Notes under the pieces: model-generated | Databases searched by the model: none | Seen by the model: the letters and a program-made list of their open reading frames with translations, nothing else | Told to the model about the DNA's origin: nothing | Shown here: in pieces, positions 1 through 64,000 of the stretch | Numbering within the stretch: the stretch's first letter is position 1 | Layout of the letters: the number at the start of each line of letters is the position of its first letter | Translations under genes and position numbers: made by a program | DNA from: Bdellovibrio sp. ZAP7 | Lineage (GTDB): Bacteria; Bdellovibrionota_B; Oligoflexia; Oligoflexales; RGVZ01 | Reading direction: 5' to 3' | Assembly (NCBI GenBank): GCA_945900755.1 | Contig: CAMDKS010000016.1 | Span: 1-64,000, forward strand | Length of the DNA: 64,000 nt

Positions 1-258
1 CAACGCGAGGATCCTCAACGTTTTTAAAGCATTTGATGAGCGAAAGGCCAGTTCCATCCATGGAAACACATCCCCCAAATTAGATTTTGGAGAAATTTTA
101 CCAGAATTAACTATATGAAATCACTATGTTTTAGATGCGGTAGCCCTGCGATTTCGATAGCAATGTTGGTTCGATTCGCTAAAAAATGATAGAAAGCCAG
201 TCAGTTCGAGTGGTTCGGCCTAGGATGTGTTTTCCCGAGGCAAATTTATTAACTCACT
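1..258. other. Left edge, no supported gene
   Basis: This stretch lies downstream of the minus-strand gene ending at 259. The plus frame starting at base 2 stays open to a TGA at about 118 and could be the tail of a gene entering from the left. Another plus frame is open nearly as long, and neither tail was recognised. Nothing firm can be called. Confidence 0.3.
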
Positions 259-1056
259 TCAGAGTCGAAATTGCATCCCAAGTGAGAATCCAACACCGTT
301 GATGTTAAGTTTTGAACGAGCCTTAGGTTCGAAATCTTGTTGCACCTTCTCGTCATTGTTTGCTTCCACGGGCTTGCTATAAGACACTTCATCATAGAAT
401 TCGACGTAGTTTCCAGAAATAACTTTGTTATAGTTCGCATGTAATTCGATTCTGAAACTATCCGTAAAATCATAAAAACTACCGACAAAAATACTGTAAT
501 AATTGGCGGGTGATAACCTGAATTTTCGAATGGCTTCAACCTCTTCCGTTGTGCTGCTATTTTCAGGGGTAAATTTGGCTCCTAGAGACACCTTATCCTT
601 TGTGCCAAAGGAATGAACAACAGCGCCGCCTGCGTCGAATCCTAGATTTTTAGTTATAGGCAAAATAAAAGTGGAACCTGCGCCAAGTTTTGCTCCCGTA
701 GAATTAAATCCCAACCCTATTTGAGTGCCTAAATAAGCAAACGGGTCGATGTGAATCACCAGTCCATTTCCGTAGGTTGCTGTCGAGCCAGCAATGAGTC
801 CTATGCCGAAAATTGTTCCATCTTTGTCGTTGCTACGGTTAGCGTATTCCGTACCGTTCTCTTTCTTGGCTTCGCGACCAATTTTACTTCGTGCCTTTTT
901 ATTGGTTTTTGGCGAAGAAATTTCGGACTTTATTTCGGATTCGGCTTTTTCAGATGGCAATCGTAATTTGGCAAATACAAAGGGGGAAGAAATAATTGCA
1001 TAAATAATCAATCCGATTTTAATTTGTTTGAATAGGCTTCTAGGGCTTGAACTCAT
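259..1056 (-). CDS. Secreted, probably outer-membrane barrel protein, unknown function
   Basis: 265 aa with a hydrophobic N-terminal segment (about residues 13-30) that reads as a signal sequence, then a charged low-complexity stretch (about 32-75) rich in Lys, Glu and Ser. The remainder has alternating Gly/aromatic strands and ends in FSLGMQFRL, a terminal aromatic/hydrophobic pattern typical of outer-membrane barrels. The ATG overlaps the stop of the upstream papain-like gene by one base (TGATG), so the two are probably translationally coupled. No family was recognised by name; the barrel assignment is inferred from composition and C-terminus. Confidence 0.6.
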   Translation of the reverse strand: MSSSPRSLFKQIKIGLIIYAIISSPFVFAKLRLPSEKAESEIKSEISSPKTNKKARSKIGREAKKENGTEYANRSNDKDGTIFGIGLIAGSTATYGNGLVIHIDPFAYLGTQIGLGFNSTGAKLGAGSTFILPITKNLGFDAGGAVVHSFGTKDKVSLGAKFTPENSSTTEEVEAIRKFRLSPANYYSIFVGSFYDFTDSFRIELHANYNKVISGNYVEFYDEVSYSKPVEANNDEKVQQDFEPKARSKLNINGVGFSLGMQFRL

Positions 1057-3197
1057 CAGTTAGCCTGCTTTGAAAAAATTTCGAATTTATTGCCAGATTT
1101 AATTACGCGGCACTTAGAGCTATAACTTCCAGAACAAAGAGACCCATTCTGAAGATTGCCAACTGAATTTCCTTTGTGCGAAATGTTTCCTGATTTTGGG
1201 TCTAGCTTAAAACGAGTTGGTTCGGAACTTTGCCCATCGTTTATAAGTCGAAGGTCGAATTTATTTAATTTAGACTCAGGCCTATTCGCTTCTACTCCGT
1301 AGCCAGCCAATTGAATAGTTTGCCAATTATAAGGTGGTGCGGAAATTTCCCTTCGCGCTTCAATTTCACTTAATCCAATGACTAATTCGTTTGATTCTTC
1401 TACATAATTTAAATCGCAAATGGATGCGTATTTCCTGCCGCAAACTACGGCAAGCCCCATGGCACCGTCGGTATCGGCTGCTTCAGTAAATTCACCAACT
1501 TGCACATCGCCGCGTCCTTCGACCGAGATAAGTAAATTACTTCCCGAGCGAATGAGTTCTAGGTTATGCGTTTGCGCTATTTCGCCATTTAGAATCCCTC
1601 TTAGAATTAATTGGGTACTACTCGCAGCATATAGAATTTTATAAGCTTGGTTGTTATCAGCAATCATTTTGCCATACGTTAAATCATCAGCAACCAAATT
1701 TGCGGGGTCCACGAGTTTCATTTCATGATTGCCACTGCTAATTGGAAACCATGGGTTTGCGCTTTCAAATGAAGCTGAACCACCAACAATACTAATGGCT
1801 ATGTTGCCTTTTCGTTTTGCAAAACTGCCACCCTTTCTATTTTGTTTTGAGCTGGGGTCAGGTTCAGTAAGTGAGGAAGGTCGTGCGCTTGCCAGTGAAA
1901 TTTGAGCCCCAGCGCCGTCAATTAATTGCACCTCGTCTACGGTCGGAAACACCGTGTCTGACCTCCAATTATTAAACCACTTCAAGGTCATGCAGCTAAG
2001 TCCGTTAGCCCCCCAACCAGTACCCCAGCTATTTCGAATAATAAAACAAAGGCCCCCTTCTCCAGGAAAGGCTGTTTCGTCGATTTTTCTAGCTCCTACA
2101 ATTAAATAAGCATGGCCAGAGGCATGCCCAGTAGCGCCAACGCCTCCGGAATCTTTATAAGTAATGATGCCGTCATTGTGCTCCCAATTAGAGCTTAGCT
2201 TGGTATAGACAACAACAGACTTGTTTAGTCTAAGCTCACTATAAATTTGTTGCGCATGCTGAACGTTATTTGCGGTTCCTTGATTGCCTGCCCACGACGT
2301 AAATTTCGAAATTCGCACAATACCTTTTGTCTTACATCCCTCGGCGAGCGGTGTCTGAAGGTCGTTAGTTCCCAATTTAGAGTTATAAGGGCAGTCCTTT
2401 TCTAACGGAATATTGTAGGTACTTCCTCCAGTATCTGTTGGCGCAGGATAATCTGCTCCCAGACCGTTGCTACGTGCAAAACCCGTTCCAGAATCCGAGC
2501 CCTGTTTAGATGTGCTGCCGCCGTCAACCCATGATTCAGGTTTACTTAAGTAATAAAATCTTTGTTCCGATAAATCAATTTCCTTAAATGGAAGCGATGC
2601 GCTGTTAGCTTGAATAATAAGCGATTCAATTAAACCAATTCCAGCAAAAGATGCGCACGTACCCCGTCGGCCTTGATCTCTGACGGGCATGCGGTCTAAT
2701 GCAGGAATAGTAAAACTCGTATCAGAAGTAGACCCCCAAGCGACAGTGTCTCCGGTATAATCCGTCGCGACTAAAGTGGTTGCATGAAAAAAGTCGTTGT
2801 CCAATTTTTGAAAATTATCAGTAGTTAATGCTCGTTTTTTCTTTTCAGCACTTTGAAGAGTGTCAAATGCTTCGGAAGAAGCTGCGATGGCCGTTTGCGA
2901 ACCGTCAAGCATAAGTCCCATTTCAATCAAGTTCGTGCGTGCTTTATCCTCAATGGCAATGTCCATTGCCTGAACTTGTGCTGAAGAGTTTAAGGATTCG
3001 TTTGAAAGCGTTTTGGATAAATGCTCTGTTGAAGGATTTCCAGGAACAGGAACGTACTCTTCCGCATTGATACCTGCGTTTTTACCCAAAATTTTCTGCA
3101 GCATAAATTCAGCGTCTGCACAAGATGTCGCCCCTACCGAAACAAAGATCAAAATAGGCAAAAATTTGAACCCACTTCGCTGCTTTAAAAGCGCCAT
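1056..3197 (-). CDS. Papain-like (C1-type) cysteine peptidase, predicted lipoprotein
   Basis: 713 aa. The N-terminus is a signal sequence ending in GATSC, so Cys26 is a likely lipidation site. The peptidase domain spans roughly 165-410 and shows the C1 papain set: oxyanion Gln in RDQGRRGTC (Q175), nucleophile Cys181 in GTCASFA, His362 in GHAYLIVG and Asn389 in RNSWGTGWG. The region from about 435 to the end is Ser/Asn-rich and unassigned. The ATG at 3197 is preceded by GGAGG. It forms a two-gene operon with the overlapping barrel-like gene at 259-1056. A surface or periplasmic protease is inferred; the substrate is unknown. Confidence 0.85.
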   Translation of the reverse strand: MALLKQRSGFKFLPILIFVSVGATSCADAEFMLQKILGKNAGINAEEYVPVPGNPSTEHLSKTLSNESLNSSAQVQAMDIAIEDKARTNLIEMGLMLDGSQTAIAASSEAFDTLQSAEKKKRALTTDNFQKLDNDFFHATTLVATDYTGDTVAWGSTSDTSFTIPALDRMPVRDQGRRGTCASFAGIGLIESLIIQANSASLPFKEIDLSEQRFYYLSKPESWVDGGSTSKQGSDSGTGFARSNGLGADYPAPTDTGGSTYNIPLEKDCPYNSKLGTNDLQTPLAEGCKTKGIVRISKFTSWAGNQGTANNVQHAQQIYSELRLNKSVVVYTKLSSNWEHNDGIITYKDSGGVGATGHASGHAYLIVGARKIDETAFPGEGGLCFIIRNSWGTGWGANGLSCMTLKWFNNWRSDTVFPTVDEVQLIDGAGAQISLASARPSSLTEPDPSSKQNRKGGSFAKRKGNIAISIVGGSASFESANPWFPISSGNHEMKLVDPANLVADDLTYGKMIADNNQAYKILYAASSTQLILRGILNGEIAQTHNLELIRSGSNLLISVEGRGDVQVGEFTEAADTDGAMGLAVVCGRKYASICDLNYVEESNELVIGLSEIEARREISAPPYNWQTIQLAGYGVEANRPESKLNKFDLRLINDGQSSEPTRFKLDPKSGNISHKGNSVGNLQNGSLCSGSYSSKCRVIKSGNKFEIFSKQAN

Positions 3198-3295
3198 TTA
3201 AGCCTCCGTTATGTGGAATAGTCTAAAGAGTATCCCCATTTAATCTAATTTTTTCAATGGAATTTTCTGCTAGAATCCGGCAGCTGCGCCAGGGA

Positions 3296-4543
3296 CTAAT
3301 TAATCATTGTTCCAAAAATTTTCAGGCCAAAGACTTTTGGCATCGGACCTGAAGCCGGGCCCACTATTGGTGCTTGCAGGGACAGTGCGGTCGACGATTC
3401 CTGAACATGGCATGTTTTGTCGCGACCAGCCGCCAGCACCGCCATCGCGACGTTGCCAATTGAGTCCTCGCCAACCACGAGCCCAAGATTATTTGAACAG
3501 GTAGGCAGAACCGTTGCGTTGATGGACTGAGGTGCACCCAGGCGAGTAATATTTAGACTGCTGATCGGCAATAAATTGAATTTGAATTTAGCCTCTTGCC
3601 CCGTTGCGGCAATGGACTCTTTAGTCATGGCCATTAGTTTTAAATCCCTAGGAACGCTCAAGGCTTTGATCGTGTAAATCTCCGTTGTCATTTGTAACGA
3701 ACGGCAAATAGCGTTCGGAGAAAAAATAGAGACAATGGCCACGTCCTTACCGTCAACTCCAGAAAATAGTGCGCCAATCGCTTTCTCCTGACAGGTCTTG
3801 TCCCAAGCTACAGACAACGTGCCGTCGGCCGCAATCGTTAGAGTGCGCGGAGCCTTAAGGCCAAGCACATAGAGAGACTTTAACTCCCCAGGGCGACTGA
3901 CCAGTTGTACCGTCTGCTTAGGGATATGAACGCTCGTCAGCTCAATGCGCTGTGTATCAAAACGGCATGCGGGTGAGACTGCGGGAGTAGGCCGATCGGA
4001 TGGTGACTGCGCCAGATTAATCCCCATAGTCGTACCGCCGTTACTGGATACTGGGCTAATAAGAACGCCACGAATCGGGCGACATGAATCTTGCCAGGTG
4101 ACGAAAATATGTCCATTAGCCATTGAAACATCCGTGGCCTCAACCAATGTTAAACGCGTAGAACCAGTGCCAGGAAAAACATCTATGGCTCTAGTTGTCG
4201 CAATGGGAAGCACAAGAATTTCTTGAGTGGGCAGGGATGAACATTGGGCTGGGGACCGTTCGACCGCAACACCGACTTGCACAACATTCTCTTGCTCGTT
4301 GACTAGTATTCCTCGAAACGTCTCGCCACAGGCCCGTTCATAGCGAACCTTGATGCCCATGGCTGGACTCTCGGACCCAATTTTTTTTGTAGGTAAATCA
4401 TCCACCAATGCGACCTGTTTTAGGTAGGTGGCCGACAGGTTGGTTTTTGGGGCCCCGTGTGCTTCCGGACAGGTGACTAGCATAAAGGACATGCAGAACA
4501 CTGTGTCGAGGGTAAAAGATAACCATAATGAATTTTTTGTCAT
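3296..4543 (-). CDS. Secreted protein of unknown function
   Basis: 415 aa with an N-terminal hydrophobic segment compatible with a Sec signal peptide (about residues 7-30). The body contains at least three similar segments, each with a conserved Trp/Asp and Cys context such as TWQDSCRPIRGVL and AWDKTCQEKAIGALF. This suggests internal repeats of a roughly 100-residue beta-rich domain with paired cysteines. The start at 4543 has AGAGGA upstream. It is separate from the downstream papain operon (98-bp gap). No family recognised. Confidence 0.6.
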   Translation of the reverse strand: MTKNSLWLSFTLDTVFCMSFMLVTCPEAHGAPKTNLSATYLKQVALVDDLPTKKIGSESPAMGIKVRYERACGETFRGILVNEQENVVQVGVAVERSPAQCSSLPTQEILVLPIATTRAIDVFPGTGSTRLTLVEATDVSMANGHIFVTWQDSCRPIRGVLISPVSSNGGTTMGINLAQSPSDRPTPAVSPACRFDTQRIELTSVHIPKQTVQLVSRPGELKSLYVLGLKAPRTLTIAADGTLSVAWDKTCQEKAIGALFSGVDGKDVAIVSIFSPNAICRSLQMTTEIYTIKALSVPRDLKLMAMTKESIAATGQEAKFKFNLLPISSLNITRLGAPQSINATVLPTCSNNLGLVVGEDSIGNVAMAVLAAGRDKTCHVQESSTALSLQAPIVGPASGPMPKVFGLKIFGTMIN

Positions 4544-4931
4544 TCAGTAGTCCTCTCGTTGAGCCGCGCTGAAAATGGCAAATGCCATCCATGGAGCTTG
4601 TCGGTGGTGTATTCTTGGATGCCTGTTTATACGCCATAAAAGCTTAAAAGTCAATATAATACTTGTTATAATCTAATAATAAGAATACAAATAGCGCTTT
4701 ATTGTAGCATCTCTGTACTCTAGCCTCCCTCCCTAGGCTTGCCTGCTGACCCCGTATAAGCACCCTTCATAACAAGGAGTTGGGGGCAGACTAATCCCTA
4801 GGTTCCTTCGAACCTTGCAAACGGAGGGTTGCATCCCTTCAATGTCTCTGGTACATTCCTCGTTCAACCGACGTGGATATCTTTAACTTACTGAAATAAC
4901 ACGTCTTTTAAGTAACTGGAGTTTTCTCGAT
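4544..4931. other. Intergenic region upstream of rpmH
   Basis: 388 bp between the divergent genes at 4543 and 4932. The left part (about 4640-4700) is AT-rich with several TATAAT-like words. The right part is GC-richer and holds short hairpins, for instance AGGTTC-CTTC-GAACCT near 4799-4814, plus a candidate rpmH promoter. No open frame or known structured RNA was recognised, and no perfect DnaA box (TTATCCACA) was seen. Confidence 0.4.
4829..4857 (+). promoter_or_regulatory. Candidate sigma-70-type promoter for rpmH
   Basis: TTGCAT, a 17-base spacer, then TACATT, about 75 bases before the rpmH ATG. Spacing is ideal and each hexamer matches 4 of 6 consensus positions. Assigned from pattern only. 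Confidence 0.35.
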
Positions 4932-5084
4932 ATGTCAAAACGTACCTTTCAACCGCACAATAAGCGCCGAATTCGAGTTCACGGATTTCGTGAACGCATG
5001 AAATCTGCTGCCGGCCGTGCTGTGCTTGCACTACGCCGCTCAAAAGGCCGCAAAAAAATCGCTCCTACGATCTACCAGAAGTAA
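4932..5084 (+). CDS. rpmH: 50S ribosomal protein L34
   Basis: A 50-aa ORF too short for the supplied track, starting [13 protein letters not shown] and ending [10 protein letters not shown]. It is very basic, with the L34 pattern RTFQP(H/S)N...R.HGFR.RM....GR.VL..RR.KGRK. It is a component of the large ribosomal subunit. It opens the classic bacterial order rpmH-rnpA-yidD-yidC-jag-mnmE. The start is fixed by length and family alignment; CTGGAG lies just upstream. Confidence 0.97.
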
Positions 5085-5198
5085 TCGGAAATTGTGATGT
5101 TCCTAGCAAGCCTTTAGTGGAAGTTTTACTTCTGCTTACGGCCTGCTGTGCTTAATGCTTCATCTCGGAGCGCCCTCGATTAGAAAAGAAAGTTGTGC

Positions 5199-5600
5199 AT
5201 GCCTGGCATTTCAAAATCACAACGCCTTCTAACTAAACGAGACTTTGACGCCACGCTGGATACTCAACGAAATGGAACCGGCGTCAAGATTGTTTGTCGA
5301 GACTTTGTTTTAGTCGCTTCCCCCCCTGTGCCTGATCGCCCTGCAAGACTGGGTCTGATCGTTAGCGGCAAGGTAGGAAACTCGGTGGTGCGCAATCGGG
5401 TTAAGAGATGTGTTCGCGAGTATTTCAGAAATGAATTGGTTAGCGAAAAGCCCCTCATCGGTTGCAATCTTGTCGTCATTGCGAGACCAACCTTGGTCAA
5501 TCAAGAGGGCCGGGTCAAAGATGACATACAAGGTTCTCTGAAACTCTGTGTTGACCGACTTCTTCACAAATTATCTGCGGCGAGTAAAACCCGTCCATGA
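5199..5600 (+). CDS. rnpA: Ribonuclease P protein component
   Basis: 133 aa from the ATG at 5199; the track's TTG at 5193 is possible but less likely, since AGAAAAGAAAG fits the ATG. This is the protein cofactor of RNase P, which matures the 5' ends of tRNAs. The N-terminus (SKSQRLLTKRDFDATL) matches the family start, and the RNR-type signature is visible as GNSVVRNRVKRCVREYFR. It overlaps yidD by four bases (ATGA), indicating co-translation. Confidence 0.95.
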   Translation: MPGISKSQRLLTKRDFDATLDTQRNGTGVKIVCRDFVLVASPPVPDRPARLGLIVSGKVGNSVVRNRVKRCVREYFRNELVSEKPLIGCNLVVIARPTLVNQEGRVKDDIQGSLKLCVDRLLHKLSAASKTRP

Positions 5601-5839
5601 TTTGTTCTGAGAAAAGTTCTGTGATTCGTTTTTTGTTAAAGTCATTCATTAAATTGTACCAGCTGTTGTTGTCTCCTCTTCTTGCTGCTCTTGGTGCTAA
5701 ATGTCGATTTTACCCCTCGTGTTCCCGATATGCGAGCGAATGCTTAGATAAAGATCCTTGGCCGAAAGCCCTTAAAAGAATTTTCAAGCGCCTGATAAAA
5801 TGTGGGCCCTGGCACCCAGGAGGAATAGATTTACCATGA
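5597..5839 (+). CDS. yidD: Membrane protein insertion efficiency factor YidD
   Basis: 80 aa. Family core visible: an amphipathic N-terminal helix (LLKSFIKLYQLLLSP), CRFYPSCSRYASECL with its conserved cysteines, and GPWHPGGIDLP. It is thought to assist YidC in inserting membrane proteins. Its start overlaps rnpA and its stop overlaps the yidC ATG (ATGA at 5836-5839). The yidC ribosome-binding site CCAGGAGGAA lies within the GPWHPGG codons. Confidence 0.95.
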   Translation: MICSEKSSVIRFLLKSFIKLYQLLLSPLLAALGAKCRFYPSCSRYASECLDKDPWPKALKRIFKRLIKCGPWHPGGIDLP

Positions 5840-7542
5840 ACAAAGATTCTGATTTTTTAGCCAATAAAGGCGCCTTCGTAGCCATTGCACTTTGCGTCGT
5901 TTTCTATCTCGGTGTAAATCAATACCTCACTAAAAAGTACCCAGGCTTTGGGCAACGCCCAACTGCCAGCACAGAGCCCGCGGCGACGACTACTCCTAGC
6001 CCAGAGGCTGCTGCTGTCCCTGCACAAATGATTCCAAGTGGAGCGGCAACGACTGCAGTAACAACTGCTGCCACATCAGCAACCACTCCAGCTGCCGCTG
6101 CGGTCACAGTGCCCCCGATGGCCGCAGGCGACCTGATCATTGACACCAAAGACGTCACGTTTACCTTTCGCCAAGACCTCGGATCCATGTCGTCTGCTAA
6201 ACTTAAAAACTATAAATCTTTGAACACTGTCGACAGCGAGCCTGTAGAACTATTTGATAGACCACCTGCTGTTCAAGCCTTTGCAGGCAACCCACCGCCG
6301 CGCACCGGCTCACTTTCCTTTTCCGGAGAGCGTACCGCTGACGGCATTAAATTTTCTCGAATCGACGGCCCCTGGAAAATAGACCAACAGTGGGTCCTAC
6401 CTTCGACTGGTTACGGCGGCAAATTATCTATCACCTACTCCAATCAGTCTGCTACAGCGCAACCACTGGTCGCCACTCTCATCACTGAAGTTGGGGCTAA
6501 CATCCACGCTACGTCAACCTCCTTTTTTGCCCCTGGACAGCCCGGAGAAGCGCCTCGCTTCTTAACTCAATTTGACAGCAGTGATAATTTTACCGAACTC
6601 AATAAGTTCTGCAAAGATCAATCCCTGACCGTGGTCGCAAAAAATCAACGCTTAGATTTTTTTGGTTTTGACACTCATTACTTTGCCTTCGCGCTTTTGC
6701 CGCAAGCCAGCGCCTCCTACCTAACTGCATTTTCTGGCACGACTCCTGACACCGGCGCAGGATCCCTTTGCGAGATCACCACCAAGTCGACCAGTGATTT
6801 TGGAAGCATCGCTCCACAGGCTGTTGCCACCTTAAATTATGACGTTTGGTCTGGGCCAAAAGAAGTTGAATTCCTATCGGCCTTCAACCCACACCTCAAA
6901 ACGACACTCGGCCTCGGTTGGCTCGACATGATCGCACACCCTTTGCTATTGTCGATTAAAGGGCTCTATAAATTGACCCACAACTACGGCCTTGCCATCA
7001 TTGTCCTCACACTCTTGCTTAAAGTGCTGTTTTTTCCGCTGACTAAACAAGCGGCGCACAGTGCGGCAAAAATGAAAAAACTTAATCCCGAGATGACCAA
7101 AATTAAAGAGCGTCATAAAGGGGATGCTCAAAAATCTCAGATGGAAATCATGAAATTCATGTCGGAAAATAAAATCAATCCGATGAAAGGCTGTTTGCCG
7201 ATTCTACCTACTATCCCCGTATTCTTCGCCTTGTTTCGCGTCTTGGGAGGCTCCATAGACCTTCGTCATGCTCCCTTCTTTGGCTGGATCATCGATCTAT
7301 CCGCCAAAGATCCTTACTTCGTCACGCCAATCGTATTGACTGGCTTTATGTATATTCAACAAAAATTAACCCCCATGACTGGAGTCGACAAGACGCAAGA
7401 AAAAGTCATGCAGTTTATGCCGCTCATTTTTGGAGTCATGATGATCTCGCTTCCGTCCGGGCTTGTGCTTTACATGCTGACCAACACAATCGTGTCGATT
7501 GCCCAGCAAAATTTTTTAAATAAGAAGTTCGCGAATATTTAA
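5836..7542 (+). CDS. yidC: Membrane protein insertase YidC
   Basis: 568 aa from the ATG at 5836, preceded by AGGAGG; the track start at 5800 lies inside yidD and is rejected. Gram-negative-type architecture: N-terminal membrane segment (about 12-28), a long Ala/Thr/Pro-rich linker (about 40-110), a periplasmic beta domain (about 110-355), then the 60KD_IMP core with YGLAIIVLTLLLKVLFFPL, KMKKLNPEM and GCLPILPTIPVFFALFRVL. It inserts inner-membrane proteins alone or with SecYEG. Overlap with yidD indicates an operon. Confidence 0.96.
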   Translation: MNKDSDFLANKGAFVAIALCVVFYLGVNQYLTKKYPGFGQRPTASTEPAATTTPSPEAAAVPAQMIPSGAATTAVTTAATSATTPAAAAVTVPPMAAGDLIIDTKDVTFTFRQDLGSMSSAKLKNYKSLNTVDSEPVELFDRPPAVQAFAGNPPPRTGSLSFSGERTADGIKFSRIDGPWKIDQQWVLPSTGYGGKLSITYSNQSATAQPLVATLITEVGANIHATSTSFFAPGQPGEAPRFLTQFDSSDNFTELNKFCKDQSLTVVAKNQRLDFFGFDTHYFAFALLPQASASYLTAFSGTTPDTGAGSLCEITTKSTSDFGSIAPQAVATLNYDVWSGPKEVEFLSAFNPHLKTTLGLGWLDMIAHPLLLSIKGLYKLTHNYGLAIIVLTLLLKVLFFPLTKQAAHSAAKMKKLNPEMTKIKERHKGDAQKSQMEIMKFMSENKINPMKGCLPILPTIPVFFALFRVLGGSIDLRHAPFFGWIIDLSAKDPYFVTPIVLTGFMYIQQKLTPMTGVDKTQEKVMQFMPLIFGVMMISLPSGLVLYMLTNTIVSIAQQNFLNKKFANI

Positions 7543-7572
7543 CCATTCGCTCTTAATAACAACCCACAGATA

Positions 7573-7590
7573 TTTACTGATGTCAGTAAA
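7573..7590. repeat. Inverted repeat in front of jag
   Basis: TTTACTGA-TG-TCAGTAAA, an 8-2-8 perfect inverted repeat ending five bases before the jag Shine-Dalgarno (AAGGAG). It could be an operator or a small RNA hairpin affecting translation. Function not known. Confidence 0.45.
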
Positions 7591-7608
7591 CAAAAAGGAG
7601 TCTCGCAG

Positions 7609-8553
7609 ATGGAATCGTACACCACCCAGAAAACAATCAGGATTGAAGCAAAATCCGTAGAACAAGCAGTAACGCTTGCCTGCGTAAAGCTTAATGTCTC
7701 GAAAGAGGGTCTTGAATTTAAAGTCCTTAAAGAGCCAAAGGCCGGTCTTGTTAGCTTTTTCATGGGCGCAAAAGCAGAAATTGAAGCTTGGCAAAAACCA
7801 ATCAGCAGCCGCAACAGCCGCAACGATCGCAACGACCGCGGTGGTCGCAAGGGCGCTCAAGGCGGCCGTGACAACGATCGCTCCTCGACACAAAATTTCA
7901 ATTCCGATCGCAATAATTCTCCAAAGACCTCTGGCCGTGACGACAATCGTCAACAAAGTCGGGCCCCTCGCAACGATCGCCCTCGTTTCGAAGATCGTGC
8001 TCCCCGCGAAGAACGTCCACCCGCAGAGCCTTTAACGCCAGAAGTTCAAGCACAACTTGAAAGCGAGATTCGTCAATTCTGCATTGATCTATGTGGAATG
8101 ATCGTTGGTGAAACTGTGAATGTTACCTCCACAATGACCGATGGCAAAATGATGCTTGAAGTCGACAACGCAGCGATCGCCTCGATCATCCAATCAAACA
8201 CCAAGTTTGTTGAGTGCCTAGAGCATATTCTTCGCAAGAAGCCTCGTGACCTTAAACAAGAACTTCCATTCCGCATTTTTATTGATGCTCAAGGCAGCCG
8301 CAAAGGTCGCGAAGAAGAACTAGCTCGCATTGCTCTTGATAAAGCAGCAGAAGTCGTCGCTACTGGCCAAAAATGCATCCTTGATTACAAAAGTGCTGCC
8401 GACCGTAAAATCATCCACATGGCTCTAGAAAATGACACCCGCGTCTACACGAAATCCATTGGCAACGGCCCGAGCCGTAAACTTATGATTCTTGTGGCTC
8501 GCGATCGTAACAACGATCGAGCCAATGGCTCTGACCAGAACTCGAACGCATAA
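7609..8553 (+). CDS. jag: RNA-binding protein Jag/KhpB (Jag_N, KH, R3H)
   Basis: 314 aa. The Jag_N domain (about 1-60) has the typical KSVEQAVTLA...VSKEGLEFKVL...GLVSFFMGAKAEIE. It is followed by an unusually long disordered linker (about 65-140) of Arg/Asn/Asp repeats. A KH-like domain (about 150-235) and an R3H domain (about 240-305) follow, the latter with DRKIIHMAL carrying the R-x3-H pair. A single-stranded RNA-binding regulator, conserved next to yidC. AAGGAG precedes the ATG. Confidence 0.92.
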   Translation: MESYTTQKTIRIEAKSVEQAVTLACVKLNVSKEGLEFKVLKEPKAGLVSFFMGAKAEIEAWQKPISSRNSRNDRNDRGGRKGAQGGRDNDRSSTQNFNSDRNNSPKTSGRDDNRQQSRAPRNDRPRFEDRAPREERPPAEPLTPEVQAQLESEIRQFCIDLCGMIVGETVNVTSTMTDGKMMLEVDNAAIASIIQSNTKFVECLEHILRKKPRDLKQELPFRIFIDAQGSRKGREEELARIALDKAAEVVATGQKCILDYKSAADRKIIHMALENDTRVYTKSIGNGPSRKLMILVARDRNNDRANGSDQNSNA

Positions 8554-8593
8554 CCTCAACTGAACTTTAAGCGATTTGATTGTGAGATCATTG

Positions 8594-9976
8594 ATGCTTC
8601 GCCCTTATGACGAACATCCTATTGCAGCTCTCGCTAGCGGCTCCGGACCCGGGGCCGTTGGCGTTATTAGGCTTTCTGGCGTTGACTGCTGGGAGGTCGT
8701 CCGACCTTGCTTAGGCGACGTAACGGCTCCGACCGAACGCCGAGTCTCCCTCAAAATTTTTAGAGACCCAAAAACACAGGAAGCCGTGGACGATCTCGTC
8801 GTCGTATTTTTTAAAGGTCCACGCTCGTACACGGGCCAAGACACGGTTGAACTTTACTGTCACGGCGGCCCTTATATTATTCAAAGAATTTTGGGCCTGC
8901 TCTACGCTCTTGGAGCTCGTCCCGCACAGGCGGGAGAGTTTACCAAAAGGGCCCTATTGAACGGCAAGCTCGATTTGACCGCAGCCGAGGGGATTAAAGA
9001 TCTCGTCGAGGCGCAGTCTCGGCAGCAGTGGCTTGCTGGTCGGCAGCTGTACTCAGGAAAACTAAAAGAAGAGATCGAGTCCCTTAGAAAAGAGGTGATC
9101 GGAGCCATGGCTTACCTAGAGGCCATGATCGATTTCCCTGACGAAGAAGACACACACCACGTGGGTCTTAGTCATGTGCGCACCAGATTAGTTACGGTCT
9201 CCCTGCAACTAACCTCCCTCGTCTCGACCTTTCAAAGCGGGCAGGTCGCAAGCCGCGGCCTCATGGTCGTGCTTGCAGGAGCGCCTAATGCCGGAAAATC
9301 CACACTACTCAATAAGCTTCTTGGACGACAACGGGCCATCGTCAGTGCGACGGCAGGAACGACCAGGGACTATATCGAAGAGTCTTGCTTGATCGATGGT
9401 CGACTTATACGCTTAGTCGACACCGCCGGTATTCGAGAAACCGCAGATCAAATTGAACGTGAGGGTGTGGCTCTTTCGACTAAATTAATTCAAGAGGCTG
9501 ACGTCGTCATTTCACTTAACGCCTCCGATTCGACTGCGTCTGATCGCGAAGGCATGACGTCTTTGATGACGTCTATTTACGAGCAAAACAGCCGTCTAAA
9601 AAACACGGCCATTATACCCCTTTTAACCAAATGTGACCATGCTAAACCCGCGTGGGCCTCTGAGATGTTACCCATTAGCTGCCTTACTGGCGACGGAGTC
9701 CGAGTCCTGCAAACGGCACTCGTGAAAATAGTGGATGAGCACACAGGTAGCCTTGAAGAACGTCCTTTTTTGACGTCACAAAGACAGCAATCTGCATTGT
9801 TAGCAGCCGAAACGGCACTGAATAAATTCAACCTCCAAGACCAACAAAAAGCCGGGCCTGAGATGCTCGCTTTTGAATTGCTGGAAGCGGCAAGAGCTTT
9901 GTCCTCCGTGGTCGGTGACATCTCAAATGAGGACATTTTAGATAAAGTGTTCAGCGAATTTTGTATCGGCAAATAA
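8594..9976 (+). CDS. mnmE: tRNA uridine-5-carboxymethylaminomethyl modification GTPase MnmE
   Basis: 460 aa from the ATG at 8594. The track begins at a TTG (8576) and an in-frame GTG lies at 8582; none has a strong ribosome-binding site, so the ATG was chosen by family length. With MnmG it modifies wobble uridine 34 of certain tRNAs. TrmE_N domain at about 1-118. The inserted G domain shows GAPNAGKST (G1), TAGTTRDY (G2), DTAGIRE (G3) and TKCD (G4). The C-terminal FCIGK supplies the conserved Cys. Last gene of the rpmH cluster. Confidence 0.95.
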   Translation: MLRPYDEHPIAALASGSGPGAVGVIRLSGVDCWEVVRPCLGDVTAPTERRVSLKIFRDPKTQEAVDDLVVVFFKGPRSYTGQDTVELYCHGGPYIIQRILGLLYALGARPAQAGEFTKRALLNGKLDLTAAEGIKDLVEAQSRQQWLAGRQLYSGKLKEEIESLRKEVIGAMAYLEAMIDFPDEEDTHHVGLSHVRTRLVTVSLQLTSLVSTFQSGQVASRGLMVVLAGAPNAGKSTLLNKLLGRQRAIVSATAGTTRDYIEESCLIDGRLIRLVDTAGIRETADQIEREGVALSTKLIQEADVVISLNASDSTASDREGMTSLMTSIYEQNSRLKNTAIIPLLTKCDHAKPAWASEMLPISCLTGDGVRVLQTALVKIVDEHTGSLEERPFLTSQRQQSALLAAETALNKFNLQDQQKAGPEMLAFELLEAARALSSVVGDISNEDILDKVFSEFCIGK

Positions 9977-9992
9977 GCAAATTTGTCCGGTG

Positions 9993-10136
9993 TACTACCG
10001 CTTTATTATGCTGTCCGCTTAAAACTGGTGATTGGACCGTCCACTTCAGGTGTCTTGGAGTATTGAATCGCGGGAATTAGGGTCTGTCGACTTTCTAGGT
10101 GGATGACTTGAGTCGGTGTTTTACCGTTGATTCCTT
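9993..10136 (-). pseudogene. 3' remnant of IS3/IS481-type transposase, copy 1
   Basis: Minus-strand reading gives GINGKTPTQVIHLESRQ then a tail ending SFKRTA and a TAA at 10008-10006. This matches the C-terminal end of DDE integrase-core transposases, whose tails run RPHQGI-x-G-x-TP. Only about 45 codons remain and homology stops abruptly near 10136. A second copy lies at 17434-17587 in the same orientation with 8 differences in 144 bp. Probably the fossil end of an insertion sequence; the copies bracket the accessory island. Confidence 0.75.
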
Positions 10137-10290
10137 TACTGTTGGTTTTAGGCGGCTGTTAACAGGTACTGTATGGTCCCTAGGAACCGCGCGTCTGCAG
10201 ATATTTCAAACAAATCTCAAACTGAGTTTACAATACTATACGACACCATCAGAGCTTAGAATATCTGACGCCACGTGAGGCGCATTATGC

Positions 10291-10298
10291 GGTAAAAG
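10291..10298. repeat. Left 8-bp target-site duplication of the IS66 element
   Basis: GGTAAAAG immediately left of the element, repeated exactly at 13411-13418. Eight-base duplications are characteristic of the IS66 family. Confidence 0.9.
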
Positions 10299-10363
10299 GT
10301 AAGCCGTTCACCTACGGAGGTAGGCGCGCCCATCCAGATGTCGAATCGACATAGATTTTTAAA

Positions 10364-12340
10364 TTACTTTGCGGGAATATTTTGAGAGTAGGCCAAAGCC
10401 GTGTAAGCCTGAGGATTGGCGGCCACCTCGGTTAGTGATGCACGGAGTACGTAATTTACATATTCTTGCAGGGGCACTTGGGCGGCGATCGCAGTTTGCA
10501 AGGAAGATCGGTTGATGTCGAGTGCAAATCGGCCTTCGACGGAAGTTCTAAACAGAGAATTGGCTTGGATTAAATTTTCCATTCGGAGCATTCGTTCAGA
10601 GAAGTCATTTGAAATCGAAATAATTGGGTTATCGAGATAGGCGGTTAATTTTTGGTAGTGCCGCAAAATATAGTTTGCAGCAGCGCCGAGCTTCGTTGCT
10701 TTTGACCATTTTTCGGCGATAATTTCTGCCATTTCTTTGATGTCTTCCCAACTGGCTCGGCTATCGACACCGCGTACAGCGCGAGTGTTTATTTCATTGC
10801 GCCCATAGAGGTCGAGGCCTTTTTCATAAATGTATAGGCCCTTAAAAGAGTGCAAGATCATATCACATAGCTGTGGGTCCTCATTTTCGTATAGGGCAAA
10901 AGGCCGCCGTGCATGGCTGGCACAACCAGCCAGCTCAATATTAAAACGCGCGGCAAGTTCCGGATCTGATACAAGGTTGACAGTTGACAGATCAGATTGA
11001 ACAATCAAATTTTTGAATTCGGCCCGCCGACTGCGAAGACGGGCGGTCAATAAATTGCCGAATCCACCAATATGACTTCGGTAGAAAATGATTGCGCTGC
11101 GAGGGTCCTTGGCGTCACTTCGGCCTGAAATAACGGATGTTTGGAGTGACTTTTTCTGACCGTTGCCATCTTTGCGGTCGAATTCAAATCCAAGCTCCCG
11201 TGACAGCAGTACGCCGAGACTTGGCGAGGCTTCCGTCTTAAATGTATCTTCAGCGGCTTCTCGTGTTCGGTATGAAAACCACGGGGAATTGCCCGCGGCA
11301 GCAGGATTCGTTTGCTGTAATTTCATGAATCTGGCGTACTCCAAAACCCTAGTGGTCGTGTCGTCACCCGAAAGCAGCGGGGAGTTAGCAAGGCTGCGAA
11401 AATTGTGCAAATAAATTGGTGCAAAACGTTGTGCAACATAGCAAAACATCCGCGACAATGTTGCCGATGAAAATCGTTTTCCTGGCACGGTCAAAAGTGA
11501 GCCGAGACGGTTAAACGGCATCGCGTACTGGGACACCATGATGGTCATATTGGAGAGAAACTCCCATGTCACGTCCATCCTCGGAGGGCCGATATCGCGG
11601 GTACTCGCAGAAATAATTCGGGTCGAGGTTCCCTCGTCCTTTACCACGACTTTTTCAACTTCCACGGTGATTTTTGTAACCGTTAAATTGAAGTCATAGC
11701 GAGTTCGTTCGTCAGTCATCCGCGAGACCACATGTTCCCCGATCAATAGACCAGGCTCAACCTCTGACGTGACAAATTCTTCTTCGACTTTGACATCTCC
11801 GCCACGCATAAAAGCTTGTTTGGGCGACTCGAATTCCGGCTGCGGCCCGTCACCCAAGGCCATGCGTGCAAAGCCTTCGGCACACTCTTTTTCATTTTCA
11901 GCGAGCTCTTCAGCTGTCAGTGGAATTCGTTCTAAATCCATAAGTTTATTTTTCAATCCTATGGCTATACTTCCATTTTGCCTGGCCAGAGCCCTATGCC
12001 ACTTGCCCAGCCTTTGTAAGCGGTCCAATGACTCACGAATTTGGGCTATCGGATCTTTTGGCTTTGAATCCCCGGGATTAGTTGATCCGCCAATTGGGTC
12101 GCCACTATTCTTACGTTTTTCCGAAGAAGCGTCGATTCCCATGGCTCGACGCAACTGAAGTATGGCTGACCTCAAATTTGCTTGGTTTCCAGTCAGCCCC
12201 TTCAGTAATAAGTTATAATGGGAAATAACATCTTTGACTACATCAGGTATTGTGTCCTCATTTTTTGTCAGCCACGCGTCAAGCTCCTGCCTGGCATCAG
12301 GGCCAAGGTGGGGTTGTTTGTTTTTCAGGTTTCTTGCCAC
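10364..12340 (-). CDS. tnpC: IS66-family transposase TnpC, long form
   Basis: 658 aa from a GTG start, longer than the usual roughly 500-aa TnpC. The N-terminal helical part includes QLRRAMGIDASSEKR, matching the family's LRR..FG.SSEK motif. The catalytic region has DDT (D326/327), a second Asp in VQSDLSTV (D450), then AGCASHARRPF matching the IS66 AGC.AHARR box, and SNDFSERMLR (E582) matching N..AER.LR. The DDE triad therefore appears intact. The CxxC zinc-finger box normally between the N-terminal helix and the core was not seen. Poor ribosome-binding site. Confidence 0.9.
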   Translation of the reverse strand: MARNLKNKQPHLGPDARQELDAWLTKNEDTIPDVVKDVISHYNLLLKGLTGNQANLRSAILQLRRAMGIDASSEKRKNSGDPIGGSTNPGDSKPKDPIAQIRESLDRLQRLGKWHRALARQNGSIAIGLKNKLMDLERIPLTAEELAENEKECAEGFARMALGDGPQPEFESPKQAFMRGGDVKVEEEFVTSEVEPGLLIGEHVVSRMTDERTRYDFNLTVTKITVEVEKVVVKDEGTSTRIISASTRDIGPPRMDVTWEFLSNMTIMVSQYAMPFNRLGSLLTVPGKRFSSATLSRMFCYVAQRFAPIYLHNFRSLANSPLLSGDDTTTRVLEYARFMKLQQTNPAAAGNSPWFSYRTREAAEDTFKTEASPSLGVLLSRELGFEFDRKDGNGQKKSLQTSVISGRSDAKDPRSAIIFYRSHIGGFGNLLTARLRSRRAEFKNLIVQSDLSTVNLVSDPELAARFNIELAGCASHARRPFALYENEDPQLCDMILHSFKGLYIYEKGLDLYGRNEINTRAVRGVDSRASWEDIKEMAEIIAEKWSKATKLGAAANYILRHYQKLTAYLDNPIISISNDFSERMLRMENLIQANSLFRTSVEGRFALDINRSSLQTAIAAQVPLQEYVNYVLRASLTEVAANPQAYTALAYSQNIPAK

Positions 12341-12609
12341 GCTGATTAATTACTTTCTCTTTAATTTCTAAAAAGATCGTAACACGTGTTTTTTAAAGCA
12401 GATTTTTCGCTCTAGGATCCATTCTGCTGCGATAGAATTTCGGACCCGAGGCTCTCGATGTTAAGTGCTTATAAAACTCATAGGTCAGGCCATTATCCAC
12501 TGGTGCATAGCCGCACGCGCTGGGTCGTGTCACATCATAAAAACCGCTGATTTACACAAAAACACTGTCAAGTAAAAAACGCATTAATAAAAAATAAATT
12601 GACGAATTG
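12341..12609. other. Non-coding gap inside the IS66 element
   Basis: About 270 bp between tnpB and tnpC with no open frame of note. AT-rich near both edges. It may carry the tnpC promoter or leader, or be what is left of an accessory ORF; neither can be decided by eye. Confidence 0.35.
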
Positions 12610-12960
12610 TCACTCTATTTTTTTCCACTCTTTCACGCGTCGGTGGACAGTAAAAGATGCGCCTTCAAATAATAAACTCAACTCGGCCAAGGTGATGACT
12701 TTGCATAACGGATCTCGCACAAAAGTAAAGTTGGCCCGCAAACTCCCACCCTCAAACCTTCGGCAAATGAGATAGAGGCCAAGCTTGTCCCCTGTTAATG
12801 CTCGAAGCTGTGTGTGGTCACCTTTCAAAAAAACGACACAATCACCGGCATACGGGTCGGCGCCCAAGCGGTAGGATTCGCCCAGCAGCCCATCAAATCG
12901 TTTTCTAAAATCTGCCCGATGGTGCGCAACCAAAACACGGCGTATCATGGATGGTAGCAT
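12610..12960 (-). CDS. tnpB: IS66-family accessory protein TnpB
   Basis: 116 aa. Matches the TnpB (IS66 Orf2) pattern: RRVLVAHHRADFRKRFDGL (family: VWLA.G.TDMRKGFDGL), then DPYAGDCVVFLKGDH, GLYLICRRFEGG and LAELSLLFEGASF. TnpB is required for transposition of IS66 elements, though its biochemical role is unsettled. It starts 12 bp after the tnpA stop. Confidence 0.9.
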   Translation of the reverse strand: MLPSMIRRVLVAHHRADFRKRFDGLLGESYRLGADPYAGDCVVFLKGDHTQLRALTGDKLGLYLICRRFEGGSLRANFTFVRDPLCKVITLAELSLLFEGASFTVHRRVKEWKKIE

Positions 12961-12972
12961 TTTAGCGCCTCA

Positions 12973-13320
12973 TCAAAATGTAAAGTCGAGCATTAAACGG
13001 CCATCTTCATACGACATATGAAGCCCCGGCGGCAGGCCGCCGGTGTGCGGACTAGGCTCCACATCTAGAATTCTCGGTGGAGTCTTGGCCTCAACTGACG
13101 CGCACTCTGGCCCCGCCTTTTTTTGCCAAATTGCCAATTGAGTGCTGCTCAAACCAGTGGCCCTCGATACCAGCCTTGGCGCCAGGCCACTCACAATAGC
13201 AGCAAGAACGGCCTGCCTCAGTTCGCGAGGAAACGGTGTGGAGCGCATGCGCTGCGCGCGAAATGCCTCAAAATCGGTTTTTAGCGCTAAAAGAATCGCT
13301 TGGCTTTCGGAAACTTTCAC
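12973..13320 (-). CDS. tnpA: IS66-family accessory protein TnpA (HTH)
   Basis: 115 aa, first gene of the IS66 element, beginning 90 bp inside its right terminus. A helix-turn-helix-like stretch at about 29-65 (FPRELRQAVLAAIVSGLAPRLVSRATGLSSTQLAIWQ) resembles the IS66 Orf1 / IS3-type N-terminal HTH. The C-terminal half is short and Pro-rich. Assignment rests on the HTH and on position next to a clear tnpB. Confidence 0.8.
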   Translation of the reverse strand: MKVSESQAILLALKTDFEAFRAQRMRSTPFPRELRQAVLAAIVSGLAPRLVSRATGLSSTQLAIWQKKAGPECASVEAKTPPRILDVEPSPHTGGLPPGLHMSYEDGRLMLDFTF

Positions 13321-13407
13321 GGTGTGACCTCCATCACAAGTTCATTGTTAGTGGAGGCCAAGGTATCGGGCTAATTAAATATTGTCTCTATGCGTGGGTG
13401 AACGGCT

Positions 13408-13476
13408 TACGGTAAAAGTCCAAAATTCAAAATTTGGACTGTGGATATGCCGTTCTGAAAAATATTGCTTATCCAT
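13408..13476 (-). pseudogene. Short coupled ORF cut by the IS66 insertion
   Basis: ATG at 13476 follows the HD-gene stop directly (TAAATGG) and GGAGGAGAT lies within that gene's last codons, an excellent translational-coupling signal. The reading frame MDKQYFSERHIHSPNFEF continues into the IS66 right end after about 22 codons. Joining across the target site, the ancestral frame would have stopped only two codons later. It was therefore a tiny or already truncated gene. No function assignable. Confidence 0.35.
13411..13418. repeat. Right 8-bp target-site duplication of the IS66 element
   Basis: GGTAAAAG, identical to 10291-10298, directly outside the right terminal inverted repeat. Confidence 0.9.
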
Positions 13477-14109
13477 TTATATCTCCTCCTTGAGTGAAGA
13501 TAAATAGACCTTCATCACCTCAACTCTTTTCTTACCTTCTTCAATTCCGGATTTTGTTTTTAGAGTTTCAGCAATTATAAATAGTTTTTTGTAAAAGTGA
13601 TCCACTGTAAATCTTGAATCATCTGGTGCTCTACTAATACAGAATGGATCTTCACCTTCATAGAATGCCCTCTTCATAAGCCCAGCGGTAGCAAAGCATC
13701 TTGCAATACCAATGGCACCCAATCCATCTAAACGATCGGCATCTTGTACAATTTTAGCCTCAAGTGTTTTTGCTTCAATGTTCGCACTAAAACTATGAGC
13801 CTCAATTGCGTGGGCTATTTCGTTTTGATACTTTTCAGGGTAACCAATCGAAGATAAGAATTCTATGGCCTTCTCTGCAGCTATACGTGAAGCCTGATGA
13901 CGAAGAGGGCTATCTTTAGGAACAATAACAAAATCATGAAGCCAAGCGGCTGGGCCGACAATTTCAGGATTTCCACCTTCTCGATCACAAATTTCTTTTG
14001 CTAACCTGACAACTCTTTTAAAATGGAGTAGGTCGTGCGCTGGATCATCACTAGAAGCGATCTGTGAGATTTTAGCTTCAAATTGCTGCTCCCAACCCAA
14101 TAAATTCAT
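13477..14109 (-). CDS. HD-domain phosphohydrolase (YedJ/YpgQ-like)
   Basis: 210 aa from the ATG at 14109, which has TGGAGA nine bases upstream; the track's 14196 start adds an unlikely 29-residue leader. Metal-binding HD pattern: His in HDLLHFKRVV, His-Asp in AAWLHDFV, and Asp in QDADRLDGLGAIGIAR. The family hydrolyses phosphorylated compounds such as nucleotides; the substrate here is unknown. The gene looks more AT-rich than the mnmE cluster and lies in the accessory island beside the IS66 element, suggesting acquisition. Confidence 0.88.
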   Translation of the reverse strand: MNLLGWEQQFEAKISQIASSDDPAHDLLHFKRVVRLAKEICDREGGNPEIVGPAAWLHDFVIVPKDSPLRHQASRIAAEKAIEFLSSIGYPEKYQNEIAHAIEAHSFSANIEAKTLEAKIVQDADRLDGLGAIGIARCFATAGLMKRAFYEGEDPFCISRAPDDSRFTVDHFYKKLFIIAETLKTKSGIEEGKKRVEVMKVYLSSLKEEI

Positions 14110-14189
14110 AGAAATGTCTCCATTATTTTTTTGTGCTAAATTATTATGATCTAACTTTTCCATTTTTAAGAAAACTTGGCAACAAACTA

Positions 14190-14505
14190 ATGGCAAGTGT
14201 CCAAGTTGACTAAGACTGAGGTTGACCCGAAATTGTCAGCGGAAGTCCTCGCAGATTTTTTATATTTTGCTAGTGGTATTAGTATGGTCGCAGGAGTATT
14301 TCTTGCATGCGTTTGATGGCAGAAGAAAGGCAAATGGGTACACTCGTATTGCTATTTTCGTCGCCAATATCACAACGGCAGATTCTCTACGGTAAATTTC
14401 TATCGGCTCTTTTTTACATGATTTTGCAAGTAGTGTCACTCTATATGCCTGCACTTGTGATGGAGGTAGGTGGCGTCGTGGCCTTCGAAGATAAGCGAAA
14501 ACCGT
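14190..14505 (+). pseudogene. Frameshifted ABC-2 type permease remnant (GldF-like)
   Basis: One plus frame from about 14190 reads SAEVLADFLYFASGISMV and ends VFLA. A shift at about 14304-14307 then gives MRLMAEERQMGTLVLLFSSP followed by GKFLSALFYM. Together they reproduce the ABC-2/GldF pattern ...MRL.AEE...GT..LL...P......GK. Both ends of the expected protein (about 240 aa or more) are missing, and no ATP-binding partner is nearby. A decayed, truncated gene. Confidence 0.65.
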
Positions 14506-14935
14506 GATTTTAAAATGTAAAAATCATTGTTTTTTTTTGCTGGCAACCCTAGTCCTACTGAGCTCCATCCGCCTGCCCAGAATTTGGGAGATTGGCTGAT
14601 GATTGCGTCTCTTCGTGACAAACGACAGGCTGTATGTGCCCCTCGAATTACCACGGCCGGAGCCTTTGTCACACTTTTTTGTATTCATATTGCCGCTGCC
14701 CACTCGGCCCTAGCCTTTCTCACGTATCCAATCTTCGCAGCCCTTTTAAAGCATGTGTTCTCCACGCCATTCTTTTTTATCGGCGCGACCACGGTTCTAC
14801 ACCGCTTTTTGCCCGAGCCGTACCGCTAGCGCTTTTTATGCTTCTATATGTTTGGGACTATCATCTACCTTTTGAATTTCTGGACACGCATCGGCAACAT
14901 CGCGTCCATTGGATGAGATAGGGAGCACGCGTCAG
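14506..14935. other. Degenerate stretch with membrane-protein-like fragments
   Basis: Plus-strand frames at about 14527-14829 and then a shifted frame to about 14907 read FFFIGATTVLHRFLPEPYR followed by FGTIIYLLNFWTRIG. This could be the eroded tail of a multi-pass transporter, but the family is not certain. No intact ORF on either strand is convincing. Regarded as gene debris within the island. Confidence 0.35.
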
Positions 14936-15670
14936 TCACGGCCGAAGGTACCTTTTCATAACGGGTAACGTCCACGGTCTAAAACTACAATAGAGCGTAA
15001 CATTACTAGATTTCCGGTCGGCATAGCGAGTATCCAACCGGATCATGTCACGGACTTCATCTTCAAGGGACCTTAACATCTTCCTAATAATTTCAAGCGA
15101 CGCGTCAGAAAGCAGACCTGAGGTAAAAACTTCCTGCTCGCGAGATCCGGTGAATATATGGTCGACGAAATCGCGACGAATTTCAGAGCTATAGTAGCCA
15201 TCTAGAATGCCCCCTTTTCGCCAGTAAAAATCTTGGGCCACGAGTACCTTAAATCGATTTCCTGGGTCCAAGCGAATCATTTTTTCCCGGTCTAAGGCAA
15301 TTAGAAATCGTGTCATTTCTGGATCTGAAAAACGGTAAGACGCCTTTATCGCGGCCAAAGTATGTCGCGTTGCCAGTAAATAGAAAAAACACATTAGTTT
15401 CTCATCACTGCCCAGCAAAAGCTCTTGCTCTTCGGTGAGCATGCGCGATGCGCCTGCTTCAGTCACCTCTGATCCTAAAAGGTCGGATGGCGACACTCGC
15501 AGAAAGGAACTGATTTGATCCAGCCGTTTCAAGGAAAAAGCTCGCTGCGCAAAAGCGCGCTTAACCGCCGCTTCAGACATTCCAATGCCTTTGGCAAGGT
15601 CATGGTAAGTCAAATCATTTGTTCGCAAGATGTCCTTTAAACGGTCCACAATAGAACTTGATATGCTCAT
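14936..15670 (-). CDS. XRE-type helix-turn-helix regulator
   Basis: 244 aa. The N-terminal HTH at about 8-65 (LKDILRTNDLTYHDLAKGIGMSEAAVKRAF...LKRLDQISSFL) is a cro/C1-type fold, including the DLAKGIGMSEAAVKR recognition region. The remaining about 175 residues contain a winged-helix-like stretch (ASYRFSDPEMTRFLIALDREKMIRL) and an effector-like tail. Divergent from the catalase-like gene, with repeats between them that may be its operators. Probably controls the catalase/SnoaL pair and itself; this is inferred from position. Confidence 0.8.
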   Translation of the reverse strand: MSISSSIVDRLKDILRTNDLTYHDLAKGIGMSEAAVKRAFAQRAFSLKRLDQISSFLRVSPSDLLGSEVTEAGASRMLTEEQELLLGSDEKLMCFFYLLATRHTLAAIKASYRFSDPEMTRFLIALDREKMIRLDPGNRFKVLVAQDFYWRKGGILDGYYSSEIRRDFVDHIFTGSREQEVFTSGLLSDASLEIIRKMLRSLEDEVRDMIRLDTRYADRKSSNVTLYCSFRPWTLPVMKRYLRP

Positions 15671-15694
15671 TCGTCTTGAATTCTCCCACCGTAG

Positions 15695-15731
15695 GTATCA
15701 TTTTTTAATACTCATAAATATAGAGTATCAT
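15695..15731. promoter_or_regulatory. Candidate operator repeats between regulator and catalase-like gene
   Basis: Two direct GTATCAT words (15695 and 15725) and an inverted repeat ATACTC-N9-GAGTAT (15708-15728) sit in the 127-bp divergent intergenic region, embedded in an AT-rich stretch suitable for promoters. They are placed to serve the XRE-type regulator at 14936-15670. Assigned from pattern and context. Confidence 0.5.
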
Positions 15732-15797
15732 ATTTTTTGAAAAACTCTAGTTTGAGCCTCCACACAAGGTTCTCAATCAAACTATTGGAGAAAAAAA

Positions 15798-16934
15798 ATG
15801 AAAATCCGACGTCTAAGTATCGCAATCCTCTTTCTCGTTACCAACAACACGCCAGTATGGGCCCAACTCTCCGAATTTGAGCGCTATGAGGGAAGTAAAG
15901 AAGCTGAGCTGCAGCTCATTCACTCACTCGCAAATAAATTTGTGATAGTACAAGAAAACTCGATGCATGACGGCAAAAAAGTCAGAGGCACTCATGCGAA
16001 GGGAACATGTATGGATGGTGAGTTTGAAGTGTTTAGCGGCATTTCAGAATCCTACAAAGTAGGATTATTCTCAACAGCCGGCACCTACTCTGCGCGCGTT
16101 CGCTTTGCCAATGGATCCGGCAAAATTCAAGCCGATTCGGTTCCTGATGCGCGTGCTATCTCTATATCCGTCCTGCTGGGAAACAACTCAAGACAAGATT
16201 TCGCCATGAACAACGATCCGATATTCCCAATTGGCGAACTCAGCGACTTCAATTTCTTGCTAGATGTCGGTTTTGCCAAAGCCGAAGCTATCAAAGAATC
16301 TCTTGCGGAAGGGGCCGATGAAGCAACGGCCAATGCTGCCGGAGAACGAGCATCAAAAATATTCATTGCATTGAATCCTACACACATCCCTGGATTCTTA
16401 GGAACAATCCAAAGGGGTGCTGAGTTGCAAAACCAGAAAGTCAACTCCTACCGAACTCTCAAATATTGGAGCGGCTCAACCTTCAAATTTGGCGACCATC
16501 ATGCCTCTAAATTTGCACTGACCCCGTGCGCACAAAATCAAGTTGACCAAGTAAACTCAAGTGATCCAGATTTTCTTCAAAACGACCTTAAAATAGTACT
16601 CAGCACCGATAGTTCAGTACAGTGCTGGGATTTTTACGTCCAGCTTCTCGATGCAGAAAACATGAAACAACCGGGATTCCTATGGAGCCAGAAGCTTCCA
16701 GCCTGGCAATGGGTCGAAGATGTGACCCTTGATTGGGACAAAGGTGGCGCCACATCATATAAGGTAGGGCGTTTAATCCTAACTTCTGGTAGTGTCAAAG
16801 ATGCAAATATTTGCGACGATCCAAGTAACGGTATCAACGTTATGAAAAACTCCCTTCCAGAGCACCGAGGGCTTGGGCGCATTAACAGGGCAAGAGCTCT
16901 GTCGGAAGAATCAAGTCGGGCAAATCGTCCCTAG
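15798..16934 (+). CDS. Catalase-like haem-domain protein (SrpA family), exported
   Basis: 378 aa with a signal peptide (about 1-22, ending PVWA). The catalase-fold core begins near residue 55: KVRGTHAKGTCMDGEF, then YSARVRFANGSGK, PDARAISISV and FAMNNDPIFPIG, the pattern of small catalase-related haem proteins. The canonical catalase length and NADPH region are absent. Such proteins are usually weak catalases or peroxidases. GGAGAAAAAAA precedes the ATG. Followed after 31 bp by the SnoaL-like gene, probably one transcript. Confidence 0.82.
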   Translation: MKIRRLSIAILFLVTNNTPVWAQLSEFERYEGSKEAELQLIHSLANKFVIVQENSMHDGKKVRGTHAKGTCMDGEFEVFSGISESYKVGLFSTAGTYSARVRFANGSGKIQADSVPDARAISISVLLGNNSRQDFAMNNDPIFPIGELSDFNFLLDVGFAKAEAIKESLAEGADEATANAAGERASKIFIALNPTHIPGFLGTIQRGAELQNQKVNSYRTLKYWSGSTFKFGDHHASKFALTPCAQNQVDQVNSSDPDFLQNDLKIVLSTDSSVQCWDFYVQLLDAENMKQPGFLWSQKLPAWQWVEDVTLDWDKGGATSYKVGRLILTSGSVKDANICDDPSNGINVMKNSLPEHRGLGRINRARALSEESSRANRP

Positions 16935-16965
16935 GTTAAATTTTAGTCCTACCGGAGAAATCACA

Positions 16966-17406
16966 GTGAAAAACATCGAAGTCGCCCGCAAGTTGTATGA
17001 CGCATTTTCTCGCCATGACGGCGAAACAATGTCCAGTCTGTACACAGAAACTAGCGAGTTTTCCGATCCTGTTTTCCCCAACTTACGTGGTCCAGAAATT
17101 GGTGCTATGTGGAGGAGACTTTGCAGTAGCGGCAAAGATCTCAAGATTGAGTACAAAATCCTAGCCGAGCCAACGGCAACCTCTGTGGTAGTTCAGTGGG
17201 ATGCGTACTACACATTTAGTAAAACCGGACGGCGAGTTCATAACATTATCACGGCCACGCTAGAGATTCACAATGGGCGTATTGTTAATCACGTCGATAC
17301 CTTCAGTTTTTGGAGGTGGTCACGCCAAGCGTTTGGAGTCCTTGGAATCGCCGTGGGATGGACCGGCTGGTTTCAGCGAAAAGTGCAGTCCATAGCAAAA
17401 AAATAG
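16966..17406 (+). CDS. SnoaL-like / NTF2-fold protein
   Basis: 146 aa from a GTG at 16966 preceded by CCGGAGAAA; the track start at 16873 lies inside the catalase-like gene. NTF2-like pattern: VARKLYDAFSRHDGETMSSLY, then FSDPVFPNLRG, VVVQWDAYYTF and ATLEIHNGRIVNHVDTF. The fold is used by polyketide cyclases, isomerases and binding proteins, so the reaction cannot be stated. Likely co-transcribed with the upstream catalase-like gene. Confidence 0.8.
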   Translation: MKNIEVARKLYDAFSRHDGETMSSLYTETSEFSDPVFPNLRGPEIGAMWRRLCSSGKDLKIEYKILAEPTATSVVVQWDAYYTFSKTGRRVHNIITATLEIHNGRIVNHVDTFSFWRWSRQAFGVLGIAVGWTGWFQRKVQSIAKK

Positions 17407-17407
17407 C

Positions 17408-17428
17408 GTCAGTGAGTGCCTCACTGAC
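17408..17428 (+). terminator. Hairpin after the SnoaL-like gene
   Basis: GTCAGTGAG-TGC-CTCACTGAC begins two bases after the stop codon: nine perfect base pairs with a three-base loop. No T-run follows, so it may be a processing hairpin rather than an intrinsic terminator. Confidence 0.45.
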
Positions 17429-17433
17429 TCATC

Positions 17434-17587
17434 TACTACCGCTTTATTATGCTGTCCGCTTAAAACTGGTGATTAGACCGTCTACTTCAGGCGTCTTGGA
17501 GTATCGAATCGCGGGAATTGGAGTCTGTCGACTTTCTAGGTGGATGACTTGAGCCGGTATTTTACCGTTGATTCCTTGGTGCGGACG
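17434..17587 (-). pseudogene. 3' remnant of IS3/IS481-type transposase, copy 2
   Basis: Minus-strand reading RRPHQGINGKIPAQVIHLES, ending SFKRTA and a TAA at 17449-17447. The RPHQGI-NG box is typical of the C-terminus of DDE integrase-core transposases. It extends about 10 bases further 5' than copy 1 at 9993-10136, with which it shares 136 of 144 positions in the same orientation. No catalytic core remains. Confidence 0.78.
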
Positions 17588-17919
17588 TCTTGTAAAAATT
17601 AAGACTCAGGACCCAAACTGTCTGCCTACAAAGCTTCAAATGAACCGCTCCAAGAGTGTGCTATATCAAAAGCCAGATCAAGGTCATGCATCTGCGATTC
17701 AAAAAATGGAACTGTGAAGGAGTCGTTGTATGGTGTCATGATAGCACCACCGCGAGTCCTATCTTTAAATGTGATAGAGTCCATTTCAGCTTTCCCGAAT
17801 GTCTTGGTTCGCATCTGCGTTTGAAATTCCTTTTGGAGTTGTGAACCAATGCGACAAATCCCTACAAAAAAGATCGCGAAGAAATCCTTAGGTTTTCAAT
17901 ATGCCTTTTTCAGCAGAAT
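17588..17919. other. Gap at the right edge of the island
   Basis: About 330 bp with short overlapping ORFs on both strands. The minus frame at 17626-17902 is open for about 90 codons but lacks a good start, and no family was recognised. Possibly eroded coding DNA at the island junction. Confidence 0.3.
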
Positions 17920-18819
17920 CTAAGTTTTGCCAGCTGCGCTGAGCACATGGAGTCGCCAGTGCTTGTTTAAAGCCGACTGAATGATGATCATATAAAGTGG
18001 TGGGAAAATGGCCGCTACCGTAGCGAACACTAGATTAATCGTCGAATAACCGTTTTGCTGTTCCATCTGACGAACCATTCGTGCCAGTAAAAAAGCTACC
18101 ACTAAGTGAGCGCCAGGAACGATACACGTCCACATTGGCACCACAAAATTCATCCGACTTGAGGCGTTTAAGTGCCAGCTAACCTCTTGGCTGGCCGTCA
18201 TCATCCATGCCCACCAGTAGCCGCCCAAAGTTAGCGGCACATAAACCAATGGACCGAGAATTAGATTGGTGATCCGGCCTAGACGAAGGCGACTAAAGAC
18301 TTGGAGATACTGCTGGTTAAAGTCGTTCACTGATTGAGCGTTGGCCTGTGCCAGTTGACTTCGTTTGTCGGACTTAGGGAATGCCGTCATCTCATCTTCT
18401 AAGCTGAGGCCAGATGATAATTCTTCTTGTGCCAAGCTCAATTTACTGACGCCACTCGGCCCCACAAATTTTGCCACAGGTTCAAATTTATTTAATGGAC
18501 GCGACGGATTTGCGTCGCTTTGAGCTCGGACATTCGCAAACCCACCGGCCATAGTATGAATTTCCGAAAAACTTTGTATCGGGTACCACTGAGTAAATCC
18601 TTTGCGGCTTACCATCCCAGTTTGTTCCGGCCCTTTTAAACGTTGCGTCGTAAATGTATCAACGGAAGATAACGGGCCGACCACTTTGCCGTCCTCAAAA
18701 ACATACCAGCCACCATCCCAGACGCTAGCTTCACCTTTTGAAAATAAAAGATCCTCACGGTCCACTGCCGATGGATCGCCATGTTCAGTCGAGCGGCCTG
18801 TTGTGTTTTTACGACTCAT
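17920..18819 (-). CDS. GYF-like (DUF4339) domain membrane protein
   Basis: 299 aa. A GYF_2/DUF4339-like module at about 34-92: GGWYVFEDGKVVGPLSS...GMVSRKGFTQWYPIQSF, with the WYV..DG..GP and W.P elements. A polar linker (about 95-175) follows, then three hydrophobic segments at about 185-210, 225-248 and 260-285. Likely an inner-membrane protein with a cytoplasmic GYF-like domain. Function unknown. Divergent from the phosphoglucomutase gene. Confidence 0.7.
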   Translation of the reverse strand: MSRKNTTGRSTEHGDPSAVDREDLLFSKGEASVWDGGWYVFEDGKVVGPLSSVDTFTTQRLKGPEQTGMVSRKGFTQWYPIQSFSEIHTMAGGFANVRAQSDANPSRPLNKFEPVAKFVGPSGVSKLSLAQEELSSGLSLEDEMTAFPKSDKRSQLAQANAQSVNDFNQQYLQVFSRLRLGRITNLILGPLVYVPLTLGGYWWAWMMTASQEVSWHLNASSRMNFVVPMWTCIVPGAHLVVAFLLARMVRQMEQQNGYSTINLVFATVAAIFPPLYMIIIQSALNKHWRLHVLSAAGKT

Positions 18820-19042
18820 AGGCTGTCCTCAAAGTTCTATAGGAATAAATTCCAGTATCTTTAATTAGATTGTAGCCGATTTTTGATTTGTCGCCAAGAA
18901 GCGGTCTTTTGTGAATAAAATATAGGCAAGCGTCCCCTAAGAAATCAACATCCCAATTTAAGTGGTTATAAAAGGCAACAAAGCATTATATAAACCAATG
19001 TTTAAAGAGCCAAACCCATACTTCGTGGAGGTTTTTCAAGAA

Positions 19043-20824
19043 ATGGAACAAACAATTTTAGACCGTGCAAACTACTGGGCCACCAATTCAGTCTTTGACA
19101 TGGCGACCCGCTCAGAAATTCAAGACCTAATAACGACTAAAAATGACAAGGAACTCACTGAGCGTTTTTACCGTGATCTAGAGTTTGGCACCGGCGGCCT
19201 ACGCGGGATTATTGGTGCCGGCAGAAATCGCATTAATATTTACAATATTCGCAAGGCTACGACGGCCTTAGCCCTTTACCTTCGTGAGGTCCATGGATCC
19301 GCACCTCATTTGAAGGTCGCCATTAGCTATGATTCGCGAAATTATTCTAGAGAATTTTCCGTGGCCGCAGGCGAGATTTTCTCAGCACACGGCATCAAAG
19401 CCCTAATGACGAGTGAACTTCGTCCGACACCAATGCTTTCGTTTATGGTGCGGCACTTCCAATGTGTTGCCGGAATTTGTGTGACCGCTAGTCACAATCC
19501 TGCCGAATACAATGGCTACAAAGTCTATTGGAATACTGGTGCTCAAATTATTCCCCCACATGACGCCGCCATCATTTCCAAATACGCTGAACTGAGCCGT
19601 TATGAAGACATTACCTATGTACCGGTGGAAAAAGCTAAAAAGGACGGTCTTTTTGAGGAGATCGGAGCCGAATTGGACGAAGCTTACTTTAAGAAAGTGT
19701 CCACTCTCAGTCGTCGCAAAGAGGGGCGAGCCAATTTTAAAATTGTTTATACGCCGCTCCACGGCAGCGGACTTTATCCGGTGACCGAAATGCTTAAGCG
19801 TTTTGGTTTTGAAAATGTGCTTGTCGTACCCGAACAAAGTCAGCCGGATGGTCGTTTCCCTACAGTAAAATTTCCCAATCCTGAAGAACGCGAAGCACTG
19901 CATTTAGCCTTAGTATTGGCTCAAAAAGAGCAAGCTGACCTCGTTATGGGAACAGACCCCGATACAGATCGCATCGGGATTATGGTTCGCGAAGGGGACG
20001 ATTATACGTTTTTTAATGGCAACCAAATTGGGTGCTTGCTCGTTGATTTCTTTTTATCGGCTACCCGTGATGCTGGCCTTATGCCAAAAAATCCACTTGT
20101 CATTAAAACCGTTGTCACAACTGACCTGCAAGCTGACATTGCGGCTGAATACGGCGCTACGTGTGAGGAAACACTGACTGGGTTTAAGTGGATATGCGGC
20201 CTCATTGAGGAGTACGAATCCGGCCGCCTAAAACCTCACCGCAAGTATGTGTGTGGGGGAGAAGAGAGCTACGGATTCCTCGCTGATTCATTTGTACGTG
20301 ATAAAGATGCGGTAAGCGCCGCCTGTATTGCCGCAGAGATGGTCGCCTATTACAAAAGCCAAGACATGACCTGTTCCCAAGTTTTGGACCAAATTTTCCA
20401 AAAACACGGACTCTACCAAGAATCCTTATTCACCATGACCATGGCTGGCAAGTCTGGCGCGGAAACCATAAAAAAAATGATGACGGCACTGCGCTCAAGT
20501 CCTCCTGTAGCCATTGATGGCATTCCTGTGGCCAAGCTTCGCGACTTCGAAACCCAAAAAACGATGTCCCTAGTGGCTAATCAATTTAACGACGCTGAAA
20601 AATTGGGGTTTCCAAAGAGTGACGTGCTACAATTTATCTTGGTAGATGGCACAAAAGTAAGTGTTCGCCCTTCTGGAACTGAGCCTAAGATTAAGTTTTA
20701 TATCTCAGTCAAGGAACCGTTGGCAAAGGGCGCATCGCTGCAGGAATTGCAGTCGATGAAAAAAAACGCTAGTGGACGACTTCGGCGAATCGAAGAGACC
20801 TTTGTTGCTATGGCAAAAACCTGA
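19043..20824 (+). CDS. Phosphoglucomutase / phosphomannomutase (alpha-D-phosphohexomutase)
   Basis: 593 aa from the ATG at 19043, preceded by a clear GGAGG; the track's GTG at 18962 and an ATG at 18998 are weaker. It interconverts hexose 1- and 6-phosphates. All four family sites are visible: phosphoserine loop TASHNPAEYNGYK, metal loop GTDPDTDRIG, sugar loop GGEESYG and phosphate-binding RPSGTEPKIKFY. The length matches PgcA-type enzymes of about 580 aa. It supplies glucose-1-phosphate or mannose-1-phosphate for envelope polysaccharide or glycogen metabolism. Confidence 0.93.
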   Translation: MEQTILDRANYWATNSVFDMATRSEIQDLITTKNDKELTERFYRDLEFGTGGLRGIIGAGRNRINIYNIRKATTALALYLREVHGSAPHLKVAISYDSRNYSREFSVAAGEIFSAHGIKALMTSELRPTPMLSFMVRHFQCVAGICVTASHNPAEYNGYKVYWNTGAQIIPPHDAAIISKYAELSRYEDITYVPVEKAKKDGLFEEIGAELDEAYFKKVSTLSRRKEGRANFKIVYTPLHGSGLYPVTEMLKRFGFENVLVVPEQSQPDGRFPTVKFPNPEEREALHLALVLAQKEQADLVMGTDPDTDRIGIMVREGDDYTFFNGNQIGCLLVDFFLSATRDAGLMPKNPLVIKTVVTTDLQADIAAEYGATCEETLTGFKWICGLIEEYESGRLKPHRKYVCGGEESYGFLADSFVRDKDAVSAACIAAEMVAYYKSQDMTCSQVLDQIFQKHGLYQESLFTMTMAGKSGAETIKKMMTALRSSPPVAIDGIPVAKLRDFETQKTMSLVANQFNDAEKLGFPKSDVLQFILVDGTKVSVRPSGTEPKIKFYISVKEPLAKGASLQELQSMKKNASGRLRRIEETFVAMAKT

Positions 20825-20846
20825 ATGCGACCCCGCTGATGTGGAT

Positions 20847-20867
20847 TCGCTATTCGAGAGATAGCGA
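20847..20867 (+). repeat. Small hairpin between the mutase and the OMP gene
   Basis: TCGCTAT-TCGAGAG-ATAGCGA: 7-bp stem and 7-base loop in the 72-bp gap, 30 bp before the GTG of the next gene. No T-run; role unknown. Confidence 0.3.
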
Positions 20868-20896
20868 GAGTCACGATCAAGCGAGGGACCACAGAA

Positions 20897-21763
20897 GTGA
20901 AGAATAAATCTCTATCGGTGATGATTGGCTGCGTCAGAGCTACTGCTTTTGTCGCCTTTTCGTCGTTCCTTTTTGCACCGGCGGTATTTGCTGGCGTCGG
21001 CGGATATAAGAAGGCCACAGAGGGTGACGATGTCATTAAAAACAAACTTTATCCAAAAAAAGGTCATGTGGAGCTCAATGGACCAAATGTAGGTGTGATC
21101 TTAAACCAGAGCTATGTATCGACTTATCTATTCAACGGCGGCATTAATTATTTCTGGAGTGAGACGTGGGGCCTTGGCCTTGAGATGTCTTATGCCATGA
21201 ACAAAGATCGCGCCGAGCGTGACTGTATTGAGAATTTTTATAATGACCCTAAATATGAAATTGGACCCGAATGCGGCGGACCAGACAACCTCACGACCAA
21301 CAGTAATTACGGGCCAGCCTATGTCAGCATTCGTGAATATAATTATCTATTCGCTCTTAATGGACTTTGGAATCCAATCTATGGAAAACAAATATTATTT
21401 TTGTCGACCGTTATGAATTTTGATGTCTACCTATCCATGGGTGGTGGACTCGCAGCCTCTACTTACTATCCATTGCAGACCACGTTAGGCAATGGTCGGG
21501 AGAGTCGAGGTACGTTCCCAGATGATCCCGCAGCCCCACGTCCAGGCACAGAGTCCACCGAAGGTCCATTCTACGGCAAGGAGGGACGTCCCACGCCTTT
21601 AAAGCAAACCAACGTATTTATCGATACTGGCATTGGACAAAAAATTCACTTCGGACAAAAATTTAACTTCAAAGGCGAGCTTCGAAACCATTTGGTTTTA
21701 GGTACGCCCGGCGGATTTGATATTTTCTTTACTCTCTGGGGCGGCTTCGGCATGAGGTTCTAA
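20897..21763 (+). CDS. Outer-membrane beta-barrel domain protein (myxobacterial/Bdellovibrio type)
   Basis: 288 aa from a GTG start. Signal peptide at about 1-32 (ends VFAGVGG, cleavage near residue 32). The segment FNGGINYFWSETWGLGLEMSYAM, followed later by repeated aromatic beta-strands and a final FFTLWGGFGMRF, fits a monomeric outer-membrane barrel with the C-terminal aromatic residue. It resembles the barrel family common in myxobacteria and Bdellovibrio. The ligand is unknown. Confidence 0.75.
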   Translation: MKNKSLSVMIGCVRATAFVAFSSFLFAPAVFAGVGGYKKATEGDDVIKNKLYPKKGHVELNGPNVGVILNQSYVSTYLFNGGINYFWSETWGLGLEMSYAMNKDRAERDCIENFYNDPKYEIGPECGGPDNLTTNSNYGPAYVSIREYNYLFALNGLWNPIYGKQILFLSTVMNFDVYLSMGGGLAASTYYPLQTTLGNGRESRGTFPDDPAAPRPGTESTEGPFYGKEGRPTPLKQTNVFIDTGIGQKIHFGQKFNFKGELRNHLVLGTPGGFDIFFTLWGGFGMRF

Positions 21764-21854
21764 GCCCTGCGCTTCAGTCGATGAGTCGACACCAATTTTA
21801 AAATTAATTCTGAGATGCACCTTACTTTAAATCTCTATTTTACGGAAATTCACA

Positions 21855-23342
21855 ATGGCAAATATTCTTATCATTGATCACCATCAAGCTCAGCGCGTCG
21901 AACTAATGAATATTTTTTCCAAGCTCAAGCATACTCCCACAGAAGCCTGGGATGGTTCGAATGCGGCGCATAAAACCGATCAAATCAAATACGACCTGAT
22001 AATTACTAGCGCTGAAATTACCAAACTCACGATCGTTGATTTCATCAAATCTCTACGCATCGGAAAAATGAATCGGCAGACTCCTGTCATTATCTATGCG
22101 AAAGCTTTTGATGAAGCTCTTATAACGAACCTAGGCCGCTTTTCACGTATTCAGTATGTTCATTTGCCGATTGATGGGGCCTCATTAGCGGCAAAAGTGA
22201 CCGTCACCTTTAAGGCGTCCGAAGCCGTCACACGAGAGCAAGGCGTACAAAAAAAGGTCTACACGTTTTCAAAAGCCTCCCTTGAAAAATGCAACAAAGC
22301 ACCCACCTCCGCCCTTGAGGCTGACTTTTTTCGGTTCTTCCCAGATATGTTGAGCCAAATTGATCCTGCAACCGTAAATTTCGGTGTCTGGCTTAAAGGC
22401 ACCAATGAACTTTTGGAATATATTGGTGAAAAATTTACGGGGCCTGAAAATGAAAAAAATGCAGCCGATATTAGTGGGGCCCTGAAGAGGGCTAATGTTG
22501 GCTTAGAAATATATATTCGCATTGCCGATAAAGAAAAATTCTATGCACACATGCAAAAAAAGAGAATGGCCCACCTTGGATCGAAAAATCTACAGGACTC
22601 GAACCGAGAGGCCGCCGAGATTTTTAATAAATTAACTATGTGCTCAGCACGATTTAATGCCGCTGATGTTGACCAAAAAATTGTGACGTCTGCCGAACAA
22701 ATTTCCGTGGACATGATGCAACGCCTTAGCGACAAACCCGACCTCATGAGTATGCTCATAGACTTGCTCCGCAAGGATCCAGGCATGTTTGATTTTATTG
22801 CGTTAGTCACCATCACAGCGGTATCCATTGGTCAACGCCTGGGACTGAAGGACATCGTACTAAAAAAGCTGTCTCTCGGATGTTTTTTCCACGACATCGG
22901 CTTAGCTATTCTGAACATGCCGCTAATTATTGACCGCGAGATGACGGCCGATGAAGTAAATGTTTATAAGGATCATCCTAGTGCCGGCGCAGATCACGTA
23001 AATTTACTTGAAGTGAAGGGCATTAATTTGCCAGAAGAAGTCTTCATCATTATCATGCAGCACCATGAAAAATTTAATGGGACCGGCTTTCCGAACCAAA
23101 AACAGGGTCGGATGTCGAAGGAAAACCCGACGGGCATTCACCTGCTTGCCGCCATTGTCGCCGTTGCGGATCGGTTTGCGGTCTATCTTTTAAATGAGGC
23201 GAAAAATGGAACCATCGATCAAGCGAGAATCGTCGCAGCGATGCACCGCCTCACAGGAGAATTTGATCCTGACGTTCTCAAAGCGTTGAAAGAGGTTTTT
23301 GCGACAACGCGCAAAGGGACGGTTAATTGGAAGCCTACCTGA
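21855..23342 (+). CDS. HD-GYP-like regulator with degenerate receiver domain
   Basis: 495 aa. The N-terminal receiver-like fold (about 1-120) begins NILIIDHHQAQR but has Ser at the expected phospho-Asp position (DLIITSAEI), so phosphorylation there is unlikely. The middle region (130-280) is unassigned. The C-terminal HD-type domain (about 300-480) has CFFHDIGLAIL and QHHEKFNGTGFPN, close to HD...HHExxDGxGYP but with Asn for Asp and Phe for Tyr. It may degrade or sense cyclic dinucleotides; activity is uncertain. Monocistronic, ending at a strong terminator. Confidence 0.8.
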   Translation: MANILIIDHHQAQRVELMNIFSKLKHTPTEAWDGSNAAHKTDQIKYDLIITSAEITKLTIVDFIKSLRIGKMNRQTPVIIYAKAFDEALITNLGRFSRIQYVHLPIDGASLAAKVTVTFKASEAVTREQGVQKKVYTFSKASLEKCNKAPTSALEADFFRFFPDMLSQIDPATVNFGVWLKGTNELLEYIGEKFTGPENEKNAADISGALKRANVGLEIYIRIADKEKFYAHMQKKRMAHLGSKNLQDSNREAAEIFNKLTMCSARFNAADVDQKIVTSAEQISVDMMQRLSDKPDLMSMLIDLLRKDPGMFDFIALVTITAVSIGQRLGLKDIVLKKLSLGCFFHDIGLAILNMPLIIDREMTADEVNVYKDHPSAGADHVNLLEVKGINLPEEVFIIIMQHHEKFNGTGFPNQKQGRMSKENPTGIHLLAAIVAVADRFAVYLLNEAKNGTIDQARIVAAMHRLTGEFDPDVLKALKEVFATTRKGTVNWKPT

Positions 23343-23372
23343 TTTTATTTTTCTACTCTAGAAGAACAAATG

Positions 23373-23410
23373 AAAAACGTCCGACCACAAAATTGGGGTC
23401 GGACGTTTTT
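23373..23410. terminator. Bidirectional intrinsic terminator
   Basis: AAAAACGTCCGACC, 10-base loop, GGTCGGACGTTTTT: perfect 14-bp stem with T-runs on both strands. It lies between the convergent HD-GYP-like gene and ssb and can serve both. Confidence 0.93.
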
Positions 23411-23431
23411 TACTGTCTTGAAAGCTCGTTA

Positions 23432-23959
23432 TCAAAATGGAATATCATCTAACCCAGAAGTCTCTGGTCCACCGTAGCCCATGGATCCAGACGAACTCAT
23501 TGGAACGCCAATATCAAACTCTGGAATGGACGCCGATGCGCCGTAGCCTGGAGCCGGTTGCGATGGATTTGCACGAGCGCCGTAGCTAGGGGACTGCGTC
23601 GGCTGAGTGCCGTCGCGTTGGCCTGGAGAACTAAGAAATTGAACATTCTGTGCAACGATCTCTGTTTGGTAACGCTTTTGACCCGTTTGCTTATCGTCCC
23701 AAGCACGAGTTTGCAGGCGGCCTTCAACAAAAACGGTACGGCCCTTGACAAGAAATTTTGCGCAGTTTTCTGCGACCTTGCTCCAAACCACAACTCGGTG
23801 CCACTCGGTCGTTTCTTGGCGCTGCCCATCAGCACCAGTCTTATATTCGGTGGTCGCCACATTAAAAGTTGCCACTGGTGTTTGATTTGCGGTGTATCGC
23901 AACTCAGGGTCTTGACCCAAGTTACCGATTATCATCACACGGTTGAGTGAACCTGCCAT
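23432..23959 (-). CDS. ssb: Single-stranded DNA-binding protein
   Basis: 175 aa. OB-fold at about 1-110: SLNRVMIIGNLGQDPELRYT, then VATFNVATTE, TEWHRVVVW and VFVEGRLQTR. A Gly/Pro/Ser/Gln-rich flexible linker follows, ending in the conserved acidic tip LDDIPF that recruits replication and repair partners. Coats single-stranded DNA during replication, recombination and repair. AAGGAGG precedes the ATG. Ends at the shared terminator. Confidence 0.97.
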   Translation of the reverse strand: MAGSLNRVMIIGNLGQDPELRYTANQTPVATFNVATTEYKTGADGQRQETTEWHRVVVWSKVAENCAKFLVKGRTVFVEGRLQTRAWDDKQTGQKRYQTEIVAQNVQFLSSPGQRDGTQPTQSPSYGARANPSQPAPGYGASASIPEFDIGVPMSSSGSMGYGGPETSGLDDIPF

Positions 23960-24224
23960 ATTCAGCCTCCTTAATTATCTAAAAAATTGTTATAAAAATG
24001 AATAGTCTGTTTTCTTGAAGTCAGTCTTAACTCAGTCGCTTCAAGGCTTACAACAAAAACCGTAGATTCGGCTCTAAATTTCCGTGGCGGCCATGCTGCC
24101 CCTTTGCCAATGGCCTGTTTTTAAAGAATATTTACAAAAAATGGTTATTTTTCCGAGCATCTGAGGCACAATAAACCTCGTCTGCGACTTTATTAAACAC
24201 CTGTGTGCTGTTGAGGGTCTTACC

Positions 24225-25697
24225 ATGCGTCCAATGAAATGGCTTTTTACATACACTGTTGCCCTAACCACTGTTCTCACCGTTGTGGGTGTTGGCTGCA
24301 AAAAAAAGGAAATCTTTCCTACCCTTGGTGATCAAGTGGTAAGCCCCATTGATGTGGCTGTAGATGCCAGCGAACAATATTTCTATGCTCTCAATAGCGA
24401 TTTCCCAAGAGATTATAATCAAGGATCGCTCCTCGTCTTGACCACTGAAGGCGTCAAAGTCACATCGATACCACTGCCACGCTTAGGAAGAAGTCTCACC
24501 GTTGCGGGCAATGCCCTCATCATCACGATTTCAAACTCGGAGGCATCAAGCCAGCAAGTCTTGTTGTATGACCTCACAGATCCGCGGGCGCCTGTGCTCG
24601 CTAAAGCCTTTACTCCCACTGAGTGTAATCCGATTAACGCAGTAGCAAAGGCCTCCTATCGCTACTGGGTGGTGTCGTGTTCCAATGGCCATATCTTCGC
24701 TGGCGATTTGGCAAGCCCACTTTCAGCCTCCACGTTAAACCATGTACGAAGCTACCCAGGAGCTCGACGGGCGCTCCACCTCGATACCACAAGAAATTTA
24801 TTGATCGCCTTTCCAACAAACCTTGGCAGTCAAGTATGGGGTGATGCTCAACTAGAAGATACCAAATCCTATTTCGACAAAGCGCTACAGCTGCCAGACC
24901 AAGCCGCGGCAACAGAAGGAAGCATGACTGCCGTCGCCAATGAAATCCCCGATTCCCAAGAAACTACGGTCTACTCTCGGAGCAACAAATCCCAGCGCGG
25001 AATGTACCAGTTCGCCGTCTATGACCTCGAAAATGGTCACACCAAAGAATGGGAATACAAGGATTTTGGCGCCGCGATTTTGGAACTTCATTGGTTGTAT
25101 TTTCAACTCGCCAATTTTGATGGCACGCCTGATATTGCTCAAACGACAACTAATCTAACCTCCCACTACTATCGCACCAATTTTTGGGAGGCAAAACCAG
25201 ACCCATTAGATGGCGACGTATTCTACGTCTCCCAACGCGGAAGTGCTGATCCCCATTTTGGCGGCTCTCTGCATGCTAACAGCATCATCAAAGTAAAGAT
25301 CACGGGAGACCTCACATCCAACACCTTAACGACAGCTGAAACTCTATCCTTTGAACGCATTTACGGATTCAAGGGGGAGCTTGACCCCTCAGGCCGCCAT
25401 TTTCCCGGGGACTTTGAAATAGCTACGGTCCAAGGAAAACCCTTACTAGTCGTCAATCATTTCAGAGATCTCGTCAATTGGCCGAGCCAGCCCTTTTTCT
25501 CAATTGCCGCAAAAGTAATCGACGAAAACCACTGGTTTACTGAAACGACAAGCACTTCTAGCTATAAATCCTACTACCAAATAGCCCTAACATCCTCTGG
25601 AAGGGCGATGGCGGCTAACTTTTACGGAAACTCGTTAATTCTCTTGGACGTAACGCCTGGTGTTGGTATCATTGAAAAAACGAGCCTAATAAAATAG
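24225..25697 (+). CDS. Predicted lipoprotein, possible beta-propeller
   Basis: 490 aa. The signal sequence has a lipobox-like VGVGC, giving Cys25 as the lipidation site. Repeating segments of about 40-50 residues with patterns such as VSPIDVAVDASEQYFYAL, NALIITISNS and GRAMAANFYGNSLILLDV suggest a propeller of the surface-layer/LVIVD type. No catalytic motif seen and no family named. It precedes smc by about 90 bp but a shared function is not evident. Confidence 0.65.
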   Translation: MRPMKWLFTYTVALTTVLTVVGVGCKKKEIFPTLGDQVVSPIDVAVDASEQYFYALNSDFPRDYNQGSLLVLTTEGVKVTSIPLPRLGRSLTVAGNALIITISNSEASSQQVLLYDLTDPRAPVLAKAFTPTECNPINAVAKASYRYWVVSCSNGHIFAGDLASPLSASTLNHVRSYPGARRALHLDTTRNLLIAFPTNLGSQVWGDAQLEDTKSYFDKALQLPDQAAATEGSMTAVANEIPDSQETTVYSRSNKSQRGMYQFAVYDLENGHTKEWEYKDFGAAILELHWLYFQLANFDGTPDIAQTTTNLTSHYYRTNFWEAKPDPLDGDVFYVSQRGSADPHFGGSLHANSIIKVKITGDLTSNTLTTAETLSFERIYGFKGELDPSGRHFPGDFEIATVQGKPLLVVNHFRDLVNWPSQPFFSIAAKVIDENHWFTETTSTSSYKSYYQIALTSSGRAMAANFYGNSLILLDVTPGVGIIEKTSLIK

Positions 25698-25790
25698 CAG
25701 CCCACGGCTGAACAGCTGGACCATCAAGGGTCAGCCCCAATCGTGCGCTACTGAGTCATCGTGATGCTGGCCATTTCAGGAGTTGATTGA

Positions 25791-28700
25791 ATGCACTTAA
25801 AGCGACTAACTATCCATGGATTTAAATCCTTCGCCGATAAAGTTGTCCTGACCTTTGATAAAGGTATTACGGGAATCGTCGGACCGAACGGATCAGGAAA
25901 AAGTAACGTCATTGACTCCGTGCGTTGGGTCATGGGCGAGCAAAACGCAAAAAATCTACGCGGCGAAAAAGCCATCGATATTATTTTTGCAGGTTCAGAT
26001 AAACGAAAAGCCTTAGCACTTGCAGAAGTTGCCTTGACCTTTGACAATACTGAAAGTACGGGCATATGCCCCCCGGAATATCGGCATGACACTGAGATAA
26101 CATTGGGGCGACGCTTGTATGCTGACGGCGAGCGCGAATATTTTATTAATCGCAAGGCTTGCCGCCTCAAAGACATCGTCCAATTCTTTGCCTTAACGGG
26201 ACTCGGTGGACGAAGTTATTCCATGATTCAACAAGGTCAAGTCGACCGAATTTTGAATGCCAAACCTGAAGATGTCAGAGAAATCCTTGAAGAGGCCGCC
26301 GGCACTCTCATATACAAACACCGTAAAATGGAGGCTCAAAAGAAGCTCGAAGAAACAAGCCTCAACCTATCGCGCGTTGATGACATCCTTAAAGAAGTCG
26401 AAAAACAGCAGTCAAGTCTTGAGGGACAAGTTGAAAAAGCAAAGCTCTGGAAAGAACTTGCCGACGAGCTTCGTGAGCTTGAATTAAAGCTTTTCGCCCA
26501 TAATTATCATTTCTTTAAAGATAAACTCACGGCCATCGATGAACAAATGCTGGCCGAGCAAAACAAAGAAATCCATACGATCGCCAATCTCGCAACTTGG
26601 GAAGCCCGCGACGAAGAGCTCCAACAGATTCTAGCTGAGGCCGATCCCGAACTTGCCGTACTCGGCGAGCACCTCACCGTGATCCGAGAAAGCATCGCTC
26701 GCACGGAGTCACTGATCGTCAATAGCCTGGCACGAGTGACCAACAACGAAAGTCGCCTGGGCGATATTGGTCGAGAACTATCGGAAGAAAATCAGCATCT
26801 CAAATCCTTAGAAGAACAAGTCGAACGTTGTATCCGTGAATTGTCGACCTCCGAACAACAGGCCGCCAGTTTGCGTGAAATGATTGAAGACTTTCAAAAT
26901 GAAGTGGACGCCGTCGATGAATCCGCGAACGTTTTCCGGTCTCGCGTTGCTGAATTCGACGACGAAATAAAACATGTCGATAGACTCATGGAAAATAATC
27001 GCCTACGACACGAATCCATTAGCCGCGAAATAGAAAAGATTTGTTCCAGCCGCAACTCGCAATCACAACGCATCGACTTGCTAGAGTCTGAAGCTCTTCT
27101 CGCTTTAGCCGCCGTCGGCAAGTGGAACGAAAAGGCTTCCGGCCAGCAAGAAGGCCTCGACAAAGAAATTCGCGACAAGCACGACCGTGAGGGAATCCTT
27201 GCGCAAAGTTATGCTCAAATGAAAGACGCACAGATCGTTCGAGACAACGGCAAAGAGCAATACCACGCCACCAAAGCCCGCCTTTCCTCCCTCGAAGAGT
27301 TGGTGGCTGGAGCCACAGATGTGGCGAGCAGTTGGGCTACGCTTTTAGAAAAAGAAGGGGATTTATCCGACGTCTCGCTTGGCCTAATCGCACATCACAT
27401 ATCTTTTCGTGAAACGGCTCAAGACCTACCCAAGAAAGTCCTCACGGCCTTTGAAAATTGGAGCGAGCGATTGGTCATGACCAATCCAGACCGAGTCTCA
27501 GATCTGATCCGTATTTGCCAACGTCATAATGTTGGGGGAATGCCTGTTCTCCTTTTAAATAAAAATACTGAGCTTGACTCGGCTCGTATTAAATCTTGGG
27601 CTGACAAATATGATGCTGAACCCATGGCACCATTTCTCAATACGACGAAAGCCGCACCGGAAATTAAGGAACTCGCCGGCCGCGTTTACTTAATGCAAGT
27701 TCTCCAAATCGATCGCAACACCCTAGACAATATCCCCGAAGGCTTGATCGTCTTCACACCGCAAGGCTTGCTCATCCACAGTATGAATGGCAGTACAGGT
27801 ACTTTTTTCATCGCAGGCGTTGCCGCTGCAGGCATCCTGTCGAGAAAAGCCGAACAAGAAACACTTTTCAAGCAATTAAAGGAACTCGAACGTACTTTAG
27901 CAAAGAGTCAGGCTTCCATTGACGAACTTGAAATGCGAATTGGTGAAAACCGCCAGATCGTCGGCGAAATTGACACCAAATTGCAGGGCCAAAATAAAGA
28001 GGTTCTCGGCGTGATGGCCGAACTCCAGTCGGCACGTCAAACGGCGGAAAACAAGCAAGAATTGACCCAACAAGCAAGAAATCAAGTGGCCGCGTTGACA
28101 GATCAAGAGCGCCAGCACTTAGAAGAGCTTGAAGGCTTGTTTGAATCAAGGCAGTCACTAGAAAAAGAGCGAACTGTCGCCCACGAAGAGTCCCGCCAAC
28201 TAAGAGAAGAGTTTGCGGCTATCGATGAACGTCGCGAAGAAATAAATCGACAAAACCAGCAACGGCAACTCGACTTGGCTCGCGCGGAAACGCGCGCCGT
28301 TCAATTTCGCGACAACCAAAAGCATTCTCATGCACAGCTCGAATTGGCACAAAATAAACTCTCCCGACGTTACGAAGAGCAGTCGAGACTCAATCTTGAA
28401 ATCGAGGACTCTCGCATCGCACATAAGAGTGCTGAGGGTGACATCGAAGGTCTATTGGTCAAACGAGATGAACTTCAAGAAACAATTAATGAACGACGCG
28501 ACGCAAATGCCGCTGTTCATGAAGAGTTGAAAGTCGTTGATGCCAGACTTCGCGAGTGCCGCGAGGGGCAAACACGTCTGCAAAAAGTGCTAAATGATAA
28601 AAACATTGAGGCCGAGCGTGTGCGCCTTGGAATCGAGTCCTATATGGCTCAGGCCTTAGAGAAGTATCAACTTGATCTTGCAGGCTTGCCCTTTGTCAAA

Positions 28701-29441
28701 GATGACGACTTCAACCTTGAGAAGGCTGCGCGGGTATGTTCTCAGCTGCGCACTAAAATTGACAATGTTGGGCCAGTCAATTTGATGGCGATGAAAGAAT
28801 ATCAGGATCTTACAGAACGCCACCAGTTCATCATCACTCAACGCGATGAAATTAACGCCTCGATTGATGTGTTGAACACTGCAATCGCAGAAATTGACCT
28901 GACGAGCAAAGATAAATTTAGTGTTATTTTTGAGGTCATCAATAAGAACTTCGCCGAGCTTTTCACGGTCCTCTTTCCTGGCGGAGAAGCGTCCCTAGAA
29001 CTAACCAATAAAGAAGACCCCCTTGCCGGAGGCGTAGAGCTCATGGTGCGCTTGCCGGGTAAAACTCGCAAGAGCATGTCCTTGTGCTCTGGTGGGGAAA
29101 AAGCTCTGACCGCGATATCCCTGATTTTTGCGTTACTAAAAACCAAACCCACTCCTTTTTGTTTCTTGGACGAAGTGGACGCACCACTCGATGAGGCAAA
29201 CGTCGGTCGTTTTAACCGCGTGCTAGAAGCCCTCTCCGCTCAGTTTCAGTTTGTAGTTATTACCCACAATCGTCGTACGATGGAGGTCTTGGATTCGCTC
29301 TACGGCGTTACGATGCAAGAGGGTGGTGTTTCTACGGTGGTCGGTGTGGATATGAAAAAAGATCTGCCCGTACATCTTAAGAAGGCATTTAAGGATATGA
29401 ACCCGAAAAGTCAAGCCCTTGAGAGTCCTCAAGCTCATTAA
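25791..29441 (+). CDS. smc: Chromosome segregation ATPase SMC
   Basis: 1216 aa, normal SMC size. The N-terminal head has Walker A GPNGSGKSN (about 31-39) and Q-loop MGEQNAKNLRG. Two long Glu/Gln/Arg-rich coiled coils flank a hinge at about 510-680. The C-terminal head has signature LCSGGEKALTAISLIFALL and Walker B PFCFLDEVDAPLDEAN. It compacts and organises replicated chromosomes, normally with ScpA and ScpB, whose genes are not in this window. Confidence 0.97.
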   Translation: MHLKRLTIHGFKSFADKVVLTFDKGITGIVGPNGSGKSNVIDSVRWVMGEQNAKNLRGEKAIDIIFAGSDKRKALALAEVALTFDNTESTGICPPEYRHDTEITLGRRLYADGEREYFINRKACRLKDIVQFFALTGLGGRSYSMIQQGQVDRILNAKPEDVREILEEAAGTLIYKHRKMEAQKKLEETSLNLSRVDDILKEVEKQQSSLEGQVEKAKLWKELADELRELELKLFAHNYHFFKDKLTAIDEQMLAEQNKEIHTIANLATWEARDEELQQILAEADPELAVLGEHLTVIRESIARTESLIVNSLARVTNNESRLGDIGRELSEENQHLKSLEEQVERCIRELSTSEQQAASLREMIEDFQNEVDAVDESANVFRSRVAEFDDEIKHVDRLMENNRLRHESISREIEKICSSRNSQSQRIDLLESEALLALAAVGKWNEKASGQQEGLDKEIRDKHDREGILAQSYAQMKDAQIVRDNGKEQYHATKARLSSLEELVAGATDVASSWATLLEKEGDLSDVSLGLIAHHISFRETAQDLPKKVLTAFENWSERLVMTNPDRVSDLIRICQRHNVGGMPVLLLNKNTELDSARIKSWADKYDAEPMAPFLNTTKAAPEIKELAGRVYLMQVLQIDRNTLDNIPEGLIVFTPQGLLIHSMNGSTGTFFIAGVAAAGILSRKAEQETLFKQLKELERTLAKSQASIDELEMRIGENRQIVGEIDTKLQGQNKEVLGVMAELQSARQTAENKQELTQQARNQVAALTDQERQHLEELEGLFESRQSLEKERTVAHEESRQLREEFAAIDERREEINRQNQQRQLDLARAETRAVQFRDNQKHSHAQLELAQNKLSRRYEEQSRLNLEIEDSRIAHKSAEGDIEGLLVKRDELQETINERRDANAAVHEELKVVDARLRECREGQTRLQKVLNDKNIEAERVRLGIESYMAQALEKYQLDLAGLPFVKDDDFNLEKAARVCSQLRTKIDNVGPVNLMAMKEYQDLTERHQFIITQRDEINASIDVLNTAIAEIDLTSKDKFSVIFEVINKNFAELFTVLFPGGEASLELTNKEDPLAGGVELMVRLPGKTRKSMSLCSGGEKALTAISLIFALLKTKPTPFCFLDEVDAPLDEANVGRFNRVLEALSAQFQFVVITHNRRTMEVLDSLYGVTMQEGGVSTVVGVDMKKDLPVHLKKAFKDMNPKSQALESPQAH

Positions 29442-29599
29442 AGCTGGCAAACCTAGGCAAATGCGATTTCTTGGTCTCGGACACCGCCACTTTAAGCATT
29501 CCTCGTGTATAATTAATATTAGAAGAACTGCCATGTTTGTGACTGGTCCTTAGACCTTTTACCCAAAAACAGCATGGCCATTATTTGGAATATATAATT

Positions 29600-30406
29600 A
29601 TGGCCACAAGTAAAAGTAAGTGGATATCTAGTCACCTCGTGACTTCAATCATCGCGTCCATCGTCACCCTTGGGGTGACCTTAGGATGTGGCATGGTCAA
29701 AGACGACAAAAAAAAGCCAGGAACGGATACGCCTGCACCTCTTTCCCTCACGCCATTTGAGCAGTTGACCGGCGAATGGGTCGGCATCTATCGCACGCTT
29801 GAAAGTGGGAAGGCCAGCGGCGAAGCTCTTAGTGCAAGTCTATCATTTTCGGAGAATGGCGATTTCGCACTTTCCCTCGATTCAAATTCTACGGCACGAG
29901 TCGAAGGGCAATGGAATGAATTTCAAGGAAAAACGCTCATCCTTAGAATCACGGGATCCTCAATTCCGCGCATCGGGTCTAGTAACCAAGTCGCTGAGCC
30001 AAAGTACGAGCTCCTTGGATCTAGCTTACTAATTTCGACAGACTCCTACGAATTAAAGCTCGGCAAAAAAGCTGCACCCGCAACCGCCCAAGGCCCTGGC
30101 GGGTGGCACACTACGTTTGTCGGATCTTGGGTGTGTGTAGGCGAGGGTCAGATCAAAACCACTCTTCTGATAACAGATTCTGCTGATTTTAAGTTGAGTT
30201 CCGTGAGGAAAAATGAACGTGCATTTATTGCCGTAGGAAAACTCAGCCCCAGTGACTCTAGCTCTTTGAATCTAGTGCCCTCGGCATCCTCAGATCCACT
30301 TCCTGAGGGAGCTTATTTTGAACTTCGACTAAACGGCGCCTCCGCGGAGCTGTTCCTTGATCGAAAAGACTCGTCGCAGGCCAAGCTTGGTCATTGTCAG
30401 AAATAA
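29600..30406 (+). CDS. Predicted lipoprotein of unknown function
   Basis: 268 aa from the ATG at 29600; the track adds five residues from a TTG. Signal sequence with VTLGC lipobox (Cys about residue 30), then a Lys/Asp/Pro spacer. The body has two related lipocalin-like halves: LTGEWVGIYRTLE...FSENGDFALSLDS and FVGSWVCVGEGQIKTTLLI...SADFKLSSV, suggesting an internal duplication of a small beta-barrel. Function unknown. Convergent with the Omp85-like gene. Confidence 0.65.
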   Translation: MATSKSKWISSHLVTSIIASIVTLGVTLGCGMVKDDKKKPGTDTPAPLSLTPFEQLTGEWVGIYRTLESGKASGEALSASLSFSENGDFALSLDSNSTARVEGQWNEFQGKTLILRITGSSIPRIGSSNQVAEPKYELLGSSLLISTDSYELKLGKKAAPATAQGPGGWHTTFVGSWVCVGEGQIKTTLLITDSADFKLSSVRKNERAFIAVGKLSPSDSSSLNLVPSASSDPLPEGAYFELRLNGASAELFLDRKDSSQAKLGHCQK

Positions 30407-30417
30407 TGGTCGAACGA

Positions 30418-31767
30418 TCAAAAAACTAATTTCTGGGGCTGAAAAAATTGATTGATTCCAATGTTCAGGCCACTTGATTTTGTGCGTCCCACAGACCAAC
30501 CGTAATCGATACGCAGCACCAAGCGCAGCACCTGCGGAATGGCAATCCTAAGGCCACCGCCAAAGGAACTCTCCCTATTTTGACTTGGGGCATTTCCCTC
30601 CATCCACGCAGAGCCAGTATCTAAGAAAATGGCTGGTTGAAGATGGGCGTATTTAAATTTAGCCGCAATGATTCGCGCCTCAAAATTTCCAATCACCGCA
30701 TTATTTCCATAGTGCACGCCATCAGGAAGTCCGCGCACAGAATCAAAGCCTCCCAGATAGAAGACCGTGCCTAATGAATTCTGATTTGACTTGGCCGTGT
30801 AGATGCGGGACGCAAGATTTATGCTCTCGGGCAGCAACGCAAAAGCAAACAACTCGCCCTCCGTTGAAAATCCTAGCCGGTCTGCCGCCTTGGATCGTCC
30901 TGTCGTCCATGTGAATTTCAGGCCGTCTAGATTTAGTCCATCCACAGAAAGTCCGTCGTGGGCAAGCATAGGTCCTAGCACTCCGCCCGAACCCCCTTTT
31001 GCATCCATATAAAGATCACTGGGTGCCAGCTTCTGTGTCCCTTGATAACTTGGATCCGCCTCAAATAAGGTGGGCCGTTCTCTAGAGACTTGAGCTTGAA
31101 AGCCTGCCTGCCAACCCTCTGCCAGAGGTCGGAGCCACTGCATTTTGGCTCTCCAAGCCTCACTTTTTGCGTTTCCATATAAACGACTCTCCACGTCATA
31201 AAAAGCGCGGCTTCGACGGTCAAGCCAGAGCTCTGCACCCCAGCGTCCCTTGTTATTCCACGCGCGCGGAGACTTGAAAAATAAAAAAGCCCCCGGCGCC
31301 ATCTTTCCATACCTTCGGACCTCGCCACCCACAGCCATAAGTCGGCCGAAGGTATTCATACTATAACCCCCCAAGACTACCAGCGGGGTCCCGCCCCCGT
31401 ATTCTCCTCGGACGACAGGAATGGTTGTGATTTTTTCCGTCACCTCAAGGTGCACCGTACAACTGGAATCTGGATTTATTTTTTGATCAATTTTTACGGC
31501 CGTAAAAATATCTGTCGTCATAAGTTTTTGACGGATGAATTCCAAATCCTTTTCGGAAGGGGACGTGAACGCATCCAACTCTAGATATTCACGGGCCCAA
31601 CTCTCGTTTGTACGACCAAAACCCGACAACTCGAAAGTAATGCCATCACAGGCTTCGACTTGAGGCACCCGCAGGCCTGCGAACGTAATACTTATAAAAA
31701 GTAGCCTAACAAGGCAGTTCACAATCGGGGCAAACGAGGACGATATAATTTCCGCAACGTTTTTCAT
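30418..31767 (-). CDS. Omp85-family outer-membrane protein (single POTRA plus barrel)
   Basis: 449 aa. N-terminal hydrophobic signal (about 15-38), then one POTRA-like unit (about 44-112; DLEFIRQKLMTTDIFTAVKID). The C-terminal surface-antigen barrel carries the Omp85 motif GGFDSVRGLPDGVHYGNN (the VRG(Y/F) loop), then VIGNFEARI and a final RIDYGWSVGR...GINQFFQ. Shorter and with fewer POTRAs than BamA or TamA, so a specialised Omp85 relative. Its start is 2 bp after the hldD stop, making an hldD-omp85 operon. Confidence 0.82.
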   Translation of the reverse strand: MKNVAEIISSSFAPIVNCLVRLLFISITFAGLRVPQVEACDGITFELSGFGRTNESWAREYLELDAFTSPSEKDLEFIRQKLMTTDIFTAVKIDQKINPDSSCTVHLEVTEKITTIPVVRGEYGGGTPLVVLGGYSMNTFGRLMAVGGEVRRYGKMAPGAFLFFKSPRAWNNKGRWGAELWLDRRSRAFYDVESRLYGNAKSEAWRAKMQWLRPLAEGWQAGFQAQVSRERPTLFEADPSYQGTQKLAPSDLYMDAKGGSGGVLGPMLAHDGLSVDGLNLDGLKFTWTTGRSKAADRLGFSTEGELFAFALLPESINLASRIYTAKSNQNSLGTVFYLGGFDSVRGLPDGVHYGNNAVIGNFEARIIAAKFKYAHLQPAIFLDTGSAWMEGNAPSQNRESSFGGGLRIAIPQVLRLVLRIDYGWSVGRTKSSGLNIGINQFFQPQKLVF

Positions 31768-31768
31768 G

Positions 31769-32755
31769 TTAAAGATACATGTCTTCTTTAGCTAGATAAT
31801 TTCCGACGTAATCAAAAATGCCATCTTCCAACGACGTCATCTTAGCTTTATATCCAGTACGATTTCGAAGTTCATCCAAATTGGCTTCCGTAAAATACTG
31901 ATATTGCCCCTTCAAGTGTTCAGGCATCTCAATCCATTCAAAGCGTTCTTTCTTCTTTCCGAGGGATTTGAATACGGCACGTCCCAAATCGGCGAACGTG
32001 CGCGCCTTTCCTGTTCCCAGATTGTAAATTCCACTAACGGCGAGTGTGCGCGCATGAAATAAATGATACAAAACGTCCACAATATCCTTCACGTAAATAA
32101 AGTCTCGTTTTTGATCCCCATGCCCGTATTCTGAACGGTAACTTTTAAACAATTCTAGGACACCTCTGTCCTTCACCTGAGGAAAGGCGTGATAGATCAC
32201 ACTTGCCTGACCACCCTTGTGGTACTCCTGAGGTCCATAAACATTGAAAAATTTTAATCCTGTCCAAAATGGTGGAGTCACCTTTTGGCGAGATACCCAC
32301 ACGTCAAAAAGCTGCTTACTGTAGCCATACTGATTGATGGGGCGAAGTTTAGAGCGCTTTTTGGGGTCATCGTTAAAACCGTGTTCACCTGACCCATACG
32401 TTGCGGCCGAAGACGCATAAATAAACGGGATTTTGTGTTTGATGCAAAAATCCCACAGTTGCATGGAATAATGAAGATTATTTTCAACAAGATAATCCAT
32501 ATTCGCTTCAGACGTCGAAGAACTCGCACCCATGTGAAAAATGGCTTCTATTTTTTTGACGTTGGGACACTTTTCCAGCCACTGAAAAAAGTCGTCTTTG
32601 TGAACGATGTCTGTGATTTGGCGTTTAACAAGATTTTTCCATTTTGACGCGGTACCCATTCGGTCAACCACGACAATATCGGTGATGCCCTTTTCATTCA
32701 GCTTCCAAACAAGCGCAGAACCTATAAATCCAGCGCCACCAGTGACAATAATCAT
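31769..32755 (-). CDS. hldD: ADP-L-glycero-D-manno-heptose 6-epimerase
   Basis: 328 aa extended SDR. Rossmann motif [13 protein letters not shown] at the N-terminus, then the HldD-type IFHMGASSSTSEANMDYLVENN, the active-site region YASSAATYGSGE and catalytic YGYSK. The KFFNVYGPQEYHKGGQASV block is typical of HldD. It converts ADP-D-glycero- to ADP-L-glycero-manno-heptose for the lipopolysaccharide inner core, supporting a Gram-negative envelope. Divergent from tatB and followed directly by the Omp85-like gene. Confidence 0.93.
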   Translation of the reverse strand: MIIVTGGAGFIGSALVWKLNEKGITDIVVVDRMGTASKWKNLVKRQITDIVHKDDFFQWLEKCPNVKKIEAIFHMGASSSTSEANMDYLVENNLHYSMQLWDFCIKHKIPFIYASSAATYGSGEHGFNDDPKKRSKLRPINQYGYSKQLFDVWVSRQKVTPPFWTGLKFFNVYGPQEYHKGGQASVIYHAFPQVKDRGVLELFKSYRSEYGHGDQKRDFIYVKDIVDVLYHLFHARTLAVSGIYNLGTGKARTFADLGRAVFKSLGKKKERFEWIEMPEHLKGQYQYFTEANLDELRNRTGYKAKMTSLEDGIFDYVGNYLAKEDMYL

Positions 32756-32840
32756 TTACGTAACACTCCAATTGAGGATAGACTTACATCGTGCCATACT
32801 TTTTCGGTCAATAGAAACAATACTAGCGAGACTTTATTCA

Positions 32841-33383
32841 ATGGGCATCGGATTTCTTGAAATCGTCGTTATCGGGGTATTCGCCTTAATTTTGTTCGGC
32901 CCAAGTAAACTTCCCGAAATGATGCGGCAAGCAGCTAAATATTACGTTCAATTCCGCCGCTCGTCTAATGAGTTTAAAAGTTCCTTTGACCACATGCTTC
33001 GCGATGCCGAAAATTCACTTCGAACTCAAGAAATGGAGCGCCTAAAGGCGCTTTTGAACTCGGAAGTGTCTAAAGTTAACTCATTAATCGACCCAATAAC
33101 TAATTTAGGATCACCCAATAACCAGGGGCTTAATTCCGTGGAAGAATCCCGCAGACTAATTTCTGAGCAGGGGCTGGCGGGCCCTCACAGCGTCGACGAA
33201 AAGCCTCAAAGCGAGATTTTGATTGAACCGTCCCTTCGCTCACCTCAGCCCTTTGACTGGGGTGCCGCTGCAGTGGACCCTCCCAAAGAGGCCTCGATGG
33301 CTTCTGCGGATTCGTCTGCGGAATCGTCAATCCCAGCCACCAAAGAAAAAACTGAAAATCCGCCGCCAAAAGTGGAGATCTAA
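32841..33383 (+). CDS. tatB: Sec-independent protein translocase TatB
   Basis: 180 aa from the ATG at 32841; the track start at 32607 runs back through the antisense of hldD. MGIGFLEIVVIGVFALILFGPSKLPE is the Tat A/B membrane helix with the FGP hinge, followed by an amphipathic helix (EMMRQAAKYYVQFRRSSNEFKSS) and a long acidic, Pro/Ser-rich tail. Length and tail fit TatB better than TatA. Part of the twin-arginine export system; no tatA or tatC beside it. Followed after 9 bp by lysA. Confidence 0.85.
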   Translation: MGIGFLEIVVIGVFALILFGPSKLPEMMRQAAKYYVQFRRSSNEFKSSFDHMLRDAENSLRTQEMERLKALLNSEVSKVNSLIDPITNLGSPNNQGLNSVEESRRLISEQGLAGPHSVDEKPQSEILIEPSLRSPQPFDWGAAAVDPPKEASMASADSSAESSIPATKEKTENPPPKVEI

Positions 33384-33392
33384 GCCCCCATC

Positions 33393-34694
33393 ATGGTCCC
33401 TATTAATACTTTTCCAGGAAGCCATTTCACTCGAGATCAGCACGGTCTAAGTTTATCTGGCGTGAGCTTACTCCAGCTTTCAAAAAAACATGGCACTCCA
33501 CTTTACGTCTACGATTTTGATCGCATCAGACAACGAGCCAGCGAACTCTCGCAAGCTCTAAAAACAGTCTCACCAACCTCGCGCGCCTTTTATGCTGTTA
33601 AGGCTCTAAGTCACCTCGCCGCTCTGAAGCTCATTTCTTCCGAAGGCTTAGGCATGGATGTCGTCAGCGGAGGAGAAATCGAACGCTCACTTGCGGCTGG
33701 CGTCAAAGCAAAGGACATCGTGTTTTCTGGTGTGGCCAAGTCAAGGGCAGAAATCGAGCTTGGTATCAGCGCGGGTATCGGCTGTTTTAATATTGAATCT
33801 CCTCACGAAATTGAGCTGCTCTTAGAAAGTCTTCAAAGTCAGGGCAACAAAAATATTGGCGCAGAAAAAATTAACGTGGCTCTTCGTATCAACCCAGACG
33901 TAGACGGGCACACGCACGCTAAAATTAACACTGGCCTTGCTGACACGAAATTTGGACTGAGTCCAGTCCTAGCCATGACTCTCGCTAAAAAAATACAGGC
34001 CTCACCCCAACTTGTTTTGGCCGGAGTAAGCTGCCATATTGGAAGTCAAATTCTTGATCTCGCCACTATAAAACAAGCCGCAAAACAAGTAAGACAATTT
34101 GCAAGCGCACTTCTTCAATTAGGCGCACCGTTACGTCATATCGATATGGGAGGAGGCCTAGGAGTGGCCTATCGCCCTTCCGAGTTGCCGCTCGTTCCCA
34201 GCTTCCTCGACTGGGTTAATGCTGCAAAATTATCACTCCCGAATGCCGATATCGATCTGCATCTTGAACCGGGCAGATCCATCGTCGCCGATAGTGGTGT
34301 GTTGTTAACGCGGGTTATTGACGTAAAATCTGGAGAAAAAAAAGCCTTCGCACTTGTAGATGCCGGCATGACTGAGCTTCTGCGCCCTGCGCTTTATGAT
34401 GCCTACCATCACATTGAAAGTGTGGAGCCCCTTACCAATAGCCAGACGAAGGCCTATGACGTGGTCGGACCCGTTTGTGAGACCTCTTGTTGGTTGGGAG
34501 AAAACGTCGCCTTACCTAATATTATTTCTGGAAATATTTTGGCGATTATGACCGTGGGCGCATATGGGATGAGCATGGCATCAAATTACAATACTCGGGT
34601 GCGGCCAGCTGAAATCGCTATCGAAAATAAAATACCACGCATGATTCGCAAACAAGAAGTGCTCAGCTCCCTGTGGGAATCTGAGCACTTCTAA
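33393..34694 (+). CDS. lysA: Diaminopimelate decarboxylase
   Basis: 433 aa. Fold-type III PLP enzyme: pyridoxal lysine in FYAVKALSH, then LGMDVVSGGE, SCHIGSQILD, DMGGGLGVAYR, EPGRSIVADSG and the active-site Cys-Glu in VGPVCETSCWLGEN. Converts meso-diaminopimelate to lysine, the last step of lysine biosynthesis. The motif after Cys-Glu is TSC where SGD is more usual; the Cys and Glu themselves are kept. Closely follows tatB. Confidence 0.93.
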   Translation: MVPINTFPGSHFTRDQHGLSLSGVSLLQLSKKHGTPLYVYDFDRIRQRASELSQALKTVSPTSRAFYAVKALSHLAALKLISSEGLGMDVVSGGEIERSLAAGVKAKDIVFSGVAKSRAEIELGISAGIGCFNIESPHEIELLLESLQSQGNKNIGAEKINVALRINPDVDGHTHAKINTGLADTKFGLSPVLAMTLAKKIQASPQLVLAGVSCHIGSQILDLATIKQAAKQVRQFASALLQLGAPLRHIDMGGGLGVAYRPSELPLVPSFLDWVNAAKLSLPNADIDLHLEPGRSIVADSGVLLTRVIDVKSGEKKAFALVDAGMTELLRPALYDAYHHIESVEPLTNSQTKAYDVVGPVCETSCWLGENVALPNIISGNILAIMTVGAYGMSMASNYNTRVRPAEIAIENKIPRMIRKQEVLSSLWESEHF

Positions 34695-34745
34695 TTCATC
34701 CAAAAAATTCCGTCTCGGCACAATGCGAAATTAATTCTTGCAGGC

Positions 34746-35204
34746 TTATTTGCCCCAAGCACGAATTTTTGCAACGAGGCCTTTAACGTCTTCATCACTA
34801 ACCACAGCGCCCCATGGCGGCATGGTGCCAGATAGCCCAACGGATGGTCCACCTTCTTTAATAACTTTTGCAATGTGGGCATCATCCACTTTTGCTTGCC
34901 AAGTTTTATCATGAAAATTACGAGGCTTTGGATTCATCGATCCAGCCGCGGCTCCATCAGCAGCACCATCAGCTCCGTGGCATGCAGAACATAGGGAAGC
35001 ATATTTCGCACTCGCAGGATCAAGGTCAGCACTAGCGCTTGCCGCCTTGGGCGGAACCTCTCCCTTGTCAGTTAGCGCGACATGCTTTTCACTCGTAATC
35101 TGCCGCTCAGATGTAAACTGCTTCCAATATGGAAGTGGATTATATTGATCCATACATCCAGTCATGAACCACGATCCTGCCAACACAAAAATAAGTGTCT
35201 TCAT
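34746..35204 (-). CDS. Cytochrome c lipoprotein
   Basis: 152 aa. Short signal sequence with WFMTGC lipobox (Cys17). The mono-haem class I domain (about 65-150) has the haem-binding CSACHG, with the distal Met in SGTMPPWG. Probably a membrane-anchored periplasmic electron carrier of the c5/cbb3-CcoP type. The spacer between lipid anchor and haem domain is rich in Ala, Lys and Asp. Transcribed alone; the partner oxidase is not in the window. Confidence 0.88.
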   Translation of the reverse strand: MKTLIFVLAGSWFMTGCMDQYNPLPYWKQFTSERQITSEKHVALTDKGEVPPKAASASADLDPASAKYASLCSACHGADGAADGAAAGSMNPKPRNFHDKTWQAKVDDAHIAKVIKEGGPSVGLSGTMPPWGAVVSDEDVKGLVAKIRAWGK

Positions 35205-35420
35205 AATATATTTTCCCCAATTAAGTCAGACCATTATTGTATCAAAACAAAGTCACGATGTTAAACATGTAATTTCCGATATAGTATAATTGCAATCAAT
35301 CCTCACCTGAAAGGCCTTTTTTCTGACGTTTGCCGCATTATGAGGCCAATGGTTCGTAGGCTCATGCTTAATTTTTTAGCCTCCCCTATTGTGAGAGACT
35401 TCTTTGGGGGCCGTTTGACA

Positions 35421-36695
35421 CTAAATTTGTCCCCCCAGTTTGTAATTCAATTGAATCGCAATACGACTTTGAGCGCTCCGCCTTCCATCGCCGTGGGGAA
35501 ATCCACCAATGGTGCCACCCACGTCATGGGCGTCGCGACGCCATTCACGCGATCCAACGGCAACCAATTCTAGTTGTTCTTCAATACTCCACCGCCAACC
35601 TAACTCTGCTTGAACGCCTTTAGCCGCAAGGGATCTAGCCACACTGCCATCAGGATGAATTTCTCCCACTCCCGACCAAAATCCAAGTAACACAGAATTT
35701 TCAGCGTCAAGAATGACCGACGACGTTATGCCCACGCTATTCAAACTCACGTCACTAATTTCAGTGCTTTCTTGCTTGAAGCTTTCACGAAGCTGGCGCA
35801 CCTCCATCGCAACCAATAAGCCGGCTAGGGACGACCCAATGACGCTTCGGCGAACTCCCGCTTGGTACCACTGAATGCGCGTCACGGCTCCGTCCTGGCG
35901 TTCCTCAATCATAGCAGCACTTACGACCACCTTTGAGCCGCTAAGCACGCGGGCGCCGAATTTTGCTGCTCCACCCCAGTAAGGATCACGTTTACTAGGC
36001 GACTCCCCGAAATGCGCAGGCTCGGCGGTGCGCGCATCATGGCGTTCGTCTCTCCCGCTTAGTAGACTTAATCCAAACCCTAAACTATCATCCGCTTGAG
36101 AATTCCCAATGGTTACTAATTTTGGGGCTGAAAATCCAACAGCCATGCTTTTCTCTGGCCCTCGAACCCACAAACCAAAACCTAACACCTCTGGTGTGAC
36201 TCGAATACTCTCAAGAACAGAGTCTTCAACGCCTAGATAGACCTCGACCGACGGTTTTTTAATAGATATCCGATACTCATCCAACAAATGAATCGATGGC
36301 ATCGGCTCGATAACCCGACCCGAACGCACGTCTAATTCCCGAACGACGGGCCCACCATTTCCTCCGATGGCATCGGGTCTGAGGGCTATTTGAACACCAA
36401 CACCACGAGGCAACGTCCACTCAAAATTAAAAATGGCTCTATTTAATCCGAGTGTTCTAACGTTTCCACCTTCTGCAGCACCTGCAAGATTCACCTCGTT
36501 CGGTATGACCGCGGCCTTCCCCGAAGAAAATCCCTCCGCCTCGGCCAAATACAAAAAGTCTAGGTTCACATCATATAGACAAGCCGTTTGTTTTTGCTGG
36601 ATCTGCAAAGATTGCCCGTAGGCGGGCCCAGAAATAATGGCTACAGAAACAAGCACAAAATGGACGATCGAAGCCCCTGTCAACATTCGTTTCAT
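35421..36695 (-). CDS. Secreted, probably outer-membrane protein of unknown function
   Basis: 424 aa with a signal peptide (about 1-27, ending AYGQS). Alternating polar/hydrophobic strands with many Gly and aromatic residues, and a final RIAIQLNYKLGGQI, suggest a beta-barrel. Recognisable stretches such as FNFEWTLPRGVGVQIALRP did not map to a known family. AAGGAG precedes the ATG, and a perfect 14-bp hairpin lies just upstream in the presumed leader. Ends 216 bp before the cytochrome gene. Confidence 0.55.
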   Translation of the reverse strand: MKRMLTGASIVHFVLVSVAIISGPAYGQSLQIQQKQTACLYDVNLDFLYLAEAEGFSSGKAAVIPNEVNLAGAAEGGNVRTLGLNRAIFNFEWTLPRGVGVQIALRPDAIGGNGGPVVRELDVRSGRVIEPMPSIHLLDEYRISIKKPSVEVYLGVEDSVLESIRVTPEVLGFGLWVRGPEKSMAVGFSAPKLVTIGNSQADDSLGFGLSLLSGRDERHDARTAEPAHFGESPSKRDPYWGGAAKFGARVLSGSKVVVSAAMIEERQDGAVTRIQWYQAGVRRSVIGSSLAGLLVAMEVRQLRESFKQESTEISDVSLNSVGITSSVILDAENSVLLGFWSGVGEIHPDGSVARSLAAKGVQAELGWRWSIEEQLELVAVGSREWRRDAHDVGGTIGGFPHGDGRRSAQSRIAIQLNYKLGGQI

Positions 36696-36720
36696 ATAGT
36701 CTTCCGCTCCTTACACTTGC

Positions 36721-36755
36721 GCCATTGCCTTGACGGTTACAGTCAAGGCAATGGC
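36721..36755 (-). promoter_or_regulatory. Perfect 14-bp hairpin in the 5' leader of the gene at 35421-36695
   Basis: GCCATTGCCTTGAC-N7-GTCAAGGCAATGGC, ending eight bases before the AAGGAG of the minus-strand gene. No T-run on either strand, which argues against a simple terminator. Likely an mRNA leader structure or a protein-binding palindrome. Confidence 0.6.
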
Positions 36756-36783
36756 ACTCTGCGTTGAATAATTGTCGGCCATC

Positions 36784-36804
36784 AGAGGCTTGCGCCTCTT
36801 TTTA
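36784..36804 (+). terminator. Terminator-like hairpin in the divergent region
   Basis: AGAGGC-TTGC-GCCTCT followed by TTTTT on the plus strand. Short but well formed. No plus-strand gene ends nearby, so it may be a leader or attenuator element, or chance. Confidence 0.4.
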
Positions 36805-36920
36805 TAACGAAACATCTCATAGCACCAAAAACATAAACCCACACATTCTCCAATATAGTTCGAGAGTATCACATTATGGACCTTCACGCCCAGTGTAGGC
36901 AAAAATGACCCGCAAAAAAC

Positions 36921-36936
36921 TGGCACGAATTTTGTA
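36921..36936 (+). promoter_or_regulatory. Sigma-54-like promoter upstream of fliL
   Basis: TGGCACG-N4-TTGTA fits the sigma-54 consensus TGGCACG-N4-TTGC(A/T) with correct spacing; only the -12 C is replaced by T. It lies about 66 bases before the fliL ATG, a fitting distance. Many polar flagellar export operons are RpoN-dependent, which supports but does not prove the call. Confidence 0.55.
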
Positions 36937-37001
36937 TTAGAACCGTTGAATTGGTGTGCCTGCCTTGTGGCAGGGCCGACAGAAGTCATTGGGAGCGAGA
37001 C

Positions 37002-37802
37002 ATGGCAAAAGAAGAAAAAAAAGACGATAAAAAGGCAGCGAAAGCTGAGAAAGCGCCTCTAACGCCCGAACAAGAAGCCGCGGCTGCGAAGAAAAAGAAG
37101 CTGATAATGTTTGCAGGCATTGGTTTAATTGTAGTGGGCGGCGGTGCATTCGCAGCCATGAAAATATTGGGTGGCTCAAGCAAGCCGGCAAGTGATGTAC
37201 CTCCTGCAGCAGAAGGTGGAGCCCACGGCGACGCCAAGGGCGCTCCGGCAAAAGACGCCCACGGCGACGCCAAGGGCGCTCCGGCAAAAGACGCCCACGG
37301 TGCCACAGCAAAAGACGAACACGGTGCTCCGGCAAAAGACGCCCACGGTGCTCCTGCAAAAGACGCCCACGGTGCCACAGCAAAAGACGCCCACGGTGAC
37401 ACAGCAAAAGACGAACACGGTGCTCCGGCAAAAGACGCCAAGGGCGCTCCGGCAAAGGACGAACACGGAGCAACTTCAGGTGACCCCAGTAAATATTCTG
37501 GTATCGGCGTCATGTATGACCTCAAACCATTTCATTTAAATCTCGGGAATCCCCTGGAAAATCGCTATGTGCGTATGGAAATTCGCTTGGAGTTTCCAAA
37601 CGAAGAGCAGCGGCCAGAACTAACCGCCAGGGATAGCCAATTGCGCGACGCCATCGTGTCAATAATAAGTAGAAAAACTCGGGAGCACCTTTTGAGTCCC
37701 GACGGCAAGGATCAGCTTCGACTCGAAATAAAAAATCGCATCAACCAGTATCTCGATAAAAAAATTACCAACATCTATATCACAGACATTTTAATTGAGT
37801 AG
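37002..37802 (+). CDS. fliL: Flagellar basal-body protein FliL with His-rich repeat linker
   Basis: 266 aa from the ATG at 37002 (GGGAGCGAGA upstream); the track start at 36951 is not supported. Lys/Ala-rich cytoplasmic head, membrane helix at about 34-53 (IMFAGIGLIVVGGGAFAAM), then an unusual linker of tandem 8-residue units (A-P/T-AKD-A/E-HG, about 74-156) with nine His. The FliL domain follows: YDLKPFHLNLGNPLENRYVRMEIRLEF, then RDAIVSIISRKT and ITNIYITDILIE. FliL surrounds the stator at the motor. First gene of the flagellar cluster. Confidence 0.9.
   Translation: MAKEEKKDDKKAAKAEKAPLTPEQEAAAAKKKKLIMFAGIGLIVVGGGAFAAMKILGGSSKPASDVPPAAEGGAHGDAKGAPAKDAHGDAKGAPAKDAHGATAKDEHGAPAKDAHGAPAKDAHGATAKDAHGDTAKDEHGAPAKDAKGAPAKDEHGATSGDPSKYSGIGVMYDLKPFHLNLGNPLENRYVRMEIRLEFPNEEQRPELTARDSQLRDAIVSIISRKTREHLLSPDGKDQLRLEIKNRINQYLDKKITNIYITDILIE
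37222..37470 (+). repeat. Tandem 24-bp repeats within fliL
   Basis: About ten near-identical 24-bp units encoding APAKDAHG-type octapeptides, the first two extended to 36 bp (GDAKGAPAKDAH). Exact duplication at the DNA level implies recent slippage or unequal exchange, so copy number may vary between strains. Confidence 0.9.
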
Positions 37803-37858
37803 TTCGCACCAAAATCGTTATCAACCGAATAAAGATCACTAAAGAGTCGGAGCCAACA

Positions 37859-38833
37859 ATGAATCAGGTCCTCTCACAAAATGAAGTCGATGCCCTATTG
37901 TCTGCTGTGTCAGACAACAAAATGGACACGCCTGGCGCAGAAGGTGGTGCGGCAGGCGCAGGGGTCGTGCAATACGATCTAGCCAACCAAGACCGTATTA
38001 TTCGCGGTCGAATGCCTACCCTCGACATCATTCACGATCGCTTCATACGACTTTTCCGGATGACCCTATCCAATTCTCTCAGAAAAATGGCCAACATTTC
38101 CGTAAACTCTACTGGTCCACTAAAATTTTCGGAGTTTATGAATTCCCTTCCACTGCCTTCATGTCTTAATATCTTGCGCCTTGATCCATTGCGCGGTGCA
38201 GCCGTTATGGTGATCGAATCGAAACTTCTCTACGCACTCGTCGATAGCTTTTTCGGCGGAAATGACGTGCCGTATACCAAAATTGAGGGTAAAGATTTTA
38301 CCCAAATTGAAATCAAAATCGCACGCCGCGTGGTCCTTGTAGCTATCGACGATCTTGAAAAAGCGTGGGAGCCCGTGTATCCGCTAAAAGTAGGTTACAG
38401 TCGAACGGAGATCAACCCACAATTCGTAGCGGTTGTTCCACCTTCCGACGTCGTCATAGCCACAACTTTTGACGTTGAACTTGAAAAAGTCAGCGGCACC
38501 ATCAAAATTGTTATTCCCTATGCCACTCTCGAACCAATCAAATCAAAATTATCGGTCGGATTTCAAAGTGAACAACTTGAAGTCGACTTTATTTGGATCA
38601 ATCGAATCAAGGAACAAATCATGGGCACAACGGCCAATATGCTGGTCAGACTTGGAGCCGCTGACATCACAGTGCGAGATCTTCTCGAGCTCGAACCTGG
38701 CGACATCATTCAACTTAACACAGACGCCACGATACCATTGGAAATCCTCGTCGAGGGGCTACCAAAATTCAGAGGCATCCCAGGTCTTTCTAAGGGCAAT
38801 CGCGCCATTAAAATTACGGACGTATTCGGATAA
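37859..38833 (+). CDS. fliM: Flagellar motor switch protein FliM
   Basis: 324 aa. N-terminal CheY-binding motif LSQNEVDALLSAV, then a middle CheC-like domain (about 45-240; FRMTLSNSLRKMANISVN, GAAVMVIESKLLYALVDSFFGG) and a C-terminal SpoA domain (about 250-320; VRLGAADITVRDLLELEPGDIIQL). C-ring component that reverses rotation on binding phospho-CheY. fliN follows 71 bp later and cheY lies in the same cluster. Confidence 0.96.
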   Translation: MNQVLSQNEVDALLSAVSDNKMDTPGAEGGAAGAGVVQYDLANQDRIIRGRMPTLDIIHDRFIRLFRMTLSNSLRKMANISVNSTGPLKFSEFMNSLPLPSCLNILRLDPLRGAAVMVIESKLLYALVDSFFGGNDVPYTKIEGKDFTQIEIKIARRVVLVAIDDLEKAWEPVYPLKVGYSRTEINPQFVAVVPPSDVVIATTFDVELEKVSGTIKIVIPYATLEPIKSKLSVGFQSEQLEVDFIWINRIKEQIMGTTANMLVRLGAADITVRDLLELEPGDIIQLNTDATIPLEILVEGLPKFRGIPGLSKGNRAIKITDVFG

Positions 38834-38904
38834 TCGACCCAACCAGTGTGCGAAACAACAGAATTAAAAAACGGCGAATCTAAAACCCAAAAAGGAGCTA
38901 CATC

Positions 38905-39318
38905 ATGACAATGGACGGCGGCGGATTAAGTGCAGAAGATTTCGGCCTCGGTGGCGATTTTGACGAAGCGGTAGCGGATGCTGGAGCCGGAGATAGCGGC
39001 AAGGATGAAGGCGGCGGCGGTGGTGGTCGCGTAGGAAAAACCGATTTCTCCAAATTAAAAATGATTTTGGACGTGCCACTAAAAGTGAGTGTCGAGCTCG
39101 GCCGAACTAAAATGCTGGTCAATGATCTCCTTCAGCTTGGCCAAGGTTCCGTCATTGAATTGGATAAAATTGCCGGCGAACCGATGGAAATCTTGATTAA
39201 TGACAAATTAGTGGCGATGGGCGAAGTGGTCGTCGTCAATGAAAAATTTGGCGTTCGTTTAACCGACGTTGTTAGCCAATTTGGTTTAGGTGACTTTACC
39301 CCAGCCAAAGAAGCCTAA
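38905..39318 (+). CDS. fliN: Flagellar motor switch protein FliN
   Basis: 137 aa. An acidic, Gly/Asp-rich N-terminal extension (about 1-48) precedes the SpoA domain: MILDVPLKVSVELGRTKMLVNDLLQLGQGSVIELDK, then EPMEILINDKLVAMGEVVVVNEKFGVRLTDV. Forms the base of the C-ring with FliM and docks the export ATPase complex. AAAAGGAGC upstream of the ATG. Confidence 0.96.
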   Translation: MTMDGGGLSAEDFGLGGDFDEAVADAGAGDSGKDEGGGGGGRVGKTDFSKLKMILDVPLKVSVELGRTKMLVNDLLQLGQGSVIELDKIAGEPMEILINDKLVAMGEVVVVNEKFGVRLTDVVSQFGLGDFTPAKEA

Positions 39319-39353
39319 GAAGCAAATTCCATTAATGTGCCGGGAGGCCTGCT

Positions 39354-40622
39354 ATGTCGACATTCGGAGTTCTGATTAAGGGTTCACTATCTGCGTCACT
39401 AATAATGACGCTGCTATTGACAACGAAAACCTTCGCTGCTGGAGTTGTTAGATCTCCTCAGTCCGCAGTTCCAACGGAGGCTCAAGAAGCGCTTTCCCCC
39501 ACCACACAAGCACCATCCAATTTTGTAGACGCCAAAGCAAATAATGCGCCTGGCAAAATGACCTCCCTAGGCGAAATAACCACGGAAGTAGAGGGAGACT
39601 TGACCATTGTCACGGCGCGTCTCAATAAAGTTCCGGAATGGAAAGATGTAATCCTAGAGGAGCACGGCACGTTTTTACAAATAAAATTGTCTAATACGAT
39701 GATCCCAGCCTCTGGTGAATTTATTGATGGCAATGGACCGTTTCTCAAAAAAATCGCAACATTCCAACTTCCAAATGAAGATGGGGCCTTGCGCCTGTTT
39801 GTAAATCAAGACGCCGCTAAAGCCAAACTTGCGAGCACCGCGGAGCTCATCGGCAACCGCCTTATCATCACCATTGATCACAATAAACTCGAACAACTTA
39901 TCTCTGTGCAACCTGCAAAATCTGCTGGAGAAACCGCATCCGACATTGTGGCTAAAACGCAAGTCGACAAAAATCTTGCCGCTCCCGGCGATCTAATTGC
40001 AGGTGCAGTAGCCGAAAAAGCATCTGCCGGAGCCACCCTCCAGTCACCGGCAGGCGGGGAGCTTCGCTCGCAACTCACGAAGGCCGCTGGTTTCTTTGCC
40101 GTTTTACTTCTAGCGCTAGTGGCATCGCAGGTCGTTCGAGCGAAACGACGAAAGTCAGGAAAATTTGATTTCAATCGTAGCATCTCCGAGCCTACGGCCA
40201 TGAAAGTCCTATCCAGCATTTCCGTTGGGCAAAAGCAAAAGGTGACTTTAATTCAAGTTGGACATCAAGAAATTTTAATTGGCGTCGGCCCAGAGACCGT
40301 CAACCTCATTACGATTATTGAATCCACTCCGAAGGTAAATCAATTTGCGAGACATCTGGAGTCTGCAAACCCGAATGCGGACATCCGTCTAAAATCTCCT
40401 AATGAGGCCACCCCCCCCCTTCAGGCACGCAGACCAGTGGCCGCATCAACAACAACACGACCGTCCACACAGCCCTCCGCCACATCAACTGTCAAGGGCA
40501 ACCGCATAAATGTCGGCGTGGGTGACGAAGGCCCAAAAAATTTGAATTCCCCCACAAACCAAAAAAATGACGACATCACCCGAATTCTGAGAGACCGCCT
40601 ACGCAACATCCCACCAGGATAA
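39354..40622 (+). CDS. fliO: FliO-family flagellar biosynthesis protein, enlarged
   Basis: 422 aa, much longer than typical FliO (about 100-150 aa). Signal/anchor segment at about 10-29, then a periplasmic domain (about 70-185; VEGDLTIVTARLNKVPEWKDV...GNRLIITIDH) with an AMIN-like repeat of beta-strands. The single membrane helix (about 245-262; GFFAVLLLALVASQVV) and FliO core (MKVLSSISVGQKQKVTLIQVGHQEILIGVG) follow, then a disordered Pro/Thr tail. It sits exactly between fliN and fliP. FliO helps assemble the FliP ring. Confidence 0.82.
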   Translation: MSTFGVLIKGSLSASLIMTLLLTTKTFAAGVVRSPQSAVPTEAQEALSPTTQAPSNFVDAKANNAPGKMTSLGEITTEVEGDLTIVTARLNKVPEWKDVILEEHGTFLQIKLSNTMIPASGEFIDGNGPFLKKIATFQLPNEDGALRLFVNQDAAKAKLASTAELIGNRLIITIDHNKLEQLISVQPAKSAGETASDIVAKTQVDKNLAAPGDLIAGAVAEKASAGATLQSPAGGELRSQLTKAAGFFAVLLLALVASQVVRAKRRKSGKFDFNRSISEPTAMKVLSSISVGQKQKVTLIQVGHQEILIGVGPETVNLITIIESTPKVNQFARHLESANPNADIRLKSPNEATPPLQARRPVAASTTTRPSTQPSATSTVKGNRINVGVGDEGPKNLNSPTNQKNDDITRILRDRLRNIPPG

Positions 40623-40679
40623 TCGGCTCAGCCACGGAGACCAATCTAAATGAGACCAACGAAGGGGCAAAGAAGCTAA

Positions 40680-41456
40680 ATGCGTGACTCGACCAAAATA
40701 CTGTTAACCGCATCTGCCGCAATTGTCCTTGCGGCGGCAGCCGTTTCATTTGGCGACACGCTCGCCGCGACCAGCATGCCAAAACTTCAATTGAATCTGA
40801 CCCAATCAGATGATCCATCGTCCGTTGTGCCAGCCATTAAAATCGTGAGCATCCTAACCATCCTAAGCGTCGCGCCCGCCATTTTACTCATGATGACTTC
40901 TTTCACTCGGATTTTGGTCGTCTTAAGCTTTCTAAAGCAAGCGATCGGAACAAACACAATGCCACCCAATCAGGTGGTGTTGGGTCTGTCACTTTTCTTA
41001 ACGATGTTTACGATGGCGCCTGTATGGGGACCCATTAATGATCGCGTCATAACACCGCTCACGCAAAACGCAATCACCCAAGAACAAGCGTTAAATGAAA
41101 TTTCAAAACCAATCAGAAAATTCATGCTCGCCGAAACACGCGAAACTGACCTCGGACTATTTATGAATCTGTCAAAAATGCCAAAGCCAGCCACTCAAAA
41201 TGACATTCCTATGAGCGTCTTGATACCCTCCTTCATGATTAGTGAGCTCAAGACGGCCTTTCAAATTGGGTTTCTCATATATATTCCGTTTCTGGTCATC
41301 GACATGGTGGTTTCCGCCATACTAATGGCCATGGGAATGATGATGCTCCCTCCAACCGTGGTCTCACTGCCTTTCAAATTAGTACTTTTTGTCTTAGTCG
41401 ATGGTTGGGCACTTATTGTTGGTGCCTTAGTGAAAAGTTTTCACACGTATTCATAG
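40680..41456 (+). CDS. fliP: Flagellar export gate protein FliP
   Basis: 258 aa. N-terminal signal sequence (about 1-30), then the FliP core: ILTILSVAPAILLMMTSFTR, VLSFLKQAIGTNTMPPNQVVLGLSLFLT, PSFMISELKTAFQIGFLIYIPFLVID and MMMLPPTVVSLPFKLVLFVLVDGW. Five FliP subunits form the core of the type III export channel. Ends 14 bp before fliQ. Confidence 0.97.
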   Translation: MRDSTKILLTASAAIVLAAAAVSFGDTLAATSMPKLQLNLTQSDDPSSVVPAIKIVSILTILSVAPAILLMMTSFTRILVVLSFLKQAIGTNTMPPNQVVLGLSLFLTMFTMAPVWGPINDRVITPLTQNAITQEQALNEISKPIRKFMLAETRETDLGLFMNLSKMPKPATQNDIPMSVLIPSFMISELKTAFQIGFLIYIPFLVIDMVVSAILMAMGMMMLPPTVVSLPFKLVLFVLVDGWALIVGALVKSFHTYS

Positions 41457-41470
41457 TTAGGAGTTAGCCC

Positions 41471-41740
41471 GTGACTGAACAAACCGTAATTGACCTGGGA
41501 CTTGAGGCCATTTGGATCGCCTCATTAATTGCGGCTCCCGCTCTATTGGCGATATTGGTCACTGGCCTAATTGTCTCCATTTTGCAGGCGGCTACGCAAA
41601 TCAATGAGCAGACGTTGTCATTCATTCCCAAAATTTTGATCATGACCGTAGCGTTAGCCATCACAGGGCCTTGGATTCTAGAGACGATCACACACTATAC
41701 CATCAGCATTTTTGACAAAATTCCAGAAATCGCTCGTTAA
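41471..41740 (+). CDS. fliQ: Flagellar export gate protein FliQ
   Basis: 89 aa from a GTG start with TAGGAG upstream. Two membrane helices with the FliQ pattern LGLEAIWIASLIAAPALLAILVTGLIVSILQAATQINEQTL...IPKI. Four copies pack against FliP/FliR in the export gate. Confidence 0.96.
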   Translation: MTEQTVIDLGLEAIWIASLIAAPALLAILVTGLIVSILQAATQINEQTLSFIPKILIMTVALAITGPWILETITHYTISIFDKIPEIAR

Positions 41741-41755
41741 AAGGGAGTACTGATC

Positions 41756-42544
41756 GTGTTCGCATTTGACACCGGTGACATTTTAACCGCCACTGCAACG
41801 TTCCTTAGGATCGCTTGCATTGTTTCGTTACTGCCGCTATTCGGAGAGTCAAATGTTCCCGTGCGAGTCAGAATTTTGCTGTCACTCGCACTGACAGCCG
41901 GCATCTATCCTATGCTCCCGAAAAGCTATGCTGCCGGTGTCGCGATTGCACTTCAAGACGTCGCCTCTCTGTGCCTTATGATGATGCGGGAGATGCTGAT
42001 CGGCATAGTCCTAGGCTATGTTGCAAAATTAGCGTTTGATGGCCTTGTTATGGGGGCAAGCTTGATCGGCATTCAGATGGGATTTAATACCGCCAGCATT
42101 TTCATGCCTGACAGCAATGAACAAACCAACGGCTTTAGTGCGTTGCATCGGCTGCTAATTATTCTCATTTTTCTTGCGTTGAACATGCACCATATTTACA
42201 TTCGGTCCATTTTTGACAGTTTTAACTTGATACCCATTGGACATGCGATGCCAACAGGAAGCCTACAAGAACTACTGCTCATGGTTTCCTCTGGAATCTT
42301 TTTGACGGCCGTGCAATTGGCGGCACCGATATTAGTTGGCCTACTCTTTTCCACTGCGGCTCTTGGTCTTATTAACCGAGCGGTGCCCCAGGCCAATGTA
42401 TTTGTCATGAGCTTTCCGGCTAATTTCTTCGTCGGTCTCTTCTTGTATATGGCCATGCTACCGCTACTGCCTGGGTGGCTTGAAAATTATTTTAAAAACA
42501 GCCAAGAGCAGATCATGTCTGCCTACGCTCTACTAGCAAAGTAA
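41756..42544 (+). CDS. fliR: Flagellar export gate protein FliR
   Basis: 262 aa from a GTG start (AAAGGGAG upstream). Multi-pass protein with FliR features: RIACIVSLLPLFGESNVPVRVRILLSLALT, LMMMREMLIGIVLGYVAKLAFDGLVMGASLIGIQMGF and GLINRAVPQANVFVMSFPANFFVG. A single copy completes the FliPQR gate. flhB begins 15 bp downstream. Confidence 0.96.
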   Translation: MFAFDTGDILTATATFLRIACIVSLLPLFGESNVPVRVRILLSLALTAGIYPMLPKSYAAGVAIALQDVASLCLMMMREMLIGIVLGYVAKLAFDGLVMGASLIGIQMGFNTASIFMPDSNEQTNGFSALHRLLIILIFLALNMHHIYIRSIFDSFNLIPIGHAMPTGSLQELLLMVSSGIFLTAVQLAAPILVGLLFSTAALGLINRAVPQANVFVMSFPANFFVGLFLYMAMLPLLPGWLENYFKNSQEQIMSAYALLAK

Positions 42545-42559
42545 GGGGGATTCGACATT

Positions 42560-43666
42560 ATGGGCGACGAAGCTCCCGATAAGGAAGACAAGACCGAAGA
42601 GGCGTCCCCGGAGCGTCGGGAAGACTATCGCGAAAAAGGTAACGTGGCGCACAGTCACGAGTTAAGTCAAGTTGCGGGCCTTGCGGCTATCGCCACTTGT
42701 ATAGGTTGGTACATGCCGCAGGTGTCGACTCAATGCCAAAAACTTCTCACAAAGTCTTTTCAATCGATTCAATATTTTCGCGTGACTGATAAAAACATCG
42801 TTAGTCACTTGAGCTCTATTTGGACTGATGTCTTGGTTATCATATTGCCGTTTTTCATAATTGCGGCCACCGCAGGTGTCGTCGTGACGCTTCTCCAAAC
42901 ACAATTCAACTTTTCTTGGGAAAAATTAGAGCCAAATTGGGGAAAGCTAAATCCATTTCCTGGAATTGCTAGAATGTTCAGTATGGAAACGTTCGTAGGC
43001 CTCATTAAGAGCACCGCAAAACTTGCGACGGTGTCCATCATTTCTTGGCTCGTCCTTGCTGGCGAGTGGCGTCAAATTCCTGGTCTTCTTGCCGTCAATT
43101 ACGCGGCAGCTTGGGCCTATTGGGCAGAAATCACGAGGCAACTATTGTGGGGCGTCGTCGGCCTCATGCTTTTTATTGGCGCAGCCGACTACATCTATTT
43201 GTTCATCTCGCTAGAAAATAAAATGAAAATGTCTAAGCAAGAGGTTAAGGAAGAAACAAAGCAACGGGAAACCGATCCGCACGTTAAAGCTAGATTACGC
43301 CGAATGGGGCGTGAAATCGCAAACCGAAAAACGTTGGACAACGTCAAAACTGCAACCGTGCTCGTCACAAATCCAACACACTACTCAATCGCCATCAAAT
43401 ATGAAGTGGGAATGGCCGCACCGCTTGTCGTCGGCAAGGGAGTCGATTTCCTGGCCTTAAAAATGCGAGAGAGGGCCAAAGAACTCGACATCCCGATTAT
43501 CGAAAACGTGCCGCTTGCTCGCGCCCTTTATGCCGCGGTGAAGGAGGGCGAAGAAATTCCCGTCAGTATGTATCAGGCCGTCAGCGAAATTATCAAATTT
43601 ATTTTCCAACTAAAGGGAATCAAGATTCCGAAAAAGAAAATCGACATCACAGAAATTAACGCCTAA
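42560..43666 (+). CDS. flhB: Flagellar export switch protein FlhB
   Basis: 368 aa. KTEEASPERREDYREKGNVAHSHELSQ start, four membrane segments (about 38-210), a linker (KQEVKEETKQRETDPHVKARLRRMGRE) and the autocleavage site NPTH in VTNPTHYSIAIKYE. The C-terminal domain ends with AVSEIIKFIFQLKG. It switches export specificity from hook to filament subunits after cleavage between Asn and Pro. Confidence 0.97.
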   Translation: MGDEAPDKEDKTEEASPERREDYREKGNVAHSHELSQVAGLAAIATCIGWYMPQVSTQCQKLLTKSFQSIQYFRVTDKNIVSHLSSIWTDVLVIILPFFIIAATAGVVVTLLQTQFNFSWEKLEPNWGKLNPFPGIARMFSMETFVGLIKSTAKLATVSIISWLVLAGEWRQIPGLLAVNYAAAWAYWAEITRQLLWGVVGLMLFIGAADYIYLFISLENKMKMSKQEVKEETKQRETDPHVKARLRRMGREIANRKTLDNVKTATVLVTNPTHYSIAIKYEVGMAAPLVVGKGVDFLALKMRERAKELDIPIIENVPLARALYAAVKEGEEIPVSMYQAVSEIIKFIFQLKGIKIPKKKIDITEINA

Positions 43667-43684
43667 AAAGAGTGAGGAATAGTC

Positions 43685-45811
43685 ATGGCACTGGCCACAG
43701 CAAAATCGGTCCTAAAAAACCAGGAAGAAATGGGGATCAAGGGTCCAACCGTATGGGACCTTGTCAAAAGTACCGACGTTCAGTTTGCTGTAGGCATTGT
43801 GGGCGGCGTGTTTTTGATGTTAGTGCCGCTTCCCGCCTTCCTGCTGGACGTGCTCTTAGCTATTTCCATAACCATGGGCGTTTTGATTTTGCTGATTTCA
43901 ACCTACATCAAAGAACCACTAGAGTTTTCCACCTTTCCAACCGTCTTGCTTTTGACAACCGGCCTGCGACTATCACTCAACGTGGCAAGTACCAGGTCCA
44001 TACTTCTCAATGGCGCAACTGGTGAAGTGTCACATGTTATCAAGGGCTTTGGAGATTTCGTTGTCGGGGGGAATTATTTTGTAGGCGTCGTGATCTTTCT
44101 AATTTTGAACGTCGTCAACTTTTTCGTAATTACGAAAGGTTCTGGTCGAGTCGCGGAAGTTAGCGCGAGATTTACCTTGGATGCGATGCCAGGTAAACAG
44201 ATGGCCATTGACGCCGAGCTGAATGCTGGCGCGATCGACCGCGATGAAGCGAAACGCCGCCGTCGTAAGGTAGAGCGCGAAGCGGACTTTCACGGAGCCA
44301 TGGACGGTGCCTCAAAATTCGTGCGAGGAGATGCCATAGCGGGCATCATCATTACGTTGATCAACGTAATTGTGGGTCTGGCGATTGGTGTGATGCAACA
44401 CGGACTGACGTTCAAGGATGCGGCCGCCAAGTTCACCCTTTTGTCTATCGGAGACGGGCTAGTTGCCATCATTCCTTCACTGCTCATTTCAATTGCTGCA
44501 GGTATCGTCGTCACGAGAAGCTCCACTGACACCGGCCTCAGCGAAGAAATTCAGGGACAAGTCATTGCGCACACAAAGCCGCTATACGTTTGTTGTGGTC
44601 TGATGTTCGTACTTGGGTGCCTACCAGGGTTTCCGTTTTTCGCCTTCATGGCATTGGCCACACTATTCTACTACCTGGCTCGTCATAGTGCTGCCACTGC
44701 TGCGGAAAAAGGTGCTGCAAAAATTGCGGATGAAGCCAACAAGAATAGACTTTCTGAAGGCACCGCGGACTCCATCGAAACGATGCTTCATGTCGATACG
44801 CTTAGCCTTGAGGTGGGGGTAGGTCTCGTGCCCTTAGTTGACACTAGTCAAGACGGCGAGGTTCTAGAACGAATTGTAAGCGCAAGAAAGCAATTTGCTC
44901 AAGACCTAGGGATTATCGTTCCTATGGTCATGGTGCGAGACAATATTCAGCTTAAGCCTGGCGAATATCAAATTATGCTCAAGGGAAATACCATTGGGCG
45001 CGGCAACTTAATCGTCGATCACTGGCTTGCCATGGATCCGGGAGATATCACTGATCCAGTGAAGGGGATCAAAGGCAAAGAGCCAGCTTACGGCCTGGAC
45101 GCTCTTTGGATAAAGACCTCGCAAAAAGACGAAGCGAGTTTCCGTGGGTACACGGTCGTAAATTGTCCGACTGTTATTGTGACCCACTTAACCAAATTAA
45201 TCGGGGAAAATGCCCATAACTTATTGGGCCGACAGGAAACTCAAAAATTGATTGATAATCTTAAGGCCGACGCCCCGAAAGTCGTCGAAGAGGTCGTTGG
45301 GCCTGATCGTCTATCCCTAGGTGATGTCGTGAAAGTGCTTCAAAATCTTTTGGCGGAATCGGTAAGTATTCGCGATATGCATAGTGTTTTCGAAACCTTG
45401 GCTGATCATTGTAAAAAAGTGACGCACCCTGACACGCTAACGCGTTACGTCAGAAAAGCGCTAGGTCGTGGTATAATTAAGAAGTATTTGGCAAACGAAA
45501 ATACCCTTCACATTGCTACCCTTGATCGTGCCGTAGAAGATGTTTTAGTGGGCGCACTCCAGACGGCGGAAGATGGAACAACCTACTTCAACATTGACAC
45601 CCGTTATGTCGAGAGACTTCTGAATCAGGTTGCTGAGACCATGCGAAAATTCGACCCACTTGGCACCATGCCTGTTCTTGTTTGTGGATCGCGAATTCGG
45701 TGGGATCTAAGAAAGCTGATTAATCGTTTTGTGCCTGGTGTTGTTGTGCTGGCATTCGATGAAATTCCATCCGAGGTTCAAACAAATAAAGTGGGTGTTG
45801 TTACTCTTTAA
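43685..45811 (+). CDS. flhA: Flagellar export gate protein FlhA
   Basis: 708 aa. Eight membrane helices in the first about 335 residues, with the conserved FHIPEP-type block seen as VLLLTTGLRLSLNVASTRSILL, VITKGSGRVAEVSARFTLDAMPGKQMAIDAELNAG and GDGLVAIIPSLLISIAAGIVVTR. The cytoplasmic domain (360-708) forms the nonameric ring that docks export chaperones. It is the energy-coupling core of the export apparatus. Short gaps to flhB and flhF fit a single transcript. Confidence 0.97.
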   Translation: MALATAKSVLKNQEEMGIKGPTVWDLVKSTDVQFAVGIVGGVFLMLVPLPAFLLDVLLAISITMGVLILLISTYIKEPLEFSTFPTVLLLTTGLRLSLNVASTRSILLNGATGEVSHVIKGFGDFVVGGNYFVGVVIFLILNVVNFFVITKGSGRVAEVSARFTLDAMPGKQMAIDAELNAGAIDRDEAKRRRRKVEREADFHGAMDGASKFVRGDAIAGIIITLINVIVGLAIGVMQHGLTFKDAAAKFTLLSIGDGLVAIIPSLLISIAAGIVVTRSSTDTGLSEEIQGQVIAHTKPLYVCCGLMFVLGCLPGFPFFAFMALATLFYYLARHSAATAAEKGAAKIADEANKNRLSEGTADSIETMLHVDTLSLEVGVGLVPLVDTSQDGEVLERIVSARKQFAQDLGIIVPMVMVRDNIQLKPGEYQIMLKGNTIGRGNLIVDHWLAMDPGDITDPVKGIKGKEPAYGLDALWIKTSQKDEASFRGYTVVNCPTVIVTHLTKLIGENAHNLLGRQETQKLIDNLKADAPKVVEEVVGPDRLSLGDVVKVLQNLLAESVSIRDMHSVFETLADHCKKVTHPDTLTRYVRKALGRGIIKKYLANENTLHIATLDRAVEDVLVGALQTAEDGTTYFNIDTRYVERLLNQVAETMRKFDPLGTMPVLVCGSRIRWDLRKLINRFVPGVVVLAFDEIPSEVQTNKVGVVTL

Positions 45812-45840
45812 GAAGTTCTATTTTCGAGGAGAATACTAAA

Positions 45841-47022
45841 ATGCAAGTAAGAAAATTTGAAGCCACAAGCATGAGAGACGCACTATCTGCAGTAAAACGG
45901 GAGTTAGGCATCAACGCGGTGATCCTTTCAACCAAGGAACTGGCTGCGACTGACGCGGGGATGCCCAAATTATTCGAGGTGACTGCTGCCGCCTCCGTTA
46001 CGTCGAAACCAGGTGCAGAGTCCAGACCTCGGGCTGGCGATGACACATCAAATGCACGCTCTAACTCTGACTCCGACATTCACAACAAGCTCGCTGTTCT
46101 CGGCGAATCGATGGCAACCGCGAGGCAATCACGCCTTATCGAAGGTGGGATTTATGACTTAAAGTCTCTTGTACTCGATCTTCTGCGCGAGCAGAAATCT
46201 GGATCTAATATTCCTCCTCATCTGTTTGCGATAGACCGCACACTTACGGCAGCCGGCGTAGACCCTGCAATCATTGCAGAACTGAATCGCCACCTTGCTG
46301 CACTGCCTGCACCTGCCGCGATCGTCGACATCGCAAATGACAATGTTGAAAAGTACTATCAAGACTTGGCTATGCGCTGGCTAATGAAGCGAATAAAAAT
46401 CGCCCCCAAGTGGACAAACATTGCGGGCATGACAAATGTCCACGTTATATTGGGGACTCCTGGCGCAGGCAAGAGCACACTGGTATCAAAAATCGCAACG
46501 GCTGTGACCAAAAAGGATCGACACAAGGTTGCTATTATCAGCTGGGATGCCGAAAAACTTGGTGCCAGTGAACAGACCAGAATTTACAGCAAGATTCTCG
46601 GCGTCGAGCACCACATCATTAGCAGAGCTGAGGAGCTGAAACCTGCTGTGTTACGCCTCCGCGACGTGGATCTTTTATTGGTAGACACGGCCGGTCGAAA
46701 TCCGGTCGACACGTCAAGCTTGGTTGCACTAGAGATCATAAAAAGTCAGGGCCTCTCTCTAGAATTTCATTTGGTCCTGAGCGCTACCGAAAAACAGTCC
46801 CTTCAAGATCGGACTATTCGCCATTTCAGCACCATTGGAATTTCGAGTGTCGCTTTTTCTAAGCTCGACGAGGTGCCGGCGTGGGGCGACATATTTAACG
46901 CCTCCTGCAAGTGGTCACTCCCGCTAAGTTGGCTCTCGTGGTCCCACATGCCGTCGGATATCCCCGAGCGCGCCTCCCGTGAGGCCATTGCCTCGCAATT
47001 ATTTAAGGTCGCAACCGAATAG
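45841..47022 (+). CDS. flhF: Flagellar biosynthesis GTPase FlhF
   Basis: 393 aa. N-terminal B domain begins MQVRKFEATSMRDALSAVKRELGINAVILST, the usual FlhF opening; a low-complexity linker follows. NG domain at about 195-390: P-loop GTPGAGKSTLVSKIAT, ISWDAEKLGASEQ, DTAGRNPVD and AFSKLDEV. SRP-type GTPase that marks the cell pole for flagellum assembly, in balance with FlhG encoded next. Supports polar flagellation. Confidence 0.94.
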   Translation: MQVRKFEATSMRDALSAVKRELGINAVILSTKELAATDAGMPKLFEVTAAASVTSKPGAESRPRAGDDTSNARSNSDSDIHNKLAVLGESMATARQSRLIEGGIYDLKSLVLDLLREQKSGSNIPPHLFAIDRTLTAAGVDPAIIAELNRHLAALPAPAAIVDIANDNVEKYYQDLAMRWLMKRIKIAPKWTNIAGMTNVHVILGTPGAGKSTLVSKIATAVTKKDRHKVAIISWDAEKLGASEQTRIYSKILGVEHHIISRAEELKPAVLRLRDVDLLLVDTAGRNPVDTSSLVALEIIKSQGLSLEFHLVLSATEKQSLQDRTIRHFSTIGISSVAFSKLDEVPAWGDIFNASCKWSLPLSWLSWSHMPSDIPERASREAIASQLFKVATE

Positions 47023-47088
47023 TCATTCCTAGGAACGTCGCTCTAGGTAGAGCTCTAGATTCACAGGTGGACAATAAGGAGTTTGCTG

Positions 47089-47922
47089 GTGGGAAAAATA
47101 ATTGCGGTGACAAGTGGTAAAGGCGGCGTTGGAAAAACAATGTCGACAATTAATATGGCTCTTTCGGCGGCAAAATCCGGCGCGCGAGTATTAATTGTTG
47201 ACGGTGATTTGGGGCTGTCAAATGTGGACGTGGTCATGGGCCTGCAACCATCCGGCACGCTAAAAGAGGTCTTAGAGGGGCAGGTGACCATCGCCGAAAT
47301 TGTGGCGCACAGTCCACTAGGAATTGACGTCATATCTTCAGGAACTGGCGTGACGCAATTAGCCAACATGAATCCTCTTAGCCGAAGCTTTCTTGTTCAT
47401 GAACTTGCACGGCTCCCTAACTCCTATGACTATGTGTTCATCGACACGGGGGCAGGGATTTCTGAGTCTGTGCTAACGCTGAATAGTACCAGTGATATTT
47501 TTGTGGTGGTGACCACTCCAGAGCCGCACGCAATGACTGATGCCTATGCCGTTATTAAAGTAATGGCCGAAGAATATGATCGACGCGAATGTGCCATCAT
47601 TGTAAATCAAGCCATAAATGATGATGAAGGTAAACGCGTAGCTGCACGCTTAGCTGAAGTTGCACTAAAATTTTGTGACTCTACGGTTCACTTCGCTGGG
47701 ACAGTTCCGCGAGATGGGAGTCTAGTGCGAGCCGTTTTAGCACGTCAAGTGGGAGCTGAAGGCTCGCTCTCGTCCCTATGTGGACAAGGTTGGAGTCAGT
47801 CTTGGTGCAGGATTTTGCAATTGCTAAATTCGGGTGAATTGAGCACAGGTTCCGCTGGATTGAACTCTGTTTGGGACGCCCTATCGGCTCCTCCTTCAGG
47901 GCGTCAAAATATTGGCTTGTAA
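47089..47922 (+). CDS. flhG: Flagellum number regulator FlhG (MinD-like ATPase)
   Basis: 277 aa from the GTG at 47089, seven bases after AAGGAG; the track's TTG at 47083 is too close to that site. Deviant Walker A SGKGGVGKT, then DGDLGLSNVDVVMGL, IDTGAGISESVLTLN and TTPEPHAMTDAYAVIK. Lineage names include FleN and YlxH. It restrains FlhF and so limits flagellar number. The C-terminal about 50 residues (QGWSQSWCRILQLLNSG...) are less conserved. Confidence 0.93.
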   Translation: MGKIIAVTSGKGGVGKTMSTINMALSAAKSGARVLIVDGDLGLSNVDVVMGLQPSGTLKEVLEGQVTIAEIVAHSPLGIDVISSGTGVTQLANMNPLSRSFLVHELARLPNSYDYVFIDTGAGISESVLTLNSTSDIFVVVTTPEPHAMTDAYAVIKVMAEEYDRRECAIIVNQAINDDEGKRVAARLAEVALKFCDSTVHFAGTVPRDGSLVRAVLARQVGAEGSLSSLCGQGWSQSWCRILQLLNSGELSTGSAGLNSVWDALSAPPSGRQNIGL

Positions 47923-47979
47923 CGCTTTCTGGATGAAATGCTGTAAAATACTATATGAAATCAATTTGAGGCAACACAG

Positions 47980-48738
47980 ATGAAATCACTCGTCAAAAAA
48001 TATAAGCAAGAGATACAAGCCGTAGACGGGAGTCTTCGTGACCAATTGATTTTGGATTACGCGCCACTTATAAAATTTGTGGCTCAGAGAATTTCTTCGC
48101 GTCTACCAAGCAATATTGATCTAGACGATCTGATTAGCAGCGGCGTGATTGGTTTGATGGATGCCATTGATAAATATGATCCAGGTCGGGACAATAAATT
48201 TAAGACCTATGCGGAGTTTCGTATTCGCGGTGCAATTCTCGATGAGTTGAGAGGCCAAGATTGGATTCCTCGATCCGTTCGAGACAAGGCCAAACGCCTT
48301 GATCGGACAGCCGCTGATCTCGAACAAAAATTAGGTCGAAAGGCCGATGATGACGAATTAAGTCAAGCTCTCGGAATGGCCATCGAAGAATATTTCAGCA
48401 TGAATTCTCGAGTAAAAGGGGTTCAATTGCTTTCCATCGACGACTTAGGTGGGACAAACGGAGCCCCAGAACGCAGAAGTCTTTTGGATTCTCTTGAAAA
48501 TCCGAATTCAAAAAATCCATTCGCTCAGCTTCGCAACGCCTCGGCTAAGAATATTTTGAGGCGACATATTGAGGAGCTTCCCGACAAACAAAAGCTAGTT
48601 TTGCAGCTCTACTACTTTGAGGATTTGAATTTGAAGGAAATCGGACGAATTCTTGAAGTGACAGAGTCGAGAGTAAGTCAGCTGCATACACAGGCCATTG
48701 AAAAGTTGAAGAGACACAAATCCATTTTGTCAGATTAG
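47980..48738 (+). CDS. fliA: Flagellar sigma factor FliA (sigma-28)
   Basis: 252 aa. Region 2 (about 20-95): DYAPLIKFVAQRISSRLPSNIDLDDLISSGVIGLMDAIDKYDP and KFKTYAEFRIRGAILDELRGQDW; region 3 (about 95-170); region 4 (about 190-250): LPDKQKLVLQLYYFEDLNLKEIGRILEVTESRVSQLHTQAIEKL. Directs late flagellar and chemotaxis genes once the hook is complete. An anti-sigma FlgM was not seen in the window. Confidence 0.95.
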   Translation: MKSLVKKYKQEIQAVDGSLRDQLILDYAPLIKFVAQRISSRLPSNIDLDDLISSGVIGLMDAIDKYDPGRDNKFKTYAEFRIRGAILDELRGQDWIPRSVRDKAKRLDRTAADLEQKLGRKADDDELSQALGMAIEEYFSMNSRVKGVQLLSIDDLGGTNGAPERRSLLDSLENPNSKNPFAQLRNASAKNILRRHIEELPDKQKLVLQLYYFEDLNLKEIGRILEVTESRVSQLHTQAIEKLKRHKSILSD

Positions 48739-48789
48739 AGTTCGCAGTTTGCTTGTTAGACTAATAACCATTTCGCTGGAGAATATATT

Positions 48790-49194
48790 ATGGCACTAGG
48801 TCGCCCGGACATGAAAATACTAGTTGTGGATGACTTTCCGACAATGCGCCGCATCGTGAAAACACTGATGCGCCAAAATGGATATACAAATTTTGTAGAG
48901 GCCGAAGACGGGCAGCTTGGATTCAAGATGCTTGAGTCGATGCCTGACATTGAATTTGTTATTAGCGACTGGAACATGCCGAACATGACTGGCCTTGAAT
49001 TTTTAAAGGCTGTTCGAGCAGACGCTCGCTTTAAACATCTTCCCTTTCTGATGGTCACAGCCGAGGCCGAAAAGGAAAACATCATTGAGGCCGTAAAAAG
49101 TGGCGTTAGCAATTATATTGTCAAGCCGTTTACAGGCGCGACGCTAGCCGAAAAAATCGCAAAAGTTTATTCGAATCTCAAAAAAGTTGGATAA
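48790..49194 (+). CDS. cheY: Chemotaxis response regulator CheY
   Basis: 134 aa single receiver domain. Acidic pair in ILVVDDFPTMRRIV, phospho-Asp in VISDWNMPNMTGLEFL, Thr in LMVTAEA and Lys in NYIVKPF, all canonical. These four sites plus the W-N-MP-x-M-x-G context match the motor-binding CheY. Its partner FliM, with an intact N-terminal binding motif, is in the same cluster. Confidence 0.95.
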   Translation: MALGRPDMKILVVDDFPTMRRIVKTLMRQNGYTNFVEAEDGQLGFKMLESMPDIEFVISDWNMPNMTGLEFLKAVRADARFKHLPFLMVTAEAEKENIIEAVKSGVSNYIVKPFTGATLAEKIAKVYSNLKKVG

Positions 49195-49217
49195 TTAACT
49201 ATATTGGATAACATATA

Positions 49218-49727
49218 ATGAGCAAACTACACACACAAACGCCGTCACAATCTCCTGATTCAACCTCAGAAATGCTACCCACAGCGCCAATCACCTCCTT
49301 GGAGGCTGCCGCTGCGATTTCGCACATCAATAAATTTGATGCTGCGCAAATCAAAAACTATCCTCGCAGCAATCGTAAAGTTGCGATGCGCTATGGCGCT
49401 TATGGCCTACCGAGTGAGGAGGATACCTTGGCGGCTACACAAAGCGTCCATATTAGCCCACAAGGGATCGAATTTTGCACCACTGAGGCTTATGCGCCAG
49501 GCACTCTCCTGCGCATTCAATTGGATATTCCTGACTACTGGCAGCGAAAATTGAGATTCGTTCAATATCGTCGAATTGATCAACCTGCACGATTTCCCAT
49601 TCTTGCGAAGGTCATTAGCAGTGAGGCGGTGGGACGTCGCGGGAAGAAGAAGATCGTAACCGTACAGACGGTAAGCATAGACGAGACTGATGAATTGGTA
49701 CTGAAAAACTTTCTTCAGGAGGGTTGA
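49218..49727 (+). CDS. PilZ-like domain protein
   Basis: 169 aa. A disordered N-terminal (about 1-50) precedes a beta-barrel-like region with NYPRSNRKVAMRY and TQSVHISPQGIEFCTTEAYAPGTLLRIQLDIP. This resembles PilZ (RxxxR and (D/N)xSxxG), although the Arg spacing and the His at the first position of the second motif depart from consensus, so c-di-GMP binding is uncertain. Position between cheY and the DUF2802-like gene suggests a motility role. Confidence 0.65.
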   Translation: MSKLHTQTPSQSPDSTSEMLPTAPITSLEAAAAISHINKFDAAQIKNYPRSNRKVAMRYGAYGLPSEEDTLAATQSVHISPQGIEFCTTEAYAPGTLLRIQLDIPDYWQRKLRFVQYRRIDQPARFPILAKVISSEAVGRRGKKKIVTVQTVSIDETDELVLKNFLQEG

Positions 49728-49730
49728 ATC

Positions 49731-50321
49731 ATGATTACGGCCGTACTTTTCACGTTAATCGCTGCTGATGTGATTATCGTCGCTGCATTTTTGAGGCTTC
49801 AAAGCCGTCAAATATCTAGTCACGGCTTGGTTCGCGAACTCACCGAAGAGCGGGCGATGCTCGCAGACCTGAGAGAACAGATTCGCTCGGAGCTTTTGGC
49901 GACACAATCACAAGTTCGTACTCTAAGAGATCAAGTTCAGGTTCTTGCAACCGAAGCGGAGCAAGAGGTCAAGCTTGGAGTGTCTGAGATAACCCGGGAA
50001 GTAGATTCAATCATAAGTGAAATTTCCCAAAAATTGGACGGCCCGATGCGTGCCTTGAATGAAAAACAACAGTATATTTCCCAGCTGTCAAAAACGGCAA
50101 AAAAGGAGAGCGAGCATTTATCACTCGTGGTCTCCCGAGCGGAAAATGTCGCAAAACTACTTAACGCTGGCGGAGCTTGGAAAGATATTGTAGGTCAATT
50201 AGAGGATCGACGCCTTTCCGATATCCGTGCACTTTTGGTGAGAGGCATCAAGCCTGACCGAATTGCTAGGGAGCTTGGTGTTTCGGAGCAAGAGGTTCGA
50301 ATTATTTCCGGCACCATTTAA
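49731..50321 (+). CDS. DUF2802-like membrane-anchored coiled-coil protein
   Basis: 196 aa, starting three bases after the previous stop. N-terminal membrane helix (about 3-21), a long coiled coil (about 30-145, rich in Glu/Gln/Leu/Arg), and a small C-terminal helix-turn-helix-like unit IRALLVRGIKPDRIARELGVSEQEVRIISG typical of DUF2802. Homologues often lie at the end of flagellar/chemotaxis clusters in polarly flagellated bacteria. Function unknown. Its stop overlaps the convergent hydrolase by four bases. Confidence 0.72.
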   Translation: MITAVLFTLIAADVIIVAAFLRLQSRQISSHGLVRELTEERAMLADLREQIRSELLATQSQVRTLRDQVQVLATEAEQEVKLGVSEITREVDSIISEISQKLDGPMRALNEKQQYISQLSKTAKKESEHLSLVVSRAENVAKLLNAGGAWKDIVGQLEDRRLSDIRALLVRGIKPDRIARELGVSEQEVRIISGTI

Positions 50322-51103
50322 TTTTCTATCAAAAAATCTGTTACAAGCTGGTACAACCGCTTTGGAGCCTCTGCCAATATGAGGTGGCCGACATCTGCTA
50401 GGATTTCAAGCTTAGAGCCACGAATCTCCAAATGGAGGGCCTTTGCAGCGGCCTCGGGGATGACTTGATCAGAGTCACCGTGGATGATTAAGGTCGCGGC
50501 TTTAATTTTGCTAAGCTGATTTGTGAGCATGGCCCCTCGCATCGCATCACGCTGATAGTTTGCACGCTCTATAAACCGACCTGAGGCGGCTGCTTGACGA
50601 ATCTGTGCCACCATGGTTTCAAAAAGCACTGGATTGCGGTCCACGAAACCGGGTCCAAAATAGGCCTTCATTTTTTCTTCCGTTTTGCCACTCTCTACGC
50701 TCCAGCCAGGGCCGGTAGAATGGATATAACGTTCTTCAGAGGTTGTAGAAACCAAAATAAGCCTGCCCACTCGTGTTGGATGATTGATCGTCAGTCCCTG
50801 GGAAATGAATCCGCCCATTGAGATACCTAGTAGATGTGATCTCTCGATGGCTAATTCGTCCCAGAGGGCTACGATATCATCCCACATATCACTGATTGCA
50901 AAGGCCCCCGTCACCTCGGATTTGCCAGCTGCACGATTATCTAAAAGAAGGACGCTAAAGCCGTTCTCGCCGAGCTTTCTGGCCAGCATTCTAAAATCTG
51001 AACTAGACCTGGTGTGGCCATTGACCAGAGTCACGCAGGGATGTGTGGGGTCTCCCAATAACTCATAAAATATCGTTGCGCCTGGGCGACTGAAAAACGC
51101 CAA
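50318..51103 (-). CDS. Alpha/beta-fold hydrolase
   Basis: 261 aa. Oxyanion region VTLVNGHTRSSSDF, nucleophile elbow GISMGGFI, catalytic Asp probably in IIHGDSDQVIP and His in DVGHLILAEAP. Catalytic triad intact. Resembles 3-oxoadipate enol-lactonase/esterase-type hydrolases; the substrate cannot be told. Convergent with the flagellar cluster, four-base overlap of 3' ends. Confidence 0.85.
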   Translation of the reverse strand: MAFFSRPGATIFYELLGDPTHPCVTLVNGHTRSSSDFRMLARKLGENGFSVLLLDNRAAGKSEVTGAFAISDMWDDIVALWDELAIERSHLLGISMGGFISQGLTINHPTRVGRLILVSTTSEERYIHSTGPGWSVESGKTEEKMKAYFGPGFVDRNPVLFETMVAQIRQAAASGRFIERANYQRDAMRGAMLTNQLSKIKAATLIIHGDSDQVIPEAAAKALHLEIRGSKLEILADVGHLILAEAPKRLYQLVTDFLIEN

Positions 51104-51184
51104 TTCACACCTCCGTCGCGTTCATTTCCGTAATGTTCGGCTCTATGACCATCTACTGCAAGCCAAATGGATGGCCACATTAGT

Positions 51185-52201
51185 CTATACTGATGTCGCC
51201 AGGTCATCTATTTGCTGGTGGTCGTTTGCGTCGATGGGATTCTGCTTTTTTAGCGCCAAATAGGGAATGAAGCCTAATAAATTTAACAGCAATTGACTTA
51301 ATACATAGGCGTTGAAAACATTCGCGCCACCAGGAAGTCCCACTAGTGCAAATAATCGGTCAAACACGGCATGTCCTACGCCCATCCCGCCGGGTGCGAG
51401 GGGAATCGCCGTCGCCAATATTCCAAAGGGGAATATCGGAGCTAATAAAACAGGGTCAAATGCAGATTTTCCATACAAAATTTGTCCAATAAATCCCATG
51501 TACCACATGAACATGACTTGCAGGGCGGCTGATAGGGCAATCGTGCCAACAATTATCCACGGGCGCGTCCGATAGGTTCTCAACGCGGCGTAAATGCGGC
51601 GAAGAAGAGAAAATCCAGGAACACGAAACGATAATATTTTTGCAATTGGATCGGCATGATTTTTATAAGGGACAAAAACGATGACCAAAAAAATGGCACT
51701 GAGAGCTACGACTACAGCGAGCCCCGTCATTAACTGTGCCGTGACAGGATTCTGAGACAATTGGTTATATGAAAAACTTGCGGTACACACGCTCATGGCA
51801 AATAGGCCGATCAATCCGACTATTCGATCAAGCAAGACGGTAACCATCGCCGGAGTTTTTGCTTCTGCACCACCCTGGCTTTTAACGATATAGATCGCCT
51901 TGACGATGTCACCGCCAACGGCACCCGGCATTGCGGTATTGAAAAAATAGCCAATGGTCTGCAGTCGCATAGCATAAAAATAACTACATTTTAGGCCCGC
52001 GCCCTGAATCAGCAACCACCAGCGCAGCGTGCCAAGGAGCAGTGGTCCGCAAATCCAAATCACAATGCTCACGATGATGGCGTCAGGATGCTGCAAAAAT
52101 ATGGATAACTGTGCCCAAGACAATTTTCCCGAATCAATCATCCACCAAAATAAAAGGACGACCATCGCCATTTTAAGTATATTTACAATAATAGATTTCA
52201 T
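51185..52201 (-). CDS. YbhN-like / lysylphosphatidylglycerol synthase TM-region protein
   Basis: 338 aa with about 8 hydrophobic segments. Family markers: RWWLLIQGAGLKCSYFYAMRLQTIGYFFNTAMPGAVGGDIVKAIYI, TVLLDRIVGLIGLF and ATAIPLAPGGMGVGHAVFDRLF. This is the membrane part found alone in YbhN-type proteins, which lack the aminoacyl-transferase domain. Probable lipid or polyprenol-related membrane function; exact role unknown. Confidence 0.82.
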   Translation of the reverse strand: MKSIIVNILKMAMVVLLFWWMIDSGKLSWAQLSIFLQHPDAIIVSIVIWICGPLLLGTLRWWLLIQGAGLKCSYFYAMRLQTIGYFFNTAMPGAVGGDIVKAIYIVKSQGGAEAKTPAMVTVLLDRIVGLIGLFAMSVCTASFSYNQLSQNPVTAQLMTGLAVVVALSAIFLVIVFVPYKNHADPIAKILSFRVPGFSLLRRIYAALRTYRTRPWIIVGTIALSAALQVMFMWYMGFIGQILYGKSAFDPVLLAPIFPFGILATAIPLAPGGMGVGHAVFDRLFALVGLPGGANVFNAYVLSQLLLNLLGFIPYLALKKQNPIDANDHQQIDDLATSV

Positions 52202-52295
52202 CTTTCAGTCATCTTCCGTACCACAATGAGCAAAACCGCAACCGCTTAGGGTCAGATATATCATTTTTTCCTCAAAAGGAAACGCCTCAAAGATG

Positions 52296-52325
52296 CTATT
52301 AGGGACAATATTTTATCCCTAATAG
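52296..52325. repeat. Inverted repeat between the vWA and YbhN-like genes
   Basis: CTATTAGGGA-N10-TCCCTAATAG, perfect 10-bp arms extended to 14 with one mismatch (GATG/TATC). It lies downstream of the vWA gene on the minus strand, so it may terminate that transcript, but the following T-run is weak (ATCTTTG). Could also be an operator for the YbhN-like gene. Confidence 0.5.
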
Positions 52326-52397
52326 TATCTTTTATACAGCCGATATCATTGTAAACGCTAGGTGCTGCTTAATTTTTAATTGCAGTTGGGTCCCAAT

Positions 52398-54569
52398 TTA
52401 GTTGTAAGAAATGACCTCTATGTCGACTTTGGTTTCAGGCGGTAGGAGATTGTCCTCTATTTCAATCTCCGCTCCGGTTCGTTTGAACGAGGTGGTGGGC
52501 TTTCCATCTACGAAAACTTTCCAGGCCATATGCTTGTCATTCGGATCGACACCTGCGGCGAGGGTCACTACGAATTTGTTGGTGCGCTGAATTTCATGTC
52601 TATAGTCAATGGATATTTCTGTAAAATCATTGCCCTCGGCACACTGAAAGCTTACATCCTTTCCTTTATAGCGCGAGCTCCAATCAGAGGGCTTAGCCTC
52701 TTCGACCTTTTTTTCTGGGGCCTTCCCTGCAAGTGATTTTGAATCCTCTAAATCATTCAAGTCGAGAGATGCGGGTTCTTTCTTTATTTGGCAGACATCT
52801 GCTTTTCCATCCGCAGTGACTTTAACATTATCGTCGATTCGATCATCTGGCAGATCAATCGTCCGCATGCTGGATTTTTCTCCAAAATCCAGGGTTACCG
52901 TGACCACTCTCTTCTCAACAACATTCTCTGGCTTGAATTGTAAATTTGGGTTCTTCCACTCACCGGCAACCTCTTGTCCAGAAGCTTTATCAGTGATGGT
53001 CGACGCAACCACATGACGTGGATCAGTGGAGCTTGCAGCGTAGTTTAGAATTTTATGTTCGTCAGTTTGCCACGAGGTCGTAACCACCGCGCCATCTGTT
53101 GGTGGCACAATAAAGTCTATTCCATTGGAGTCATATGAAAAACTTTGATCGGTTGCGGGCACACCATTTACGGATACTTTTAACGTATCGGGACGAACAC
53201 CTGCTAGGTTGTTTTCGAAGTGGGTTTTCATGGTTTTTTCCTCTAGATATTTAACCACGACCTTCGCATCCTCTGGTGGAGCCGCCGTAAACCCGATGAC
53301 TCTCTTCACCGGGTCATAATGATAATCGACCTCTTGGGTCAACGGCGTCCCATTCACAGTAACGACAAGTGAAAGCAAATTAGGGGCTGGCTGCGCAGGG
53401 ACTTCGGAAAACATAGGAATGGCATCATGTGTGTAGTTAAATGTAATTTTAAGGCCACTATTAACCTTTGAAGGATCAATCTTAACTAATTTTCCCTCTA
53501 TGCTGAGAACTCCGCTGGCCTCCAACACTTGGCCATCGACAGTGACGTCAAACTGAGTCATATCTGGTCGCGACGACAGTAAAAATTGCTTCTTCAGGAG
53601 TCTGGCGGCATCGGTTGACACGGTATTAAGAAAGGTTCCGTAGCCGTTTGCATTCGTAAAATCATGGCAAATAGATCCGACACTTCCACCCATTAAACGA
53701 GCGGCTTCAGCATACATAAAGCCCTGACCACCAGCGTCTGGGCAGGTGCCATCATGATCTGTGATGGCGTAAATTCGAGCCTCTGCGGGCGTGCGAATAC
53801 TATGAAGATAGTTCACCATTTCTGCGGCATTTTTTCCAGGGATCTTTTGACAACGGTTCTGCTCGCCTGGATTAGATCCGCAGTTATCTTCGTCACTCAA
53901 AAATAGGACACCTACACTAGACCCTGCACGTAGCCAGGGGCGAAGAGCTCCCTTACATTGCCCCTTGAATGCTTGGATGGCCATTGGAAATCCTTGTTCC
54001 GTGGCATCTGGATCGTATGGTTTTTTCACTGCGGCAGCGAATTTAGCGTCGGCATTTGCATCCGTTTTTTTAATTAAATTGGAGATTTTTACGCACGGGT
54101 CTGACATCGAGATCACCGCGATCTGCCAATTGGTATCCTTAAACTCGGAAATCAACGGCGCCAAACCTTTTGCGATCAGTGCCTGCTCGTCATCCATTGA
54201 CCTGGAATCATCGATGACCACGAGAAAGTCGAGCATTCCAGCTTCACTCAAATTGAATTCTTCCGAACTTGTTTTAGCTGCATGCCCTTGTTCATACGGT
54301 TCGTTGATGGCTTTTCTGTTCACCTGCATTTGAGTCACTCTTGACGGATTTTTTTCTGCCTGAGTGACATCAAAAGATGTGTATCGTCCCCCGTCACTGA
54401 TTTTCAAATTGCCGTCAACAATACTTGATGACGTGAAGTTGAAAATTTGGCTGGACTTCGAATCGAGTGATTTTTTACTGGGGCTGGCAAACTTCGCTTC
54501 TGAGTTACAGGATGCCGTGAGCAAATAAATAGGAATTATCGATACATTCATATACATTAATTTTTTCAT
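52398..54569 (-). CDS. vWA-domain lipoprotein of unknown function
   Basis: 723 aa from the ATG at 54569 (GAGGAGAAA upstream); the track start at 54653 adds a 28-residue leader before the signal sequence and is rejected. Lipobox LLTASC (Cys about 21). The vWA-like domain (about 115-330) carries the MIDAS DDSRS in LDFLVVIDDSRSMDDEQ, then VGVLFLSDEDNCGSN. The later part (about 340-530) has repeated modules such as LKISVNGVPATD and QVLEASGVL that look like short beta domains. Possibly surface adhesion or complex assembly. Confidence 0.75.
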   Translation of the reverse strand: MKKLMYMNVSIIPIYLLTASCNSEAKFASPSKKSLDSKSSQIFNFTSSSIVDGNLKISDGGRYTSFDVTQAEKNPSRVTQMQVNRKAINEPYEQGHAAKTSSEEFNLSEAGMLDFLVVIDDSRSMDDEQALIAKGLAPLISEFKDTNWQIAVISMSDPCVKISNLIKKTDANADAKFAAAVKKPYDPDATEQGFPMAIQAFKGQCKGALRPWLRAGSSVGVLFLSDEDNCGSNPGEQNRCQKIPGKNAAEMVNYLHSIRTPAEARIYAITDHDGTCPDAGGQGFMYAEAARLMGGSVGSICHDFTNANGYGTFLNTVSTDAARLLKKQFLLSSRPDMTQFDVTVDGQVLEASGVLSIEGKLVKIDPSKVNSGLKITFNYTHDAIPMFSEVPAQPAPNLLSLVVTVNGTPLTQEVDYHYDPVKRVIGFTAAPPEDAKVVVKYLEEKTMKTHFENNLAGVRPDTLKVSVNGVPATDQSFSYDSNGIDFIVPPTDGAVVTTSWQTDEHKILNYAASSTDPRHVVASTITDKASGQEVAGEWKNPNLQFKPENVVEKRVVTVTLDFGEKSSMRTIDLPDDRIDDNVKVTADGKADVCQIKKEPASLDLNDLEDSKSLAGKAPEKKVEEAKPSDWSSRYKGKDVSFQCAEGNDFTEISIDYRHEIQRTNKFVVTLAAGVDPNDKHMAWKVFVDGKPTTSFKRTGAEIEIEDNLLPPETKVDIEVISYN

Positions 54570-54930
54570 AATGATTTCTCCTCTAAGTAACATGCCACGC
54601 ACTACGCGGGACATAGTTGGGTTTTCGTCAATCTCAAGGATTCCTTTAGCCAATTCTTAAAATATCTTGATTTCGCTGTTAAATCATATCATTAGGAAAA
54701 TTTTAGAGGGTGCTTTAGCCGCGAGCTTTTCGCGTGCCGCCAGGGTCGACGTCGAACTCGCAACCGTATGAGTCGATTTACCAAGAAGACAAATTTTGAG
54801 AAGGTACCACAGCTTGGCCCTCATTTTTTTTTGCAAGGGGGGTCAAGTAATTCCCTCATCGTCCGAGAAGTGGGTGTGGGACGATCCTTTCGCGCGCTGA
54901 ATGTAAACATAGTCATAGTGGAAATCTTGC
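54570..54930. other. Intergenic region between the vWA and REC-TPR genes
   Basis: About 360 bp in a divergent arrangement, presumably holding both promoters. An AT-rich block lies at about 54655-54710 and a run of nine T at about 54822. No ORF or strong palindrome was identified. Confidence 0.35.
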
Positions 54931-57102
54931 ATGGCGATTGAATCTAAATTTAAAGACAAATCAGCACGAGTCGTTTTGGTAGACTCTTCTGGATCTGTGC
55001 GCCAGCTATTAAGCGAGGTTACGAAATCCCTAGGTTTTGCCAATACGCAAGCTGTTGCCACAATCGCAGATGCCCATAGTATTCTCGAAACAGAATCCGC
55101 CGATTGGCTCATCGTCCCTGTAAGCGCCGACCAAGAGTTGAACGGCCTGCACACCGTACGTATGATGATCAATTTTGCGCAAATCAATCATGTGCGCGTG
55201 TCATTGTTAGTAGAAGAAAAAGAATCGTGGGTTCTTTCTAAGGCGTTTGAATTCGGTCTTTTGAGCTATCACTCGAAGCCATTTACCAAAGACAGCCTTA
55301 AAAAAGGACTTGAAGAGTTAATGGCCCTGATGGAACAAAATGACTGGGATTCCACTCGCACGTCTGCCGAGTATTTGCGTCGGCATTTGGCCGCCACGAA
55401 TCAGCCCGCAGATCTTTTGACCCTCGAAAAAAATCTTCAAAATATTTATCCGGGTAATTCCAAATTACTAATCGACCTCGCCAGCGCTCTACACCTTTCA
55501 GGTGCAACTGATTCCGCAAAATCCACTTTACGCCAAGTAGAATTTATGGACCCAAGTGTCGCACCGTTAGTGAAAGCAAAGCGCACCGCTTTATTCGGAG
55601 CAGGAGCCACCGACGAGCCTTCGGCAGCGGCTGGAGAAAACGTTTTGAGTCTTGGAGCTGTAGTCATCATAGATAATGACGATTCGGTACGTTCTGCGGT
55701 TAAGACCATTTTTTCCGAGCTCGGCGGTCCACAGATTCAGGACTTTGCGGACGGGGAAGCTGCTTTAGATTGGATGCAGGCTAACGGCGAACCTTCCCTT
55801 ATTGTTACAGAGTGGAAGGTTCCTAAAGTGACCGGGCCCCTGTTGCTTCAACGGGTTCGTGCCCTCGGCTACACAAACGTCCCGGTTCTTGTTTTGAGCG
55901 CACTGATTAAACCAATGGATATGCCAATCATTCGCGAGATGGGCGTGGCAAATATGGTTGAAAAACCGATGGAGCGTGTGACGTTCCTAAAGGCTGTTAT
56001 TTGGACCATTCAGCAAGACCGCATGCCCACTGAGACCCAAACCATTGAGAACAAAGTACGAGCCTTTCTTGCCGCCAAAAAATTAAGTGATGCCGAAGAA
56101 TTGCTGGTAAGATTTTTGGCCGACGATGGTGTTGGAGCTGGTCGAAAGTCTGTTATGCGTGCTGAACATGCCTTCGCAAAAGAAAATTACGAGGCCGCAA
56201 AAGATTTTGCCATCGAGGCGATTAAAACCAGTGGAGAATCGTTATTTGCATTAAATGTTTTAGGTAAATCCTTGATGATACTTCGCCAATTTGAGCCCGC
56301 CTTAAAGTGTTTTCAAAAGGCACAGGGCGTTTCACCTATGAATTTAGAACGTCTGGTTACCATCGCGGAAACTCAAGCGGAAACCGGCGATACGGCCGCA
56401 GCTGAAGCCTCGATTAATAGGGCCAAAGACATTGATCCTGACAGCTCCACGGTTCAGGATGGGCAAGTTAAAGTGGCCATGGCGTCAGGAAATCCTGATG
56501 CCGCGAAGGCCATTCTTGGCAAAATGGAGAGTATGAATAATATCATTGGGTATCTAAATAATAAGGCCATCGCCCACGCAAAATGTGGCTTCGGCAAAGA
56601 GGGAATTGAAATTTACGAAAAAACATTAGAGTCAATTCCCGACGACAAACGAGATATTTTGGCTATCGTAAACTACAATATGGCGCTGGCAAAAATTCGC
56701 AACGGAGACCTCGCCGGTGCGATGCCAGACTTAGATGCGGTGATTGCCTATCCAGAAAGTCGTGTGCATAAAAAGGCCGTTAGCCTAAAAGATCGGCTAA
56801 GTCCAGCTGTCGATAAGGGCATGACCTTTTCCCTTAGGGAGGCCGATCAAGCTCCTCCGCCTGCCGCTGCGGCAGAAGTTGTGGGAGACGTCGTCGTAAA
56901 GACGGCCGATGCCACAACTTTAATCCACGCCATGCTGGAAATAGCCCCAGGCGACCAATGCTGCTACCTAGTCTTTCAGTCGACTGCCCCTATGGAATCA
57001 GAACTGACTAACGCGATGGCAGCACCGCCTAAATTTCAGGTTCGTAAGGCCATCGAGCGCGGCGAGACCTTCCTTGGTGGCGCCGGAAAAGCGACTGGTT
57101 AA
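54931..57102 (+). CDS. Double receiver-domain TPR protein with non-canonical receivers
   Basis: 723 aa. REC1 (about 6-125) lacks a phospho-Asp (DWLIVPVSA). REC2 (about 245-365) begins VVIIDNDDSVRSAV and has Glu where Asp is expected (LIVTEWKVP), with the Lys kept in VEKPM. A TPR array follows (about 385-640; AFAKENYEAAKDFAIEAIK, ALNVLGKSLMILRQFEPALKCFQKAQ). The C-terminal about 60 residues are unassigned. The Glu could mimic constant phosphorylation. Probably a scaffold or regulator; partner unknown. Not in an operon. Confidence 0.78.
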   Translation: MAIESKFKDKSARVVLVDSSGSVRQLLSEVTKSLGFANTQAVATIADAHSILETESADWLIVPVSADQELNGLHTVRMMINFAQINHVRVSLLVEEKESWVLSKAFEFGLLSYHSKPFTKDSLKKGLEELMALMEQNDWDSTRTSAEYLRRHLAATNQPADLLTLEKNLQNIYPGNSKLLIDLASALHLSGATDSAKSTLRQVEFMDPSVAPLVKAKRTALFGAGATDEPSAAAGENVLSLGAVVIIDNDDSVRSAVKTIFSELGGPQIQDFADGEAALDWMQANGEPSLIVTEWKVPKVTGPLLLQRVRALGYTNVPVLVLSALIKPMDMPIIREMGVANMVEKPMERVTFLKAVIWTIQQDRMPTETQTIENKVRAFLAAKKLSDAEELLVRFLADDGVGAGRKSVMRAEHAFAKENYEAAKDFAIEAIKTSGESLFALNVLGKSLMILRQFEPALKCFQKAQGVSPMNLERLVTIAETQAETGDTAAAEASINRAKDIDPDSSTVQDGQVKVAMASGNPDAAKAILGKMESMNNIIGYLNNKAIAHAKCGFGKEGIEIYEKTLESIPDDKRDILAIVNYNMALAKIRNGDLAGAMPDLDAVIAYPESRVHKKAVSLKDRLSPAVDKGMTFSLREADQAPPPAAAAEVVGDVVVKTADATTLIHAMLEIAPGDQCCYLVFQSTAPMESELTNAMAAPPKFQVRKAIERGETFLGGAGKATG

Positions 57103-57237
57103 AAGACCTATTGCCACCCCCCCCCGAAGCCGTGTTAAAAGCCCTCTATCCCTGCTGCCGCCGATGTGGCGCTGTAGAGTGTGTTTTGCCATTTTTTAAT
57201 TGTCACTATAGCAGCAAGCTATCAACAGGAAATAAAT

Positions 57238-58995
57238 ATGACCACGTCCAATACACGTCTCGCTGCATGGGTGAACGAAGTCGCCGCCAAAACTAAACCT
57301 GATCGAATTCATTGGTGCACCGGCAGTGCTGATGAGAAAAAAATTCTGATAGAAGAAATGCAGTTGGCAGGATCTCTGATTGCTCTCAACACAGAAACTC
57401 ATCCGGGATGCTACCTCCATCGCTCAGATCCAAGCGACGTTGCACGAACAGAGCATCTTACTTTTGTTTGCTCAAAGAACAAAGACGACGCCGGTCCAAA
57501 CAACAACTGGATGGAGCCGTCAGAAGGTCACAAGAAAATCGACGCCTTGTTTGCAGGCTGCATGCGGGGACGTACGATGTATGTTATTCCTTACTGCATG
57601 GGTCCTATTAATTCGCCACTTTCACGCTGTGGCGTTGAAATTACGGATAGTGCCTACGTCGTCTTGAACATGCGCATTATGACGCGGATGGGCGATAAGC
57701 CTCTGGCTCGCATTGAAAAAGAAGACTCGTTCGTTAAAGGCTTGCACTCCACAGGAGACCTTTCCCCTGACCGTCGCTTTGTGATGCATTTTCCAGAAGA
57801 ACTTTCTATCAAGTCGATTGGTTCAGGTTACGGCGGTAATGCCTTACTTGGAAAAAAATGTCATGCCCTTCGCCTCGGCTCTTGGCAAGCGAAGTCTGAG
57901 GGTTGGCTGGCGGAACACATGTTGATTGTTGGCATCGAAAATCCTGCTGGCAAACGTCATTACGTCGCCGCCGCCTTTCCATCCGCTTGTGGCAAAACCA
58001 ATCTCGCGATGCTAATCCCTCCTCAAGCCTACCGCGAAAAGGGCTGGAAAGTTTTCACTGTTGGCGACGATATCGCGTGGATTCATCCAGGAAAAGATGG
58101 TCGTCTGTACGCCATTAATCCTGAAGCAGGTTACTTTGGCGTGGCTCCAGGCACAGCCTCTGATACGAATCCTACGGCCTTAAACATGCTAAATAAGGAC
58201 GCCATATTTACGAACGTGGCCGTCACCAAAGATCTTCAACCTTGGTGGGAAGGGCTCACTAAATCTGCTCCTGAGGGACTTACTGATTGGCAAGGACGGG
58301 CTTGGGAGTCTGGAAAAGGCCCCGCCGCTCACCCAAATAGTCGCTTCACAGTTTCTGCTTCACAGTGTGGTAGCTACACACCTGAAGCCGAGGCCTCGGA
58401 CGGTGTGCCGTTATCGGCGATTATCTTCGGAGGGCGCCGCAAGGAGCTTTCTCCTCTCGTGGTGGAATCTGTGTCGTGGGCACACGGCGTATTTTTGGGA
58501 GCCTCGGTGGCCTCAGAAACGACGGCAGCGGCAACCGGCGCCGTTGGAGTGGTTCGTCGTGACCCGATGGCCATGCAGCCTTTTTGCGGCTACAATTTCG
58601 GTGACTATTGGACCCACTGGCTGTCGATGGGCAAAAAATACAACAATCTCCCGAAAATTTTCCACGTCAATTGGTTTCGTCAGGACAAAGCTGGCCGCTT
58701 TATGTGGCCAGGATTTGGTGACAATATGCGTGTTCTTGAGTGGGTATTGGCACGATGTGAGGGCAAGGGCGAAGCGGTTCGCACGCCTATCGGATTCTTG
58801 CCTACGAACAGCGCCATTAATACTGAGGGCACGGGCCTGACCAAAGAAACGATGCGTGAGCTTCTAGCCATTGAAGCGCCTGCGTGGAAAAATGAGATGT
58901 CTGGAATTCAAGAATACTTTTCCAAGTTCGGCTCACACATGCCAGCAGAACTAGGAAATGAACTGAAGCGAATTTCTAGCGAATTACACGGATAG
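57238..58995 (+). CDS. pckG: Phosphoenolpyruvate carboxykinase (GTP)
   Basis: 585 aa from the ATG at 57238 (CAGGAAA upstream); the track start at 57181 is rejected. GTP-type PEPCK markers: P-loop AAFPSACGKTNLAM with the reactive Cys, GDDIAWIHPG, INPEAGYFGVAPGT, NPNSRFTV-type (HPNSRFTVSASQC) and FGGRRKELSPLVVES. Converts oxaloacetate and GTP to PEP, the entry to gluconeogenesis, suiting growth on amino acids. Ends at a hairpin shared with the convergent oxidase. Confidence 0.96.
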   Translation: MTTSNTRLAAWVNEVAAKTKPDRIHWCTGSADEKKILIEEMQLAGSLIALNTETHPGCYLHRSDPSDVARTEHLTFVCSKNKDDAGPNNNWMEPSEGHKKIDALFAGCMRGRTMYVIPYCMGPINSPLSRCGVEITDSAYVVLNMRIMTRMGDKPLARIEKEDSFVKGLHSTGDLSPDRRFVMHFPEELSIKSIGSGYGGNALLGKKCHALRLGSWQAKSEGWLAEHMLIVGIENPAGKRHYVAAAFPSACGKTNLAMLIPPQAYREKGWKVFTVGDDIAWIHPGKDGRLYAINPEAGYFGVAPGTASDTNPTALNMLNKDAIFTNVAVTKDLQPWWEGLTKSAPEGLTDWQGRAWESGKGPAAHPNSRFTVSASQCGSYTPEAEASDGVPLSAIIFGGRRKELSPLVVESVSWAHGVFLGASVASETTAAATGAVGVVRRDPMAMQPFCGYNFGDYWTHWLSMGKKYNNLPKIFHVNWFRQDKAGRFMWPGFGDNMRVLEWVLARCEGKGEAVRTPIGFLPTNSAINTEGTGLTKETMRELLAIEAPAWKNEMSGIQEYFSKFGSHMPAELGNELKRISSELHG

Positions 58996-59002
58996 TCTAT
59001 TG

Positions 59003-59034
59003 TTGACGTGTGGACTGACAAGTTCACACGTCAA
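59003..59034 (+). terminator. Hairpin between pckG and the FAD oxidase
   Basis: TTGACGTGTG-N12-CACACGTCAA followed by ATATTTTTCC on the plus strand: 10-bp perfect stem with further ACT/AGT pairing inside. It ends pckG transcription and extends into the last codons and stop of the convergent gene (stop at 59024-59026). Confidence 0.8.
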
Positions 59035-60475
59035 ATATTTTTCCTGGGTTTAAGATCCCTTTGGGGTCCCACAATCGTTTTGTTTGCCTCATCCAAGACA
59101 CTTCTTGAGCAGTCCTAGTGAAATGCAGATCTTTTTTCTTGGTAAGACCGATTCCGTGTTCTGCCGAAATACTGCCTTTGAACTTGGTCAATAATTTAAA
59201 AATTTGTTCTTCAATGGTACGTGCGGCCACTTGAAATTCTTTTGGATTTCGCTCCTTTGGTGAAACATAATTGATGTGCAAATTGCCGTCACCAATGTGA
59301 CCAAAAAGCACTAGCTCCATGGCGTCGCTCGCAGGTCCGTTTGTGGCACTGCTGCTCATTTTAGTGAGAAGCTTTTCTAGCTCCTTCACAAAGGGATCCA
59401 ACTGATCAATGGCCAATGAAATGTCGTTTTTGCGCACTTGGCCATGGGCAGCTAGGGATTCCGTAATATTTTCACGCAGCCCCCAAAACTCCTTAAATTG
59501 CGTTGAATTGGCGGCAATTGTGGCATCGGAAATCAGGCCTTGGTCAAATAATTTTTCTAGCAAGGTCTCCATTTCTGGTTCGCTACCTGGTTGCTCAATC
59601 TCAAGCAAAACATAAAAGGGAGAGCTCGCTGCAAACGGGGTTCTTGCTCCAGGAAGACGAGCCAACACGATCTTGTGGGCAACCTGTGTAAAGAATTCAA
59701 AGGCCGTTACGGAAACGGCTGCCAGACTGCATTCAGTCAATATTTTTGGAATCTTTTCAAACACGTCGACAGCCATGATCGCCAACTGAAGATTGCGCGG
59801 TTTAGGCATCAGACGCAAAACAGCTTTTGTTACGATGCCAAGGGTGCCCTCGCTGCCAATAAACAGGTGCTTCAGATCATACCCAGAATTGTTTTTGCGC
59901 AGCCCCACATTCATATCTAAAATATCACCGTTAGCCAGCACGACTTCGAGCCCTAATACCTGTTCGCGGGTGCCGCCATACTTAATCAATTTAACGCCGC
60001 CTGCATTCGTGGCGATATTGCCGCCGATGTGGCAGCTTCCTTTGGAGGCGAGATCCAACGGAAAAAACAAACCGATATATTTTGCGGCCTCTTGCAGCGC
60101 TTGAGTCGTCACCCCGGCCTCGGTGGTAATCGTAAGCCCTGTTGAATCAACGTCCAAAATCTTACACATGCGCGATAGACTCATAACCACCTCGCCCTCA
60201 CTAGCGACGGCTCCCGCACAAAGCCCTGTGCGCCCACCTGACGGGGTTACGGCCAATTCATTTTCGTGGCAGTAGGCCATAATTTTACTTACTTCGGCCG
60301 TATTTTGCGGCAAAACAATGCAAAGAGGCTTTGGCTCATATACTTTTGTCCAGTCTGTACCCCAAGTTTTCAGATCAAGCGCACCAGTCAAAACAAAGGA
60401 CTCGCCAACAAGGGCTCTCAAGTATTTAATCGCCTCGACAGTAGAAACTTTTGGAGTCAGATGGGCATGGGTCAT
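59024..60475 (-). CDS. FAD-linked oxidase (GlcD / D-lactate or D-2-hydroxyacid dehydrogenase family)
   Basis: 483 aa. PCMH-type FAD domain (about 45-225) with TPSGGRTGLCAGAVA, ITTEAGVTTQALQE, GGNIATNAGGVKLIKYG and GSEGTLGIVTKAVLRL. C-terminal oxidase domain (about 230-480) with FGHIGDGNLHINYV and AEHGIGLTKKKDL. Single-chain GlcD/DLD or D-2-hydroxyglutarate-dehydrogenase-like enzyme feeding electrons from a 2-hydroxyacid; the exact substrate is open. Divergent from purC. Confidence 0.9.
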   Translation of the reverse strand: MTHAHLTPKVSTVEAIKYLRALVGESFVLTGALDLKTWGTDWTKVYEPKPLCIVLPQNTAEVSKIMAYCHENELAVTPSGGRTGLCAGAVASEGEVVMSLSRMCKILDVDSTGLTITTEAGVTTQALQEAAKYIGLFFPLDLASKGSCHIGGNIATNAGGVKLIKYGGTREQVLGLEVVLANGDILDMNVGLRKNNSGYDLKHLFIGSEGTLGIVTKAVLRLMPKPRNLQLAIMAVDVFEKIPKILTECSLAAVSVTAFEFFTQVAHKIVLARLPGARTPFAASSPFYVLLEIEQPGSEPEMETLLEKLFDQGLISDATIAANSTQFKEFWGLRENITESLAAHGQVRKNDISLAIDQLDPFVKELEKLLTKMSSSATNGPASDAMELVLFGHIGDGNLHINYVSPKERNPKEFQVAARTIEEQIFKLLTKFKGSISAEHGIGLTKKKDLHFTRTAQEVSWMRQTKRLWDPKGILNPGKIFDV

Positions 60476-60624
60476 GGTATAAATTTCCTGTCATAAAGAC
60501 CGTGATAGATGGCGTTTTATTTAAAGACAATTAATTTGCACACTTTCAAAAAAACAGTTACCAAAAATCCTAGCACATCACAGGCAAGATGTTGCCTGCA
60601 AACATTCGTTCTTGGAGGTTCTAC

Positions 60625-61584
60625 ATGACAACTCTCCTCAGTGAAGTCTATCAAAGCATTCTATCCTCTCCCTTAGATGATCATCTATGGTCCTCACACA
60701 TTTGGCAGGGACCGAGCCCGGTAGACCTAGCCTTGTGGCATTCCCAAGGTTTTGCCGTCTATCAGGGAAAAATTAGAACTGTATTAAGTCGAGACGGCCG
60801 CATTCAAATGCTTCATTCAGACCGCCTGACGGCCTTCGACCGCTTGATCGATCATGTTCCGTTAAAGGGCGTGATCCTCGCATCCATCTCCAAATTTTGG
60901 CTGGAAGAGGCTGCGAAAATAGTGCCCACCCACTTTATTGAGACCCTCGGGTCTCGGGCACTAATCACGGAAAGCCTCGAACCCATCAAAGCTGAAGTGG
61001 TGGTGCGAGGTTATTTAGCCGGCTCCATCCTGCGAGCTTATGCTGTGGGTGAGCGGGTTTTTTGTGGAGTCAGGCTACCTGAGGGGCTAAAGCCCTTTGG
61101 CCGCCTTCCAGAGCCTATCATCACTCCGACCACTAAAGCGGCCGCGTTTGAACATGATGAAAACACCACCGCCGCGGAACTCATCCGCCGCAATGTTTGT
61201 ACGCAAAAGGAGTGGGATACTCTTTCGGCGATGGCCTTTAAAGTTTTTGAGCTTGGCACAAAAATATACGCCGAAAAAGGCTGGCTACTCGTGGATACCA
61301 AATATGAATTTGGCCGCACCTCTGATGGCACGATTAAACTTATCGACGAAGTGCACACACCTGATAGCAGCCGACTATGGAATATTGCGTCATACCAGAA
61401 CCGGATGCAAAAAAACGAGCCCCCGGAAATGTTAGACAAAGAAAACGTGCGGCGTTGGCTCCTTGACCACGGATTTTCGGGACATGGAGATGTGCCCGCT
61501 GTCCCGCGATCCATTTTGATTGAATTGGCGCAAATCTATTTGTTGGTCGCTGAGACTCTGATAGGCAAGCCACTTACGACGTGA
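60625..61584 (+). CDS. purC: Phosphoribosylaminoimidazole-succinocarboxamide synthase
   Basis: 319 aa from the ATG at 60625 (CTTGGAGG upstream); the track start at 60589 is rejected. SAICAR synthetase of the longer, yeast Ade1-like type: GKIRTVLSRDGRIQMLHSDRLTAFDRLIDHVPLKGVIL, KAEVVVRGYLAGSILRAY, PFGRLPEPIITPTTKA and LVDTKYEFGRTSDGTIKLIDEVHTPDSSRLW. Ligates aspartate to CAIR in purine synthesis. Stands apart from other pur genes here. Confidence 0.96.
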   Translation: MTTLLSEVYQSILSSPLDDHLWSSHIWQGPSPVDLALWHSQGFAVYQGKIRTVLSRDGRIQMLHSDRLTAFDRLIDHVPLKGVILASISKFWLEEAAKIVPTHFIETLGSRALITESLEPIKAEVVVRGYLAGSILRAYAVGERVFCGVRLPEGLKPFGRLPEPIITPTTKAAAFEHDENTTAAELIRRNVCTQKEWDTLSAMAFKVFELGTKIYAEKGWLLVDTKYEFGRTSDGTIKLIDEVHTPDSSRLWNIASYQNRMQKNEPPEMLDKENVRRWLLDHGFSGHGDVPAVPRSILIELAQIYLLVAETLIGKPLTT

Positions 61585-62424
61585 TCAGGCGTCCAATTGC
61601 TTTAAAATAGCACTCGCCAGCCATTCAGGATCATCATAGACCAGTTCATGGCCTGCGGTGGCATGATTTAAAATCACGGAACCTTTAACATGCTTGTGTA
61701 TAAATTCGCTGTTGGCCGGATTCACGAATAAATCATTTTCACTTTTAACCACCGTAACCGGACAGCCCACTGCCGCCATTTCACTTATGCCAGCAAATTT
61801 TCTGGCGGCCATTAATTGGGCCCAAACATTTGTGACGGCCGGCTTCGAAACGGCATCAATCGCCGCCCACGCACCGGCCATTTTTGATGTTTTGTCACTG
61901 GTCGTCTCTGGCCCAAGTAAAATTTTGGCGAGTCGTTCGTAGCCGTGCTTAGAACCCACCAATATTGAGCCTATAGCGACAAGACCACGGCGACTGATCC
62001 GAGATAGCTTTGCGGCGGCTACGCTTGAGTTGACTAACATGAGGCTCGCTACAAGTTGCGGTTTCATGGCTGCAACCGACAATGCGATCATGCCGCCGAG
62101 TGAAACGCCAATGATGTGAGCTCCCGCGGGTGCTTCTTTGGCAATGATAAGGGCGACATCATCGGCAAATTCATCGATATTTTGATGGCAATTGATTTTG
62201 ATAGAACTTGATCGGCCAAAGCCTCTATTATCAATCGCGATAACCCGGATACCTTTGGTGGCCAAAAAATTCTCAAAACCAAGCCAATGCTCCGACCATC
62301 TGCCAAGTCCCCGCAGCAGGACGACCGTTTTTTTACCGTCCCCAATAACTCGGTAGTGAACGCCGTCCATCGACTTGTGAGATAAATTTTCAGGTGCTTT
62401 GTTACTCGTTAAAGACTCGTTCAT
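61585..62424 (-). CDS. Alpha/beta-fold hydrolase
   Basis: 279 aa from the ATG at 62424; the track's 62508 start would overlap the upstream SDR gene. Motifs: VVLLRGLGRWSEHW (oxyanion region), DNRGFGRSS, nucleophile elbow IGVSLGGMIAL, Asp in VKSENDLFV and His in TAGHELVYDDPEW. Substrate unknown. Starts 28 bp after the SDR gene stop, so it is probably in its transcript. 3' end abuts purC (convergent, no gap). Confidence 0.82.
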   Translation of the reverse strand: MNESLTSNKAPENLSHKSMDGVHYRVIGDGKKTVVLLRGLGRWSEHWLGFENFLATKGIRVIAIDNRGFGRSSSIKINCHQNIDEFADDVALIIAKEAPAGAHIIGVSLGGMIALSVAAMKPQLVASLMLVNSSVAAAKLSRISRRGLVAIGSILVGSKHGYERLAKILLGPETTSDKTSKMAGAWAAIDAVSKPAVTNVWAQLMAARKFAGISEMAAVGCPVTVVKSENDLFVNPANSEFIHKHVKGSVILNHATAGHELVYDDPEWLASAILKQLDA

Positions 62425-62452
62425 TTGTAATGCCCCCGTTAACGCCAGATGG

Positions 62453-63403
62453 CTATTTTTTGGATGCTTCTTTAAAATAGGGAATACTTTTTTCGAGACC
62501 ATCTGCAAGTTTCACTTTGGGCGACCAATCCTTGAGAATTGATTTTGTGAGTGTTAAATCTGGTCGTCGCTGCTTTGGATCATCGGCCGGCAGAGGTTTA
62601 AAAATGATCTGTGATTTGCTATCCGTTTTCGCCACGACGAGTTCAGCCAATTCCAGCATAGTAAACTCATCATCATTGCCAAGATTAAGGGGGCCGGTGG
62701 CACCCTCCGTATGAGCAAAGCGAAATATTCCGTCTACAAGGTCGTCGACGTAACAAAAAGACCGCGTTTGTTTTCCATCACCAAACATGGTGAGGGGCTC
62801 GCCTCGGAGGGCTTGGACAATGAAATTACTAACCACACGGCCATCATCCACCGCCATATTGGGTCCATACGTATTGAATATTCGTATCACCCGCACATCC
62901 ACGCTGTGGGTGCGGTGGTAGTCGAAGCATAGGGTCTCGGCTGCGCGTTTGCCTTCGTCATAGCAACTTCTAATGCCGATAGGGTTAACATTTCCCCAGT
63001 ACGTTTCTTTTTGTGGGTGTTGGTGCGGATCTCCGTAAACCTCGCTGGTGCTTGCTTGCAAAATTCTCGCTTTAGTACGTTTTGCAAGACCAAGCATATT
63101 CATAGTCCCCAGCACGCTTGTTTTCATGGTCCATATGGGATCGGATTGATAATGAACTGGGCTAGCTGGACATGCAAAATTGAGAATTAAATCAGCTTCA
63201 CATTCCAGAGGCTGAATAATGTCGTGTGTAAGAATCTTGAACCGCGGATTTTTCAGCAGTGGTTCAATGTTGGATTTTTGACCAGTGTGGAACGTATCGA
63301 CAGCAACAACGTCCCAACCATCGTTCAAAAATTTTGTGCACAAATGGCTGCCAATAAACCCTGCGCCACCGGTTATCACCACTCGATTTCGGCCAAAACC
63401 CAT
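62453..63403 (-). CDS. UDP-glucuronate decarboxylase-like SDR (UDP-xylose synthase type)
   Basis: 316 aa. Extended [16 protein letters not shown] (NAD-binding), [51 protein letters not shown] (catalytic YxxxK) and [26 protein letters not shown]. The [12 protein letters not shown] and YDEGKR blocks are typical of UXS enzymes making UDP-xylose from UDP-glucuronate for envelope glycans. Followed by the hydrolase at 61585. Confidence 0.88.
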
Positions 63404-63794
63404 ATCAAACCTTCCTTAAAGACTTTTGCGCATCGCGAGTTCGTTCGGACGGCTTCGTAGGCGCACTCTACTAGGCGTGATACTCGCTCACTAGCATAGC
63501 TGCTTTAGGGCCAAACCGTCTAGCCCGTTTCTGGCGCGAAAGCGCCAGAAACGTGTCCTGACCCCGTAGGGCGAAGGATACCAGCGAATATAAGCCTTCT
63601 GGCTTTTCTGATCCTTGCACTTTGATTTAGAGCTTTTTCATTGAGACTCATTTTAAAATTTGTAGTTCTGGCACTTTCATTTCACCTCAAGGCCAAGTAC
63701 AATTGGACAACGAAAATACATATTGCTGCGTATATTTTACTCACGCTGCTGTAAGTAAATTGTTTAGTCAACCGTAAGTAAGAGGAATCCAATT
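63404..63794. other. Intergenic region upstream of sucC
   Basis: About 390 bp between the divergent SDR and sucC genes. It contains a 12-bp GNRA-capped hairpin (63526-63553) and an AT-rich stretch at about 63700-63780 likely to include the sucC promoter. No convincing ORF. Confidence 0.4.
63526..63553. repeat. Perfect 12-bp hairpin with GAAA loop
   Basis: CGTTTCTGGCGC-GAAA-GCGCCAGAAACG. A GNRA tetraloop on the plus strand and 12 uninterrupted pairs make a very stable RNA hairpin. No T-run follows. It lies 240 bp before sucC and 120 bp before the SDR gene on the other strand. Confidence 0.65.
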
Positions 63795-64000
63795 ATGAAC
63801 ATCCATGAATATCAGGCCAAAGCATTATTCGCTCTAAGCGGGGTACCAGTGCCAGAAGGCTACTTTGCAGGAAGTCCAATCGAAGCTGAGTTTGCATTTC
63901 GACGCCTTGGTGGCCCTGTGGCCGTTGTTAAGGCTCAGGTTCATGCGGGCGGCCGCGGAAAGGGTGGGGGAGTTAAACTCGTTAAGTCTCCTGACGAATG
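63795..64000 (+). CDS. sucC: Succinate-CoA ligase beta subunit (5' part)
   Basis: Partial: the first 68 codons, running off the right edge and absent from the ORF track. [20 protein letters not shown] is the characteristic SucC start, followed by [20 protein letters not shown], the ATP-grasp N-terminal strand. AAGAGG lies just before the ATG. With SucD (expected next) it converts succinyl-CoA to succinate with nucleotide triphosphate formation in the TCA cycle. Confidence 0.95.

Follow-up and report, generated by a model that had tools for sequence, protein, structure and literature searches.

The 64,000-nucleotide stretch of Bdellovibrio sp. ZAP7 DNA analysed here (the window) carries on its minus strand an IS66-type insertion sequence of 3112 bp (10299-13410), which we regard with high confidence as an intact and probably functional element of a clade whose transposase, TnpC, is without a zinc finger. 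The element is delimited by 18-nt terminal inverted repeats at 10299-10316 (plus strand, tnpC end) and 13393-13410 (minus strand, tnpA end) that are complementary at 17 of 18 positions and both start outward with GTAAGCCGTTCACC, following the IS66 family rule that matched ends begin with GTAA. An exact copy of the 8-bp target-site duplication GGTAAAAG lies on either side (10291-10298 and 13411-13418), as is typical of IS66; the probability that two given places share an 8-mer exactly by chance is about 1.5e-5, with the other evidence not yet counted. Between the ends lie three genes, all open and all on the minus strand, in the order tnpA-tnpB-tnpC that is also found in the relatives. The first-pass annotation had already proposed these termini, the duplication and the gene order, and all were borne out. 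The element sits between mnmE (8576-9976, plus strand) and an HD-domain gene (13477-14196, minus strand), neither of which is interrupted, and promoter and terminator scans gave nothing above chance. A search of the same genome for further copies found this one intact copy and a 273-bp relic, 89% identical to the tnpC-proximal end, on contig C30, so that the host lineage has encountered such elements more than once. As the intact copy is the only one in its genome, the case for recent activity is carried by the perfect target duplication and the open genes.

The gene upstream of tnpC is tnpB (12610-12960, minus strand), coding for a 116-aa accessory protein similar to IS66 Orf2 that matches PF05717 well above the Pfam cut-off (41.5 bits against 26.6, E=1.3e-10) and is 83% identical to the TnpB of a relative (L025). 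This is the TnpB upstream of tnpC that is expected of an IS66 element. The next gene (12973-13320, minus strand) codes for a putative helix-turn-helix accessory protein of 115 aa, which has the place and length of an IS66 TnpA and 42% identity to the TnpA of L025, with weaker matches to those of L064, L065 and L114. Its profile scores fall below cut-off (HTH_Tnp_1, E=0.21 in Pfam; NF047593, 14.2 bits against 28 in NCBIfam), so it is called TnpA by position and relatives and not by Pfam. In another locus the ORF at the tnpA position (L007:448-1041) is 197 aa long, against the usual 115-140 aa, and reads like two HTH-like modules in tandem.

TnpC itself (10364-12340, minus strand, GTG start) is a DDE transposase of 658 aa. 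A start further upstream was considered and rejected, the frame being open for three more codons only (661 against 658 aa). The profile search placed TnpC in the broad IS66 family with a clear match to the DDE domain PF03050 (91 bits, cut-off 23.1, E=1.1e-25), and D326, D450 and E582 align with the catalytic residues of 13 other IS66 TnpCs. Of the residues named by the first-pass annotation D450 and E582 thus stand, and the first aspartate, given there as D326 or D327, is most likely D326, which in the alignment pairs with the D of the canonical DET. The spacing from the second aspartate to the glutamate is ordinary (132 aa, against 123-134 in the aligned IS66 TnpCs). The spacing between the two aspartates is not: they lie 123 aa apart in the window TnpC and 101-148 aa apart across the clade, whereas canonical IS66 has 50-63 aa here and a second type considered below has 73-75 aa. 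A helical insertion at about aa 333-396 (11153-11344, minus strand) accounts for the difference and also splits the PF03050 match into two stretches.

This insertion is one of two additions to TnpC, the other lying between the N-terminal helix and the site of the finger. There the alignment and an AlphaFold model show extra helices at aa 97-160 (11861-12052, minus strand) that are not found in other IS66 TnpCs; model confidence over them is mixed, and below 50 for aa 121-141. Upstream of them a long helix is predicted at aa 33-66 (12143-12244, minus strand), where IS66 transposases have their leucine zipper, and corresponding to helix 31-64 in the model of a zinc-finger-bearing TnpC (L013). 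The two models, of moderate confidence (pLDDT 70.5 for the window TnpC and 67.3 for L013) and compared by secondary structure without superposition, run alike from an N-terminal helix through a hairpin and three helices to an RNase H-like core. Foldseek searches of the PDB and of viral models gave no significant match, and the window TnpC sequence had no match among those of solved structures. The length of TnpC is due to the extra helices and the insertion in the catalytic domain, not to a new catalytic mechanism, and as regards mechanism there is hardly any doubt that the element is a conventional IS66 DDE transposon.

The absence of the zinc finger had been proposed from the lack of a CxxC pair before the catalytic core. 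In accordance with this, zf-IS66 (PF13005) gave no Pfam match to the window TnpC at E<=1 and none was found in the scanned relatives. The same search recovered zf-IS66 in 6 of 10 comparison IS66 TnpCs, two of them under the curated cut-off, and it missed the finger in L013, L014 and L099, each of which has two visible CxxC pairs, so that absence from Pfam is by itself weak evidence. That blindness could be taken to mean that the element is a canonical IS66 whose finger has diverged beyond the reach of Pfam, a reading that the residues make very hard to sustain. The window TnpC contains four cysteines (153, 300, 473 and 492) and no CxxC; C153 is the only one within residues 1-299, a region where most members of the clade have none, and the finger position is free of CxxC in all 12 aligned zinc-finger-less members. 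Moreover other residues stand one for one where the second knuckle would be, as the alignment of MEQLRCNACGKIFRA in L013 with VETVTDPRKGKSVTA in L034 shows. It is these residues, two CxxC pairs in L013, L014 and L099 against none in the window TnpC, that decide for loss of the finger. What is predicted to remain is a beta-hairpin at the same place, aa 203-244 (11609-11734, minus strand), with strands at 203-217, 221-234 and 240-244 in the window model and at 144-157, 163-174 and 180-182 in that of L013; the CxxC pairs at its base are present in L013 only.

Relatives were collected from genome contigs by an alignment-based scan, a single-protein scan having given none, and they fall in Oligoflexia, Myxococcota and one MAG labelled Actinomycetota. 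The closest (66-68%) are in Oligoflexus MAGs, followed at 43-48% by Sandaracinaceae, Myxococcales, Polyangiaceae and the Actinomycetota MAG, an assignment that is uncertain since MAG taxonomy can be wrong; distant relatives (about 30%) come from Oligoflexia and a Silvanigrella MAG. The clade was rare in wider samples, with 2 of 379, 1 of 397 and 4 of 290 genomes positive, seed genomes included in each count. No relatives were found on viral contigs, and 72,556 plasmids held none of at least 60% protein identity, only distant IS66 TnpCs. In one genome (G1003) three contigs (L114, L115 and L116) end at or inside copies of the zinc-finger-less TnpC type, a pattern that a multicopy element would produce by breaking the assembly. 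In two other loci (L065:927-3088 and L066:1237-3064) tnpC lies in two overlapping frames, which could reflect a disrupted gene, a sequencing error or a programmed frameshift.

Eleven zinc-finger-less TnpCs form a single clade, with support of 100/99 on the full alignment and 100/97 on core columns from which the finger and insertion columns were left out; the trees are unrooted, and the term clade assumes a root among the other IS66 TnpCs. The divergent, zinc-finger-less TnpC noticed in the first pass is therefore a member of a real and well-supported lineage, and the window element is not unique but belongs to a small, widely scattered IS66 branch. Its sister in both trees is a DD-type IS66 lineage that keeps the CxxC pairs, represented by L013 and L014 from Oligoflexia and by L099 from Vibrio casei plasmid 1 (WP_110957756.1). 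Like the window TnpC, these proteins have DD at the first catalytic site, and the hairpin is predicted alike in L013; the motif after the N-terminal helix is also similar (LGMVSASE in L013, MGIDASSE in the window). Unlike it, they retain two CxxC pairs, have no extra helices and show the shorter aspartate spacing given above.

Upstream of tnpC the element has a gap of 269 bp (12341-12609, minus strand), initially described as 270 bp long; its non-coding character stands. It gave no Rfam match and no unusual RNA fold (z=-0.16). As a mark of a subgroup the gap is not diagnostic: only the closest relatives share it, namely L025 (222 bp) and, up to the point where its contig ends, L004. The remaining members have about 30-70 bp (58 bp in L062, 32 bp in L064) or a druA-like gene. 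About 60 nt before tnpC are partly conserved between the window, L025 and L004, and this stretch may be an operator or a leader. It includes a palindrome, AACACGTGTT (12381-12390, about 40 nt before tnpC), that is a candidate operator, identical in L004 and degenerate in L025; taken by itself, its sequence is not rarer than expected by chance.

The druA-like genes (PF14236) occupy the position of the gap. Two zinc-finger-less members carry one immediately 5' of tnpC (L066:329-1240 and L063:77-946, E about 1e-26), and so do two zinc-finger-bearing elements (L076:978-1880 and L103:1234-2112). The IS66 genes around the slot are those of the window element, with tnpB just upstream of the druA-like gene in L066, L076 and L103 and not found on the L063 contig; the window element has no druA. 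One might then suppose that the window element is decaying, having lost its finger and also a passenger whose deletion left the 269-bp gap, and is no longer mobile, the more so as its genome contains the relic of another copy. We consider this improbable: each of the three genes has an open frame, both ends and the target duplication are intact, the loss of the finger is common to the whole clade across phyla, and a related gap is kept in L025. Similarity of the gap to DruA is also at chance level (best E 0.4), and we do not claim it as a deletion scar.

Further druA-like sequences were seen in the genome of L066, namely a second, partial druA that matches the IS-borne copy at about 95% identity (L105:946-1494) and an ORF of 642 aa whose C-terminal half contains a DruA domain (L104:1715-3643). 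On plasmids of Sphingobium (L100:2917-3525) and Niveispirillum (L102:2899-3402) a UPF0149 gene overlaps the end of an IS66 transposase gene and is a possible IS66 passenger.

Judged by its sequence the window element belongs to the broadly defined IS66 family and lacks the zinc finger of the canonical group. It resembles IS66 proper (ISPpa5a, ISPpa7) in gene order, matched ends, 8-bp duplication, PF05717 TnpB and PF03050 core. Two Paracoccus IS66 elements measure 2731-2829 bp, with ends of 22-35 bp and an 8-bp duplication (PMC3281130). The window TnpC differs from IS66 proper in having neither zf-IS66 nor a match to LZ_Tnp_IS66, in a C-terminal Pfam element that is absent or sub-threshold, and in its length (against about 490-545 aa); it scores 110 bits against the NCBIfam IS66 equivalog NF033517, under the cut-off of 180 bits. 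The broad family also includes the ISBst12 subgroup, whose members have neither tnpA nor tnpB; the window element, with its tnpB and tnpA-like ORF, is not of this tnpC-alone kind. In the literature on IS66 and DruA, which we covered incompletely, no description of the zinc-finger-less clade was found. With slightly less than even confidence, we propose that the clade is an IS66 subgroup of its own that has not yet been named. In this subgroup a metal-free hairpin and new helices would take the place of the finger, and a slot for a druA-like passenger between tnpB and tnpC would be common to it and to some IS66 elements with a zinc finger.

These features lead us to the following picture of transposition. 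TnpC would act as a DDE transposase that binds the GTAAGCC... ends and dimerises via its N-terminal helix, D326, D450 and E582 would cut and join DNA, with staggered joining giving the 8-bp target duplication, and TnpA and TnpB would serve as accessory proteins. In the clade the hairpin has lost the zinc knuckle of four cysteines from its base and would work metal-free, the extra helices probably stabilising it or taking over recognition of the ends.

What the three proteins of IS66 elements do is poorly understood. That a natural clade has lost the finger and is nevertheless intact and present in different phyla suggests that TnpC can do without it in such a context, and indicates which parts may now perform its function. 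Some relatives have a druA-like gene placed between tnpB and tnpC, which connects IS66 elements with a gene family known from the Druantia defence system.
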